Below, piece by piece: positions 1 through 47,967 of a stretch of DNA of 47,967 bases (its first letter is position 1; each line of letters opens with the position of its first letter). Under the pieces are notes generated by a model, which was not told the origin of the DNA, made no database searches, and saw only the letters and a list, made by a program, of their open reading frames with translations. Position numbers and translations under genes: made by a program. The stretch is from the NCBI RefSeq assembly GCF_001418575.1, contig NZ_LIQR01000090.1, positions 1-47,967 of the forward strand. The letters are read 5' to 3'. Source of the DNA: Peterkaempfera griseoplana. GTDB taxonomy: Bacteria > Actinomycetota > Actinomycetes > Streptomycetales > Streptomycetaceae.

Positions 1-579
1 GGCGAGGGGCGCGACCTTGTCCGGGGTGGTCGGGGCGAGGCTGACGGCGACGTTGGCAGCGCCGGTGACGGCGGCGTAGTCGACCCGGACGGTGTGCGTC
101 CCCGCGGGCATGGCCAGCTTGACCGTGGCGCGCTGGGTGGAGGCGTAGTTGTGCCAGAGGTTGACGTAGCCCTTGCTGTCGACCCAGACGCGGACGCCGT
201 CCTGGCCCGCGGTCCGCAGCAGGAACGGGCCGCCGCCGCCGAAGTTGCGGCGCATCGTCCAGCGCACACCGAAGTGGTCGTTGGGCAGGGAGATCCCGGC
301 CGGGTGACCGTTGCCCCAGTTCTCGTTGATGGAGCTGTCGCACAGCGACTTGCGGGGGGTGCCGGTGAGGGTGGTGTTGGCGTAGTAGTCGGCCTTCCAC
401 ACCCCTGCGGCGCAGCTCACCGCCGCGACCGGGGCGGCGGCCGGGGCGGCGCCCCCGGTCGGGGGCGGCGTCTGTACGGCACCGGCGACAAGGGCGGCTC
501 CTGCGGCGACCGCGGTGGCGGGGCCCAGCAGTCGGTGCAGTGTCCTGGCGCGGAGGTGCGGGGGAACGGGTCTGCCCAT
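1..579 (-). CDS. Secreted PA14-like domain protein, C-terminus cut by window edge
   Basis: Reading frame open from the ATG at 579-577 to base 1, so 193 residues of a longer protein are visible. The start is preceded by AGGAAGGA about 11 nt upstream. The N-terminus has an Arg-rich n-region and a hydrophobic stretch (about residues 20-36), then an Ala/Pro-rich linker: a Sec-type signal peptide. From about residue 54 the sequence (GVWKADYYANTTLTG, then NENWGNG, GVRWTMR, GQDGVRVWVDSKGYVNLWH) follows the pattern of PA14 carbohydrate-binding beta-barrels (W-x-A-x-Y-Y ... DGVRVWVD). PA14 domains occur in secreted glycosidases, proteases and adhesins; what follows the domain lies outside the window, so the enzyme class is unknown. 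Secretion and PA14 likeness are seen; function is inference. Confidence 0.8.
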   Translation of the reverse strand, partial: MGRPVPPHLRARTLHRLLGPATAVAAGAALVAGAVQTPPPTGGAAPAAAPVAAVSCAAGVWKADYYANTTLTGTPRKSLCDSSINENWGNGHPAGISLPNDHFGVRWTMRRNFGGGGPFLLRTAGQDGVRVWVDSKGYVNLWHNYASTQRATVKLAMPAGTHTVRVDYAAVTGAANVAVSLAPTTPDKVAPLA

Positions 580-680
580 CCGGGGAGTCGTCCTTCCTTG
601 TGCCCTGGCGCACCGTGCGACTGGGTGGCTCGCGTGGTGCGCCGGCGGTGATCGTCGTCTGCTCGTCGCGATGATGGCAT

Positions 681-696
681 GCGAACGGACGTTCGC
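681..696. promoter_or_regulatory. SOS/LexA-type palindrome
   Basis: A perfect inverted repeat with 7-nt arms GCGAACG and CGTTCGC around GA. It fits the Gram-positive SOS box core CGAAC-N4-GTTCG. It lies about 100 bp upstream of the start of the secreted PA14-like gene (579) in the 580-833 intergenic stretch. LexA binding is inferred from the motif only. Confidence 0.5.
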
Positions 697-833
697 GGAG
701 GGTTTCGTGGAGAAATCGTGTCCACGCGAACTTCCTTTATCAGAACGCGACTTGGCGATCCCCGACCCCCACGGGCCGCTTCCCCGTCACCCCTGACGGG
801 CCGAACCCCGGGCGCCCCGGATCCCCTCCGGGA

Positions 834-1748
834 TCACCGTCGAAGGTCATGCCGGATGCCGGCGGCGACGGCATGGAGTTTGTCGGGATTGGCCACATTG
901 TGGATGGCGGCGATACGGCCGTCGGCGCCGACGTCGAAGGTGACCGTGGCGACCACCCGTCCCGGTCCGCTGAACAGCAGCCCGGGACCGCCGTTGATCT
1001 CCACGAGTTCCGCCCTCATGTCGGCGGGCTCCACACCCTGGTAGGTGACGGTGCCCATGGCGGCGAACCAGGCCGCCACCGTGGACGCACCCACCACCGG
1101 GCGCAGCGCCTGGCGGACCTTGCCGCCGCCGTCGGTCCACAGGGTGACGTCCGGGGACAGCAGCTCCATCAGGGCGTTGACGTCACCGCCGGTCGCCGCG
1201 GCGAAGAACCGCTCGGTGGCCGCGCGCTGCCGGGCGCCGTCCGCCGTGAAGCGCGGCCGCCGGGCCCGTACGTGCTCGCGGGCGCGGTGCGCAGCCTGCC
1301 GTACCGCGGTCTCCGAGCGCTCCACCGCCGCCGCGATCTCGGCATGGCTGAAGTCGAAGACCTCCCTCAGCACGAAGACCGCCCGCTCCAGCGGGCTCAG
1401 CGTCTCCAGCACCACCAGCATCGCCATCGACACCGACTCGGCGTCGGTGACGGCCTCCGCGGTGTCGCGGCAGGTGAGGACGGGCTCCGGAAGCCAGGGC
1501 CCCACATAGACCTCGCGCCTGTGCCGGGTGGAGCGCAACCGTTCCAGCGCCAGGTTGGAGACGATCCGCGCCAGGTAGGCCCTGGGGTCGTCCACCTGCG
1601 ACCGGGGGGCCGCCGACCACTTGATCCAGGCGTCCTGGACCACGTCCTCGGCATCGGCGGCGGTGCCGAGGAGACGGTACGCCACCGAGAACAGCAGGCC
1701 GCGATGTTGGTCGAAGACCTGCTGGTCCAGGAGCTGCTGCCGGGTCAC
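834..1748 (-). CDS. sigJ: ECF41-type RNA polymerase sigma factor with SnoaL-like C-terminal domain
   Basis: 304 aa from a GTG at 1748-1746 that overlaps the TGA of the upstream oxidoreductase (GTGA), implying translational coupling. Sigma region 2 spans about residues 8-75 and region 4 about 115-165 (helix-turn-helix around HAEIAAAVERSETAVRQ). A SnoaL/NTF2-like domain fills residues about 175-300. The three hallmarks of the ECF41 group are present: WLPEP at 85-89 in the linker, DGGGK at 206-210 (usually DGGGR) and NPDKL at 287-291. In ECF41 factors the C-terminal domain replaces an anti-sigma factor and tunes activity in cis. ECF41 genes are typically paired with a carboxymuconolactone decarboxylase, oxidoreductase or epimerase, which fits the coupled flavoprotein here. 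The symbol follows the sigJ annotation used for such proteins; the target regulon is unknown. Confidence 0.9.
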   Translation of the reverse strand: MTRQQLLDQQVFDQHRGLLFSVAYRLLGTAADAEDVVQDAWIKWSAAPRSQVDDPRAYLARIVSNLALERLRSTRHRREVYVGPWLPEPVLTCRDTAEAVTDAESVSMAMLVVLETLSPLERAVFVLREVFDFSHAEIAAAVERSETAVRQAAHRAREHVRARRPRFTADGARQRAATERFFAAATGGDVNALMELLSPDVTLWTDGGGKVRQALRPVVGASTVAAWFAAMGTVTYQGVEPADMRAELVEINGGPGLLFSGPGRVVATVTFDVGADGRIAAIHNVANPDKLHAVAAGIRHDLRR

Positions 1749-2944
1749 CCCGCCTCCCGGACCCTGGTGAAGCGGCCGCCGCGGGGCCAGAACGCGCCCG
1801 AGGCGGGCATCCTCCGCATACGCCCGTAGGTGGGCCAGGGGGAAGCGGTCACCGTCTCCTTGTACCGCACCGCCGGACGGCCGGTCAGGAAAAGGCGCCG
1901 CGGGCTGTCGTCGGGGCGGGTGAACTGCACCACGGCGTCGTGCCGGCCCAGGCTCACCGGGGTGTGGTAGTAGCCGAAGCGGAAAGGCCTGGGCTGCTTG
2001 CCGTCCAGCGTACGGACGATGGACACCGCGGCGTGCACCCCGGTCGGCATCCCGCCCTGGCAGGTCCCGTGCATGACGCCGTAGCCCTGGCGGATCGCGG
2101 CGGCGTCGCCCACGGCGTACACCTCCGGGTGCGACACCGACCGCAGCGTGGCGCCGGTGACGACCCGGCCCCGCTCGTCGACGGCCAGTCCGGCGGCGGC
2201 CGCCAGCGGCGAGACCCGGGTGCCGCCGGTCCAGAGCACCGCGTCCGCGGCGATCCGCTCCCCGCCCGTCAGCTCGACCGCGCCGGGCAGCACCGCCGCC
2301 ACCTCGGCCCCGCTGCGCACCCGGACCCCCAGACGCTCCAGCGCGGACCGCAGATACGCCCGGGCCCCGGGGTGCATCGCCGCACCGGGCTCGCCCCGGC
2401 CCAGCAGGACGACGTCCAGTTCCGGGTGGCGTTCGGCGATCTCCGCGGCCGACTCGACCCCGGTGAGCCCGGTACCGGCGACCACCACGGTGCCGCTGCC
2501 GAGCCCCGCCAGCCGGCCGGCCAGCAGCTCCGCGTCCTGGGCGCTGTCCAGGGTGTACGCGTGCTCCGCCACGCCCGGCACCGCCGCCGGGTCCGCCACC
2601 GAACCCAGCCCGTACACCAGGGTGTCGTAGCCCAGGACCCGGTCGTCGTCGACCCGGACGGTCCTGGCGTCCACGTCCACCGCCGTCACCCAGCCGCGTA
2701 CGAACTGCGCGCCGGTGCCCTCCAGCAGGTCCGGGATGTTCAGTTCCCGGAGCGGCTGCCCGGTCGCCGCCATGTGCATCCGCAGCCGCTCGGTGAACCG
2801 CTCCTGTGGATTCACCAGCACCACCTGGACGTCCCCGCGGTGCCCGACCCGGGCCGCGAGCTGGACCGCCGCGGCCATACCCGCGTAACCGGCCCCCAGG
2901 ACCACCACCCGGTGCACGGCCGCCGCATTCTGGTCTGCGCTCAT
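1745..2944 (-). CDS. FAD-dependent NAD(P)H oxidoreductase, NDH-2-like
   Basis: 399 aa, ATG at 2944 with GGAGGAGGCGG just upstream. Residues about 13-35 form the FAD-binding Rossmann motif (VVVLGAGYAGMAAAVQLA). A second dinucleotide fold (VVVAGTGLTGVESAAEIAE, about 155-175) binds NAD(P)H, and YAVGDAAAI (about 276-284) is the C-terminal FAD-contact motif. This is the architecture of type II NADH dehydrogenases and related quinone or disulfide-independent flavoproteins, usually membrane-peripheral. The gene is co-directional and coupled by a 4-base overlap to the ECF41 sigma factor, the typical partner arrangement for that group. Substrate not determinable from sequence; a role in redox stress is inference. 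Confidence 0.85.
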   Translation of the reverse strand: MSADQNAAAVHRVVVLGAGYAGMAAAVQLAARVGHRGDVQVVLVNPQERFTERLRMHMAATGQPLRELNIPDLLEGTGAQFVRGWVTAVDVDARTVRVDDDRVLGYDTLVYGLGSVADPAAVPGVAEHAYTLDSAQDAELLAGRLAGLGSGTVVVAGTGLTGVESAAEIAERHPELDVVLLGRGEPGAAMHPGARAYLRSALERLGVRVRSGAEVAAVLPGAVELTGGERIAADAVLWTGGTRVSPLAAAAGLAVDERGRVVTGATLRSVSHPEVYAVGDAAAIRQGYGVMHGTCQGGMPTGVHAAVSIVRTLDGKQPRPFRFGYYHTPVSLGRHDAVVQFTRPDDSPRRLFLTGRPAVRYKETVTASPWPTYGRMRRMPASGAFWPRGGRFTRVREAG

Positions 2945-2979
2945 CGTTCCGCCTCCTCCGCCGTTCGTTGACGACCACC

Positions 2980-3008
2980 AGATGGAAGCTGCCGGTCCGT
3001 TCGTGACA
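2980..3008 (-). promoter_or_regulatory. Possible ECF41-type promoter of the oxidoreductase-sigma operon
   Basis: On the minus strand TGTCAC (3008-3003) is followed after 18 nt by CATC (2984-2981), about 35 nt before the oxidoreductase ATG. Known ECF41 promoters have TGTCACA at -35 and CGTC at -10, so the -35 fits well and the -10 has one mismatch. Autoregulation would be expected for such a module. Confidence 0.3.
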
Positions 3009-3036
3009 CGGGAGGGATGTGACGTGGGCCATACAG

Positions 3037-3079
3037 CCGCTTACGGCTCCGGGCGGCGGCGGCCCGGGGCCGTAAGCGG
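3037..3079 (-). terminator. Hairpin terminator after the methyltransferase
   Basis: Perfect 11-bp outer stem (CCGCTTACGGC at 3037-3047, GCCGTAAGCGG at 3069-3079) with further GC pairing inside. It begins at the base next to the methyltransferase stop codon (3080-3082), separating it from the oxidoreductase-sigma operon. No T-run follows, as is common in Streptomyces. Confidence 0.7.
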
Positions 3080-3877
3080 TCACTGCGGGGCCGGCTGCGG
3101 GCGCACCTCCGCCACGACGACATAGAAGACCACCGATGCGAGGAAGGGCCCGACGGCGAGGTGGTCCAGCCAGCGCCGCGCCGCCTCCTCGGTGAAGTGG
3201 CCGTCGGCGACGGCCCGCCGGGTGGTGCGCTCCAGTCCGAGGATCGCGTCCGCGGCCCGGGCGTCCCGGAACACCGGCGTGACCGGCACGACGGCGGTGA
3301 CGTCGAACCCGGCCTCCTCCGCCAGCCGGGGGAGCCGGCTGCCGATACGTGCGTTGCGCACCACCCGGCCGGTGACGTATCCGGTGTAGGCCAGCGACAG
3401 GTCGCCGTCCGGGTGGTCGACGGTCAGGGTCTGCCAGTCGGGCTCTCCCATGACGAGCCGGCCGCCGGGCCGCAGCACCCGGCGGGCCTCGCGGAGCGCC
3501 CGGGCGGGGTCGGCGACATGCTGCAGCACCCGGTCGGTGCGGGCGCGCTCGGCCGTGCCGTCGGCCAGCGGCAGGTCGTGGACGTCGCCGAGTCGGACGG
3601 TGACGGTGGGCCGGTCCGCGCTGCGGGTCCTCGCCGTGTCGACGGCGGCCTGGTCGCGGTCGACACCGATCACCCTGCCGGTCGCGGTGGCGGCCTCGGC
3701 GAGCGCACCGAGGTCGGTGCCGGGTCCGCAGCCGAGGTCGACCACCGTGTGGCCCGGACGGACGCCGAGCTCGGCGAGCATACGTTCCTTGTAGGCGCGG
3801 CCGAGGTCGCTCGCGGCGAGCCGGTCGAGGTAGGCGATCGGGTCGGGGGTGACGGACTCGAACCGTGTGGGCGTCAT
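3080..3877 (-). CDS. SAM-dependent class I methyltransferase
   Basis: 265 aa, ATG at 3877 with GGAG close upstream. Motif I of class I methyltransferases is clear (VVDLGCGPGTDLGAL, about residues 45-59), followed by an acidic residue at the end of strand 2 (VIGVDRDQAAV) and motif II/III (LGDVHDLPLADGTAERARTDRVLQHVADPARAL). After it comes RRVLRPGGRLVMGEPDW, typical of the UbiE/Methyltransf_11 and _25 families. The C-terminal half (residues about 160-265) would shape the substrate pocket and resembles polyketide or small-molecule methyltransferases, but the substrate cannot be named. It is a single-gene unit with its own terminator. Confidence 0.85.
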   Translation of the reverse strand: MTPTRFESVTPDPIAYLDRLAASDLGRAYKERMLAELGVRPGHTVVDLGCGPGTDLGALAEAATATGRVIGVDRDQAAVDTARTRSADRPTVTVRLGDVHDLPLADGTAERARTDRVLQHVADPARALREARRVLRPGGRLVMGEPDWQTLTVDHPDGDLSLAYTGYVTGRVVRNARIGSRLPRLAEEAGFDVTAVVPVTPVFRDARAADAILGLERTTRRAVADGHFTEEAARRWLDHLAVGPFLASVVFYVVVAEVRPQPAPQ

Positions 3878-3939
3878 GCACTCCAGTGAACCAACTGCAC
3901 CGGTAAGCAGTCCTTCTGACGGTGAATCCTGTCGTCGCG

Positions 3940-4581
3940 CTACGGCAGGGACAGGTCGGGACGGTCGTCCCCGGCCCAGGGGCGGCGCTGCTCCAGATAG
4001 CGGGTGTGGATGTGCTGCCGGCGCTCCTCCGCCTCACGCAGGGTGGCGACCAGGCGGTCGGCCTCCTCGGTGAGCAGCGCCGCCTGCCGGTCCAGCTGCC
4101 GCTCGGGTGCCTCGGCGCCGGGGGTGAGGCGGTTCCACCAACGGGCTCGCAGACAGGCGTCGACCGCCTCGGGCACGTCCTGCCGGATGGTCCGGGAGAG
4201 GGCGTGCAGCGCCTCCGGGTCGCCGGCCAGGACGTCGCCGCCGCGTTCCGGGTCCAGCAGTGCGGCCAGCCGCTCCAGCAGGCCGGAGAAGCGGCTCTCC
4301 AGCTGGGCTTCGACCAGGTAGGCGCGGAGCGCGGCCAGGTCGCCGCGGAGCGCGGAGAGCTGCTCCTCGGGTGCGGGGAAGTCCGGCGCCGGCGGCCGCT
4401 CGGGTGGGGCCAGCAGTGCGCCGACGCCGTAGAGCCCGGCAACGACGAGCGGCCACAGGGAGCCGGTCACGCCGGTGAAGTACAGCACCAGTCCCCCGAT
4501 GGCGAGGGTGCAGCCGGTGAGGTTCTTGCGGGACTCCAGATAGGCCGCCGGGCCCCGCCGGGAGTTTCTACTGGTAACCAC
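3940..4581 (-). CDS. Two-TM membrane protein with cytoplasmic helical domain, last gene of TelA operon
   Basis: 213 aa if translation starts at the GTG 4581-4579, preceded by GAGGAG with a short 5-nt spacing; an in-frame GTG at 4599 gives six more residues but has no ribosome site. It overlaps the end of the upstream VWA lipoprotein gene by 14 bp. Residues about 25-60 hold two closely spaced hydrophobic segments (LTGCTLAIGGLVLYFTGV and LWPLVVAGLYGVGALL). The rest is charged and helical, with Glu/Arg-rich coiled-coil character near the C-terminus. I recognise no catalytic motif. Position in the operon suggests it works with the TelA-like and VWA proteins, perhaps as a membrane anchor or sensor (inference). 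Confidence 0.75.
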   Translation of the reverse strand: MVTSRNSRRGPAAYLESRKNLTGCTLAIGGLVLYFTGVTGSLWPLVVAGLYGVGALLAPPERPPAPDFPAPEEQLSALRGDLAALRAYLVEAQLESRFSGLLERLAALLDPERGGDVLAGDPEALHALSRTIRQDVPEAVDACLRARWWNRLTPGAEAPERQLDRQAALLTEEADRLVATLREAEERRQHIHTRYLEQRRPWAGDDRPDLSLP

Positions 4582-6187
4582 GGATCTCCTCGAAGGCACC
4601 GCTCAGCGAGCTGCCCACCGCGTCGAACAGCCGGCCGCCGGTGAGGTCGGCGATGTGCTGCAGCTCGGCCCGGTCGGAGTCGCCGAAGAGGATCGGGAAG
4701 ACCGGGACGGACCGCTGGTCCGCGGGGAGGGCCGCGTAGAAGGCGTTGAAGTCGTCGGCGCTCTCTCCCGCGGTGTTCTCACCGTCGGTCATGAGCACGA
4801 TGGAGGTGAACCGGTCGCCGCCGGCCTCATCGGCGCGCTGCCCCAGATACCGGTAGGCCTCCTGGAGGCTGCTGTAGATCGCGGTGCCGCCGTCGGCCCG
4901 CAGGGCGTCGGCGTCGGCGCGGATGGCGTCCAGCGCCTGCTGCCGCCGGCCCTCCTCCACGGTGTGGCCCAGCACGCCCTTCACGGTGTCGGCGAAGGGC
5001 ATCAGCGTGACCTCCTCCCGGTCCCTGAAGCGTTCGCCCGGCGCGGCGTCGGTGCCGGTCAGACCCGCGAGGGCGGTCTTGAGCCGGCTCAGCCGGCTGC
5101 CGTCCATGGAACCGGAGGTGTCCAGCACGTACACCGTGCGCGAGGGGCGGCGCAGCTGGTTCTCGTAGCTGTCCAGCAGTCCGTCCGCGACGGCGCGGCT
5201 GCCGGGGAAGGGCAGTTCGCGGCGGCGCCCGGCGGGCAGTCGCGGGTCGGGTGCGACCGAGGCGACCACGGGGCGGCGCAGGGTCTGCCGGGTGATCGCC
5301 TGCTGTGCCCCGGGGCTGCGCAGATAGCGGGTGAGTGCGGTGTACGCGGTCCGCTGGTCGGTGCCGGCGGAGGCCAGCAGGGTCAGCGGATAGTCGGCGG
5401 TGACCACCCCGTCGACCGGGCGGATCACCGTGAGGTCGGTGTGGCTGTCGCGGTTGAGCGACAGCAGCACCGACTCGTAGTTGATCAGCGCGTCCACCGA
5501 GCCCTGCCGGGCGTAGGCCTGGGCCAGCCAGCCCGAGGAGCCGGAGGTCAGCTTCTGGCCGGCGAAGAACCGCTTCAGGGCGGGCGCCGCGTGCCGGACG
5601 TCCTGCTCGGTGAGCGCGGACTGCGCCCCGGAGAGCGCGGAGGCGAGGCCCACCAGTGCGGAGTAGCCGGAGTTGGAGCGGGCCGGGTCGGTCATTCCGT
5701 AGGTCAGCCGGCCCTCGGTGACGGCCTGGCCGATCTGCGCCCAGGTGACCTTTCCGGGGTCCCAGCCGAGCCTGCGGACGGCCTCGGGGCGCACCCCCAG
5801 GGCGACCGGCGAGGTCATCACGGGCGTCTCCGAGCCGATCCGCCGGGCAGCCTCGGGGTGCAGCCGCAGATAGTCGTCGGAGGGCAGCCACACCGCGTCG
5901 TAGCTGCGGTCGGCCTGCCCGGAGGCGATCTGCTGGACGGCGTCCAGGGTGCCGCTGTAGGTGGGGACCACCTTCACCCCGGTGGCCTTCTCCGCGGCCT
6001 TCAGCACCGGCTCCAGGTCGGAGAGTTCACTGCCGGCGAGCACCCGGAGCGTCCCGGGCTGCGGTCGGGCGGTGCGCTGCCCGCCCTGGCCGTCGCCGGA
6101 GCCGCCGCCGGAACCGCCGCCCGTGCAGCCGGTGAGCAGCAGCCCGGCGAGCGCGGCGGCGGCCGCGATGCGCGGTACGGTCCTCAT
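4568..6187 (-). CDS. Lipoprotein with solute-binding domain fused to VWA domain
   Basis: 539 aa from the ATG 6187-6185, which overlaps the TelA-like stop as ATGA. A signal peptide ends in a lipobox, LLTGC with Cys21, followed by a Gly-rich tether. Residues about 45-330 look like an extracellular solute-binding fold of the SBP_bac_11/ModA type (LRVLAGSELSDLEPVLKAAEKATG; MTDPARSNSGYSALVGLASAL). Residues about 350-535 are a von Willebrand A domain with an intact MIDAS: DTSGS near 356-360, a Thr in GGTAIYSS and TDG near 466. The protein should be anchored on the outer face of the cytoplasmic membrane. Solute-binding/VWA fusions next to TelA-like genes recur in actinobacteria; the ligand is unknown. 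No ABC permease or ATPase is nearby, so a transport role is doubtful. Confidence 0.88.
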   Translation of the reverse strand: MRTVPRIAAAAALAGLLLTGCTGGGSGGGSGDGQGGQRTARPQPGTLRVLAGSELSDLEPVLKAAEKATGVKVVPTYSGTLDAVQQIASGQADRSYDAVWLPSDDYLRLHPEAARRIGSETPVMTSPVALGVRPEAVRRLGWDPGKVTWAQIGQAVTEGRLTYGMTDPARSNSGYSALVGLASALSGAQSALTEQDVRHAAPALKRFFAGQKLTSGSSGWLAQAYARQGSVDALINYESVLLSLNRDSHTDLTVIRPVDGVVTADYPLTLLASAGTDQRTAYTALTRYLRSPGAQQAITRQTLRRPVVASVAPDPRLPAGRRRELPFPGSRAVADGLLDSYENQLRRPSRTVYVLDTSGSMDGSRLSRLKTALAGLTGTDAAPGERFRDREEVTLMPFADTVKGVLGHTVEEGRRQQALDAIRADADALRADGGTAIYSSLQEAYRYLGQRADEAGGDRFTSIVLMTDGENTAGESADDFNAFYAALPADQRSVPVFPILFGDSDRAELQHIADLTGGRLFDAVGSSLSGAFEEIRGYQ

Positions 6188-7365
6188 CCGGCCCCGCCCT
6201 CCAGTTCCGTGAGTGCCCGGCTGCGCTCCAGCCGGGCTCCTGCGTCCTGGAGTTCGGCGGTGAGCGTGGAGACGGTGGCCGCCATGGTCTCGGTGGCCTG
6301 GGCCTTGTAGGTGTCGATGGCGTCCAGCGTCCGGTAGATCTGCTGGAAGGCGCCGCGCAGGGTCTCCACCCCGACCGCCGGGTCGGCGGCGATCCGCTGG
6401 ATCTCGCCGCTCTGGCCGGCGAGCATCTCCGCGTTGCCCCGGATGAGGTCCTCGGTGGTTCCGCGCAGCGCGTTGACCTGTTCGACGACCTTGCGCTGGT
6501 TGTCCAGGGCCGAGGCGAGCATCACCGCGATGCGCAGCGCGGTCACGGTGGTGGTGGCGGCCCGGTCGACGCCCTTGACCAGCTCGTCGTTGTTGCGGCG
6601 CACCACGTCCATCGCCAGGTAGCCCTGGGCGCAGACGGCGAGCTGGGTCAGCAGGTCCTGGTGCTTCTGCCGGACGGGGAAGAGCAGGTCGGCGCGGAGT
6701 GCCTCGGCCTGCTGCGGGTCGCCGGCCTCGGTCTCGGCGATGCGCCGCTCGACGGCGGTGTCCAGGGCGTCGGTGAGGACGGCGTACTCCTGGAGTCTGC
6801 CCATGGCCTCCCACAGGCGGGTGCGCTCGGTGTGCAGGGCGGCGCTGTCGCGGCGCAGTTCGTCCTGGCCGCTGCGCAGGCTGCCGACGATCCGCTGCAG
6901 GGTGGCCTGTGCGGAGGCGTAGCGGGCGACGTGGTCGCGCAGTCGGTTGCCGCCGGGCAGTCGGGAGAGCAGCCGGCGGGCGCCTCGGCCGGGGCTGTCC
7001 GCGGGGTCGAGGTCCTCGACGGTACGGCGCAGTTCGACCAGACCCGCGGACACCCGGGAGCCGGCGTCGGACCCGGGTCCGCCGGAGAGGGAGCGCACGG
7101 TGCGCTCCAGCATCCGGTTGGACTGCTGGGCGGCGGCGCGGATGTCGGCGCTGCCCAGGGAGGCGATCTCGCCCAGCCGGGAGGCGAACTCGGGGCTGCG
7201 GGCGTCCAGGCCGGCGAGGCCGTCCACATAGGCGGCGGCGCGGCGTTCCATGTCGGCACGTACGCCGTCGGCCAGCGGCACCAGGCCGGATGCCCGTTCC
7301 TTGGGGACCGGTGCGACCGGCTCCGGCGGGGTGAGGACCAGCGGTGAGTCGTCAGGGGTGGTCAT
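6184..7365 (-). CDS. TelA/toxic anion resistance family protein
   Basis: 393 aa, ATG at 7365, eight bases after the stop of the upstream solute-binding gene. It matches the TelA family (toxic anion resistance, Pfam TelA) over almost its whole length. It is mostly alpha-helical and soluble, with the characteristic segments SNRMLERTVRSL, LWEAMGRLQEYAVL and DALDTAVERRIAE in the first half and VLASALDNQRKVVEQVNALRGTTEDLI and QIYRTLDAIDTYKAQATETM in the second. TelA-like proteins are linked to tellurite and other envelope stresses, and often neighbour TerD or VWA proteins; the molecular activity is not established. The ATGA overlap with the next gene implies fixed stoichiometry with the VWA lipoprotein. 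Confidence 0.9.
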   Translation of the reverse strand: MTTPDDSPLVLTPPEPVAPVPKERASGLVPLADGVRADMERRAAAYVDGLAGLDARSPEFASRLGEIASLGSADIRAAAQQSNRMLERTVRSLSGGPGSDAGSRVSAGLVELRRTVEDLDPADSPGRGARRLLSRLPGGNRLRDHVARYASAQATLQRIVGSLRSGQDELRRDSAALHTERTRLWEAMGRLQEYAVLTDALDTAVERRIAETEAGDPQQAEALRADLLFPVRQKHQDLLTQLAVCAQGYLAMDVVRRNNDELVKGVDRAATTTVTALRIAVMLASALDNQRKVVEQVNALRGTTEDLIRGNAEMLAGQSGEIQRIAADPAVGVETLRGAFQQIYRTLDAIDTYKAQATETMAATVSTLTAELQDAGARLERSRALTELEGGAG

Positions 7366-7373
7366 GCCGGCTC

Positions 7374-8459
7374 CTACTTCTCGTCGCGGGCCCGGCGCGC
7401 GATCTCGTGCATCACCGCGGAGGTGGGCACGGGCGCCTGCCGGACACCGGTCAGCTTCTGGTTGAGGTACGCGGTGTACGGCGCGGCCGCCGCGTTGAAC
7501 TCCTTGGTGTCACCCTGCGGCCGGAACCCGTACCGCACCGCCAGCTGCCGCAGCCGGGGGTCGTCGCGCAGCAGTTCGCCGACGCGCCTGCCGTTCCCGG
7601 TGAACGGCACCAGGGTGTGGTCGCTGGAGACCGTGGTGTCCGGGTAGAGCAGCACCAGGTCGCCGAGTTCCCCGGCCTGGTGCCGGACCAGCAGCGACGC
7701 CACCTGGGACTCGTAGACCAGCACCAGCGGATTGCCGACCCCGCTGAGGAAGTCGCGGAAGGGCGCGTCGCTGCTGGACTGCTGGGCGCCCTGGACGGCG
7801 ATCAGCTTGTGCAGCAGGGGCGCGGTGGCCGCCACCCCGTGGCTGTCGGCGACCACCGCACCACCGTTGGCCACGTAGGAGGCGGCGGCCAGGTAGAGCG
7901 CCCCGGAGTTGGAGGAGAGCGGGTCGGTGCTGGTGACGAAGAGGGTGCCGGTCAGCTCGCTGTGGGCTGCGGAGCCCCTCAGCTGCTGCCAGGTGGTGTT
8001 CTTCTGCATCGCCTTCAGATAGGCGTCCATGCGCAGGATGCCGGGCTGCCCGCTCTGCAGGGTGGCCAGGCCGTTGGCGGCCAGTACCTCGGCGGCGTCC
8101 CGGTGAGCGGCCACCACCAGGGGTGAGTAGAAGGGCCGCAGCGGTCCGCCGGGGTCCTTCGACCTGCTGCGGAGTGCGTCTGCGGGTGCGCTGCTGCTGG
8201 GGAAGGCGAAGTCGTAGCCGCTGGTGTCCAGGCTGTCCATCGCCCATGAACCGGACGTCTCGGTCCGGACCGTCAGTCCGTGGTCGGCGAACGCCCGCAC
8301 CACGTCGGGGTCTGCGAAGAAGTCCGCCTTCTCCGACCCGATGACCCCTCGCACGGTCGTCGTCGCCGTGCTCTGCCCCTTGTCCCGGTCCACCAGGACG
8401 GCGGCCATGATGCCGCCGGCCAACAGGACCGCGAGGGCCACTGAGAATATGCGTCTCAC
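7374..8459 (-). CDS. Membrane-anchored solute-binding-fold protein, first gene of TelA operon
   Basis: 361 aa from the GTG at 8459-8457 (VRRIFSVALAVLLAGG). The open frame continues upstream but this is the first start that yields a clean signal anchor. One hydrophobic segment (about residues 4-22) has no lipobox Cys, so it is either cleaved or acts as an N-terminal anchor. The remainder resembles ModA/SBP_bac_11 solute-binding domains (VIGSEKADFFADPDVV; TDPLSSNSGALYLAAASYVANGG, close in pattern to the SNSGYSAL segment of the VWA lipoprotein). There is no transporter subunit in the operon. Upstream lies a PHO box, so the operon probably responds to phosphate limitation through PhoP. The weak ribosome site is a caveat for the exact start. 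Confidence 0.8.
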   Translation of the reverse strand: MRRIFSVALAVLLAGGIMAAVLVDRDKGQSTATTTVRGVIGSEKADFFADPDVVRAFADHGLTVRTETSGSWAMDSLDTSGYDFAFPSSSAPADALRSRSKDPGGPLRPFYSPLVVAAHRDAAEVLAANGLATLQSGQPGILRMDAYLKAMQKNTTWQQLRGSAAHSELTGTLFVTSTDPLSSNSGALYLAAASYVANGGAVVADSHGVAATAPLLHKLIAVQGAQQSSSDAPFRDFLSGVGNPLVLVYESQVASLLVRHQAGELGDLVLLYPDTTVSSDHTLVPFTGNGRRVGELLRDDPRLRQLAVRYGFRPQGDTKEFNAAAAPYTAYLNQKLTGVRQAPVPTSAVMHEIARRARDEK

Positions 8460-8498
8460 GCAGGGAGTGTTCTCACGGGACACTGCGCGCCGGCCGGT

Positions 8499-8520
8499 TC
8501 GCGGTGAACAGACGGTGAAC
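8499..8520 (-). promoter_or_regulatory. PHO box (PhoP-binding direct repeats)
   Basis: On the minus strand two perfect GTTCACC heptamers (8520-8514 and 8509-8503) are spaced exactly 11 nt apart, the defining layout of Streptomyces PhoP direct-repeat units. They lie 40-60 bp upstream of the GTG of the solute-binding gene and point toward it, where they would cover the -35 region. Confidence 0.75.
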
Positions 8521-8528
8521 GGACGTTC
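8517..8528. promoter_or_regulatory. GAAC-N4-GTTC palindrome overlapping the PHO box
   Basis: GAACGGACGTTC, the same 12-mer that forms the core of the SOS-type box at 683-694. It shares its first four bases (8517-8520) with the distal PHO repeat. The outer flanks (T and C) do not match the extended CGAAC..GTTCG form. Confidence 0.35.
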
Positions 8529-8797
8529 CCGGTATGGAACCGGAGGAGTCTGCTCCGGACGTACCGTCAGAAATCTTGTCGCAGCGGCGACTTCCCGCAG
8601 TACGGTGCCCCTGACCGGCTCCGCCGCCGGAGGCGGGCGCCGGGCGCGGGCCGGCCTGCCGCGGAGAGCGTGTGAGCGGTGTCCTCCTCCGGCCGGACTG
8701 GGGAGGACCGCGTACCGGCGACCCCTGGCGGGCCCTCCGCGATACGTGCCGCCTCCGTGGAGCCCGAACATCAGGATAGGCTTATCAGTCCACACTT

Positions 8798-9562
8798 ATG
8801 ACCGAAGCGGGTGTTCCCATGAGCGACAGCCTCAGCGCGGTGACCGTCCGGATCGCCGGGCACCAGGGCGACGAGATCGAGGCCTACCTGGCCCGCCCGC
8901 AGGGCGAGCAGCGGCGCGGCGGCGTGGTCGTCATCCACCACATGCCCGGCTACGACCGGGCCACCAAGGAGATCGTCCGCCGGTTCGCCGAGCTCGGCTA
9001 TGACGCGATCTGCCCCAACCTGTACAGCCGGGAGGCCCCGGGCGCGGCCCCCGACGACGCCGCCGCGGTGGCCCGCGCCGCCGGTGGAGTGCCGGACGAC
9101 CGGCTGGTGGGCGACGTGGCGGGTGCCGCAGCGGCCCTGCGGGCACTGGACGGCTCCAACGGCAGGGTCGGCGTGATCGGCTACTGCTCCGGCGGACGGC
9201 AGACGGTGCTGGCCGCCTGCAGCCTCGATGTGGACGCCGCGGTGGACTGCTACGGCGCCTTCGTCACCGGCAACCCGCCCGAGGGCTTCCCGCTGAAGGT
9301 CACCAACCTGGTGGACCGGCTGCCGGAGCTGCGCGCACCGCTGCTGGGGCTGTTCGGCGCCGAGGACAAGTTCCCCGGTCCCGAGCAGGTCGCGGAGCTG
9401 GAGCAGACCCTGACCGCGAACGGCAAGGAGTTCGAGTTCCACAGCTACGAGGGCGCCGGGCACGCCTTCTTCGCCGTCGACCGCCCCTCGTACAACGTGG
9501 CCGCCGCCAACGACGGCTGGGAGCGGATCTCCGCCTTCTTCAGCAAGCACCTGGGGGCCTGA
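8798..9562 (+). CDS. Dienelactone hydrolase family protein
   Basis: 254 aa from the ATG at 8798; an in-frame ATG at 8819 gives 247 aa, and the two cannot be separated because neither has a strong ribosome site. It is an alpha/beta hydrolase of the DLH family: oxyanion segment VVVIHHMPGYDRATK (about 44-58), nucleophile elbow GYCSGG with Cys130, acid in GAEDKFPG and His in GAGHAFF near the C-terminus. The Cys-Asp-His triad is complete. DLH enzymes open lactones such as carboxymethylenebutenolide, but many actinobacterial members have unknown esters as substrate. It is followed after 2 bp by the DUF6295 gene, so the two are probably co-transcribed. Confidence 0.9.
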   Translation: MTEAGVPMSDSLSAVTVRIAGHQGDEIEAYLARPQGEQRRGGVVVIHHMPGYDRATKEIVRRFAELGYDAICPNLYSREAPGAAPDDAAAVARAAGGVPDDRLVGDVAGAAAALRALDGSNGRVGVIGYCSGGRQTVLAACSLDVDAAVDCYGAFVTGNPPEGFPLKVTNLVDRLPELRAPLLGLFGAEDKFPGPEQVAELEQTLTANGKEFEFHSYEGAGHAFFAVDRPSYNVAAANDGWERISAFFSKHLGA

Positions 9563-9564
9563 CG

Positions 9565-9831
9565 ATGTGCACCTACACCACGGTCAAGGACAGCGTCGAC
9601 GGCAGCGCCAAGGGGCCGGGCGGTGCCTGGTTCCACGTCTCGGACGTGACGGTGTACTTCGACCACCCCGTGCACGCGATGGCCGAGCACACCCTCAACA
9701 TCGACTTCGCCGATCCCAGCAAGGGTCCCTCGGCCCGGGTCGCCCTGGAACTGACGGCTGAGTCCGCCCGCCGGCTGGTGGCGGCCGTCCAGGAGGCGCT
9801 GGCCGCGGTGCCCGCCGAGCTCACCGTCTGA
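9565..9831 (+). CDS. DUF6295 family protein
   Basis: 88 aa. The ATG lies two bases after the dienelactone hydrolase stop, with GGGGGC-rich sequence upstream. The sequence opens with MCTYTTVKDSVDGSAKGPGG and contains VTVYFDHPVHAMAEHTLNIDF, which I recognise as the small actinobacterial DUF6295 family that regularly follows DLH genes. It has no signal peptide, membrane segment or known catalytic motif. A Cys at position 2, an HPVHAxAEH cluster and several acidic residues could bind a metal (inference). The last five codons and the stop lie in the first unit of a 17-bp tandem repeat. Confidence 0.85.
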   Translation: MCTYTTVKDSVDGSAKGPGGAWFHVSDVTVYFDHPVHAMAEHTLNIDFADPSKGPSARVALELTAESARRLVAAVQEALAAVPAELTV

Positions 9832-9882
9832 CCGAGCTCACCGTCCGACCGAGCTCACCGTCCGACCGAGCTCACCCTCTGG
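9815..9882 (+). repeat. 17-bp tandem repeat, four units, starting inside the DUF6295 gene
   Basis: Units of CCGAGCTCACCGTCTGA or close variants at 9815-9831, 9832-9848, 9849-9865 and 9866-9882. Unit 1 encodes the protein's last residues and its TGA. Units 2 and 3 differ from unit 1 at one base; unit 4 is more diverged. Confidence 0.95.
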
Positions 9883-9935
9883 GGCCGCCGCCGGGCCGGG
9901 CCCACCGCCCGGCCCGGCGGCGGCCCGCGGGGCGC

Positions 9936-10679
9936 TCAGTAGCGCTGTGCCTTGGCGATCTTGGGCGTGGTCGCTCCGGTGGCCGGGTGGGCGGCGAAGG
10001 CCAGCTTGGTCACGGTGGCACCGGCGGCCAGGTCCTGGGCTCCGACCACCGCCGACTCCACCGTCTTGCCTGAGGCGTCGACGAAGTCGACCTGGACGGC
10101 GTACGAGGCGGTGTCCCGGCCGTGGTTGGTGATCGCCACCGAGGCCCCCGGACGACCGCCGGTGGCGGCGGTGGGCACCCCGGTGAGCCGTACGTCGGCG
10201 ACCGCGTTGCCGCTCCCGGTGACCGGCTTGAGGGCGGCCGAGGCCGACGCCCGGCCTGACTTCACCCTGGCCTCCACCGACGCCTCGAAGGCCCGGGCCC
10301 GCGCCTCCAGGGACGCCGCTCCCGCCGACACCGAGGCCAGCACGGAGGAGTGCACCGAGGCGAAGGACGCCGCCGCGGACTGGACGACGGAGGCCTGCGC
10401 CTGCGCCTGGGAGGCGATCGCACCGGCCGCCTCCGACGCCTTGGCCGCCGCCGAGGCGGCATGCGCCGAGGCGACCGCCGCAGCCGACCCGGCGATCCTG
10501 GAGATCTCCGCCCCAGGGGTCGGCGCGGCGGCGCCCCCCTTGGACGGGGAATTGCTGCAGGCCGCCACCGCGACCGCGGCGACCGCCGCCGCCAGCAGGG
10601 CAGCCGCAGCCGCGGCCGAGCGCCGCCGCCGCGACGCGGACGGGTTGCCGAGGACGATCGTGCGCTGGGTGGTCACCAC
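9936..10679 (-). CDS. Alanine-rich lipoprotein with helical repeat region
   Basis: 247 aa from tandem GTG codons at 10679, with AGGAG seven nt upstream. An Arg-rich n-region (ASRRRR), an Ala-rich hydrophobic core and VAAC place the lipidated Cys at about 41. Residues about 60-145 are almost entirely Ala, Ser, Glu, Lys and Gln with heptad-like spacing (ASAAAKASEAAGAIASQAQAQASVV), predicting a long helix or coiled coil. The C-terminal 90 residues (VRLTGVPTAATGGRPGASVAITNHGRDTASYAVQVDFVDASGK) look like a FxLYD/DUF4352-type beta-sandwich found on many actinobacterial surface proteins. It should sit on the outer membrane face. Function unknown; the layout suggests a stalk that presents a small adhesive or binding domain. 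Confidence 0.8.
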   Translation of the reverse strand: MVTTQRTIVLGNPSASRRRRSAAAAAALLAAAVAAVAVAACSNSPSKGGAAAPTPGAEISRIAGSAAAVASAHAASAAAKASEAAGAIASQAQAQASVVQSAAASFASVHSSVLASVSAGAASLEARARAFEASVEARVKSGRASASAALKPVTGSGNAVADVRLTGVPTAATGGRPGASVAITNHGRDTASYAVQVDFVDASGKTVESAVVGAQDLAAGATVTKLAFAAHPATGATTPKIAKAQRY

Positions 10680-11014
10680 CGGGCTGCTCCTGTCGGACGC
10701 GTCGGGCCGCCAGGGCCTGACGGCATGACCTCAGCCTCCGCGCCATGGCCGGGAGCCGCGACCGGGGATGGTCCAGGCGGGTCGGGAATCTGGAACCGTC
10801 CCGCTCGGAGCTATCCTCGGTCTCCGGGCCCGTTTCGGGACCGAGGGCCGATGGGGGCAGCCGGCCGCACCGGGCATCCGGGCCACGCGTCCTCCGGCGC
10901 CGGGGCCGGCCCCCGCGTCAGCCGGCCGGTCGGCTGCCGCACACCGGCAGCCGACCGCGGCCACGCTGCGCGGCGAAAACCCGCGTGCGACCGTCCGCCG
11001 TTTCTTGCGACTGT

Positions 11015-14000
11015 ATGGGGATGCCCTCAGTGAGTTCTCCGTTCGCCGACCTTCAGGCCCGGCTGCCCGAGCTGATGCTGCGCGACCAGCGGCGGCTCGA
11101 ACGGCGGCTGGACGGCGCCCGCCGGGTGCGCAGCCCGGAGGCCCGCAGCAGCATCGCCGAGGAGATCGCAGCCGAGATCGACAAGGCCGAGTTGCGGCTG
11201 GAGCAGCGCCGGGCCGCCGTACCGGCGATCAGCTATCCCGAGGAGCTGCCGGTCGCCCGGAAGAAGGACGACATCGCGGCGGCCATCCGGGACCACCAGG
11301 TGGTGATCGTCGCCGGTGAGACGGGCTCCGGCAAGACCACCCAGATCCCCAAGATCTGCCTGGAGCTGGGCCGGGGGATCAAGGGCCTGGTGGGCCACAC
11401 CCAGCCGCGCCGGATCGCCGCCCGCACCGTCGCCGACCGGGTCGCCGAGGAGCTGAACACCCCGCTGGGCGAGGCGGTCGGCTGGAAGGTCCGCTTCACC
11501 GACCAGGTCGGCCAGGACACCCTGGTCAAGCTGATGACCGACGGCATCCTGCTGGCCGAGATCCAGACCGACCGCGAGCTGCGCCAGTACGACACCCTGA
11601 TCATCGACGAGGCCCATGAGCGCAGCCTCAACATCGACTTCATCCTGGGCTACCTCAAGCAGCTGCTGCCGCGCCGCCCCGACCTCAAGGTCGTGATCAC
11701 CTCCGCCACCATCGACCCGGAGCGGTTCTCCCGCCACTTCGGCGACGCCCCGATCATCGAGGTCTCCGGGCGGACCTACCCCGTGGAGGTCCGCTACCGC
11801 CCGATCGTGGAGGAGGGCGACGGAGCGGAGGAGGTGGAGCGCGACCGCGACCAGGTGCAGGCGATCTGCGACGCCGCGACGGAGCTGCAGGCCGAGGGCC
11901 CCGGCGACATCCTGGTCTTCCTCTCCGGTGAGCGGGAGATCCGCGACACCGCCGACGCCCTGGGCAAACTGGGGCTGCGGGACACCGAGGTTCTGCCGCT
12001 GTACGCCAGGCTCTCCTCCGCCGAGCAGCACCGGGTCTTCCAGCAGCACCGGGGCCGCCGCATCGTCCTGGCCACCAATGTCGCGGAGACCTCGCTCACC
12101 GTCCCCGGCATCAAGTACGTCATCGATCCGGGCACCGCCCGCATCTCCCGCTACAGCCACCGCACCAAGGTGCAGCGACTGCCGATCGAGGCGATCAGCC
12201 AGGCCAGCGCCAACCAGCGCAAGGGCCGCTGCGGCCGCACCTCCGACGGCATCTGCATCCGGCTGTACTCGGAGGAGGACTTCCTCTCCCGCCCCGAGTT
12301 CACCGACGCGGAGATCCTGCGCACCAACCTGGCCTCCGTCATCCTGCAGATGACCGCGGCGGGCCTCGGCGACATCGCCGCCTTCCCCTTCATCGACCCG
12401 CCGGACTCCCGCAACATCCGCGACGGCGTCAACCTGCTGCATGAGCTGGGCGCCCTCGACCCGGCGCAGAAGGACCCCCGTAAGCGCCTCACCCAGCTCG
12501 GCCGCAAGCTCGCCCAGCTGCCGGTGGACCCCCGGCTGGCCCGGATGGTGCTGGAGGCCGACCGCAACGGCTGCGTTCGCGAGGTGATGGTGATCGCCGC
12601 GGCGCTCTCCATCCAGGACCCCCGCGAGCGGCCCAGCGAGAAGCGGCAGGCGGCCGACGAGAAGCACCGCCGCTTCGCCGACGAGACCTCGGACTTCCTG
12701 GCGTACCTCAATCTGTGGCGCTACGTCCGGGAGCAGCAGAAGGAGCTCTCCTCCTCCGCCTTCCGCCGGATGTGCCGCACGGACTACCTCAACTACCTGC
12801 GCATACGGGAGTGGCAGGACATCTACACCCAGCTGCGCACGGTGGCCAAGCAGCTGGGCGTCCACATCACCGAGCCGGTTCCCGGGGCCGAGCCCGACGC
12901 CCAGCGCATCCACACCTCGCTGCTGGCCGGGCTGCTCTCCCACATCGGCCTGATGGACGTGGAGAAGCGGGAGTACGTGGGCGCCCGCGGGGCGCGCTTC
13001 GCGGTCTTCCCCGGGTCGGGTCTCTTCAAGAAGCCGCCCCGCTGGGTGATGTCCGCCGAGCTGGTGGAGACCTCCCGGCTGTGGGCGCGGATCAACGCGA
13101 AGATCGAGCCCGAGTGGGTGGAGCCGCTCGCCGGCCATCTGATCAAGCGCACCTACAGCGAGCCGCACTGGGAGAAGAAGGCCGGAGCGGTCCTGGCCTA
13201 CGAGAAGGTGACCCTCTACGGCATCCCGATCGTGGCCCAGCGCAAGGTCAACTACGGACGGATCGACCCGGAGCTCTGCCGGGAGCTGTTCATCCGCAAC
13301 GCCCTGGTGGAGGGCGACTGGGAGACCCACCATCAGTTCTTCTCCGCCAACCGCCGGCTGCTGTCGGAGGTGGAGGAGCTGGAGAACCGGGCCAGGCGCC
13401 GCGACATCCTGGTCGACGACGAGACCCTGTTCGACTTCTACGACCACCGGCTGCCGGAGGATGTGGTCTCCGCCCGGCACTTCGACTCCTGGTGGAAGCA
13501 GACCCGGCGCGAGCAGCCGGACCTGCTGAACTTCGAGAAGTCGATGCTGATCAACCAGTCCGCGGGCGGTGTCACCGAGGAGGACTACCCCGACCACTGG
13601 TACCAGGGGAAGCTGCGCTTCCGGCTGACGTACCAGTTCGAGCCGGGCAGCGACGCTGACGGCGTCACGGTGCACATCCCGCTGCCGGTGCTCAACCAGG
13701 TCTCCTCCGAGGGCTTCGACTGGCAGATCCCGGGGCTCCGGGAGGAGCTGGTCACCGCGCTGATCCGGTCACTGCCCAAGGCGGTCCGCCGCAACTTCGT
13801 CCCCGCGCCCAACTTCGCCAAGGCGGTGCTGCAGAAGCTGACCCCGCGCCAGGAGGCGCTGCTGCCTGCGCTGGAGCGGGAGCTGCGGCGGATGACCGGG
13901 GTGACCGTCCCGCCGGAGGCCTGGGGACAGACCCCGGTCCCGGACCATCTGCAGATCACCTTCCGGGTTGTGGACGAGCGCCGCCGACGGCTGGCCGAGT

Positions 14001-14959
14001 CCAAGGACCTGGAGGAGCTGCGGCTGCGGCTGAAACCCAAGCTCAAGGCCACCCTGTCGTCGGCCGCCTCCGACGAGGGCCTGGAGCAGCAGGGCCTCAC
14101 CGCCTGGCCGTCCGGCACCCCGGTCCTGCCCCGCACCTTCGAGCGGCGCAGCCGCGGCCACTCCATCCGGGCCTATCCGGCGCTGGCGGACGAGGGCGGC
14201 TCGGTCGCGGTCCGGCTGTTCGACACCCCCGAGGAGCAGCAGCACGCCATGTGGGCGGGCACCCGGCGGCTGCTGGTGCTGACCACCCCCTCCCCGGTGA
14301 AGTCGATCCAGGGCCGGCTGGGCAACCAGGCCAAGCTGGCGCTCTCCAACAACCCCCACGGCAGCATCGGCGCCCTCTTCGAGGACATCGTCTGCTGCGC
14401 GACCGACAAGCTGACGGCGGACGCCGGCGGCCCGGCCTGGGACGAGGAGGGCTTCGGCAAGCTTCGCGACCAGGTACGGGCGGAGCTGTACGACACCGCC
14501 GCGGACACCACCCTGAAGACGGCCTCGGCGCTGATCGCCTTCCAGCGGGCGGCCAACCGTCTGAAGGCGATCTCCAGTCCGGTGCTGCTGCCGGCCGTGT
14601 CGGACGTCAGGGCCCAGCTGGCAGCGCTGGTGCATCCCGGTTTCGTCACCGGGACCGGCTGGGCGAGGCTGCCCGACCTCAGGCGCTATCTGCTGGCCGC
14701 GGAGCGCCGTCTGGAGTCCCTGCCCGAGCACCCCCAGCGCGATCTGCAGCATCTGCGGCGGGTGGAGCAGCTCCAGCAGGAGTACGCGGAGCTGCTGGCT
14801 TCGCTGCCCGCGGGCGTGCGTCCCTCGGAGGAGGTGCGGCAGATCCGGTGGATGCTGGAGGAGCTGCGGGTGAGCTTCTTCGCCCAGACCCTCGGCACGC
14901 CGACGCCGATCTCGGAGAAGCGGATCCTCAAGGCCATGGACCGGGCGGCCGCCGCCTGA
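11015..14959 (+). CDS. hrpA: ATP-dependent RNA helicase HrpA
   Basis: 1314 aa from the ATG at 11015; in-frame starts at 11021 (ATG) and 11030 (GTG, preceded by GGGGAT) are alternatives. It is a DEAH-box helicase: Walker A GETGSGKTT at 101-109, DEAH at 198-201, SAT motif (VITSATID), then the second RecA domain ending with QRKGRCGRTSDG. Winged-helix, ratchet and OB-fold regions follow, and the C-terminal 600 residues (PDLLNFEKSMLI..., DUF3418 region) are specific to bacterial HrpA. Length matches the family (about 1300 aa). In E. coli HrpA acts on mRNA processing and rescues stalled ribosomes. It is a single-gene unit with a strong hairpin after the stop. Confidence 0.95.
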   Translation: MGMPSVSSPFADLQARLPELMLRDQRRLERRLDGARRVRSPEARSSIAEEIAAEIDKAELRLEQRRAAVPAISYPEELPVARKKDDIAAAIRDHQVVIVAGETGSGKTTQIPKICLELGRGIKGLVGHTQPRRIAARTVADRVAEELNTPLGEAVGWKVRFTDQVGQDTLVKLMTDGILLAEIQTDRELRQYDTLIIDEAHERSLNIDFILGYLKQLLPRRPDLKVVITSATIDPERFSRHFGDAPIIEVSGRTYPVEVRYRPIVEEGDGAEEVERDRDQVQAICDAATELQAEGPGDILVFLSGEREIRDTADALGKLGLRDTEVLPLYARLSSAEQHRVFQQHRGRRIVLATNVAETSLTVPGIKYVIDPGTARISRYSHRTKVQRLPIEAISQASANQRKGRCGRTSDGICIRLYSEEDFLSRPEFTDAEILRTNLASVILQMTAAGLGDIAAFPFIDPPDSRNIRDGVNLLHELGALDPAQKDPRKRLTQLGRKLAQLPVDPRLARMVLEADRNGCVREVMVIAAALSIQDPRERPSEKRQAADEKHRRFADETSDFLAYLNLWRYVREQQKELSSSAFRRMCRTDYLNYLRIREWQDIYTQLRTVAKQLGVHITEPVPGAEPDAQRIHTSLLAGLLSHIGLMDVEKREYVGARGARFAVFPGSGLFKKPPRWVMSAELVETSRLWARINAKIEPEWVEPLAGHLIKRTYSEPHWEKKAGAVLAYEKVTLYGIPIVAQRKVNYGRIDPELCRELFIRNALVEGDWETHHQFFSANRRLLSEVEELENRARRRDILVDDETLFDFYDHRLPEDVVSARHFDSWWKQTRREQPDLLNFEKSMLINQSAGGVTEEDYPDHWYQGKLRFRLTYQFEPGSDADGVTVHIPLPVLNQVSSEGFDWQIPGLREELVTALIRSLPKAVRRNFVPAPNFAKAVLQKLTPRQEALLPALERELRRMTGVTVPPEAWGQTPVPDHLQITFRVVDERRRRLAESKDLEELRLRLKPKLKATLSSAASDEGLEQQGLTAWPSGTPVLPRTFERRSRGHSIRAYPALADEGGSVAVRLFDTPEEQQHAMWAGTRRLLVLTTPSPVKSIQGRLGNQAKLALSNNPHGSIGALFEDIVCCATDKLTADAGGPAWDEEGFGKLRDQVRAELYDTAADTTLKTASALIAFQRAANRLKAISSPVLLPAVSDVRAQLAALVHPGFVTGTGWARLPDLRRYLLAAERRLESLPEHPQRDLQHLRRVEQLQQEYAELLASLPAGVRPSEEVRQIRWMLEELRVSFFAQTLGTPTPISEKRILKAMDRAAAA

Positions 14960-14965
14960 GCCGTC

Positions 14966-15002
14966 GCGGAGCCCCGGGAGGCAGTTCGACCTGGGGCTCC
15001 GC
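14966..15002 (+). terminator. Terminator hairpin after hrpA
   Basis: Perfect 10-bp stem (GCGGAGCCCC at 14966-14975, GGGGCTCCGC at 14993-15002) with additional AGG/CCT pairing inside the loop. It starts seven bases after the hrpA stop codon. No T-run follows. Confidence 0.7.
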
Positions 15003-15014
15003 ATGCAGTAACAT
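14985..15014 (+). promoter_or_regulatory. Predicted tRNA-Asp promoter
   Basis: TTCGAC (14985-14990) and TAACAT (15009-15014), 18-bp spacer, a good housekeeping sigma-type match. Transcription would start near 15021, about 30 nt before the mature tRNA. The -35 lies in the loop of the hrpA terminator and the spacer covers its right arm. Confidence 0.55.
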
Positions 15015-15051
15015 CAGTGTTGTCGCCGCGCGAGCAGCGACGATCGATCCT

Positions 15052-15125
15052 GGTCCCGTGGAGCAGTTGGTTAGCTCGCCACCCTGTCAAGGTGGAGGTC
15101 GCGGGTTCAAGTCCCGTCGGGATCG
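15052..15125 (+). tRNA. tRNA-Asp (GTC)
   Basis: 74-nt cloverleaf: acceptor arms GGTCCCG / CGGGATC, anticodon stem CACCC-loop-GGGTG equivalent with loop CTGTCAA giving anticodon GTC, T arm with GGTTCAAGT, discriminator G. The CCA end is not encoded. Confidence 0.95.
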
Positions 15126-15130
15126 CAGTG

Positions 15131-15173
15131 GGCGAGGGGCCCGGAGTCACAGACTCCGGGCCCCTCGCCTTTG
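15131..15173 (+). terminator. Terminator after tRNA-Asp
   Basis: Perfect 18-bp stem: left arm 15131-15148 and right arm 15152-15169, with the 3-nt loop ACA, then TTT. One of the most stable hairpins in the window. Confidence 0.9.
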
Positions 15174-15310
15174 CCGTGCCCTCTTCGGCGCCGCGTCCCC
15201 GCCCGCCCCCGCACAGGCCGGCCTCCGCTGCGGGTCGTACCCGCCGTTCGACGGGTACGACGGGGCTCCGGCGCGGTGTACTGTCGGGCGGGCCTCGGGG
15301 AGGTGACCTC

Positions 15311-15343
15311 ATGAAGGTCTGGACCAATATCGCAAGCCGCTGA
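15311..15343 (+). CDS. 10-codon leader-type ORF with perfect Shine-Dalgarno
   Basis: Reads MKVWTNIASR then TGA. GGAGGTGA (15299-15306), complementary to the 16S 3' end over 8 nt, stands four bases before the ATG. TACGAC (15256-15261) and TACTGT (15279-15284), spacer 17, form a plausible promoter. There is no downstream plus-strand gene to control: the next gene, bldC, is on the other strand. It could be a small protein, the start of a regulatory transcript, or chance. Coding evidence is only the translation signals. Confidence 0.3.
   Translation: MKVWTNIASR
15313..15328. promoter_or_regulatory. DasR-like palindrome
   Basis: The 16-mer has 12 matches to the DasR response element consensus ACTGGTCTAGACCAAT as I remember it, centred on GGTCTGGACC. 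It lies inside the 10-codon ORF rather than in a promoter, which lowers its likelihood. Confidence 0.2.
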
Positions 15344-15621
15344 ACCGCGCAAGAGGCCCGTCGATGTGACAGGTGTCACTGAAGTTCCGCTGAGACGGGT
15401 GTCTGCGGGGCCTCCCCGGAGGACCCTCGATTTAACATATGAAATTGCACAGCGGATCCGGGCGCACCGACCGGATATGCAGAGAGGCCGCATCGGACCC
15501 GGCGGAGTCCGATACGACCTCTTGAGCGGTACTGCTGGGGACCCTGAGCTCCCGGTCCCGGAGGTGGACGCTTCGCTGGCGTACACCCGCCGGAGACCCT
15601 GGAAGGGCCGCCGTCGAGGCG

Positions 15622-15828
15622 TCAGGCCTCGCTGCGCTGCTGCGGGATCCCCGCAAGCAGGGCGCGAACCTCCGCCTCTCGATAGCGGCGGTGCCCGCCG
15701 AGCGTGCGAATCGACGTCAGCTTGCCTGCCTTGGCCCAGCGCGTGACCGTCTTGGGGTCCACGCGGAACATGGTGGCGACCTCAGCCGGCGTCAGCAGCG
15801 GCTCGGCGTCAGGGGTGCGAGCGGTCAT
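15622..15828 (-). CDS. bldC: Developmental transcriptional regulator BldC
   Basis: 68 aa, ATG at 15828 with AGGAGG six nt upstream. It is a single MerR-type winged helix (LLTPAEVATMFRVDPKTVTRWAKAGKLTS, recognition helix and wing LGGHRRYREAEV) without an effector domain. Length and sequence agree with the S. coelicolor protein as I know it. BldC binds head-to-tail on AT-rich direct repeats and delays sporulation and antibiotic onset by holding the vegetative programme. The stop is followed by GC-rich non-coding DNA. A small hairpin lies directly before the ribosome site. Confidence 0.98.
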   Translation of the reverse strand: MTARTPDAEPLLTPAEVATMFRVDPKTVTRWAKAGKLTSIRTLGGHRRYREAEVRALLAGIPQQRSEA

Positions 15829-16329
15829 GAGCGGCCTCCTCGGGAGAACCGAACCAACACGGTTCTTTCCTTCAAATTCTGCACCTTGACCCGCGATGCC
15901 CGAAATGGCATACACGGGCCGAGTCGGTAATAGGACGAACGGCTTGTCCTCGGGACTACAACTACACCATCCGTCCAGCCCGGTCGGCCAAACCGCCGGA
16001 ATTGGCACCTCAGGGGGCCAAGGTCGACGGATCGCGATGGACCATGCCATAGCGGACAGTCACCCGGGAGTGACGATCGGTCATGGCACAGGCAGACGGA
16101 CAGCCTGCCGCAAAGACCACATCCTCCCGTGGATCCACCCAAAAGTGGGCACACCCGCAGACAGCTGGTCTGGTTGTCCTATTTTGACACATAGGGACTA
16201 CTTGGCGTCAACGGTGAGTAGCATCACGTTCCGCCGATACGCAGGATGCCACGCATGTCCGACGAGTCCCCCGTTCGGGCATGGCGCAATACGGCGTTGG
16301 CGGAAAGCCGCCACCCGCTCCGACCAGGC
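15829..16329 (-). other. bldC upstream region
   Basis: 500 bp between bldC and the next minus-strand gene, with no credible ORF. It is less GC-rich than its surroundings, which fits a regulated developmental promoter and an AT-preferring DNA-binding protein. TTGACA-like and TATTAC-like elements are present but I cannot assign a transcription start with confidence. Confidence 0.5.
15845..15866 (-). promoter_or_regulatory. Hairpin next to the bldC ribosome site
   Basis: On the bldC mRNA AGAACCG and CGGTTCT form a 7-bp stem with an 8-nt loop. It ends about four bases before AGGAGG, close enough to influence ribosome access or mRNA stability. Confidence 0.35.
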
Positions 16330-17250
16330 TCAGTTCGCGTACAGCAGTTCCTGTACCAGGCGCCACCGCTCGGTCACCGTCCGATACGCCTGCCCGGCCC
16401 GGTCGCCGTCCCCTGCCCGCAGCGCCGCGATCCCCTCGGCCACCTCGGCCGCCGAGCGGTCGTCCGCCAGCCGCGCCTCCGGGATCGCGTGCACCAGGCC
16501 GCCGTAGTCCAGCTCCACCAGCGACCTCGGGTGGAACTCCTCCAGCCAGCGGCCCACCTGCTCCACCCCGGAGACCAGCGGCCCCTCATCCAGGTTCTCC
16601 CGCAGCACCCGGTAGCCGCGGGCCAGCCGCCGCCGGGCCTGCGCCATGGGCGTCAGATAGAAGAGCGAGGCCGGAGCCGCCGGGCGCCCGCCGCCGCCGT
16701 CGCCCTCCCCGGCGGGCAGCGCGGGCAGCGACGGCGAGAAGTGGCGCTCCTCCTCGGAGAAGAGCAGGAACCAGCGCACCGGCACATGCCAGGTACGGGT
16801 GAGGATCCACGGCCGGGTGTCCGGGTGGTCGCCCCGCCAGCGGTTCCAGTCCGCCTCGGCCTGCTCCCGCACCGCGGGCGGCAGCACCGCGTCCAGCAGC
16901 GGCGCCGGGAGCTCCTCCTTGAGTTCCTCCAGCGCCAGCCAGCTGCGCAGCCGGATCCGTGAGGGGCAGATGTAGACGACGCCGTCCGCGACCCGCACCA
17001 GGGCGTCCCGGCTCTCCCGCTCGGGCAGCGCCTTGGGGGTCACCGTGACCAGCTCCGCCAGGCTGCGCCGGCGCTCGGCCAGCGCCGAGGGGGCGGCCCC
17101 GGGCGACCCGTCGGCGGGCCCGTGCTCCACCGCATACGTCTGCCACTGGGCCCTCTCCGGCTCCGGGAAGGCGGCCAGCGGCTCGTACACGCGCAAGTAG
17201 GCGGCATACGGCGGGAGTACCGAGGTGCGCACGGCGGTCACGCTAGGCAT
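16330..17250 (-). CDS. Conserved hypothetical protein next to valine dehydrogenase
   Basis: 306 aa from the ATG at 17250; downstream in-frame GTG codons ([13 protein letters not shown]) are possible alternatives since no ribosome site stands out. It is soluble, without signal peptide or membrane segments. Recognisable blocks are [24 protein letters not shown] at the N-terminus, [20 protein letters not shown] in the middle and [29 protein letters not shown] followed by [13 protein letters not shown] near the C-terminus. I recognise it as the conserved actinobacterial protein encoded between bldC and vdh, but no function is established. It runs divergently from vdh, with starts 220 bp apart. 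Confidence 0.8.
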
Positions 17251-17469
17251 CGTCGCACGCGGCGCGCGGGGCCGGGGGTGCTTTGGGAGGCTCCCCGGCG
17301 GGACGGGCGCCGAGGCACCGGAGCGCACCGGGCCGTGGCCCGGGACCGCTTCGGCAACCACCAGGGTGACATCCAGCCCGCCGCATACCCGCGCCCGAGC
17401 GCAAGGACCTACGCTTCGGTCAGGAGCCCGCACCCACAGCAGCGGGCCGTACACACGGGAGTCACCACA

Positions 17470-18624
17470 GTGACCGACGTACACACCGAGTCAGCCCCGC
17501 CCACCCGAGCAGGGGTGCTCAGCCGCATCTTCGGAACCGAGTCCGAGGGAGCGCCCGGAGACGGGCACGAGCAGATCGTCCTGTGCCACGACCGGCACTC
17601 CGGCCTCAAGGCCGTCATCGCCATCCACTCCACCGCCCTGGGCCCCGCGCTCGGCGGAACGCGCTTCTACCCGTACGCCTCCGAGGAGGAGGCCGTGCAG
17701 GACGCGCTCAACCTCTCGCGCGGCATGTCGTACAAGAACGCGCTTGCAGGCCTGGACCACGGCGGCGGCAAGGCCGTGATCATCGGCGACCCCGCCGAGG
17801 TCAAGACGGAGGCGCTGCTGCGCGCCTACGGCCGCTTCGTGCAGTCGCTGCGCGGTCGCTACATCACCGCCTGCGACGTCGGCACCTATGTCGCCGACAT
17901 GGACGTGATCGCCCGGGAGTGCGACTGGGTCACCGGCCGCTCCCCGGAGCACGGGGGCGCCGGGGACTCCTCGGTGCTCACCGCCTACGGCGTCTTCCAG
18001 GGCATGCGTGCCAGCGCGCAGCACCGCTGGGGCTCCCCCTCGCTGACCGGCCGCCGGGTCGGGGTCGCCGGCGTCGGCAAGGTCGGCCACCACCTGGTGC
18101 GGCACCTGGTGGAGGACGGCGCGACGGTACTGGTCACCGACATCGACCAGGCCTCACTGGCCCGGGTCCGCGCCGAGCACCCCCAGGTGCACGTGGTCGC
18201 GGACGTGGAGGCGCTCATCCGGGCCGACCTCGACGTGTACGCGCCCTGCGCCCTCGGCGGGGCCCTCAACGACGCCAGCGTCCCCGTCCTCACCGCCTCG
18301 GTGGTCTGCGGCGCGGCCAACAACCAGCTCGCCCATCCGGGTGTGGAGAAGGACCTCGCCGACCGGGGCATCCTCTACGCGCCGGACTACGTGGTGAACG
18401 CCGGCGGGGTGATCCAGGTCGCCGACGAGATCGACGGGTTCTCCTTCGAGCGGGCCCGTACCAAGGCCGCCCGGATCTACGACACCACCCTGGAGATCTT
18501 CGCGCTGGCGACCTCGGACGGCGTTCCCCCGGCGGTGGCCGCGGACCGGCTCGCCGAGCGCCGGATGTCGGAGGTCGGCCGGCTGCGCACCATCCTGCTG
18601 CCGGACGGACGCACCCGCCGATAG
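17470..18624 (+). CDS. vdh: Leu/Val/Phe dehydrogenase (valine dehydrogenase)
   Basis: 384 aa from the GTG at 17470 with GGGAG eight nt upstream. It oxidatively deaminates branched-chain amino acids using NAD+, feeding acyl-CoA precursors for fatty acids and polyketides. The catalytic-Lys segment [22 protein letters not shown] and the [17 protein letters not shown] block belong to the Glu/Leu/Phe/Val dehydrogenase N-domain (about 30-165). The NAD-binding Rossmann motif [16 protein letters not shown] starts near 197. The N-terminus is about 20 residues longer than the S. coelicolor enzyme as I recall it, with an extra Pro/Ala-rich stretch. A strong hairpin follows the gene. Confidence 0.95.
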
Positions 18625-19038
18625 CCCTTCCGCCGCCGTCGGCGGTGTGAGATCGGTCACCGGTGCGGCGCCTCCCGGGGCGCCGCACCGGTGACCGTCG
18701 TGCGTCCCCGGGCGCCAAAGAAGAACCGGATTCTCAGTCGATGGCTCCGTACGGGGGATGCAAGGCCCTCTGGCGGGGGATAATCAGTGTCCGGAGGGCC
18801 GCCGGACGGCTCCTCCGACACCTGCGCGGCGGCTGTCGGCTACCCTCGTGACCAGGAACGACGCGGCCGCGAAGCGCGGTAGAGTGCGCCACGTCGCACG
18901 GGCGACGTACCGCCCGGCGACGGAAGCAGGTACCGTTGTTGCTCTAAGGAGCGGTCCTCTCGGTTGGAGAGGCCGTTGCCGAACATGAACGCGTGTCAGA
19001 CTCGGGGCCGTGTGCCCCGTCGTTGAGGGGGTCGACCC
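18625..19038 (+). other. vdh / DUF3073 intergenic region
   Basis: 414 bp without a gene. The first 75 bp hold the vdh terminator. The rest should contain the DUF3073 promoter and leader. TACCGT near 18931 is a possible -10. CCTCTC (18956-18961) and GAGAGG (18967-18972) form a small leader stem about 70 nt before the start codon. I do not recognise a known riboswitch class here. Confidence 0.45.
18654..18697 (+). terminator. Terminator after vdh
   Basis: Perfect 19-bp stem: left arm 18654-18672, right arm 18679-18697, with a 6-nt loop. A smaller hairpin (CGCCGCC/GGCGG) precedes it near 18631. Confidence 0.8.
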
Positions 19039-19284
19039 ATGGGGCGCGGCCGGGCCAAGGCCAAGCAGACGAAGGTCGCCCGCCAGCTGAAGTACAACAG
19101 CGGCGGCTTCGACGCTTCCCGTCTGTCCCAGGAGCTGGGCGTACCGTCGAACGAGCCGGTGCCGGTCAACGGCGAGCCGTTCGAGGACGATGACGACGAG
19201 GACGACCCTTACGCGGCGTATGCGGACTACTACGCCGACGAGGACGACGGCGAGGACGAGTCCCGTTCCCGCCGGGGCGCCTAG
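19039..19284 (+). CDS. DUF3073 domain protein
   Basis: 81 aa, ATG at 19039 with GAGGGGG upstream. It begins MGRGRAKAKQTKVARQLKYNSGGFD, the signature of DUF3073, a small actinobacterial protein. The basic N-terminus (eight Lys/Arg in the first 20 residues) is followed by a very acidic tail rich in Asp, Glu and Tyr (EDDDDEDDPYAAYADYYADEDDGEDE). This bipolar charge suggests interaction with nucleic acid or ribosome together with a basic partner, but the role is unknown. It is convergent with purM; a shared hairpin lies between them. Confidence 0.9.
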   Translation: MGRGRAKAKQTKVARQLKYNSGGFDASRLSQELGVPSNEPVPVNGEPFEDDDDEDDPYAAYADYYADEDDGEDESRSRRGA

Positions 19285-19302
19285 CCTCCTCGTCACCGCC
19301 TC

Positions 19303-19339
19303 AGGACCGGACCGGGATCTCACACCCCGGTCCGGACCT
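19303..19339. terminator. Bidirectional terminator DUF3073 / purM
   Basis: 10-bp stem CCGGACCGGG (19307-19316) and CCCGGTCCGG (19326-19335), extended after one A-A mismatch by three pairs, followed by TT. Serves both convergent genes. Confidence 0.7.
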
Positions 19340-19356
19340 TGGCGTCTGCGGGCGGC

Positions 19357-20451
19357 TCAGCCCGCCGTGGGATAGGCGTTGTAGAGCGTCGCCCCGGCCT
19401 GGTGCTCGGCGGCGCGGTCCACCACGTCGCCCAGCAGCCATGCCTCCACATCGCGGTCGGCCAGCACCGAGAGCACCACGTCGACCGACTCCGGCGGGAC
19501 CACGGCGACCATTCCGACACCCATGTTGAGGGTCTTCTCGACCTCCGGCAGGGCCACCTTGCCCACCTCGGCGACGGTCTGGAAGACCGGCAGTGGGGTC
19601 CAGGTGCCGCGGTCCAGCCGGGCGTGCAGGTGGTCCGGGATCACCCGGGCCAGGTTGGCGGCCAGGCCACCGCCGGTGACGTGCGAGAAGGCGTGGATCT
19701 CGGCGGAGCGGGCAAGTGCCAGGCAGTCCAGTGAGTAGATCCGGGTGGGCTCCAGCAGCTCCTCGCCCAGGGTGCGGCCGAACTCCGGCACCTCCCGGTC
19801 GAGCTGCCAGCCGGCCCGCTCCAGCAGGACGTGACGCACCAGCGAGTAGCCGTTGGAGTGCAGCCCGGAGGCGGCCATGGCGATCACCACGTCGCCGGCC
19901 CTGACCCGGTCGGCGCCCAGCAGTGCGTCCGCCTCCACCACCCCGGTGCCGGCCCCGGCCACGTCGTACTCGTCCGGCGACAGCAGCCCCGGGTGCTCGG
20001 CGGTCTCCCCGCCGACCAGCGCGCAGCCGGCCAGCACACAGCCCTCGGCGATGCCCTTGACGATGGCCGCGATGCGCTCGGGGTGGACCTTGCCGGTGGC
20101 GATGTAGTCGGTCATGAAGAGCGGCTCGGCGCCGCAGACCACCAGGTCGTCCACCACCATGCCGACCAGGTCGCGACCGATGGTGTCGTGACGGTCCATG
20201 GCCTGGGCGATGGCCACCTTGGTGCCCACGCCGTCGGTGGAGGTCGCCAGCATCGGCCGCTGGTACCGCTTGAGGGCCGAGGCGTCGAAGAGCCCGGCGA
20301 AGCCGCCGATGGAGCCGACCACCTCGGGTCGGGTGGCCTTTCCGACCCACTGCTTCATCAGCTCGACGGCGCGGTCGCCGGCCTCGATGTCGACGCCTGC
20401 CGCCGCGTAGGTGGCGCCCTGGGCGGTCGCGGAGGAGGTCTGTTCGGTCAC
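19357..20451 (-). CDS. purM: Phosphoribosylformylglycinamidine cyclo-ligase (AIR synthetase)
   Basis: 364 aa, ATG at 20451. It converts FGAM to AIR with ATP, step 5 of purine synthesis. N-terminal YAAAGVDIEAGDRAVELMK and GFAGLFD, then ATSTDGVGTKVAIAQAM (ATP/substrate loop), MVVDDLVVCGAEPLFMTDYIATGK and LVGGETAEHPG are diagnostic of the PurM/ThiL/SelD superfamily. ITGGGLAANLARV (here VTGGG) lies in the C-terminal half. It lies downstream of purF on the same strand, 93 bp apart, with a hairpin in the gap. Confidence 0.97.
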   Translation of the reverse strand: MTEQTSSATAQGATYAAAGVDIEAGDRAVELMKQWVGKATRPEVVGSIGGFAGLFDASALKRYQRPMLATSTDGVGTKVAIAQAMDRHDTIGRDLVGMVVDDLVVCGAEPLFMTDYIATGKVHPERIAAIVKGIAEGCVLAGCALVGGETAEHPGLLSPDEYDVAGAGTGVVEADALLGADRVRAGDVVIAMAASGLHSNGYSLVRHVLLERAGWQLDREVPEFGRTLGEELLEPTRIYSLDCLALARSAEIHAFSHVTGGGLAANLARVIPDHLHARLDRGTWTPLPVFQTVAEVGKVALPEVEKTLNMGVGMVAVVPPESVDVVLSVLADRDVEAWLLGDVVDRAAEHQAGATLYNAYPTAG

Positions 20452-20506
20452 GGGAGCGGCCCTCTCGGGTCGGGGGAGTGGTGCGTGTGCGGAATGCGGC
20501 GGCCGC

Positions 20507-20533
20507 GGGCCCGTACACGGTCGGTACGGGCCC
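20507..20533 (-). terminator. Hairpin between purF and purM
   Basis: 10-bp perfect stem GGGCCCGTAC / GTACGGGCCC with a 7-nt loop, 12 bases after the purF stop. It could terminate part of the transcripts and lower purM output, or protect the purF mRNA end. Confidence 0.55.
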
Positions 20534-20544
20534 GTCGGCGGCTG

Positions 20545-22131
20545 CTACGGGCGGCGCAGTGCGTCGGCGGCTCCGCCGCCGCCCAGCAGGGTCTGCACGC
20601 CGTCCAGATCGGTCAGCTGGGCCGCGGCCTTGCCGCGGGCGGCGGACTGCTGCCGGCCGGAGGCGATCTCGGCCTCCAGGAGGTGCTTGCCCAGCAGCTC
20701 CGGGTCGGGCAGCTCCATCGGGTACTCACCGTCGAAGCAGGCCCGGCAGAGCCGGTCCTTGGGCTGGGTGGTGGCCTCGACCATGCCCTCTATCGAGATG
20801 AAGGCCAGCGAGTCGGCCCCCAGCGACTTGCCGATCTCCTCGACCGTCAGGCCGTTGGCGATCAGCTCCGCCCGGGTGGCGAAGTCGATGCCGAAGAAGC
20901 AGGGCCACTTGATCGGCGGCGACGAGATCCGGATGTGGACCTCGGCGGCACCGGCCTCGCGGAGCATCCGCACCAGGGCCCGCTGGGTGTTGCCGCGGAC
21001 GATGGAGTCGTCCACGACCACCAGCCGCTTCCCGGCGATGACCTCCTTGAGCGGGTTGAGCTTCAGGCGGATGCCCAGCTGCCGGATGGTCTGGCTGGGC
21101 TGGATGAAGGTGCGGCCCACATAGGCGTTCTTCACCAGGCCGGAGCCGTAGGGGATGCCGCTGGCCTCGGCGTAGCCGATGGCGGCGGGGGTGCCGGACT
21201 CCGGCGTCGCTATCACCATGTCCGCCTCGGCCGGGGCCTCGGCGGCCAGCCTGCGGCCCATCTCCACCCGGGAGAGGTGCACATTGCGGCCGGCGATGGT
21301 GGTGTCCGGGCGGGCCAGGTAGACGTACTCGAAGACGCAGCCCTTGGGCCTGGCCTCGGCGAAGCGGGACGCCCGCATGCCGTTCTCGTCCACCGCGATC
21401 AGCTCGCCGGGCTCCACCTCACGGATGTAGCTGGCGCCGACGATGTCCAGGGCGGCGGTCTCCGAGGCGACCACCCAGCCGCGCTCCAGCCGGCCCAGCA
21501 CCAGCGGGCGGATGCCCTGCGGGTCGCGGGCGGCGTAGAGGGTGTGCTCGTCCATGAAGACCAGCGAGAAGGCGCCCTTGACGGACGGGAGCACCCGGCG
21601 GGCCGTCTCCTCGATGGAGAGGTCCGGATGCCCGGCCAGCAGCGCCGTCACCAGGTCGGTGTCATTGGTGGCCGCGCTGCGCCCGGAGCGCGAGACATGC
21701 TCCTCGCCGGGCAGCTCGGCGACCATCCGGGCAAGCTCGGCGGTGTTCACCAGGTTGCCGTTGTGGCCGAGGGCCAGGGAGCCGCTCGCGGTCGCCCGGA
21801 AGGTCGGCTGCGCGTTCTCCCACACCGACGAACCGGTGGTGGAGTAGCGGGCGTGACCCACGGCGATATGGCCGTTGAGGGAACCGAGGGAGGTCTCGTC
21901 GAAGACCTGGGACACAAGTCCCATGTCCTTGAAGACCAGGATCTGGGAGCCGTTGCTCACTGCGATGCCCGCGGACTCCTGTCCGCGGTGCTGCAAGGCA
22001 TACAGCCCGAAGTAGGTGAGTTTGGCGACCTCCTCGCCCGGGGCCCAGACTCCGAAGACGCCGCAGGCGTCTTGGGGGCCCTTCTCGCCGGGAAGAAGAT
22101 CGTGGTTGAGTCGTCCGTCACCACGTGGCAC
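20545..22131 (-). CDS. purF: Amidophosphoribosyltransferase
   Basis: 528 aa from a GTG at 22131 (reads MPRGDGRLNHDLLPGEK). First committed step of purine synthesis: PRPP plus glutamine to phosphoribosylamine. The catalytic Cys is residue 23 in DACGVFG, so the first 22 residues are a propeptide to be removed. The N-terminal Ntn glutaminase domain (about 23-255) contains LQHRGQESAGIA and GHARYSTTG. The PRTase domain carries VVVDDSIVRGNT (PRPP loop). Cys residues in WPCFFGIDFAT and DRLCRACFDGEYP mark the B. subtilis-type enzyme with a structural 4Fe-4S cluster, so oxygen sensitivity may control its turnover. Confidence 0.97.
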   Translation of the reverse strand: MPRGDGRLNHDLLPGEKGPQDACGVFGVWAPGEEVAKLTYFGLYALQHRGQESAGIAVSNGSQILVFKDMGLVSQVFDETSLGSLNGHIAVGHARYSTTGSSVWENAQPTFRATASGSLALGHNGNLVNTAELARMVAELPGEEHVSRSGRSAATNDTDLVTALLAGHPDLSIEETARRVLPSVKGAFSLVFMDEHTLYAARDPQGIRPLVLGRLERGWVVASETAALDIVGASYIREVEPGELIAVDENGMRASRFAEARPKGCVFEYVYLARPDTTIAGRNVHLSRVEMGRRLAAEAPAEADMVIATPESGTPAAIGYAEASGIPYGSGLVKNAYVGRTFIQPSQTIRQLGIRLKLNPLKEVIAGKRLVVVDDSIVRGNTQRALVRMLREAGAAEVHIRISSPPIKWPCFFGIDFATRAELIANGLTVEEIGKSLGADSLAFISIEGMVEATTQPKDRLCRACFDGEYPMELPDPELLGKHLLEAEIASGRQQSAARGKAAAQLTDLDGVQTLLGGGGAADALRRP

Positions 22132-22432
22132 GTCTTCGAGTCTAGGGCAGTGGGCGCGGTCCGACCGAACGGGGGACGGGCCACCTCGTCATTGACGCGC
22201 GTAGACGGCAGATCGGCGGGCCCCTCAGGGCATGACCCTGGTCACACCGGGTCGCTCTCGGGCACGGCCGTCAATCCGATCACGGGGGAACTCGCTCGTA
22301 CGAGTGGTGTCCACTCCGGCCCCTGTCCGCGGCGGCACCGGCTCGCCTACGGTGGCCTCGGACTGACCGGTGCGCAGGGTGATGGCGCACCAGGGCGCCC
22401 TGATCTCCCCGCACCACGAACGGGGAGGAATC
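22132..22432. other. Divergent region purF / 172-aa gene
   Basis: 301 bp without a gene. It contains a perfect 10-bp palindrome CTCGTACGAG (22295-22304) flanked by a further short ACTC/GAGT repeat, and TTGACG at 22192-22197. No promoter can be fixed. Confidence 0.4.
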
Positions 22433-22951
22433 ATGACGGCGACACCGTCCACAGCGGCGGCTGCCTCGACTGCGCCCGCTGCCGGAGCGCGGGCGGCATG
22501 CCGGGGAGCGGCAGCGCCACCGACCACGCCGGCACCCGACGGCGACACGGTGCACGGCCTGCGCCTGCTGGCCGTGCGGCTGCGACTGCTGGCCGAGGAG
22601 ACGGACGGCTGCGCGGTCTGCCTGCGTCGCGCCGCGGACACCCTCCACCGGCCCCACCCGGCCACCGACATCCCGCAGCGGCCGGATCCGGCCGGGGAGT
22701 TCCGACGGCGCCTGCGCCGGCGCGCCCGGGAGGCACCGGCGGCGGCCGAGCGGCTGCGGCACGCCTCCGCGGCCGCCGAGGCCTGCGCCGATCGGCTGGA
22801 GGCGGCGCTCTCCCACCGGACCGCACTCGACCGGCTCCCCCACAGGCGTCCGCCCCGGCGCCGCACCCCGGCCGCCGCGCGGCACGCCCCCGTCGGAGGG
22901 CGCCGCGCACCTGCCACGGGGTTGCACGCACCGGCCGGAGGGGTCGGATGA
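22433..22951 (+). CDS. Hypothetical protein, Ala/Arg-rich
   Basis: 172 aa; ATG at 22433 preceded by GGGGAGGAATC, a good ribosome site. Residues about 40-130 look alpha-helical (HGLRLLAVRLRLLAEETDGCAVCLRRAADTL; AAERLRHASAAAEACADRLEAAL) with a CxxC pair. The first 35 residues and the last 35 are low-complexity Ala/Pro/Arg. No family recognised. It overlaps the next gene as ATGA, which supports translation of both. GC-rich shadow frames exist on the other strand, so the coding call rests on start signals and coupling. Confidence 0.5.
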   Translation: MTATPSTAAAASTAPAAGARAACRGAAAPPTTPAPDGDTVHGLRLLAVRLRLLAEETDGCAVCLRRAADTLHRPHPATDIPQRPDPAGEFRRRLRRRAREAPAAAERLRHASAAAEACADRLEAALSHRTALDRLPHRRPPRRRTPAAARHAPVGGRRAPATGLHAPAGGVG

Positions 22952-23235
22952 GCGGCGGCAGCGGGCAGCCGGCCCCGCCCCGCGGCCGGACCGCTCTGCA
23001 GCAGGTCTGGGCCGGCGCGGCACGCTCCGTACGGGAGGTCGCCGAGCAGACGCGGCAGGCGCTTGCGGCGCCTTCACTGGGCGCTGCGGCGGCCCTCTGC
23101 CCGGCCGAGGCCGACCGGGTGAGGGAACTGCTCCGCCGAGCGCTCGACGACCGGCCTGAGGGGCTCTCCGCCCTCGCCCACGGGCTGCTGCTGGACACCG
23201 TACGGCTGGCTCGTCCCGGGGCGGTCGACCCATGA
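22948..23235 (+). CDS. Small hypothetical protein coupled to upstream gene
   Basis: 95 aa, from the ATG at 22948 that overlaps the previous stop (ATGA) to TGA at 23233-23235. The sequence (RTALQQVWAGAARSVREVAEQTRQALAAP; ALCPAEADRVRELLRRALDDRPEGLSALAHGLLLDTVRLARPG) is predicted to be largely helical and amphipathic. It has no signal peptide or transmembrane segment. Its pairing with another helical protein suggests a complex. No family recognised. The gene ends 20 bp from the convergent sterol-carrier-type gene. Confidence 0.5.
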   Translation: MSGGSGQPAPPRGRTALQQVWAGAARSVREVAEQTRQALAAPSLGAAAALCPAEADRVRELLRRALDDRPEGLSALAHGLLLDTVRLARPGAVDP

Positions 23236-23255
23236 GGGTGCGGCCCGAACCGAAG

Positions 23256-24137
23256 TCAGCCCATCACCGGCAGGACGGCCGAGAGATCGCTGCGCTCCCC
23301 GCTCGCCGAGACCGCGGCCGACTCCACCGCGTCGGCCCAGGAGGTCCGGCCGGTGGCCAGGCGGATCCAGGTCAGCGGATCGGTCTCCACCACGTTGGGC
23401 GGAGTGCCCCGGGTGTGCCGGGGGCCCGCCACGCACTGCACCACCGCGTACGGCGGCACCCGCAGTTCCACCGCACCACCGGGGGCCGCCTCGGCCAGGG
23501 TGTCGGCGAGCAGCCTGGCCGCGGCGGCCAGCGCCTGCCGGTCGTGGCGGAACGCATCCGGTGCGTGCACTGGTCCGTCCACACCCTGTGCACGGGCGGC
23601 GCGCTCCACCGCGTCGGCGAGGTCGTCCGCATGGACCACGGTCTCCAGCAGCCGGGTCACCAGGAAGTCCGCAAGTCCGATCGTTCCGAACCGCACCACC
23701 ACGCGGCGCTCCGGGTCCGCGGCCTCGGGCCCGGTCAGCATCCGGTGCAGGGCGTCCCGCTCCCGGTCGAACCGCTCGGCCAGCGCGGCCGGCGACTCGG
23801 CGGGCCGCTGCCGGGCCGCCTCGTCGATACCGGCGGCAGCGGTCCGGGTGGCCAGCGCCCAACCGGTCAGCGTCAGGGGCTCACCCTCCGGCACCGGATC
23901 GTGGAGATGGGCCGGCGCCCAGCCCATCACCCAGCACAGATGGACCACCAGGTCGGCGACGGTCCACTCGCCCAGCCGGGTGGGCGCCGCCAGCAGCGCC
24001 TCAGCCCGGGGGTGTGCACACAGGCTGTGGACGGCCTCGTGGATCGCATCGGTCTGCGAGACCAGAGCCTCACGGACCTTCGCGGGGTCATAGCGGCGGG
24101 GGCGGCGGGTGGCCTTGGCGGTACGCGGCTGCGGCAT
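23256..24137 (-). CDS. Maleylpyruvate isomerase-type mycothiol-dependent enzyme with sterol carrier domain
   Basis: 293 aa, ATG at 24137. The N-terminal DinB-like four-helix region has the metal-ligand His pattern of the mycothiol-dependent maleylpyruvate isomerase family (LGEWTVADLVVHLCWVMG about 62-79; LLETVVHADDLADAV about 163-177). The C-terminal about 100 residues (LAEAAPGGAVELRVPPYAVVQC; VVETDPLTWIRLATGRTSWADAV) form the SCP2-type domain seen in these proteins, including the conserved ETDPxTWxRLATG. It probably transfers or isomerises a small molecule using mycothiol; substrate unknown. It lies downstream of purL, separated by a hairpin. Confidence 0.85.
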   Translation of the reverse strand: MPQPRTAKATRRPRRYDPAKVREALVSQTDAIHEAVHSLCAHPRAEALLAAPTRLGEWTVADLVVHLCWVMGWAPAHLHDPVPEGEPLTLTGWALATRTAAAGIDEAARQRPAESPAALAERFDRERDALHRMLTGPEAADPERRVVVRFGTIGLADFLVTRLLETVVHADDLADAVERAARAQGVDGPVHAPDAFRHDRQALAAAARLLADTLAEAAPGGAVELRVPPYAVVQCVAGPRHTRGTPPNVVETDPLTWIRLATGRTSWADAVESAAVSASGERSDLSAVLPVMG

Positions 24138-24280
24138 GCGCCGAGCCTAGCCAGCAGGACCTGGGCGTACGCACGATCCGCGGCGGCGGCTGCCGTGCGG
24201 GACGGGCACCGAGCAGCCGCTGGGGTGCCCTGCCGCGGACCCGGAGTGCGCAGCGCCGGTGAGGCGGGGGCAGGCGGCAC

Positions 24281-24314
24281 AGTGCCCCCGGACGGCGAAC
24301 CGCCCGGGGGCACT
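24281..24314 (-). terminator. Terminator after purL
   Basis: 11-bp stem AGTGCCCCCGG / CCGGGGGCACT with a 12-nt loop, 40 bp beyond the purL stop. The rest of the 216-bp gap to the next gene shows nothing more. Confidence 0.7.
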
Positions 24315-24353
24315 CGATGGCGGCGGATCCCGGTGCCGCCGGACCGGGAGGAC

Positions 24354-26618
24354 TCAGCCCAGCAGCGCCGGGAAGGTCTCCAGGTGGGCGGTGCGCAGCT
24401 CGTCGAGCGCCACGGAGAAGTGGCCCTGGATCTCGATCGAGTCCCCGTCCACCACACCGATGCGGGCGGCGGGCAGGCCCCGGGCGCCGCACATGTCGGT
24501 GAAACGCAGTTCCTCACTGCGCGGCACCGCGACGATCGCCCGGCCGGCCGACTCCGAGAAGAGCAGCACAAAGGGGTCGGTTCCCTGCGGCACCACGATG
24601 CGGGCGCCGCGACCACCCTTGAGGCAGCTCTCCACCAGGGCCTGCGCCAGACCGCCGTCGGAGAGGTCGTGGGCCGCGTCGATCATGCCGTCACGGGAGG
24701 CCGCGATCAGGATCTCGCCCAGCAGCCGCTCGCGCTCCAGGTCCACCTTGGGCGGCAGGCCGCCCAGGTGGTCGTGGGCGACCTGGGCCCAGGCGGAGCC
24801 GCCGAGCTCGTCCTCGGTGTCACCGAGGAGGTAGATCAGCTGCCCCTCCTCGGCGAAGGCCATCGGCGTACGCCGGTTGACGTCGTCGATGACGCCGAGC
24901 ACACCCACCACCGGGGTGGGGTGGATGGCGGTCTCGCCGGTCTGGTTGTAAAGGGAGACATTGCCACCGGTGACCGGGGTGCCCAGCACCTGGCAGGCGT
25001 CGGCCAGGCCACGGCAGGCCTCGGCGAACTGCCACATGACGGCGGGGTCCTCGGGCGAGCCGAAGTTGAGGCAGTCGGTGACGGCCAGCGGCTTGGCGCC
25101 CGTGGCGGCGACATTGCGGTAGGCCTCGGCCAGTGCCAGCTGGGCACCGGTGTACGGGTCCAGCTTGGCGTAGCGGCCGTTGCCGTCGGTGGCGATCGCG
25201 ACGCCGAGGTTGGTCTCCTCGTCGATGCGGATCATGCCGGAGTCCTCGGGCTGGGCAAGCACCGTGTTGCCGAGCACATAGCGGTCGTACTGCGAGGTGA
25301 CCCAGGACTTGTCGGCCTGGTTGGGGTGCGCGGCCAGCGTGAGCAGCGCGGCCTTCAGCTCGTCACCGCTGACCGGGCGCTTGAGGCGCTCGGCGGTGGG
25401 GGCGTCGGCCTGGAGCTCGTCCTGCCAGTCGGGGCGGGCGTAGGGGCGCTGATAGGTCGGGCCCTCGTGCGCGACGGTGCGCGGCGGTACGTCCACCACC
25501 TGCTCGCCGTGCCAGAAGATCTCCAGCCGCTCGCCGTCGGTGACCTCGCCGATCACGGTGGCGATGACATCCCACTTCTCGCAGATCTCCAGGAAGCGGG
25601 CGACCTTGCCGGGCTCGACGATGGCGCACATGCGCTCCTGCGACTCGCTCATGAGGATCTCCTCGGGCGAGAGCGTCGCATCACGCAGCGGCACCCGGTC
25701 CAGCTCGACCCGCATACCGCCGGAGCCGGCCGAGGCCAGCTCGCTGGTGGCGCAGGAGAGGCCGGCGCCGCCGAGGTCCTGGATGCCGACGACCAGCTTC
25801 TCGGCGAAGACCTCAAGGGTGCACTCGATGAGCAGCTTCTCCTGGAAGGGGTCGCCGACCTGCACCGCGGGGCGCTTGGCCGGGCCGCTGTCGGAGAAGG
25901 TCTCGGAGGCGAGCACGGAGACGCCGCCGATGCCGTCGCCGCCGGTGCGGGCACCGTAGAGGATGACCTGGTTGCCGGCGCCGGAGGCCTTGGCGAGGTG
26001 AATGTCCTCGTGCTTCATCACGCCCACGCAGAGGGCGTTGACCAGCGGGTTGCCCTGGTAGCAGGGGTCGAAGACGATCTCGCCGCCGATGTTGGGCAGG
26101 CCCAGGCAGTTGCCGTAGCCGCCGATGCCGGCGACCACACCGGGCAGCACCCGCTTGGTGTCCGGGTGGTCGGCGGCGCCGAACCGCAGCGGGTCCATCA
26201 CCGCGACCGGGCGGGCTCCCATGGCCAGGATGTCGCGGACGATGCCGCCGATGCCGGTGGCGGCACCCTGGTAGGGCTCGATGTAGGAGGGGTGGTTGTG
26301 CGACTCCACCTTGAAGGTGACCGCGTAGCCCTGGCCGACGTCGACGACGCCGGCGTTCTCACCGATGCCCACCAGCATGGCGTCGGAGGCCGGGGCCTTC
26401 TCGCCGAACTGCTTGAGGTGGACCTTGCTGGACTTGTAGGAGCAGTGCTCGGACCACATGACGGAGTACATCGCCAGCTCGGCGCCGGTGGGGCGGCGGC
26501 CGAGGATGTCCCGGATGCGCTGGTACTCGTCCTGCTTGAGGCCCAGCTCGGCCCACGGCTGCTCTGCGTCGGGGGTCTCGGCGGCGTGCGAGACGGTGTC
26601 GAGGTGCTTCTGCGACAT
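24354..26618 (-). CDS. purL: Phosphoribosylformylglycinamidine synthase subunit PurL
   Basis: 754 aa, the small PurL type that needs PurQ and PurS. It catalyses the ATP-dependent amidation FGAR to FGAM, step 4. It has two PurM-like repeats: motifs [58 protein letters not shown] and GGIGNCLGLP-like [17 protein letters not shown] in the first half; [17 protein letters not shown] (preceded by AHDL) in the second. The ATG at 26618 uses the last A of the purQ TGA (TGATG), so the subunits are translationally coupled in the order purS-purQ-purL. Confidence 0.98.
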
Positions 26619-27295
26619 CAGGCGTTGACCAGCTTCCTCAGGATCGAGGTGAAGAACCCGAGACCCTCGGTGCCGGGGCCGGTGAGCGGTTCCACGGCGT
26701 GCTCGGGGTGCGGCATCAGGCCGACCACATTGCCGGCCGCGTTGCTGATGCCGGCGATGTCGCGGTACGACCCGTTGGGGTTGACGTCCAGGTAGCGGGC
26801 CACGACCCGGCCCTCGGCCTCCAGGGCGTCCAGGGTGTGCTCGTCCGCGACGAAACGGCCCTCGCCGTTCTTCAGCGGGACGGTGATCTCCTGGTCCTGG
26901 GCGTAGTCGGAGGTCCAGGCGGTGCCGGCGTTCTCGATGCGCAGCTTCTGGTCGCGGCAGACGAAGTGCAGGCTGTCGTTGCGGGTGAGCGCACCGGGCA
27001 GCAGATGCGACTCGCAGAGCACCTGGAAGCCGTTGCAGATGCCGAGCACCGGCATCCCGTCCCTGGCCTGCGCGATGACGGTGTCCATCACCGGAGAGAA
27101 GCGCGAGATGGCTCCGCAGCGCAGGTAGTCGCCGTAGGAGAAGCCGCCGGGCAGCACGACCGCGTCCACCTGGTGGATGTCCTTGTCGCGGTGCCAGAGG
27201 GCGACCGGCTCGGCGCCGGCCAGGCGGACCGCGCGCTGGGCGTCGCGGTCGTCGAGGGAACCGGGAAAAGTGACGACGCCGACGCGGACGGTCAC
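26618..27295 (-). CDS. purQ: Phosphoribosylformylglycinamidine synthase subunit PurQ (glutaminase)
   Basis: 225 aa from a GTG at 27295 that overlaps the purS stop (GTGA). It is a class I glutamine amidotransferase that supplies ammonia to PurL. The nucleophile Cys87 lies in [13 protein letters not shown]; the His-Glu of the triad is in [12 protein letters not shown] near residue 200. N-terminal [18 protein letters not shown] and [17 protein letters not shown] are typical of PurQ. Length matches the family. Confidence 0.98.
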
Positions 27296-27546
27296 TTTGC
27301 CTCCTCCTCGACTCGCACGGTGAAGTCCTCGATCACGGTGTTGGCGAGGAAGGTCTCGGCTGCTTCCCGGATACGGGCCAGGGTGGCCTCGTCTGCCGGG
27401 CCGTCCAGCTCGAGTTCGAAGCGCTTTCCCTGACGGACGTCGGAGATCCCGGCAAATCCCAGACGCGGCAGTGCACGCTGCACCGCCTGGCCCTGGGGGT
27501 CGAGGATCTCCGGCTTGAGCATGACGTCGACGACGACGCGTGCCAC
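27292..27546 (-). CDS. purS: Phosphoribosylformylglycinamidine synthase subunit PurS
   Basis: 84 aa from a GTG at 27546 with GGGAG five nt upstream (reads [19 protein letters not shown]). PurS forms a dimer that bridges PurQ and PurL and channels ammonia. The [16 protein letters not shown] and [11 protein letters not shown] blocks are family hallmarks. It is the first gene of the purSQL operon. The long open frame upstream is only GC bias. Confidence 0.97.
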
Positions 27547-28063
27547 TGGCACTCCCGATGTTGGTGCGTGTGGGCGGGAACCCCAGAATAACCGGCCTTT
27601 CGGGCCTCCCGACGGCCCGGGACGCTGCGACGCGCGTAGACCACCGCCCCTTACCCGTCGGCGCGCGCCACCCGCCGAGCGCTGGCGCATCCCACGAAAT
27701 TCACCTCTTTCGCCGGTTTCAGCCCCACCGCCGCCCGATCGGTGAAGGCGATCTGGAACGCCGTCATTACCGGCACTCCGGGCAGATCGGCCGCCGTATC
27801 GACCAGCGGTATCGGCCGCCGGTATCGGACCGGTATCCGATGGGTCACGGAACCGGCCCGGATAATCCGTCAGCAAAAAGTGAAGGCTTCAATTCTCCCG
27901 TGGTTTTGGTGCAGAATAAGGACACCGGTTGCGGCAGGTGGTTCACACCCTGCGGATCGTCGCACCCTTCCGACGGGCCGCGCGGCAATCGGTGCACACC
28001 GGGTCGCTCGGCGCCCTCCCGGGCCGCCGTCGGCGGCCGCATTGCCCGAGAGGATTGACACCC
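27547..28063. other. Divergent region purS / lsr2
   Basis: 517 bp without a supported gene; a 65-codon minus frame (27651-27848) lacks start signals. It carries a repeat cluster (27793-27839, listed separately) and an AT-rich stretch at about 27868-27925, the kind of DNA that Lsr2 itself binds. A GGCC-CGAAA-GGCC mini-hairpin and TTATTCT occur about 45 nt before the purS start and may be part of its promoter or leader. Confidence 0.5.
27793..27839. repeat. Four CGGTATCGG-type direct repeats between purS and lsr2
   Basis: GTATC cores at 27796, 27809, 27822 and 27833 (spacings 13, 13, 11), mostly in the longer context CGGTATCGG; the last is CGGTATCCG. The third and fourth copies with their flanks form a near-palindrome. 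Looks like a multi-site operator. Confidence 0.6.
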
Positions 28064-28381
28064 ATGGCACAGCGTGTAGTGGTCACGCTCTCCGACGACC
28101 TGGATGGCGGTGCGGCGGAGGAAACCGTCCACTTCGGCATCGACGGCAAGTCGTACGAGATCGACCTGTCGACCGACAACGCCGAGAAGCTTCGGGAGGT
28201 CCTCGCGCCCTATGTGACGGCCGGCCGCAGGCAGAGCCGTTCCGGCAAGTCGTTCCGGCGCACCGCGCTCGCGCCGGACCCCGCTGCGGTGCGCGCCTGG
28301 GCCCAGTCGCACGGAATGGACCTGCCGGCGCGCGGCCGGATCCCCAAGCACGTGTACGAGAAGTTCGCCGAGGCGAGCTGA
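28064..28381 (+). CDS. lsr2: Lsr2-family nucleoid-associated protein
   Basis: 105 aa from the ATG at 28064 with GAGAGGA eleven nt upstream. The N-terminal dimerisation/oligomerisation domain (MAQRVVVTLSDDLDGG...VHFGIDGKSYEIDLS, about 1-55) and a linker rich in Arg/Lys/Ser precede the DNA-binding domain (PDPAAVRAWAQSHGMDLPARGRIPKHVYEKF). RGR at 90-92 is the AT-hook-like minor-groove contact. Lsr2 silences AT-rich and horizontally acquired DNA, including antibiotic clusters, in Streptomyces. Streptomyces carry two paralogues; this is the one encoded next to purS. Possible autoregulation through the AT-rich upstream stretch is inference. Confidence 0.96.
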   Translation: MAQRVVVTLSDDLDGGAAEETVHFGIDGKSYEIDLSTDNAEKLREVLAPYVTAGRRQSRSGKSFRRTALAPDPAAVRAWAQSHGMDLPARGRIPKHVYEKFAEAS

Positions 28382-28464
28382 GCCGCTGGCCCGTTCGGGC
28401 GTCACGACCGGCCCCGTGCCGGTCGTGGCGCCGGGGGTCGCGGCGACCACCCCGTTGGATGGGG

Positions 28465-28470
28465 TAGAGT
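28465..28470 (+). promoter_or_regulatory. Likely -10 of the tRNA-Gly transcript
   Basis: TAGAGT in GGGTAGAGTAC, a good housekeeping -10. The -35 about 18 bp upstream is weak (CGGCGA). A GGCACC-AGA-GGTGCC hairpin (28510-28524) sits just before the first mature tRNA. Confidence 0.45.
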
Positions 28471-28525
28471 ACTTCTCGTCGCCACGGCCCGACAGGGTGG
28501 TGGAGGCAGGCACCAGAGGTGCCAG

Positions 28526-28598
28526 GCGGACGTGGCTCAGTTGGTAGAGCATCACCTTGCCAAGGTGAGGGTCGCGAGTTCGAATCTCGTCGTCCGCT
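28526..28598 (+). tRNA. tRNA-Gly (GCC), copy 1
   Basis: 73 nt: acceptor GCGGACG / CGTCCGC, anticodon loop TTGCCAA giving GCC, T arm with GAGTTCGAATCTC, discriminator T. CCA is not encoded. Identical to the copy 55 bp downstream. Confidence 0.96.
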
Positions 28599-28614
28599 CT
28601 GAGCAGGACAAATG

Positions 28615-28639
28615 CATCACCCCTCTCACCAGGGGTGAT
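28615..28639 (+). terminator. Hairpin between the two tRNA-Gly genes
   Basis: ATCACCCCT / AGGGGTGAT, 9-bp stem with a 7-nt loop. Without a T-run it is more likely a processing or partial termination element. Confidence 0.45.
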
Positions 28640-28653
28640 ACCATAAAGATCAT

Positions 28654-28726
28654 GCGGACGTGGCTCAGTTGGTAGAGCATCACCTTGCCAAGGTGAGGGT
28701 CGCGAGTTCGAATCTCGTCGTCCGCT
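28654..28726 (+). tRNA. tRNA-Gly (GCC), copy 2
   Basis: Base-for-base identical to copy 1 over 73 nt, anticodon GCC. No separate promoter is obvious, so both copies are probably made from one precursor. Confidence 0.96.
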
Positions 28727-28734
28727 CCAGGTAT

Positions 28735-28770
28735 GGAGGCCCACTCGAAAGAGTGGGCCTCCGTCGTTTT
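28735..28770 (+). terminator. Rho-independent terminator after tRNA-Gly
   Basis: 12-bp perfect stem GGAGGCCCACTC / GAGTGGGCCTCC with a GAAA tetraloop, followed by GTCGTTTT. Canonical intrinsic terminator. Confidence 0.92.
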
Positions 28771-28802
28771 CATGTACGTGTCAGCCGGGCAGAACACCCT
28801 GC

Positions 28803-30077
28803 ATGACGCCGAGCAGGCTGCTTGACCAGGCCCGGGGGCTCACCAGGGACCAGCGCAACGCCTTTGTCGCCGCCTATCTCGGGTGGGCGATGGACGCCTT
28901 CGACTACTTCCTCGTGGTGCTCGTCTACAGCGAGATCGCGGACGAGTTCCAGGTGTCCCTCACCGACATGGCCTTCCTCACCACCGCCACCCTGGCCATG
29001 CGCCCGGTCGGCGCCTTCCTCTTCGGCCTCTGGGCCGACCGCCGGGGACGCCGCATCCCCCTGATGGCCGACGTCCTCTTCTACTCCCTGGTCGGTTTCG
29101 CCTGCGCCTTCGCCCCCGACTACACGGTGCTGCTGGTGCTGCGGCTGCTCTACGGCATCGGCATGGGCGGCGAATGGGGCCTGGGCGCCGCCCTCGCCAT
29201 GGAGAAGATCCCCCCGGAGAAGCGCGGCTTCTGGTCCGGGGTCCTCCAGGGCGGCTACTCCCTGGGTTATCTGCTCGCCGCCGTCGCCTTCCTGGTGATC
29301 GAGCCGGTCTTCGGCTGGCGCGGACTCTTCGCCTTCAGCCTGCTGCCCGCCCTGGTGGCCCTCTGGGTGCGCAGCCGGGTCGCCGAGAGCGAGGTCTGGA
29401 GCAACGCCGTACGCCGGGGCCGCACCCCCGCCCGCCAGGTGTTCCGCAACCCCGCGGTGCTGCGCCGGTTCTGCTACCTGGTGGCCCTGATGACCGCCTT
29501 CAACTGGATGTCCCACGGCACCCAGGACGTCTACCCCACCTTCCTCAAGAAAGGTCTGGGCTTCTCCCCGCACACGGCGATCGCGGTGGCCGTCGTCTAC
29601 AACATCGGCGCCATGATCGGCGGCATGCTGCTGGGCGCCTGGTCGGAGCGGCTGGGCCGGCGGCGCACCATCATGCTGGCAGCCGGCCTCGGGCTCCCCG
29701 TGGTGCCGTTCTTCGCCCTCTCCACCACCCTGGGCCTGCTGATGGCCAGTTCGTTCCTGATGCAGCTCTGTGTGCAGGGCGCCTGGGGCGTGATCCCGGC
29801 CCACCTCAACGAGCTGAGCCCGGATGCGATCCGCGGCTTCTACCCGGGCGTCACCTATCAGCTGGGCAATCTGATCGCCGCTCTGAACCTGCCCGTCCAG
29901 GAGGCGTTGGCGGCGGACCACGGCTACCCCGCCGCCATCATGGTGACGGTGCTGCCCACCCTGGTGGTGGTGATCCTGCTGACCGCGGTCGGCAGGGAGG
30001 CCAAGGGCGTCCGGTTCGGTGCCGTGGACACCGCGACGGCCCCGCGGGCCGCCGCAGCGGGTCCCGCGGAGCCGTGA
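28803..30077 (+). CDS. MFS transporter, sialate/carboxylate:H+ symporter type
   Basis: 424 aa from the ATG at 28803; no ribosome site is evident, so a leaderless or alternative start is possible. Twelve predicted membrane helices. Motif A is [14 protein letters not shown] between helices 2 and 3 (about 78-92). [23 protein letters not shown] in helix 1 and [24 protein letters not shown] are typical of the sialate:H+ symporter (NanT/lactate, SHS) branch of the sugar-porter-like MFS. Likely imports an organic acid with protons; the exact substrate cannot be told. It is convergent with purC, 24 bp apart. Confidence 0.88.
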
Positions 30078-30101
30078 GCCCCGGCATCGGCATCGGCAGG
30101 G

Positions 30102-31019
30102 TCAGGACCAGGGGGTCCCGGTGAGCCGCTCGTACGCCTCGATGTACTTGCCCCGGCTGCGCTCGACGATCTCGTCCGGCAGCGGCGGCGGGGGCAGCTC
30201 ACCCGTGCGGTCCCAGCCGGACGCCGGGGAGGAGAGCCAGTCGCGGATGAACTGCTTGTCGAAGGACTCCTGCGGGCGGCCGGGCTGCCAGCTGTCGGCC
30301 GGCCAGAAACGGGAGGAGTCGGGGGTCAGCACCTCGTCGGCGATGACCAGCCGCGGGTTCTCCTTGTCGGCCTCCGGGTCCAGGCCGAACTCGAACTTGG
30401 TGTCCGCCAGGATGATCCCCCGCGACCGCGCGACATCCCTGGCCCGGCTGTAGACGGCCAGCGTGGTCTGCCGCAGCTGGGCGGCCGTCTCGGCGCCGAT
30501 CCGCCGGGCGACCTCCTCGTAGGAGACGTTCTCGTCGTGCTCGCCGACCTCCGCCTTGGTCGCCGGGGTGAAGATCGGCGCGGGCAGCTCCGAGCCGTCC
30601 ACCAGTCCCTCGGGCAGCGCGAGTCCGCAGACGGTGCGGTCCCGGTCGTACTCGGCCAGACCGGATCCGGTGAGGTAGCCGCGGGCCACGCACTCCACCG
30701 GGAGCATCTCCAGGCTGCGGCAGACCAGGGTGCGGCCCGCCCAGTCCGCCGGGGCGCCCTCCGGGACGTCGGTGGAGATGACATGGTTGGGCACCAGGTC
30801 GGCCAGCAGGTCGAACCACCAGAGCGAGAGCCGGGTGAGGATCCGGCCCTTGTCGGGGATCTCGTTGGGGAGCACCCAGTCGTAGGCGGACGTCCGGTCG
30901 CTGGCGACCATCACCAGGTCTCCGGCGGCGTTCCGGTAGAGGTCGCGCACCTTCCCGGTGTGGATGTGGTCCAGTCCGGGCACCTGCACCGGATCGGGCT
31001 TCACGACGAATCCGCTCAA
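30102..31019 (-). CDS. purC: SAICAR synthase (phosphoribosylaminoimidazole-succinocarboxamide synthase)
   Basis: 305 aa. The start giving the family N-terminus MSGFVVKPDPVQVPGLDHIHTGKVRDLY is a TTG at 31019, preceded by AGGAC; no ATG or GTG fits. It joins aspartate to CAIR, step 8. Signatures: HTGKVRDLYR (phosphate loop), VASDRTSAYDWVLP, LEMLPVECVARGYLTGSGL, and ADTKFEFGLD with ADEVLTPDSSRFW near the C-terminus. Against the S. coelicolor enzyme as I recall it there is a short charged insertion (DPEADKENPR) after EFGL. Confidence 0.97.
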   Translation of the reverse strand: MSGFVVKPDPVQVPGLDHIHTGKVRDLYRNAAGDLVMVASDRTSAYDWVLPNEIPDKGRILTRLSLWWFDLLADLVPNHVISTDVPEGAPADWAGRTLVCRSLEMLPVECVARGYLTGSGLAEYDRDRTVCGLALPEGLVDGSELPAPIFTPATKAEVGEHDENVSYEEVARRIGAETAAQLRQTTLAVYSRARDVARSRGIILADTKFEFGLDPEADKENPRLVIADEVLTPDSSRFWPADSWQPGRPQESFDKQFIRDWLSSPASGWDRTGELPPPPLPDEIVERSRGKYIEAYERLTGTPWS

Positions 31020-31061
31020 CGGTCCTGTCCTTGTGGTCGGGGGGCTGCCACCGCGAGTCTT

Positions 31062-32684
31062 TCACGCGCCATGGCCGGCGGCCCGAGCCGGTCGGCTGCG
31101 GACCGTCCCGGGAGTGACGGGAGGGGCGGCCGGACGGGCCGCCGGCACCGGGCCTGAGTCCGCCGGGGACGGCAGGCTGCCGTTCCCTCCGGACCCGCGG
31201 CTGCCGTCGATCACCACCTGGTCGCCCTCCCTCACGGCGTCGTCGTCCAGCGGCCGGATCTCGGTCCAGCCGCCGCCCGCCGCGCCGGTGAGCACCTCCG
31301 TACGGTGACGGGCGCCGCCCCGGTAGACCACGACTGCGGTGCCGCCGTCCCGGCCGGTGCTGAGCGCGGCGGTGGGCACGGCCAGCACCCGGCCCCGTGA
31401 CGGCTGGGTCTGGACGGTCACCAGGACGGCCCGTGCCGTCAGTCCCGGGTCCAGCTCGTGGTCGGGGCGGACCACCATGGGGTAGCCGGAGCCGCCGGCC
31501 GTCACCGTGCCCCCGGGCGCAGCGTCACCGGAGGCGGTGGCGCCGGCCGCCGTACCCACCGGCTGTACCGCCGAGGGGGCGTCCGCGACCGAGGCCACCG
31601 TGCCGCTGGTGCTGACCCGCCCGGTCTCCGAGACGATCCGCACCGTCTGGCCGGGCTGCACCAGACCGCGCGCATAGCCGGGCAGCCCGCTGCGGATCAC
31701 CAGCCCGTCTCCCGAGACGGTCATCGCGCTGCGGGTCACCACGGCTCCCACCGATGCCGCCACCGAGTCCACCGTGGCCGGGAAACCCCTCAGATAGAGC
31801 ACCTCGGCGACGGGCAGCATCGGCCCGTCCGCGGTCCTCGCCGCCGCCAGCCGCCTGCGGGCGGCGGTCAGGTCGTCGCCGCTGCGGGCCACCTGCCGCC
31901 GCGCCGCCTGCACCGCCTGCTCCGCGGCGGCCCGCTCCAGCTTCGAGCCGGAACCCCCGTCCGCCGCCGCCTTCGCCGCCGCGACCCGGGCCCGGGCGGC
32001 CTGCAGCGTCTCGCGGTCGTCCTGCCATGCCCGGCGGGCCGACGCCACCGCGTCCTCGGCCGCTTCCCGCAGCATGGCGCCGTCCGGCTGGGCGGGCAGC
32101 GGGGTGTACCCGCGAGAGCTGTAGAGAGCGGCCAGTGCGGCGGCCGTTCCGGCGCCGAAGGTGGCGTCCTTGTCGCCGCCGGTCGCGAAGCCCAGGCCGC
32201 GCAGCGCCTTCTGCAACTGGCTGACGTCCCTGCCGTGGGCGCCGGGCTTGAGGTCGCGGTACGCCGGCAGGCCACCCGGCAGGGCGAACACCGGGCGGCC
32301 GGAGATCTCCACCAGCACCCGGCCGGCGGCGACCAGTTCACCGGCGCGCACCGGCAGGCCGGTCACCACGGCCCGTACGGTGTCGCTGCGGTCCTGGGTG
32401 AGCGGTGTCACCTGCACGGTCTGACCGGCCGCCACCATGCCGGGGGCGGTCACCGAACCGTCCAGCGCCCGGCGCTCCACCCTGGCCGTCAGCACCGTGG
32501 GGCCCGGGTCGCTGATGGTGAGCCAGGCCGCCACCGCGCCGCTTGCCAGCAGCAGTGTGCCGATCAGCAGTCCGGCTGCCAGCTGGTGCTCCGACGCCCA
32601 TCGCCACCGCCGCGGCCCCCCGGGGTCGCCCCCGTCCCGGGCGCCGCTGCCGGGCACCGCCATCTGCTGGCCACCGCCGGACAT
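31062..32684 (-). CDS. Membrane-fusion-type adaptor with peptidoglycan-binding domain
   Basis: 540 aa from the ATG at 32684 with GGAGAGG upstream. One N-terminal membrane segment (about 35-56), then an extracellular HlyD/RND-adaptor-like beta-barrel (about 62-110: VTAPGMVAAGQTVQVTPL), a peptidoglycan-binding_1 domain (about 150-205: LKPGAHGRDVSQLQKALRGLGF), a coiled-coil hairpin (about 220-300), and C-terminal adaptor domains ending in a Pro/Ala-rich tail. Such proteins normally work with a MacB-type ABC exporter encoded next to them; none is visible here. Upstream is the dimethylformamidase-like gene and downstream, 42 bp on, purC. Confidence 0.85.
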   Translation of the reverse strand: MSGGGQQMAVPGSGARDGGDPGGPRRWRWASEHQLAAGLLIGTLLLASGAVAAWLTISDPGPTVLTARVERRALDGSVTAPGMVAAGQTVQVTPLTQDRSDTVRAVVTGLPVRAGELVAAGRVLVEISGRPVFALPGGLPAYRDLKPGAHGRDVSQLQKALRGLGFATGGDKDATFGAGTAAALAALYSSRGYTPLPAQPDGAMLREAAEDAVASARRAWQDDRETLQAARARVAAAKAAADGGSGSKLERAAAEQAVQAARRQVARSGDDLTAARRRLAAARTADGPMLPVAEVLYLRGFPATVDSVAASVGAVVTRSAMTVSGDGLVIRSGLPGYARGLVQPGQTVRIVSETGRVSTSGTVASVADAPSAVQPVGTAAGATASGDAAPGGTVTAGGSGYPMVVRPDHELDPGLTARAVLVTVQTQPSRGRVLAVPTAALSTGRDGGTAVVVYRGGARHRTEVLTGAAGGGWTEIRPLDDDAVREGDQVVIDGSRGSGGNGSLPSPADSGPVPAARPAAPPVTPGTVRSRPARAAGHGA

Positions 32685-32834
32685 CTCCGGTCCCTCTCCG
32701 TCCGCGAGCACCTGCCGTGGGCCGCCAGGAAATCCGGCGAACGTGACACCGGGCCCACAGTAGGACAAATACCATCACGGCTTGGGGCCGTCGGCATCCA
32801 CGCCGCAGGACGCACCTGGACGGCCCCGGTCGGA

Positions 32835-34388
32835 TCAGACCCGTTTGCAGATACGGTCCAGCAGATTGGCCGTGGCCCGCTGGATGCGCTCGTCGGTGTG
32901 GCCCGGGCGGTCCAGCGCCGGCGACCAGGCGAAGGTGCCGGAGGCGAAGACCCAGGCCCCGCTGGGCGCACGGTAGAGGGACGTCTCGTGGTGGCGGCGG
33001 ACCCCGGCGGCGTCCCGGTAGGGGGAGTGCGCCAACAGGATCCGCTCGGTGCTGTCGGGGAGCGCGACCCTCGGGAAGTAGTGGTCGGCCTCCCCCGCCA
33101 CCAGGCCGGGCACCTGCTCCTCCTCACGCAGACCGGTGCCCTCCCAGAGCCAGTGGTCGGCGTTGCGGACTACCAGCGGCACCGGCTCGGGCACCCGGCC
33201 CGCGTACTGGATCCCCAGCAGGTGCTGCTCCGGCTCCCCCGCGTCCCGCCAGAGCGCCGTACGGGCCCCGGCCGGGCCCTGGAACGGCACTCCCGGACCG
33301 GGACGGCGGCGTTTGCGGCAGCTGACCAGCCGGTCGGGCTCGCCGGCCGGCGAGGGGGCCAGCTCCACCCGCCAGTACATGGTGTTGGCGGAGAGGAAGA
33401 CCAGTGAGGTGCCGGCGGCCCTGGCCCGCTCGGCCAACCGGCGCATCGGCGCCGACCAGTACTCGTCATGACCGGGGAAGATCAGCGCCCGGTAGCGGGT
33501 CGGGTCCACGGCCCCGGCGTGCAGGTCGGTGGCGGTGGCATAGGCGAGGTCGTAGCCGTACCGCTCGGCCCAGCGGACGAAGTCGTAGGCGTGCCCCACG
33601 TGCAGGGGCAGCCCGGCACCCGCGTAGGGGCGGTCGAAGGAGACGGTCACCGCGGCCTCCGGCTCGCCGAGCAGCCGGCCGGTCTCGTCCCAGGCGTGGT
33701 AGAGGCTGGCACCGGTGCGGCCGTCCTCGGGGAAGAGGTTGTAGGCCTGCCAGGTGACGTCCGGGAGGAGCAGCAGCAGATCGGCCGGACGGTCGTCGCG
33801 CACCGTGAAGGGGATGTGGCTGCGGTGGCGGTTGTCCACGGTGGTGAGGACCGCGACATACGCACCCGGCTGCCAGTGCGCGGGGATGTGCAGCCGCCAG
33901 GAGAGCCACCAGTGGTGGCAGGAGACGGTGCGGCCGGCCACCAGCGGGGGCGGCTGGCGCAGCCCGGACACCCCGGGGCCGGCGGTCATGTGGTGGGCGC
34001 CCGCGCCGCCGTAGTGGCCGATCCGGTAGACGTCCACGGTGAACTCCCGGGGCGGGTCCACGCTCACCCGGAGGTCCACCGCGCCGCCGGGGCGCACCAC
34101 GCCGGCGGAGGCGAAACCTTTGATCTGGCAGTCGACGTCGTCGGAGTTGCGCGGGGCGCCGACCGAACCGGATCCGTCCGGCGCCCGCCGGGCCCCGGGC
34201 AGCAGCTGCTGTCCGGGGGCGCCCAGATCGACGTACCACGGCACCACGGTTCCGGTGGCGTCCGGTCCGGTGCCCTCGACATAGGTGTCGGCTCCGCGGA
34301 GCCACGGCAGCGGGCCCTGCCCGAAGGGGTCGGTCACCCCGTGTGCGAGTGCTCCCGACTCCCAGCGGCGGATCTGATCGGTCCCCAC
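32835..34388 (-). CDS. N,N-dimethylformamidase beta-subunit-like protein
   Basis: 517 aa from a GTG at 34388 with AGGAGGGA upstream. Matches the family of the large (beta) subunit of N,N-dimethylformamidase: a beta-rich N-terminal half (DVDCQIKGFASAGVVRPGGAVDLRVSVDPPREFTVDVYRIGHYGG) and a glutamine-amidotransferase-like alpha/beta core (LLLLPDVTWQAYNLFPEDGRTGASLYHA; YRALIFPGHDEYWSAPMRRL; VFLSANTMYWRVEL). The C-terminus GAWVFASGTFAWSPALDRPG is conserved. No separate small alpha subunit is encoded nearby and no signal peptide is seen. Amidohydrolase activity on formamides is not guaranteed; many actinobacterial members are uncharacterised. Confidence 0.85.
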   Translation of the reverse strand: MGTDQIRRWESGALAHGVTDPFGQGPLPWLRGADTYVEGTGPDATGTVVPWYVDLGAPGQQLLPGARRAPDGSGSVGAPRNSDDVDCQIKGFASAGVVRPGGAVDLRVSVDPPREFTVDVYRIGHYGGAGAHHMTAGPGVSGLRQPPPLVAGRTVSCHHWWLSWRLHIPAHWQPGAYVAVLTTVDNRHRSHIPFTVRDDRPADLLLLLPDVTWQAYNLFPEDGRTGASLYHAWDETGRLLGEPEAAVTVSFDRPYAGAGLPLHVGHAYDFVRWAERYGYDLAYATATDLHAGAVDPTRYRALIFPGHDEYWSAPMRRLAERARAAGTSLVFLSANTMYWRVELAPSPAGEPDRLVSCRKRRRPGPGVPFQGPAGARTALWRDAGEPEQHLLGIQYAGRVPEPVPLVVRNADHWLWEGTGLREEEQVPGLVAGEADHYFPRVALPDSTERILLAHSPYRDAAGVRRHHETSLYRAPSGAWVFASGTFAWSPALDRPGHTDERIQRATANLLDRICKRV

Positions 34389-34569
34389 TCGTCCCTCCTG
34401 GCCCCGGCGCGGACGTGTGCGAGTGCGGCGGCCATCCGGCCACCCGCGCCCGGCGTGCGTCTAGCACATCACATCAAGCCACCGTTTCGTCACCCCGCGT
34501 ACTGACGAATATGACGCTTGCACGTGCCTTTTGGGCGAGGGGGCCGGGGAGACCCTCCGCCCGCCCCGT

Positions 34570-36267
34570 TCAGGGCAGTCTGACGGGCTTCTCCAGCCGT
34601 ACGCCGACGGCCTCCAGCCAGTCCCGCAGCGGCCCGTCGTCGCCGTGCTCCACGGCGCCCGCGACCACGGTGGAGAGGCCGCTGCGGCGGACCCCGTCGA
34701 CCAGCAGCGCGGGGCCGTCGAGCCAGTCCAGGCCGGGTGCGGCGCCTGCGGTGTCCACGGCGGCGCAGCAGACCATCGCACTGAGATGGTCCACCAGCAG
34801 ATCCCGCCCGGTGCGCGGCGGCGCCAACCGGACGACCGGGGCGGCGTCCTCCGCGTCCCCGTCCGCCGCACGGGCGTCCGCGCCGCCGGAGGGCCCGGCC
34901 CGGTCGTCCTCCGCGCGGTCCTCCCCGGCCCAGTCGTCGAGGACCGCCGCGAGCCGGTCGCCGTCCCCCGCCCGCAGCCGCTCCAGGACCCGGGCGACGG
35001 TGGGGCCGTCGTGGCCGCGGCCCGGAAGCGTCCGGCGCCCGGGGCCCTCGGGGCGGAGACGGTCCACGGCGGCGTACAGCGCGGCGGCCTGGGTGCGCCA
35101 GATGCGGTCCACCACGGCGCCCGCGTACTCCTCCCAGCCGACCCGGCGCCAGCCCCGGCCGCCGCTCGCGGCGTCACCGGGAAGGCCGTGGAAGACCCGG
35201 GCGGCGAGCAGCGAGGTGGCCTCGTCCACCGCCCCCGGCTCCTCCAGCAGATCGCAGGCGGGCCGGTCGCCGAGCCGCTGCTCGAAGCCCTCGGCCAGCC
35301 GGTCCCGGCGGGAGAGCTCGGTGAGCGCGGAGACCACCCCGGCGTTGAGGTGGGCGGGGAGACGGCGGATCCGCCAGGCCGGCAGTGCCACCCGGGTGAG
35401 CAGCCGGTCCCAGCCCGCGTAGACCAGGCCGACCTGCTCCTGGGCCGCGATGCGCAACCCGTGGTCCACGGTCTGCGCCTGCTGCGAGGCCCAGCCGGCG
35501 ACGGCCCGCTCCAGTTCGGCGGCATGGCCGCGGCAGGCGCCCAGCAGGGCGCGGGTGATGCGGTCGAGCACCGCCAGGGCGGGGCGGCGCAGCCACCGCC
35601 CGGCGGGCGTCGAGGCGGTCCGGCCGCGGTGCACCGCGGCCCCGGCGGCGTCCAGGCCGCGGACGAAGCGCCGGGCGGCGGCGATCTCGGGATCCGCGGA
35701 GGCGGCCGTCCCGGCCACCACGGGGGCCAGCAGGGCGCGCAGCTCGCAGACCCGCATCCACCAGAGGAAGGGCGAGCCCACCACCAGGACCGGCGCGGGC
35801 GGCTCCGGCCGGCGGCCCGGCAGACGCCCCGGCCGGGGGCTGCCGCGGGGAGGTTCGGCGTCCTCCAGCCAGCTGTCGCAGTCGGGCGTGAGCGCGACCG
35901 CGGACGGCGCCGGGACCTCCATCCGGGCGGCGAGGTCGCGGATCAGCCGGTAGAGCTCGGGGGCGTCCTGCTCCCCGACCGTGACCGCCGGGGTGCGCAG
36001 CGGCCTGGCGCGGGCGAAGACCACGGCCACGGCTCCGGCGACCAGCAGGCAGAGGGCGGCCACCGCGCAGACGGCCCAGCGGGCCGCGTCCCAGGCTGCG
36101 GCGTCGGGGGAGCCGGGGGCGCCGATCCGGCCGGTGGTCCGCCCGGCCAGCAGGACGACGGCGACGGCCGCGGGGAGTGCGGCGGCCGCCACGGCCAGGC
36201 CGCGTATCCGCAGTACCGCATGGGCACGTGCACGTGCCCCGTCGACACCTGCCACCTTCCGCCACAC
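34570..36267 (-). CDS. Membrane protein with degenerate M48 peptidase-like region
   Basis: 565 aa from a GTG at 36267 (a second GTG four codons on is possible). Two N-terminal membrane helices (about 24-42 and 64-85) are followed by VTVGEQDAPELYRLIRDLAARMEVPAPSAVALTPDC and PVLVVGSPFLWWMRVCELRALLAPVVAG. In M48 peptidases this last stretch reads ELRAVLAHExxH; here the zinc motif is replaced by APVVAG (about 181-186), so it cannot be an active HExxH protease. The C-terminal half (LYAGWDRLLTRVALPAWRIRRLPAHLNAGVV; VGWEEYAGAVVDRIWRTQAAALY) also follows the family. Probably a non-catalytic scaffold or binding protein; function unknown. Confidence 0.8.
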   Translation of the reverse strand: MWRKVAGVDGARARAHAVLRIRGLAVAAAALPAAVAVVLLAGRTTGRIGAPGSPDAAAWDAARWAVCAVAALCLLVAGAVAVVFARARPLRTPAVTVGEQDAPELYRLIRDLAARMEVPAPSAVALTPDCDSWLEDAEPPRGSPRPGRLPGRRPEPPAPVLVVGSPFLWWMRVCELRALLAPVVAGTAASADPEIAAARRFVRGLDAAGAAVHRGRTASTPAGRWLRRPALAVLDRITRALLGACRGHAAELERAVAGWASQQAQTVDHGLRIAAQEQVGLVYAGWDRLLTRVALPAWRIRRLPAHLNAGVVSALTELSRRDRLAEGFEQRLGDRPACDLLEEPGAVDEATSLLAARVFHGLPGDAASGGRGWRRVGWEEYAGAVVDRIWRTQAAALYAAVDRLRPEGPGRRTLPGRGHDGPTVARVLERLRAGDGDRLAAVLDDWAGEDRAEDDRAGPSGGADARAADGDAEDAAPVVRLAPPRTGRDLLVDHLSAMVCCAAVDTAGAAPGLDWLDGPALLVDGVRRSGLSTVVAGAVEHGDDGPLRDWLEAVGVRLEKPVRLP

Positions 36268-36962
36268 CCCCTGCCGCCGCGCTGTCCTGCCGCCGGTTGC
36301 TCCGGCGGAGGCCCGCGGCCCGGTCCGAAGAGTTCAAAAGTTCAAGAGTTCGCAGTTCCCGATGACACCTGGTACGTGGAACGGTGGGGAAGCGCCGTCG
36401 CCCGAGCGCCGGCCGGGCGCTCTCCGCGGTGCCTCCGTCACATCTGACGTCTGTGCTCGGGCCGCCGTTCCGGCATCCGTCTCCTTCCCCCGAAAGAGGC
36501 GGGTGTTCCCGAACCGCAGCATCCCCCCGTGCGATCCCCGCCACCCGACGGGGCTTCCTCCCGGGCAGCGACCCGCAGCGCGGTTCTGGGCACCATAAGG
36601 CCGCCACCGGTCCCCCGTCAGCCGGATGCCCCTCGCATCACCCGAAGGACTGTGCGGGCGGCTCCGTTCGCCGTCGGACGCACCCGGGAGCGTCCGACCG
36701 GAAAACAGAGCGGGGCCGTGAGCCCAGTGAGGTGAGGGCCTGGGCCCTGCACGTCACCGGGCCCACGGCCCCGGGTGTCTCGGCTGTGCGGCGCTCCCGG
36801 CCGCCGCCCGGTGAGGGCGGGCTGGCCTCGGCTCCCGGCCCCGGCGTCCGCACGCACGCCGGGCACGCCCCGTACGGGGGACGTACTCGGGCGGCGGCCC
36901 CCGGCGTGCGGGGACGGCGCGAACCTGGTGCCGCGGGCCGGCGGGAGGGCCGGGCGCGGAGG
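36268..36962. other. Long intergenic region pseudo-M48 gene / purD
   Basis: 695 bp. A plus-strand open frame through it has no protein-like composition or ribosome site, so I call no gene. It holds the GAACTYTT repeats (36331-36358, listed separately). It also holds CCCCGTACGGGG, a perfect palindrome at 36868-36879, and a CCGGCGT / ACGCCGG stem at 36841-36862 that may help end purD transcripts. The block 36700-36960 is very GC-rich. Confidence 0.5.
36331..36358 (-). repeat. Tandem GAACTYTT octamers upstream of the pseudo-M48 gene
   Basis: Read on the minus strand: GAACT-GC, GAACTCTT, GAACTTTT, GAACTCTT. GAACT cores recur every 7-8 bp. They lie 65-90 bp upstream of the GTG at 36267, in the expected promoter position. 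Confidence 0.7.
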
Positions 36963-38222
36963 CTAGGACCGGTCGGGTCCTGCGGCCTTCAGCGCGATGT
37001 CGCTGCGGTGGTGCGAACCGGCCAGCGCGATCCTGCCGACCGCGTCGTACGCCCGGTCGCGCGCCTCGGCGATGTCCTGCCCGACGCCGGTGACGGAGAG
37101 CACCCGGCCGCCTGCCGACAGCACCTCGCCGGCGGCGCCGAGCCGGGTCCCGGCGTGCAGCACATAGGTGGAGCCGTCCTCGGCCTCCGCCTCCGCGAGG
37201 CCCTCGATGGGGTCGCCGGACCGCGGCGCCGCCGGGTAGCCCTCGGCGGCGATCACCACGGTGACCGCGGCGCCGTCGCTCCACCGCAGCGGGGCGAGCT
37301 CGCCGAGCCTGCCGGTGGCGGCCGCGTACAGCACTCCGGCCAGCGGGGTCTTCAGGCGGCCCAGGACCACCTGGGTCTCCGGGTCCCCGAAGCGGGCGTT
37401 GAACTCGATCACCCGCACGCCGCGCGAGGTGATCGCCAGCCCGGCGTAGAGCAGTCCGGAGAACGGGGTGCCCCGGCGGTGCAGCTCGTCCACGGTGGGC
37501 TGGAGGACCGCCTCCAGCGTCTCCTCCACCAGCTTGGGGTCGGCCCAGGGCAGCGGCGAGTAGGCGCCCATGCCGCCGGTGTTGGGGCCCTCGTCGCCGT
37601 CGTAGGCGCGCTTGAAGTCCTGGGCGGGCTGCAGCGGGACCACGGTGGTCCCGTCGGTGATCGCGAAGAGCGAGACCTCGGGGCCGTCCAGGAACTCCTC
37701 GATCACCACGCGCTCGCAGGACGCCGCGTGGGCCAGGGCGGCCTCCCGGTCGTCGGTGACGACCACGCCCTTGCCGGCGGCCAGGCCGTCGTCCTTGACC
37801 ACGTAGGGGGCGCCGAAGGCGTCCAGCGCCGCGGCGGCCTCCTCCGCGGTGGTGCAGACGTAGGAGCGGGCGGTGGGCACACCGGCCGCGGCCATGACGT
37901 CCTTGGCGAAGGCCTTGGACCCCTCCAGCTGGGCGGCCTCGCCGGACGGGCCGAAGACCGGGATGGCCCGGGCGCGCACGGCGTCCGCGACTCCGGCCAC
38001 CAGCGGCGCCTCCGGGCCGACGACCACCAGGTCGACGCCGAGCGAGGAGGCCAGGTCGGCCACCGCGTGGCCGTCCAGCTGGTCGACCGGGTGCAGCCGG
38101 GCCACCTGCGCGATGCCGGCGTTGCCGGGGGCGCAGTGCAGCTCGGTGACGTCGGGGTCGAGGGACAGGGAGCGGCACAGGGCGTGTTCGCGGGCGCCGC
38201 CGCCGATGACAAGGACCTTCAC
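36963..38222 (-). CDS. purD: Phosphoribosylamine-glycine ligase (GAR synthetase)
   Basis: 419 aa from a GTG at 38222 (reads [19 protein letters not shown]). ATP-grasp ligase, step 2 of purine synthesis. Motifs: [57 protein letters not shown] (ATP lid), [34 protein letters not shown] and [18 protein letters not shown]. Length matches the family. Expressed alone; its promoter shares the 288-bp gap with the divergent SLATT gene. Confidence 0.97.
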
Positions 38223-38510
38223 GCCTGGCAAGGGTAGTGCCTGGCCGGTCGTGGGCCGCGCCGGCGCCGGGTCGCCCCGCCCGGGAAGTTGGCGATTTGT
38301 CGATTGCGTCATATTTCGCCACCACGGGACACCCACTCTCCCGGGTGAAATCCTCATCACCTCGCAACTGCTCCCACCTCGGTGTCCGGGGTCGCGCGGC
38401 AAAACGGATCATGACGGAAGAGTCCCCACGATCAGCCATTTGGCGGTAAGAAGTCCTCTTGGAGAGCTGCCGGCACCCGGCCGGTACGGCCCGCACAGGG
38501 AGTCCCACAG

Positions 38511-39296
38511 GTGAGCCAGCCGGAAATGCAGCCCGAGGAGAACCCCTGGGGCAAGGAACCAGGCGAGGAGGACCAGTCCATGGCGACCACCGCCGCGGAC
38601 ATGGCGCAACCCCGCCGCACCGATCTGAGCGCGCGTCAGTTCCCTCTGGGGGACTGGGGCGAGCCGGCGGAGCGGCTGGAGGAGCTGTACCGCTGGTCCG
38701 AGGAGCGCGCCGTCGAGGCCATCGACTGGTATCTGCGCGACCGGGCCTGGAAGCGCCGCTCCGCCCGTGCGCTGCGGATCCTCGCCGCGCTGCTGACGGT
38801 GGGCGGCGGGGTCCTGCCCCTGGTCGACCTGACCGGGAGCTGGACCGGCGCCTCCCGCTGGGGCTATCTGCTGCTGGTCCTGGCCGGCGCCTCCCTCGCC
38901 GCCGACCGGGTCTTCGGCCTCACCTCCGGCTGGATGCGCGACATCAGCACCGCGCAGGCGATGCAGCGCCGGCTGGAGGCGTTCCAGTTCGACTGGGCGT
39001 CGGAGTGCGTACGGGAGGTGCTCGGCCCCACGGAGGGCACCGCCGGGGAGGCCGCGGAGCGCTGCCTGGGCGTGCTGCGGCGGTTCTGCGAGGACCTCTC
39101 GGACCTGGTCCGCAGTGAGACCGCCGAATGGATGATGGAGTTCCGCGCGACCATGACCCAGCTGCCCACCCAGGCGCCCGGCGTCTGGGGCGGCCGCAGC
39201 GAGGGCGGCGCCGGTGCCCAGGTCAGGGTGCTGCCGTCGCCGGGCAGCCGGCCCACCATGCCCCGCCAGCGCCCGCCGGAGGGGCCGCTGCGCTGA
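38511..39296 (+). CDS. SLATT-domain membrane protein
   Basis: 261 aa from a GTG at 38511 with GGGAG nine nt upstream. After a disordered acidic N-terminus comes QFPLGDWGEPAERLEELYRWSEERAVEAIDWYLRDRAWKRRSARALR. Two membrane helices follow (about 88-107 and 115-131) and then DRVFGLTSGWMRDISTAQAMQRRLEAFQFDW, the SLATT layout (SMODS- and SLOG-associating two-TM effector domain). SLATT domains are predicted pore-forming effectors of nucleotide-signalled defence and also occur alone. No SMODS or SLOG partner is encoded here. Streptomyces carry this protein next to purD, which suggests a housekeeping role. Confidence 0.85.
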   Translation: MSQPEMQPEENPWGKEPGEEDQSMATTAADMAQPRRTDLSARQFPLGDWGEPAERLEELYRWSEERAVEAIDWYLRDRAWKRRSARALRILAALLTVGGGVLPLVDLTGSWTGASRWGYLLLVLAGASLAADRVFGLTSGWMRDISTAQAMQRRLEAFQFDWASECVREVLGPTEGTAGEAAERCLGVLRRFCEDLSDLVRSETAEWMMEFRATMTQLPTQAPGVWGGRSEGGAGAQVRVLPSPGSRPTMPRQRPPEGPLR

Positions 39297-39313
39297 GTCC
39301 GCGAGGGGCCGGG

Positions 39314-39345
39314 GGCCGGGGAGCGGCGGTGGCCGCTCCCCGGCC
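39314..39345. terminator. Bidirectional terminator after SLATT gene
   Basis: Perfect 14-bp stem GGCCGGGGAGCGGC / GCCGCTCCCCGGCC with loop GGTG, between two convergent genes. Confidence 0.8.
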
Positions 39346-39441
39346 ACCGACGCGTGTACGGGGCCCGGCGGTCCCTTTGCGGGCGCCGGCGGGTACGCGT
39401 CCTCGGAGGACGGCGGCGGACCCGCCGCACGGCTGTACCGG

Positions 39442-40089
39442 TCAGGCGAAGACGATCATCGAGCCCTGACCCAGGCTGCGGATCGCCGCCGCATGCAGCC
39501 CCGCCCAGGCGTGGCGCTCCCTGGCGTACGGGCCGAGGTCGTCCAGGGGCGGGCTGAACGGCTGCTCCAGCTCGGTGGGGCCCAGCGGCTTGGTGGGCCG
39601 GGGTGGGGCGGCCGGGTCGATGCCCAGCACCGGTGCCACCGCCTCCAGTTCGCGCAGCAGGCCGTGCGCCGACCCCAGCGGGCCGCCAGCGTCCAGCAGC
39701 GCATCGTCCACCAGCGGTGTCTGGAAGTCCACCGGCACATAGGCCCCGGCGTGGTCGAAGTGCCACACCAGGTGCGACTGCTCCGCGGTGGACTCGAACA
39801 TCTCCAGCAGCTGCTCGTAGTCACTGCCCAGCGCGTCCACCGGCGTCACATCGAACCCGGTGAGCTGCAGCAGATAGGCGCGGCGCAGAAAGTGCAGCGA
39901 GTCGTAGTCGAAGGCGGCCACCGGCTCCACGTCCCCGCTCAGCCCCGGCATGTAGCGGTAGACCGGGACCTCGGGCAGTCCGTGCGAGAGCAGTGCGGCG
40001 TTGTAGACGTCGAGATCGTCCCGGAAGGGGTTCTCCGGAGCATGGCAGAGCACATCCACGAGCGGAACGAGCCAGATGTCGCAGGCCAC
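39442..40089 (-). CDS. Conserved hypothetical protein
   Basis: 215 aa from a GTG at 40089 with AGGAG close upstream. Starts MACDIWLVPLVDVLCHAPENPF when the GTG is read as Met. Other blocks are YMPGLSGDVEPVAAFDYDSLHFLRRAYLLQLTGFDVTPVDALGSDY, EQSHLVWHFDHAGAYVPVDF and, at the end, HAAAIRSLGQGSMIVFA. No membrane segment or signal. Acidic and aromatic-rich; I recognise it as conserved in Streptomyces near purD but know no function. The longer open frame upstream is not supported by a ribosome site. Confidence 0.8.
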   Translation of the reverse strand: MACDIWLVPLVDVLCHAPENPFRDDLDVYNAALLSHGLPEVPVYRYMPGLSGDVEPVAAFDYDSLHFLRRAYLLQLTGFDVTPVDALGSDYEQLLEMFESTAEQSHLVWHFDHAGAYVPVDFQTPLVDDALLDAGGPLGSAHGLLRELEAVAPVLGIDPAAPPRPTKPLGPTELEQPFSPPLDDLGPYARERHAWAGLHAAAIRSLGQGSMIVFA

Positions 40090-40186
40090 GGGCACTCCTG
40101 TGCGCTTGCTGGCGCGGGGGTCGGGGGGTGGGCGCGGTCGCGTGCGGGTGGCGCTCCGTAGCGCGTCCCGGCACGGAACGCTCACC

Positions 40187-40942
40187 CTACCGGCCGGGCG
40201 CGGCGTCGTCGCCGGGCATCGGCTCGCCGAGCAGCATCAGCAGCCGGGCCGCCTCGTCGAGCCGGTTGCCGCTCACCCGGGCCATCATCGCCACCAGCGA
40301 CCGGTTGTAGTCCAGCACCGCCCGGTGGGCCCCCGTGCGGTCCCGCCGGGCGATCCGTTCGACCAGGTCGAGGTGGCCGTCCCAGCACAGGCCGGACAGG
40401 TCGGAGCGGCCGCGCAGATGGGGCGCCACGAACATCCAGGACTGCACCCGCAGCCAGTCCAGGTAGTCGGCGATCCGCGGATTGCCCAGCAGCCCGCAGG
40501 CCTCGTTCCAGAAGCGGCGGTCGCAGCCGACCAGAACGTCCAGCTGTCCGGCCCGCGCCGCCCGGCTCGCCGCCTCGGCACGGCGCTGCACCGTCGGCAG
40601 CCGCGCCCAGTCGACGCCGTTGGGACGGCGACCGAGGTGCCGGAAGACGTTGTCCATCAGCAGGGTGCGGGCCTCGACGATGTCGATGAAGTCCTGCCAG
40701 GTCAGGGTGGGGACGGTGAATCCCCGGTGGTGCTCCATCCGCAGCAGGCCCTGCGCGGTGAGATCGACCAGTGCCTCACGTGCGGGGGTCGCCGAGACTC
40801 CGTAGAGGTCGGCGATCTCCTTGACCGTGAAGTGCGTGCCGGCCTGGAGCCGGCCGGCCATCATCTCCTCACGCAGGGCGTTGGCGACCTGCTCCCGGAG
40901 GCTGCTGCGCCGCACTGCGGTGTGTCCGCTCGGTGCGGGCAT
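40187..40942 (-). CDS. GntR-family (FadR/FCD type) transcriptional regulator
   Basis: 251 aa, ATG at 40942 with GGAGGAG eight nt upstream. N-terminal winged helix (SSLREQVANALREEMMAGRLQAGTHFTVKEIADLYGVSATPAREALVDLTAQGLL, about 13-67). The C-terminal FCD domain (about 85-235, DFIDIVEARTLLMDNVF ... DRRFWNEACGLLGN ... WDGHLDLVERIARRDRTGAHRAVLDY) has the Asp/His residues expected for metal-assisted ligand binding. Such regulators usually repress a neighbouring catabolic gene and bind its organic acid substrate. The aminotransferase gene immediately upstream on the same strand is the obvious target. Confidence 0.9.
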   Translation of the reverse strand: MPAPSGHTAVRRSSLREQVANALREEMMAGRLQAGTHFTVKEIADLYGVSATPAREALVDLTAQGLLRMEHHRGFTVPTLTWQDFIDIVEARTLLMDNVFRHLGRRPNGVDWARLPTVQRRAEAASRAARAGQLDVLVGCDRRFWNEACGLLGNPRIADYLDWLRVQSWMFVAPHLRGRSDLSGLCWDGHLDLVERIARRDRTGAHRAVLDYNRSLVAMMARVSGNRLDEAARLLMLLGEPMPGDDAAPGR

Positions 40943-41032
40943 GTGGGCACTCCTCCTCGACGGCCTGCCTGCCCTACACCGTACGCGACGGGCAGGACAG
41001 GGTGCCGTGGGGTTTCGAGGAGGACGGCCGGG

Positions 41033-42388
41033 TCAGCCGGTGTGCGCGTCCGCGACGTTGAGCGCCTCGTCCAGGATCGCGAGACCCTCCTTGGCCTCGG
41101 CCTCGGAGACGGTGCACGGCGGCACCACGTGCAGCCGGTTCATGTTGACGAAGGGCCAGAGGCCGCGCTGCTTGCAGGCGGCGGCGAGTTCCGCCATCGG
41201 CTGGTTGGCCGGACCGGCGGCGTTGTACGGGACCAGCGGCTCCCTGGTCTCCCGGTCGCGGACCAGTTCCAGGGCCCAGAAGACGCCCATCCCGCGGACC
41301 TCGCCGATGACCGGGTGGCGCTCGGCCAGTTCCCGCAGGCCGGGGCCCAGCACCCGCTCGCCGATCTCGCGGGCGTGCTCCACGATCCCCTCCTCCCGCA
41401 TGGCGTTGATGGTGGCGACGGCGGAGGCGCAGGCCAGCGGGTGGCCGGAGTAGGTGAGGCCGCCCGGGTAGGGGCGCTCGGCGAAGGTCGCGGCGATCCG
41501 CTCGGAGATGGCGACGCCACCCAGCGGCACATAGCCGGAGTTGACGCCCTTGGCGAAGGTGAGCAGGTCGGGGGTGACGTCCCAGTGGTCGGCCGCGAAC
41601 CACTTGCCGGTGCGGCCGAACCCCGCCATCACCTCGTCCAGGACGAAGACGATGCCGTGGCGGTCGCAGATCTCCCGGACCCCGGCCAGGTACCCGGCCG
41701 GCGGGACCAGGATGCCCGCGGTGCCCACCACCGTCTCCAGGACGATCGCGGCCACCGTCTGCGGACCCTCGAAGGCGATCACCTGCTCCAGGTGGGCCAG
41801 CGCCCGCTCGCACTCCTGGGCCTCACTGTCCGCGTGGAAGCTGGAGCGGTAGGCGTAGGGGCCCCAGAAGTGCACCACGCCGGAGGTGCCGGTCTCGTTG
41901 GGCCAGCGCCGGGGGTCTCCGGTGAGGGCGATCGCGTTGGCGGTGGCGCCGTGGTAGGAGCGGTAGGTGGCGAGGACCTTCTGCCGTCCGGTGTGCAGCC
42001 GGGCCATCCGGACCGCGTTCTCGTTGGCCTCGGCGCCGCCGTTGGTGAAGAAGATCTTGTCCAGGTCCCCCGGGGTCAGCTCGGCGATCAGCCGGGCCGC
42101 CTCGCTGCGCACGTCGATGGCGAAGGCGGGGGCGAAGGTGCAGAGCCTCGCCGCCTGCTGCTGGATGGCGGCGACGACCTTGGGGTGCTGGTGGCCGATG
42201 TTGGTGTTGACCAGCTGGGAGGAGAAGTCCAGGTACCTCCGCCCGTCGTAGTCCCAGAAGTACGAGCCCTCCGCACCGGCCACGGCGAGGGGGTCGATCA
42301 GGCCCTGCGCGGACCACGAGTGGAAGACGTGTGCGCGGTCCGCGGCCTTGACGGCCTGCCCGGCGGTGGGATCGGCAGCGATGCTCAT
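41033..42388 (-). CDS. Class III PLP-dependent aminotransferase
   Basis: 451 aa from the ATG at 42388, chosen because GGGTGAG stands six nt before it; an in-frame GTG at 42397 would add three residues. Fold type I aminotransferase of the omega-amino acid class: YFWDYDGRRYLDFSSQLVNTNIGHQHPKV, FFTNGGAEANENAVRMAR, YRSYHGATANAIALTGDPRRWPNE, VLDEVMAGFGRTGKWFA and LLTFAKGVNSGYVPLGG, whose Lys binds PLP. The sequence is close in style to taurine-pyruvate, beta-alanine-pyruvate and related aminotransferases. The amino donor is unresolved. A GntR/FCD gene follows 90 bp downstream. Confidence 0.88.
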   Translation of the reverse strand: MSIAADPTAGQAVKAADRAHVFHSWSAQGLIDPLAVAGAEGSYFWDYDGRRYLDFSSQLVNTNIGHQHPKVVAAIQQQAARLCTFAPAFAIDVRSEAARLIAELTPGDLDKIFFTNGGAEANENAVRMARLHTGRQKVLATYRSYHGATANAIALTGDPRRWPNETGTSGVVHFWGPYAYRSSFHADSEAQECERALAHLEQVIAFEGPQTVAAIVLETVVGTAGILVPPAGYLAGVREICDRHGIVFVLDEVMAGFGRTGKWFAADHWDVTPDLLTFAKGVNSGYVPLGGVAISERIAATFAERPYPGGLTYSGHPLACASAVATINAMREEGIVEHAREIGERVLGPGLRELAERHPVIGEVRGMGVFWALELVRDRETREPLVPYNAAGPANQPMAELAAACKQRGLWPFVNMNRLHVVPPCTVSEAEAKEGLAILDEALNVADAHTG

Positions 42389-42466
42389 GCTGCTCACCCT
42401 AGGAAGCGCGGGGGCCCGGCGGCAGCTGCACCCTGTCTGCGACTGGGCCCCCAGGACGACACCCTG

Positions 42467-43063
42467 TCAGCCGGTCACGGCCAGCCGCTCGGCGAGGCGG
42501 GTCCTGGCGGCGGGCCACTCGTCGGCGAGCATCGAGTAGTAGACGCTGTCCCGCCAGCTGCCGTCGTTGTGGCGGCGGTGCCGGCGGAGCACGCCCTCGC
42601 GGACGGCGCCCAGGCGGGCGATGGCCCGCTGGGAGCGCTCATTGCGGTGGTGGGTCTTCCACTGCACCCGTCCGAAACCGAGGTCCTCGAAGGCATGGGT
42701 GAGCAGCAGCAGTTTGCACTCGGTGTTGACGGCGGTGCCCCAGTGGGTGCGGCCGTACCAGGTCCAGCCGATCTCCAGCCGCTCGTCCTGCTCGCTGATG
42801 TCGAGGTAGGTGGTCCAGCCGATCGCGCGCCCGTCGGCGAGGCCGATCACCACGAAGGCGACATGGGAGCCGTCGTCGAGCACCTTGCGGGCGAGATCCC
42901 GCAGGTCGGACTGGGTCCTGGGGGTCTCCACGGAGATCCAGCGCCACACCTCGTCGTCCGCTCCGCCGGCGGCGAAGAGGTCGGGGACATGGTCCAGGGT
43001 GAGCGGCTCCAGGCGGACGTACCGGCCGTGCAGGACGGTGGGCACCGGTGTCGTGGCGGGCAT
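42467..43063 (-). CDS. GNAT N-acetyltransferase, RimJ/RimL-like
   Basis: 198 aa, ATG at 43063. Matches the Acetyltransf_3 (RimJ/RimL) subfamily: HGRYVRLEPLTLDHVPDLFAAG at the start, IGWTTYLDISEQDERLEIGWTWYGRTHWGTAVNTECKLLLLTHAFEDLGFGRVQWKTHHRNERSQRAIARLGAVREGVLR in the core, where the acetyl-CoA pyrophosphate loop falls around GTAVN. Substrate may be a protein N-terminus or small amine. A 12-bp inverted repeat lies 21 bp before the start codon. Confidence 0.88.
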   Translation of the reverse strand: MPATTPVPTVLHGRYVRLEPLTLDHVPDLFAAGGADDEVWRWISVETPRTQSDLRDLARKVLDDGSHVAFVVIGLADGRAIGWTTYLDISEQDERLEIGWTWYGRTHWGTAVNTECKLLLLTHAFEDLGFGRVQWKTHHRNERSQRAIARLGAVREGVLRRHRRHNDGSWRDSVYYSMLADEWPAARTRLAERLAVTG

Positions 43064-43083
43064 ACCGAGGGACCCTAGCCCTG

Positions 43084-43123
43084 CTTTGAACTAGAGGCAA
43101 CAGAGTTATGTTCTAGTTCAAAG
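43084..43123. promoter_or_regulatory. 12-bp inverted repeat upstream of the GNAT gene
   Basis: CTTTGAACTAGA (43084-43095) and TCTAGTTCAAAG (43112-43123), perfect arms around a 16-nt AT-rich centre. It lies between the purA stop (43151) and the GNAT start (43063), both minus strand. The AT-rich arms resemble MarR/PadR-type operators more than a terminator. Confidence 0.65.
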
Positions 43124-43150
43124 AGGCCAGGGTCCCCGGCGGTGTCCTGC

Positions 43151-45654
<2,504 letters not shown>

Positions 45655-45685
45655 CCCGGCGCGGCCCATGACCCGACCGGCCCTG

Positions 45686-45714
45686 CCCCGGCCGGACCGC
45701 TGCGCCGGCCGGGG
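45686..45714. terminator. Bidirectional terminator kinase / P450
   Basis: Perfect 10-bp stem CCCCGGCCGG / CCGGCCGGGG with a 9-nt loop, ending at the base next to the P450 stop codon, in a 60-bp convergent gap. Confidence 0.75.
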
Positions 45715-46959
45715 TCACACCTCGACCAGCAGCTCCGACAGACCCCGGATCACATAGCCCGGCTGCCACCCGGGCTCCGCCACCAACCGCAGCCCCGGCG
45801 CGGCCCGCAGCACCGCACCGAACGACTCCGCCAGCTCCAGCCGGGCCAACGGCGCACCCAGACAGAAGTGGATGCCCGCGCCGAAGGTGATGTGCGGGTT
45901 GTCGGTACGGGCCAGGTCCAACCGGTCCGGCTCGGCGAAACGGGCCGGATCCCGGTTGGCGGAGCCGAACAGCAGAGCCACCTCCGCGCCCCGCGGCACG
46001 GTCACCCCGGCGATCTCGATGTCGTCCAGCACCCAGCGCTCGAACATCTGCAACGGGGTGTCGTAGCGCAGCAGTTCCTCCACCGCCGTCGGCAGCAGCG
46101 CCTCGGGATCGGCCCGCAGCGCCGCCAGCTGGTCCGGGTTGCGCAGCAGTGCCCACCAGCCGTTGGCCGTGGTGTTCACCGTGGCCTCATGGCCGGCGTT
46201 GAGCAGCAGCACACAGGTGGAGACCATCTCCTGCTCACTGAGCCGGTCGCCCTCGTCATGGGCTGCGATCAGCGCGGAGACCAGGTCGTCACCCGGTGCC
46301 CTGCGGCGCTCCGCGATCAGCGCACGCAGATAGCCGGAGAACTCGATGCTGGCGCGGACCGCCCGGTCCGCCGCCTCCGGCGTGGGATTGAGCTCGAACA
46401 TCCCCACGATGGCGGCCGACCAGGGCCTCAGCAGCGGCCGGTCGCCCTCGGGGATGCCCAGCATCTCCGCGATCACAGCCACCGGCAGCGGCTCGGCCAC
46501 CCCCGCCACCAGATCGCCGCCGCCGTCCGCGACCAGCCCGCCGACCAGCCCGGTGGCGATCCTGCGGACCGCCGGGCGCAGCGACTCCACCATCCGCGGG
46601 GTGAAGGCCTTGGACACCAGCCGGCGGATCCGGGTGTGGTCGGGGGCCTCCAGGTCGAGCAGGCCATGGCCGTTGAGGGTGTGGAAGGGCTCGTGCTCGG
46701 GCGGCGGCGGGGTGCGGCCGAACTCCTCGTGGCTGAAGCGGTGCAGATAACTGCGGCCCAGCCGGCGGTCGCGCAGCAGCGCGCCGACGTCCGCGTGCCG
46801 GGAGACCAGCCACTGGTTGCTTGGTTCGTACCAGGCCACCGGCGCATGGTCGCGCAGCCGGGCGTAGACGTCGTAGGGGTGCGCCACAAACGCGGGTGAC
46901 CAGGGGTCGAAGCCCAGCTCGGCCGGGGTGCGGTGCGCTCGCCGCGCCGGGTCAGACAT
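45715..46959 (-). CDS. Cytochrome P450
   Basis: 414 aa, ATG at 46959, overlapping the tryptophan dioxygenase gene by 8 bp. Soluble actinobacterial class I P450. I-helix LLLNAGHEATVN (the acid-alcohol pair is Glu-Ala-Thr), K-helix ExxR as EELLR, and heme-binding loop FGAGIHFCLGAPLARLEL with the axial Cys near 366. The B-C region (HTLNGHGLLDLEAPDHTRIRRLVSKAFTP) is typical. No ferredoxin gene is adjacent, so electron partners must come from elsewhere. The coupling to tryptophan dioxygenase suggests a tryptophan- or kynurenine-derived substrate (inference). Confidence 0.93.
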   Translation of the reverse strand: MSDPARRAHRTPAELGFDPWSPAFVAHPYDVYARLRDHAPVAWYEPSNQWLVSRHADVGALLRDRRLGRSYLHRFSHEEFGRTPPPPEHEPFHTLNGHGLLDLEAPDHTRIRRLVSKAFTPRMVESLRPAVRRIATGLVGGLVADGGGDLVAGVAEPLPVAVIAEMLGIPEGDRPLLRPWSAAIVGMFELNPTPEAADRAVRASIEFSGYLRALIAERRRAPGDDLVSALIAAHDEGDRLSEQEMVSTCVLLLNAGHEATVNTTANGWWALLRNPDQLAALRADPEALLPTAVEELLRYDTPLQMFERWVLDDIEIAGVTVPRGAEVALLFGSANRDPARFAEPDRLDLARTDNPHITFGAGIHFCLGAPLARLELAESFGAVLRAAPGLRLVAEPGWQPGYVIRGLSELLVEV

Positions 46960-47797
46960 GGCTGCGCGCCGTCCACAGCTCGGGGAAGACCGCGCGTGCC
47001 GCACGCTTCTCCAGCCAGGCCACCCCCGGTGACCCCCCGCTGCCGGCCCTGGACCCCATGGCCCGGCGGGTGGCCAGCAGATGGTCGCTCCGCCACCGCC
47101 ACACCAGCTCGCCGATGTCGGTGAGCGCCTCGCCCAACGCCACCAGAGGGCTGTGCTGCGGCCCGGCGTAGATCTGCCGCCAGACCTCCTCCACCCCCGG
47201 GTGGGCCGTGTAGAGCTCCCTGACGTCCCGCTGCAGCACCTCCTGCGGCACGGGCAGTCCCTCCCGCCACAGATGCCCCAGCACCGCGTCGTACAGGCAG
47301 GGCTCGGCCAGGGCGGCCTCCAGTTCGGCGTGCACCCGGGGGTGGCCGCGGTGCGGCTGCAGCAGCGACGGTGACTTGTCCCCGAGCAGGAACTCCATCC
47401 GCCGGTAGACCGCGGACTGGAAGCCGGAGGCCTCACCGAGTGCACCGCGGTAGGCGTTGAACTGCACCGGGGTGAGGGCGGCGATCGGCTGCCAGGACTC
47501 GTTGAGCGCCCGGTGGGCGGCGATGCTGCGGTGCAGTGCGTCCATGGCGTCGTCGACGTCGCCCCGGCCGAGGGCGTCGCGGGCGGTACGCCACTCGTGG
47601 ACGAGCAGGGCGAACCAGAGCTCCATCACCTGGGTGGTGACCAGGAACGCCATCTCCCCGGGGTCGTCCGAGAGCGGCTGCTGGAGGTGGGTGAGGACGT
47701 CGGCGTGCACATAGTCCTCGTACGGGGTCGTCCCGTCGAACTCCAGGGTGGGTGTGCCCTGCGGCGAGTCGGCGGCGACGGATCCGGGGTCGTTCAT
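46952..47797 (-). CDS. kynA: Tryptophan 2,3-dioxygenase
   Basis: 281 aa from the ATG at 47797 with GGAGAC close upstream. Heme enzyme that opens the indole ring of L-Trp to N-formylkynurenine. Signatures: TTPYEDYVHADVLTHLQQP, DDPGEMAFLVTTQVMELWFALLVHEW (distal pocket), LNESWQPIAALTPVQFNAYRGALGEASGFQSAVYRRMEFLLGDK, and the C-terminal RWRSDHLLATRRAMGSRAGSGGSPGVAWL with the proximal His and the flexible GSGGS loop. Length is normal for bacterial enzymes. Formamidase and kynureninase, the next steps, are not in the window. Confidence 0.96.
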   Translation of the reverse strand: MNDPGSVAADSPQGTPTLEFDGTTPYEDYVHADVLTHLQQPLSDDPGEMAFLVTTQVMELWFALLVHEWRTARDALGRGDVDDAMDALHRSIAAHRALNESWQPIAALTPVQFNAYRGALGEASGFQSAVYRRMEFLLGDKSPSLLQPHRGHPRVHAELEAALAEPCLYDAVLGHLWREGLPVPQEVLQRDVRELYTAHPGVEEVWRQIYAGPQHSPLVALGEALTDIGELVWRWRSDHLLATRRAMGSRAGSGGSPGVAWLEKRAARAVFPELWTARSHV

Positions 47798-47967
47798 CGA
47801 GGTCTCCTCGTCCGCTCCCAAAACCGGCTGCGCTCCCCATCATGCGCCGCCTCACCCGGCAGGCAGCGCAGGGCCACCCCGCGCAGCCGGCTGACGGCCG
47901 GCCGACTTCAGCGGGGCCGGACGGTGCGCCGGACCGCACGGACCGCCGGGGCACGGGGGCACGGGGG
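47798..47967. other. Right edge, upstream of kynA
   Basis: 170 bp of GC-rich sequence ahead of the kynA start, without a gene or clear promoter. It should hold the kynA-P450 promoter. Confidence 0.4.

Follow-up and report, generated by a model that had tools for sequence, protein, structure and literature searches.

The window analyzed here, a 47,967-nt stretch of DNA from Peterkaempfera griseoplana, contains a four-gene operon on the minus strand in the order A–TelA–C–D (8459 to 3940). The open reading frames were verified at the positions given in Table 1. A is separated from TelA by 8 nt, TelA and C share an ATGA overlap, and C and D overlap by 14 nt, in agreement with the preliminary description of four genes joined by ATGA and short overlaps. 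A methyltransferase gene (3877–3080) was considered as a fifth member and rejected, as a different and usually convergent gene follows D in the Streptomyces homologues. Neither a sigma-70 promoter nor an intrinsic terminator was detected by scans, which are uninformative at this G+C content.

Table 1. Positions of the operon genes and of the upstream PHO box in the window
Feature	Position	Strand	Description
PHO box GTTCACC-GTCT-GTTCACC	8503..8520	-	Two PhoP direct-repeat units, 11-nt period
Gene A	7374..8459	-	361 aa, GTG start; solute-binding-fold protein, apparently anchored at its N-terminus
TelA (PF05816)	6184..7365	-	393 aa; Pfam match
Gene C	4568..6187	-	539 aa lipoprotein; solute-binding domain and VWA domain with intact MIDAS
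Gene D	3940..4581	-	213 aa; N-terminal TM hairpin and soluble helical domain (alignment, hydropathy)

The four gene products

At the cut-offs applied, neither Pfam nor NCBIfam nor PADLOC gave a match for A or D alone, and A had no credible match by sequence in the PDB. Fold prediction was therefore used for A. The AlphaFold2 model has a mean pLDDT of 91.9. Its top Foldseek matches are sulfate-binding proteins, with SubI of Mycobacterium tuberculosis and ModA within the best ten, and it matches binding proteins with a VIA Z of about 23. Three A homologues match SBP_bac_11. The predicted structure of A is that of a solute-binding fold. A hydropathy scan showed that A is hydrophobic over residues 1–26 and has no lipobox; it looks to be membrane-anchored through this N-terminus. 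No copy of A was found in phages.

C is the only lipobox bearer (LTGC21) of the A/C binding pair. It matches Pfam SBP_bac_11 at 8.6e-22 and VWA at 3.8e-10, with the solute-binding domain at about residues 44–349 and the VWA domain at about 349–539. The MIDAS consists of a D-x-S-x-S motif plus a distal Thr and Asp, and its five residues (D356, S358, S360, T435, and D468) do not vary among 55 homologues. A C-terminal IRGYQ motif is conserved as well. The two binding domains and the intact MIDAS of the preliminary description are both confirmed. Remote proteins that combine a solute-binding and a VWA domain occur elsewhere (L190–L194) as solitary genes, apart from any A, D, or TelA.

The model of C has a pLDDT of 91.2. 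Together, the A and C models match binding proteins with VIA Z values of 23–27 and have the two-lobe architecture of type II solute-binding proteins. Among the structures close in fold to the binding half of C are the hexose-phosphate binders AfuA and VcA0625, a pyridoxal-phosphate binder, and HptA. Binders of sulfate, ferric ion, thiamin, and polyamines score as well as these phosphate-ester binders, and the fold therefore leaves the ligand unfixed. By profile comparison A matches the binding half of C (E 2.7e-14); judged by sequence, the two are paralogues. Corresponding conserved motifs (GSE, GS/GT, SNS, and YE) are present in both and sit at strand or helix ends in the predicted models. 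The ligand loops of the solute-binding fold lie at such ends.

The TelA protein matches PF05816 at 8.8e-83 (278.6 bits, cut-off 30) over profile positions 3–331 of 332, and it is the sole TelA in the genome. Hydropathy gave one borderline window (1.52) and no convincing TM segment; TelA is probably cytoplasmic. Searches of the PDB with TelA returned weak coiled-coil matches only. TelA proteins are widespread.

D-family genes were found in 31 of 31 genomes with TelA and in 0 of 17 without it (48 genomes sampled, Fisher p 2.4e-13). In alignments, the soluble helical domain of D is common to TelA-linked proteins, and on this basis it is of a kind otherwise encoded beside TelA. Members of the family have a TM hairpin when next to A–C and usually none when next to TelA alone. 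Away from TelA, six of the seven matches inspected fall in A–C–D operons, among them every one of the five that cover nearly the full length of the D model, with the hairpin. We also considered D as an XpaC protein. This assignment was rejected at the level of sequence: none of 27 D-family members matched PF10112 at E ≤ 1, and six genomes carrying D-family genes had no XpaC above cut-off.

Conservation and gene neighbourhood

A lies beside C, sometimes with TelA between them and mostly with D, in 69 of the 70 loci with enough contig to be tested. The gene caller was tuned to high G+C, and the count leaves aside seven loci, fragmentary or low in G+C, that lacked a complete call for C. The orders A–TelA–C–D, A–C–D–TelA, and C–D-like–A–TelA were all seen, and the A–C partnership is kept in each. 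The junctions recur across homologues: −4 nt for TelA>C (29 of 39), −14 nt for C>D (30 of 55), and −4 nt for A>C (18 of 31). The unit is present in Actinomycetota, Deinococcota, Pseudomonadota, and further lineages, where some MAG taxon labels (for example L114) may be mis-binned. The genes are linked far more often than expected by chance, as shown by the finding of this operon in dozens of genera. A neighbourhood confined to close relatives had been named as grounds for dropping the proposal of a system; the survey instead places the unit in several phyla.

The preliminary description counted TelA among the members of the complex. TelA is, however, lacking entirely from several genomes with A–C–D and missing from many A–C genomes. 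It is thus an optional fourth component of the unit and not its core.

The flanks of homologous loci hold unrelated housekeeping or accessory genes, and no conserved partner was found among 114 neighbouring proteins. ABC_tran is matched by five of these 114. No permease or ATPase is present among the tested neighbours in the window, none is consistently linked in homologous loci, and no A–C–D locus examined in detail has a linked permease. A linked ABC transporter using A and C, the other finding that would have told against the proposal, was thus not seen for this family. The operon and its immediate neighbours encode no histidine kinase, nor any other known signalling enzyme. TerD, TerB, and TerC are absent from the operon and the tested neighbours; they do adjoin other actinobacterial TelA genes. 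None of the four operon proteins matched a PADLOC family at E ≤ 1, and no arsenic genes are among the listed flanking families. In Sphaerotilus, A lies directly 3' of a PhoX phosphatase gene on the same strand. One locus (L118) has an SPFH/flotillin-type gene immediately upstream of A, and a flotillin gene is found near the Variovorax copy.

Putative phosphate control

A PHO box lies 44–61 nt upstream of the start codon of A. Boxes of the Streptomyces Pho regulon are defined by at least two GTTCACC direct repeats with an 11-nt period (PMC7244524), and the box upstream of the operon has exactly this composition. In a pattern search over the whole 8.24-Mb genome it is the single exact copy; the reversed-pattern control gave 0. 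The pstS gene of the same genome has a PHO box with one mismatch. At a threshold of 12 matching positions out of 14, a box precedes A in 13 of 23 Streptomycetaceae (1 of 320 other genes) and in 7 of 13 Pseudonocardiaceae (0 of 165 other genes). With both families pooled, about half of the A homologues are preceded by a box, against 1 of 485 other genes. Outside these families 1 of 46 loci reached the threshold in a scan for the Streptomyces-type box. The TelA-less Kitasatospora copies (L109 and L151) are also preceded by the box, and the putative phosphate control therefore belongs to A–C–D. We regard the operon as a candidate member of the actinomycete Pho regulon.

A Sigma-E/ECF-type promoter motif (GGAAC-N-GTT) is present before A in the window. 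It occurs at 9 of 82 loci, where about 4.6 would be expected, and was rejected as a conserved feature. The preliminary description had offered a ligand-sensing or envelope-stress complex. The first of these fits the arrangement of the operon, which resembles a membrane assembly for sensing a ligand. For envelope stress we found no direct support; such support exists for control by phosphate starvation.

Possible function and related systems

With moderate confidence, we propose that the operon encodes a phosphate-starvation-induced surface receptor without a transporter, in which D links the receptor to TelA. Its ligand and output we infer as follows. Phosphate shortage would act through the PhoP box, and the A–TelA–C–D receptor complex would be made. 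A and C would be exposed on the outer side of the membrane, and both would bind one ligand, or two related ones, that are oxyanions or contain phosphate. The MIDAS of the C VWA domain may hold the outer parts together in a metal-dependent manner or dock on another surface protein. D would span the membrane and recruit TelA through a cytoplasmic soluble domain, and the recruited TelA would act at the inner membrane face. In TelA-less lineages, A–C–D may serve as a receptor alone or with another output. As TelA is missing from many A–C genomes, it cannot be the sole output. A broader and more tentative suggestion, on balance doubtful, is that this is a new class of phosphate-starvation surface receptor, with a paralogous binding pair (one partner fused to a VWA adhesion domain) signalling through a hairpin adaptor to TelA. 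TelA would then serve in general as the cytoplasmic effector of D-family adaptors.

In the literature covered, which did not include the main TelA/Ter paper, no published description of the A–C–D/TelA operon was found, and its novelty is provisional. Its features suggest a phosphate-related sensing system that has so far gone undescribed. The operon ties TelA to a putative extracytoplasmic receptor, to the putative D adaptor family, and to a specific candidate trigger, phosphate starvation acting through PhoP. The role of TelA thereby becomes testable through the ligand of A and C, D–TelA binding, and failure at low phosphate. The homologous operons are candidate new members of the actinomycete Pho regulon. 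Phosphate limitation triggers antibiotic production in actinomycetes.

A and C could instead be accessory proteins that capture phosphate or its esters under starvation for a distant permease (PstCAB or another ABC importer), with the VWA domain and D merely holding them in place. The solute-binding folds, the box before A, and the similar box at pstS would all fit. A and the first half of C do share their fold with ModA, sulfate-binding, and AfuA-type importer proteins. Such proteins have a cognate permease and ATPase, however, whereas A and C are an anchored pair with neither, and the A–C–D loci examined have unrelated flanks. One of the two binding proteins is also fused to a 190-aa VWA domain, and delivery would not require the strict pairing of A and C with a hairpin protein that shares a TelA-partner domain. 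We consider this explanation unlikely.

An envelope-stress or defence module is quite improbable. In such a module, TelA and the hairpin protein would make the membrane more resistant to peptides or phages, with A and C as the sensors of damage. The xpaC-yaaN pair (XpaC–TelA) belongs to the core sigma-W regulon of Bacillus subtilis (PMC3498285) and shares with our operon a small protein encoded beside TelA. XpaC, too, combines a helical domain with a TM hairpin at its N-terminus. The pair is not known to include binding proteins or a VWA domain. The common theme and the flotillin genes at L118 and near the Variovorax copy speak for the comparison. However, D lacks a PF10112 match and is unlike XpaC by sequence, PADLOC gave no match, and no ECF-type motif is conserved before A. 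The PhoP box, in place of sigma-W, points to a different trigger.

Ter systems likewise contain a VWA protein, TerF (PMC7824862), in addition to TelA. The operon has no TerD, TerB, or TerC, and its VWA domain is predicted to be extracytoplasmic and is fused to a solute-binding domain. Resistance to toxic oxyanions is another reading: under phosphate starvation, phosphate importers would also admit arsenate or similar anions, which A and C would capture at the surface while TelA and D protect the cell. The oxyanion-binder folds would suit this, as would the name of the TelA family and earlier literature, such as a Listeria telA mutant whose susceptibility was raised 2-fold to tellurite and 4-fold to nisin (cited in PMC12791056). 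This reading is highly improbable given that TelA is optional and that neither Ter genes nor, among the listed flanking families, arsenic genes adjoin the unit.

For the proposed receptor, a close known parallel in the use of an extracytoplasmic binding protein as a sensor is HptA of the Staphylococcus aureus HptASR system, which senses glucose-6-phosphate for a kinase and feeds no transporter (PMC8774646). Both C and A have HptA (6lkg) as one of their close structural matches. HptA signals to a histidine kinase, whereas none is encoded here, and C differs from it in having a VWA domain.

The statement that the operon is not a transporter holds for the A–C–D family but cannot be generalized to all operons with TelA. 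No homology to A or D was detected in a Vibrio plasmid TelA operon (L160 and L162), which also encodes binding proteins, a VWA lipoprotein, a TM-hairpin protein, and TelA. Its binding proteins are OmpA-fused, and it carries an ABC permease and ATPase.

Operon layout and the two binding proteins

The minus-strand operon of the window begins with A, which encodes an anchored solute-binding-fold protein. The TelA gene follows after 8 nt and joins C, the gene of an SBP-VWA lipoprotein, through an ATGA overlap. C in turn overlaps D, which encodes a transmembrane (TM)-hairpin protein, by 14 nt. The PF05816 gene is the only TelA of the whole genome. The neighbors tested, among them oxidoreductase, methyltransferase, dienelactone hydrolase, and DUF6295 genes, are unrelated. 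A putative ECF sigma factor gene overlaps the stop of the FAD/NAD oxidoreductase gene, and by eye the two may form an ECF41-like pair.

Coordinates of features in the window and in loci of other genomes or plasmids (L-numbers)
Feature	Location	Strand	Remarks
Operon	8459-3940	minus	four genes
A	8459-7374	minus	361 aa; no family match
TelA	7365-6184	minus	393 aa; PF05816 at 8.8e-83
C	6187-4568	minus	539 aa; SBP_bac_11 and VWA matches
D	4581-3940	minus	213 aa; no family match
PHO box GTTCACCGTCTGTTCACC	8520-8503	minus	upstream of A; two direct repeats, 11-nt period
Dienelactone hydrolase and DUF6295 genes	8798-9831		divergent from A across the PHO-box region
Putative ECF sigma factor ORF	834-1748		long C-terminal domain
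FAD/NAD oxidoreductase gene	1745-2944
One-TM protein in place of D	L131 11559-12302
One-TM protein in place of D	L133 11478-12248
One-TM protein in place of D	L053 11601-12341
SPFH/Band_7 gene	L118 5527-7482
Flotillin gene	L156 1-494
Vibrio plasmid TelA operon (pSEA2, pAM7)	L160 1-8049; L162 2061-10845

AlphaFold2 gave confident models of A and C (mean pLDDT 91.9 and 91.2). The model of A is a solute-binding fold, closest to sulfate-binding proteins, Mtb SubI, and ModA. For the binding half of C, the nearest folds are those of the hexose-phosphate binders AfuA and VcA0625, sulfate- and ferric-binding proteins, and HptA; the second half of C matches the VWA domains of inter-alpha-inhibitor. The profiles of A and C match across 261 columns (E 2.7e-14), and the motifs GSE, GS/GT, SNS, and YE correspond between them, so the two are paralogues that keep the same candidate pocket. 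The residues of the VWA metal site (MIDAS) of C are invariant among the homologues compared. C carries a lipobox, and A has a hydrophobic N-terminus only. The C-terminal sequence of C is IRGYQ in 62 of 86 homologues; part of this conservation may be due to the overlap, since D starts there. Solitary membrane-anchored SBP-VWA proteins at L190–L194 belong to a broader family distant from C (E 1e-27 to 5e-38), and A, D, and TelA are absent beside their genes.

Conservation of the unit and variable presence of TelA

Proteins of 60 relatives were searched, and 198 genomes of the class were surveyed for TelA; arrangements were then counted in 80 named loci with 10-kb flanks. The order A-TelA-C-D is found at 38 loci, A-C-D at 10, and A-C-D-TelA at 3; another 17 have A-C with some other third gene or none called, and a few loci are partial. 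A adjoins C, with at most TelA between them, in 69 of the 70 loci with enough upstream contig (the exception is L103). An independent phylum sample added one A-C-D-TelA locus (L187) and two with the order C, hairpin protein, A, TelA (L188 and L189). That the genes stay together while their order changes is good evidence that they act jointly. Plasmid records of Variovorax, Sphaerotilus, and Deinococcus confirm the unit. It is accessory: matches were found in at least 8 of 296 Actinomycetota genomes, a lower bound set by a strict cut-off and few scored candidates.

The tree of C requires at least 10 changes of TelA presence, and A-C loci, several of them including D, occur in genomes without any TelA, such as those of Kitasatospora, Corynebacterium, Actinoplanes, and Nocardiopsis. 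This makes TelA either an add-on to A-C-D or a member that was lost repeatedly. The third gene of the A-C class often encodes a one-TM protein of 240–260 aa unrelated to D. The examples at L131, L133, and L053 have no Pfam match and represent a distinct A-C clade (Streptomyces and Pseudonocardiaceae) in which the PHO box is mostly absent. In a Dormibacterota MAG the gene immediately upstream of A is of the SPFH/Band_7 type, and near the Variovorax copy there is a flotillin gene.

The D family and TelA

D-family proteins are present in 31 of 31 TelA genomes and 0 of 17 TelA-less genomes (Fisher 2.4e-13, a p value that is only a guide, since TelA status determined the choice of genomes and relatives among them do not count as independent). 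Outside this 48-genome sample, D occurs in A-C-D operons of some TelA-less genomes, for example Kitasatospora. Six of the seven D-family hits fetched away from TelA, including all five nearly full-length ones, lie in A-C-D operons. Nearly all copies beside A-C have an N-terminal TM hairpin. Beside TelA alone, the protein (D′) is soluble, a domain of some 170 aa without a hydrophobic stretch, and a TerD or AAA_lid_6 ATPase gene adjoins it. Micromonosporaceae-like genomes carry both forms, hairpin D with A-C and D′ with TelA. On the simplest reading, the D domain is an adaptor common to TelA and the A-C receptor. Among actinobacterial TelA genes without A-C, those at L061, L066, and L069 have an AAA ATPase gene with AAA_lid_6 (CbxX/EccA-like) downstream, after D′ in two of the three; others adjoin TerD.

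Proposed phosphate link and receptor

The PHO box, a PhoP direct-repeat site, fits the canonical Streptomyces definition (PMC7244524). It is the sole exact copy in the 8.24 Mb genome (reversed control pattern, 0); allowing one mismatch yields 14 sites (control, 0), one of which precedes a pstS-like gene. Upstream of A, 13 of 23 Streptomycetaceae and 7 of 13 Pseudonocardiaceae carry a box that matches at 12 or more of the 14 positions; for other genes of the same loci the figures are 1 of 320 and 0 of 165, respectively. TelA-less Kitasatospora copies are also preceded by perfect boxes, and in Sphaerotilus a PhoX phosphatase gene ends 4 nt before the start of A. As facts of sequence, the boxes and the PhoX neighbor suggest that the operon is tied to phosphate.

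The main rival explanation is that A and C are an accessory phosphate scavenger for PstCAB. We propose instead a phosphate-starvation-induced receptor without a transporter. A and C would sit outside the membrane, bind a ligand, and contact each other via the VWA domain; D would span the membrane and contact TelA, inside where present, to give an output. Among known systems, HptA (PMC8774646), a binding protein with a signaling and not a transport role, is the nearest working analogy.

No paper among those searched describes paired binding proteins together with a VWA fusion, D, and PhoP control, and this combination is provisionally regarded as undescribed. A pairing of TelA with a hairpin protein also exists in xpaC-yaaN, an operon of the sigma-W regulon (PMC3498285). 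XpaC resembles D in layout but does not match it in sequence, and the identification of D as XpaC was rejected on that ground. The Vibrio plasmid operon shares this theme and has a cast similar to A-TelA-C-D, but with a transporter. Besides TelA, it encodes the ATPase and permease of an ABC system, a VWA lipoprotein, a TM-hairpin protein, an NMT1-like binding protein, and two further binding proteins that are OmpA-fused or OmpA-linked.
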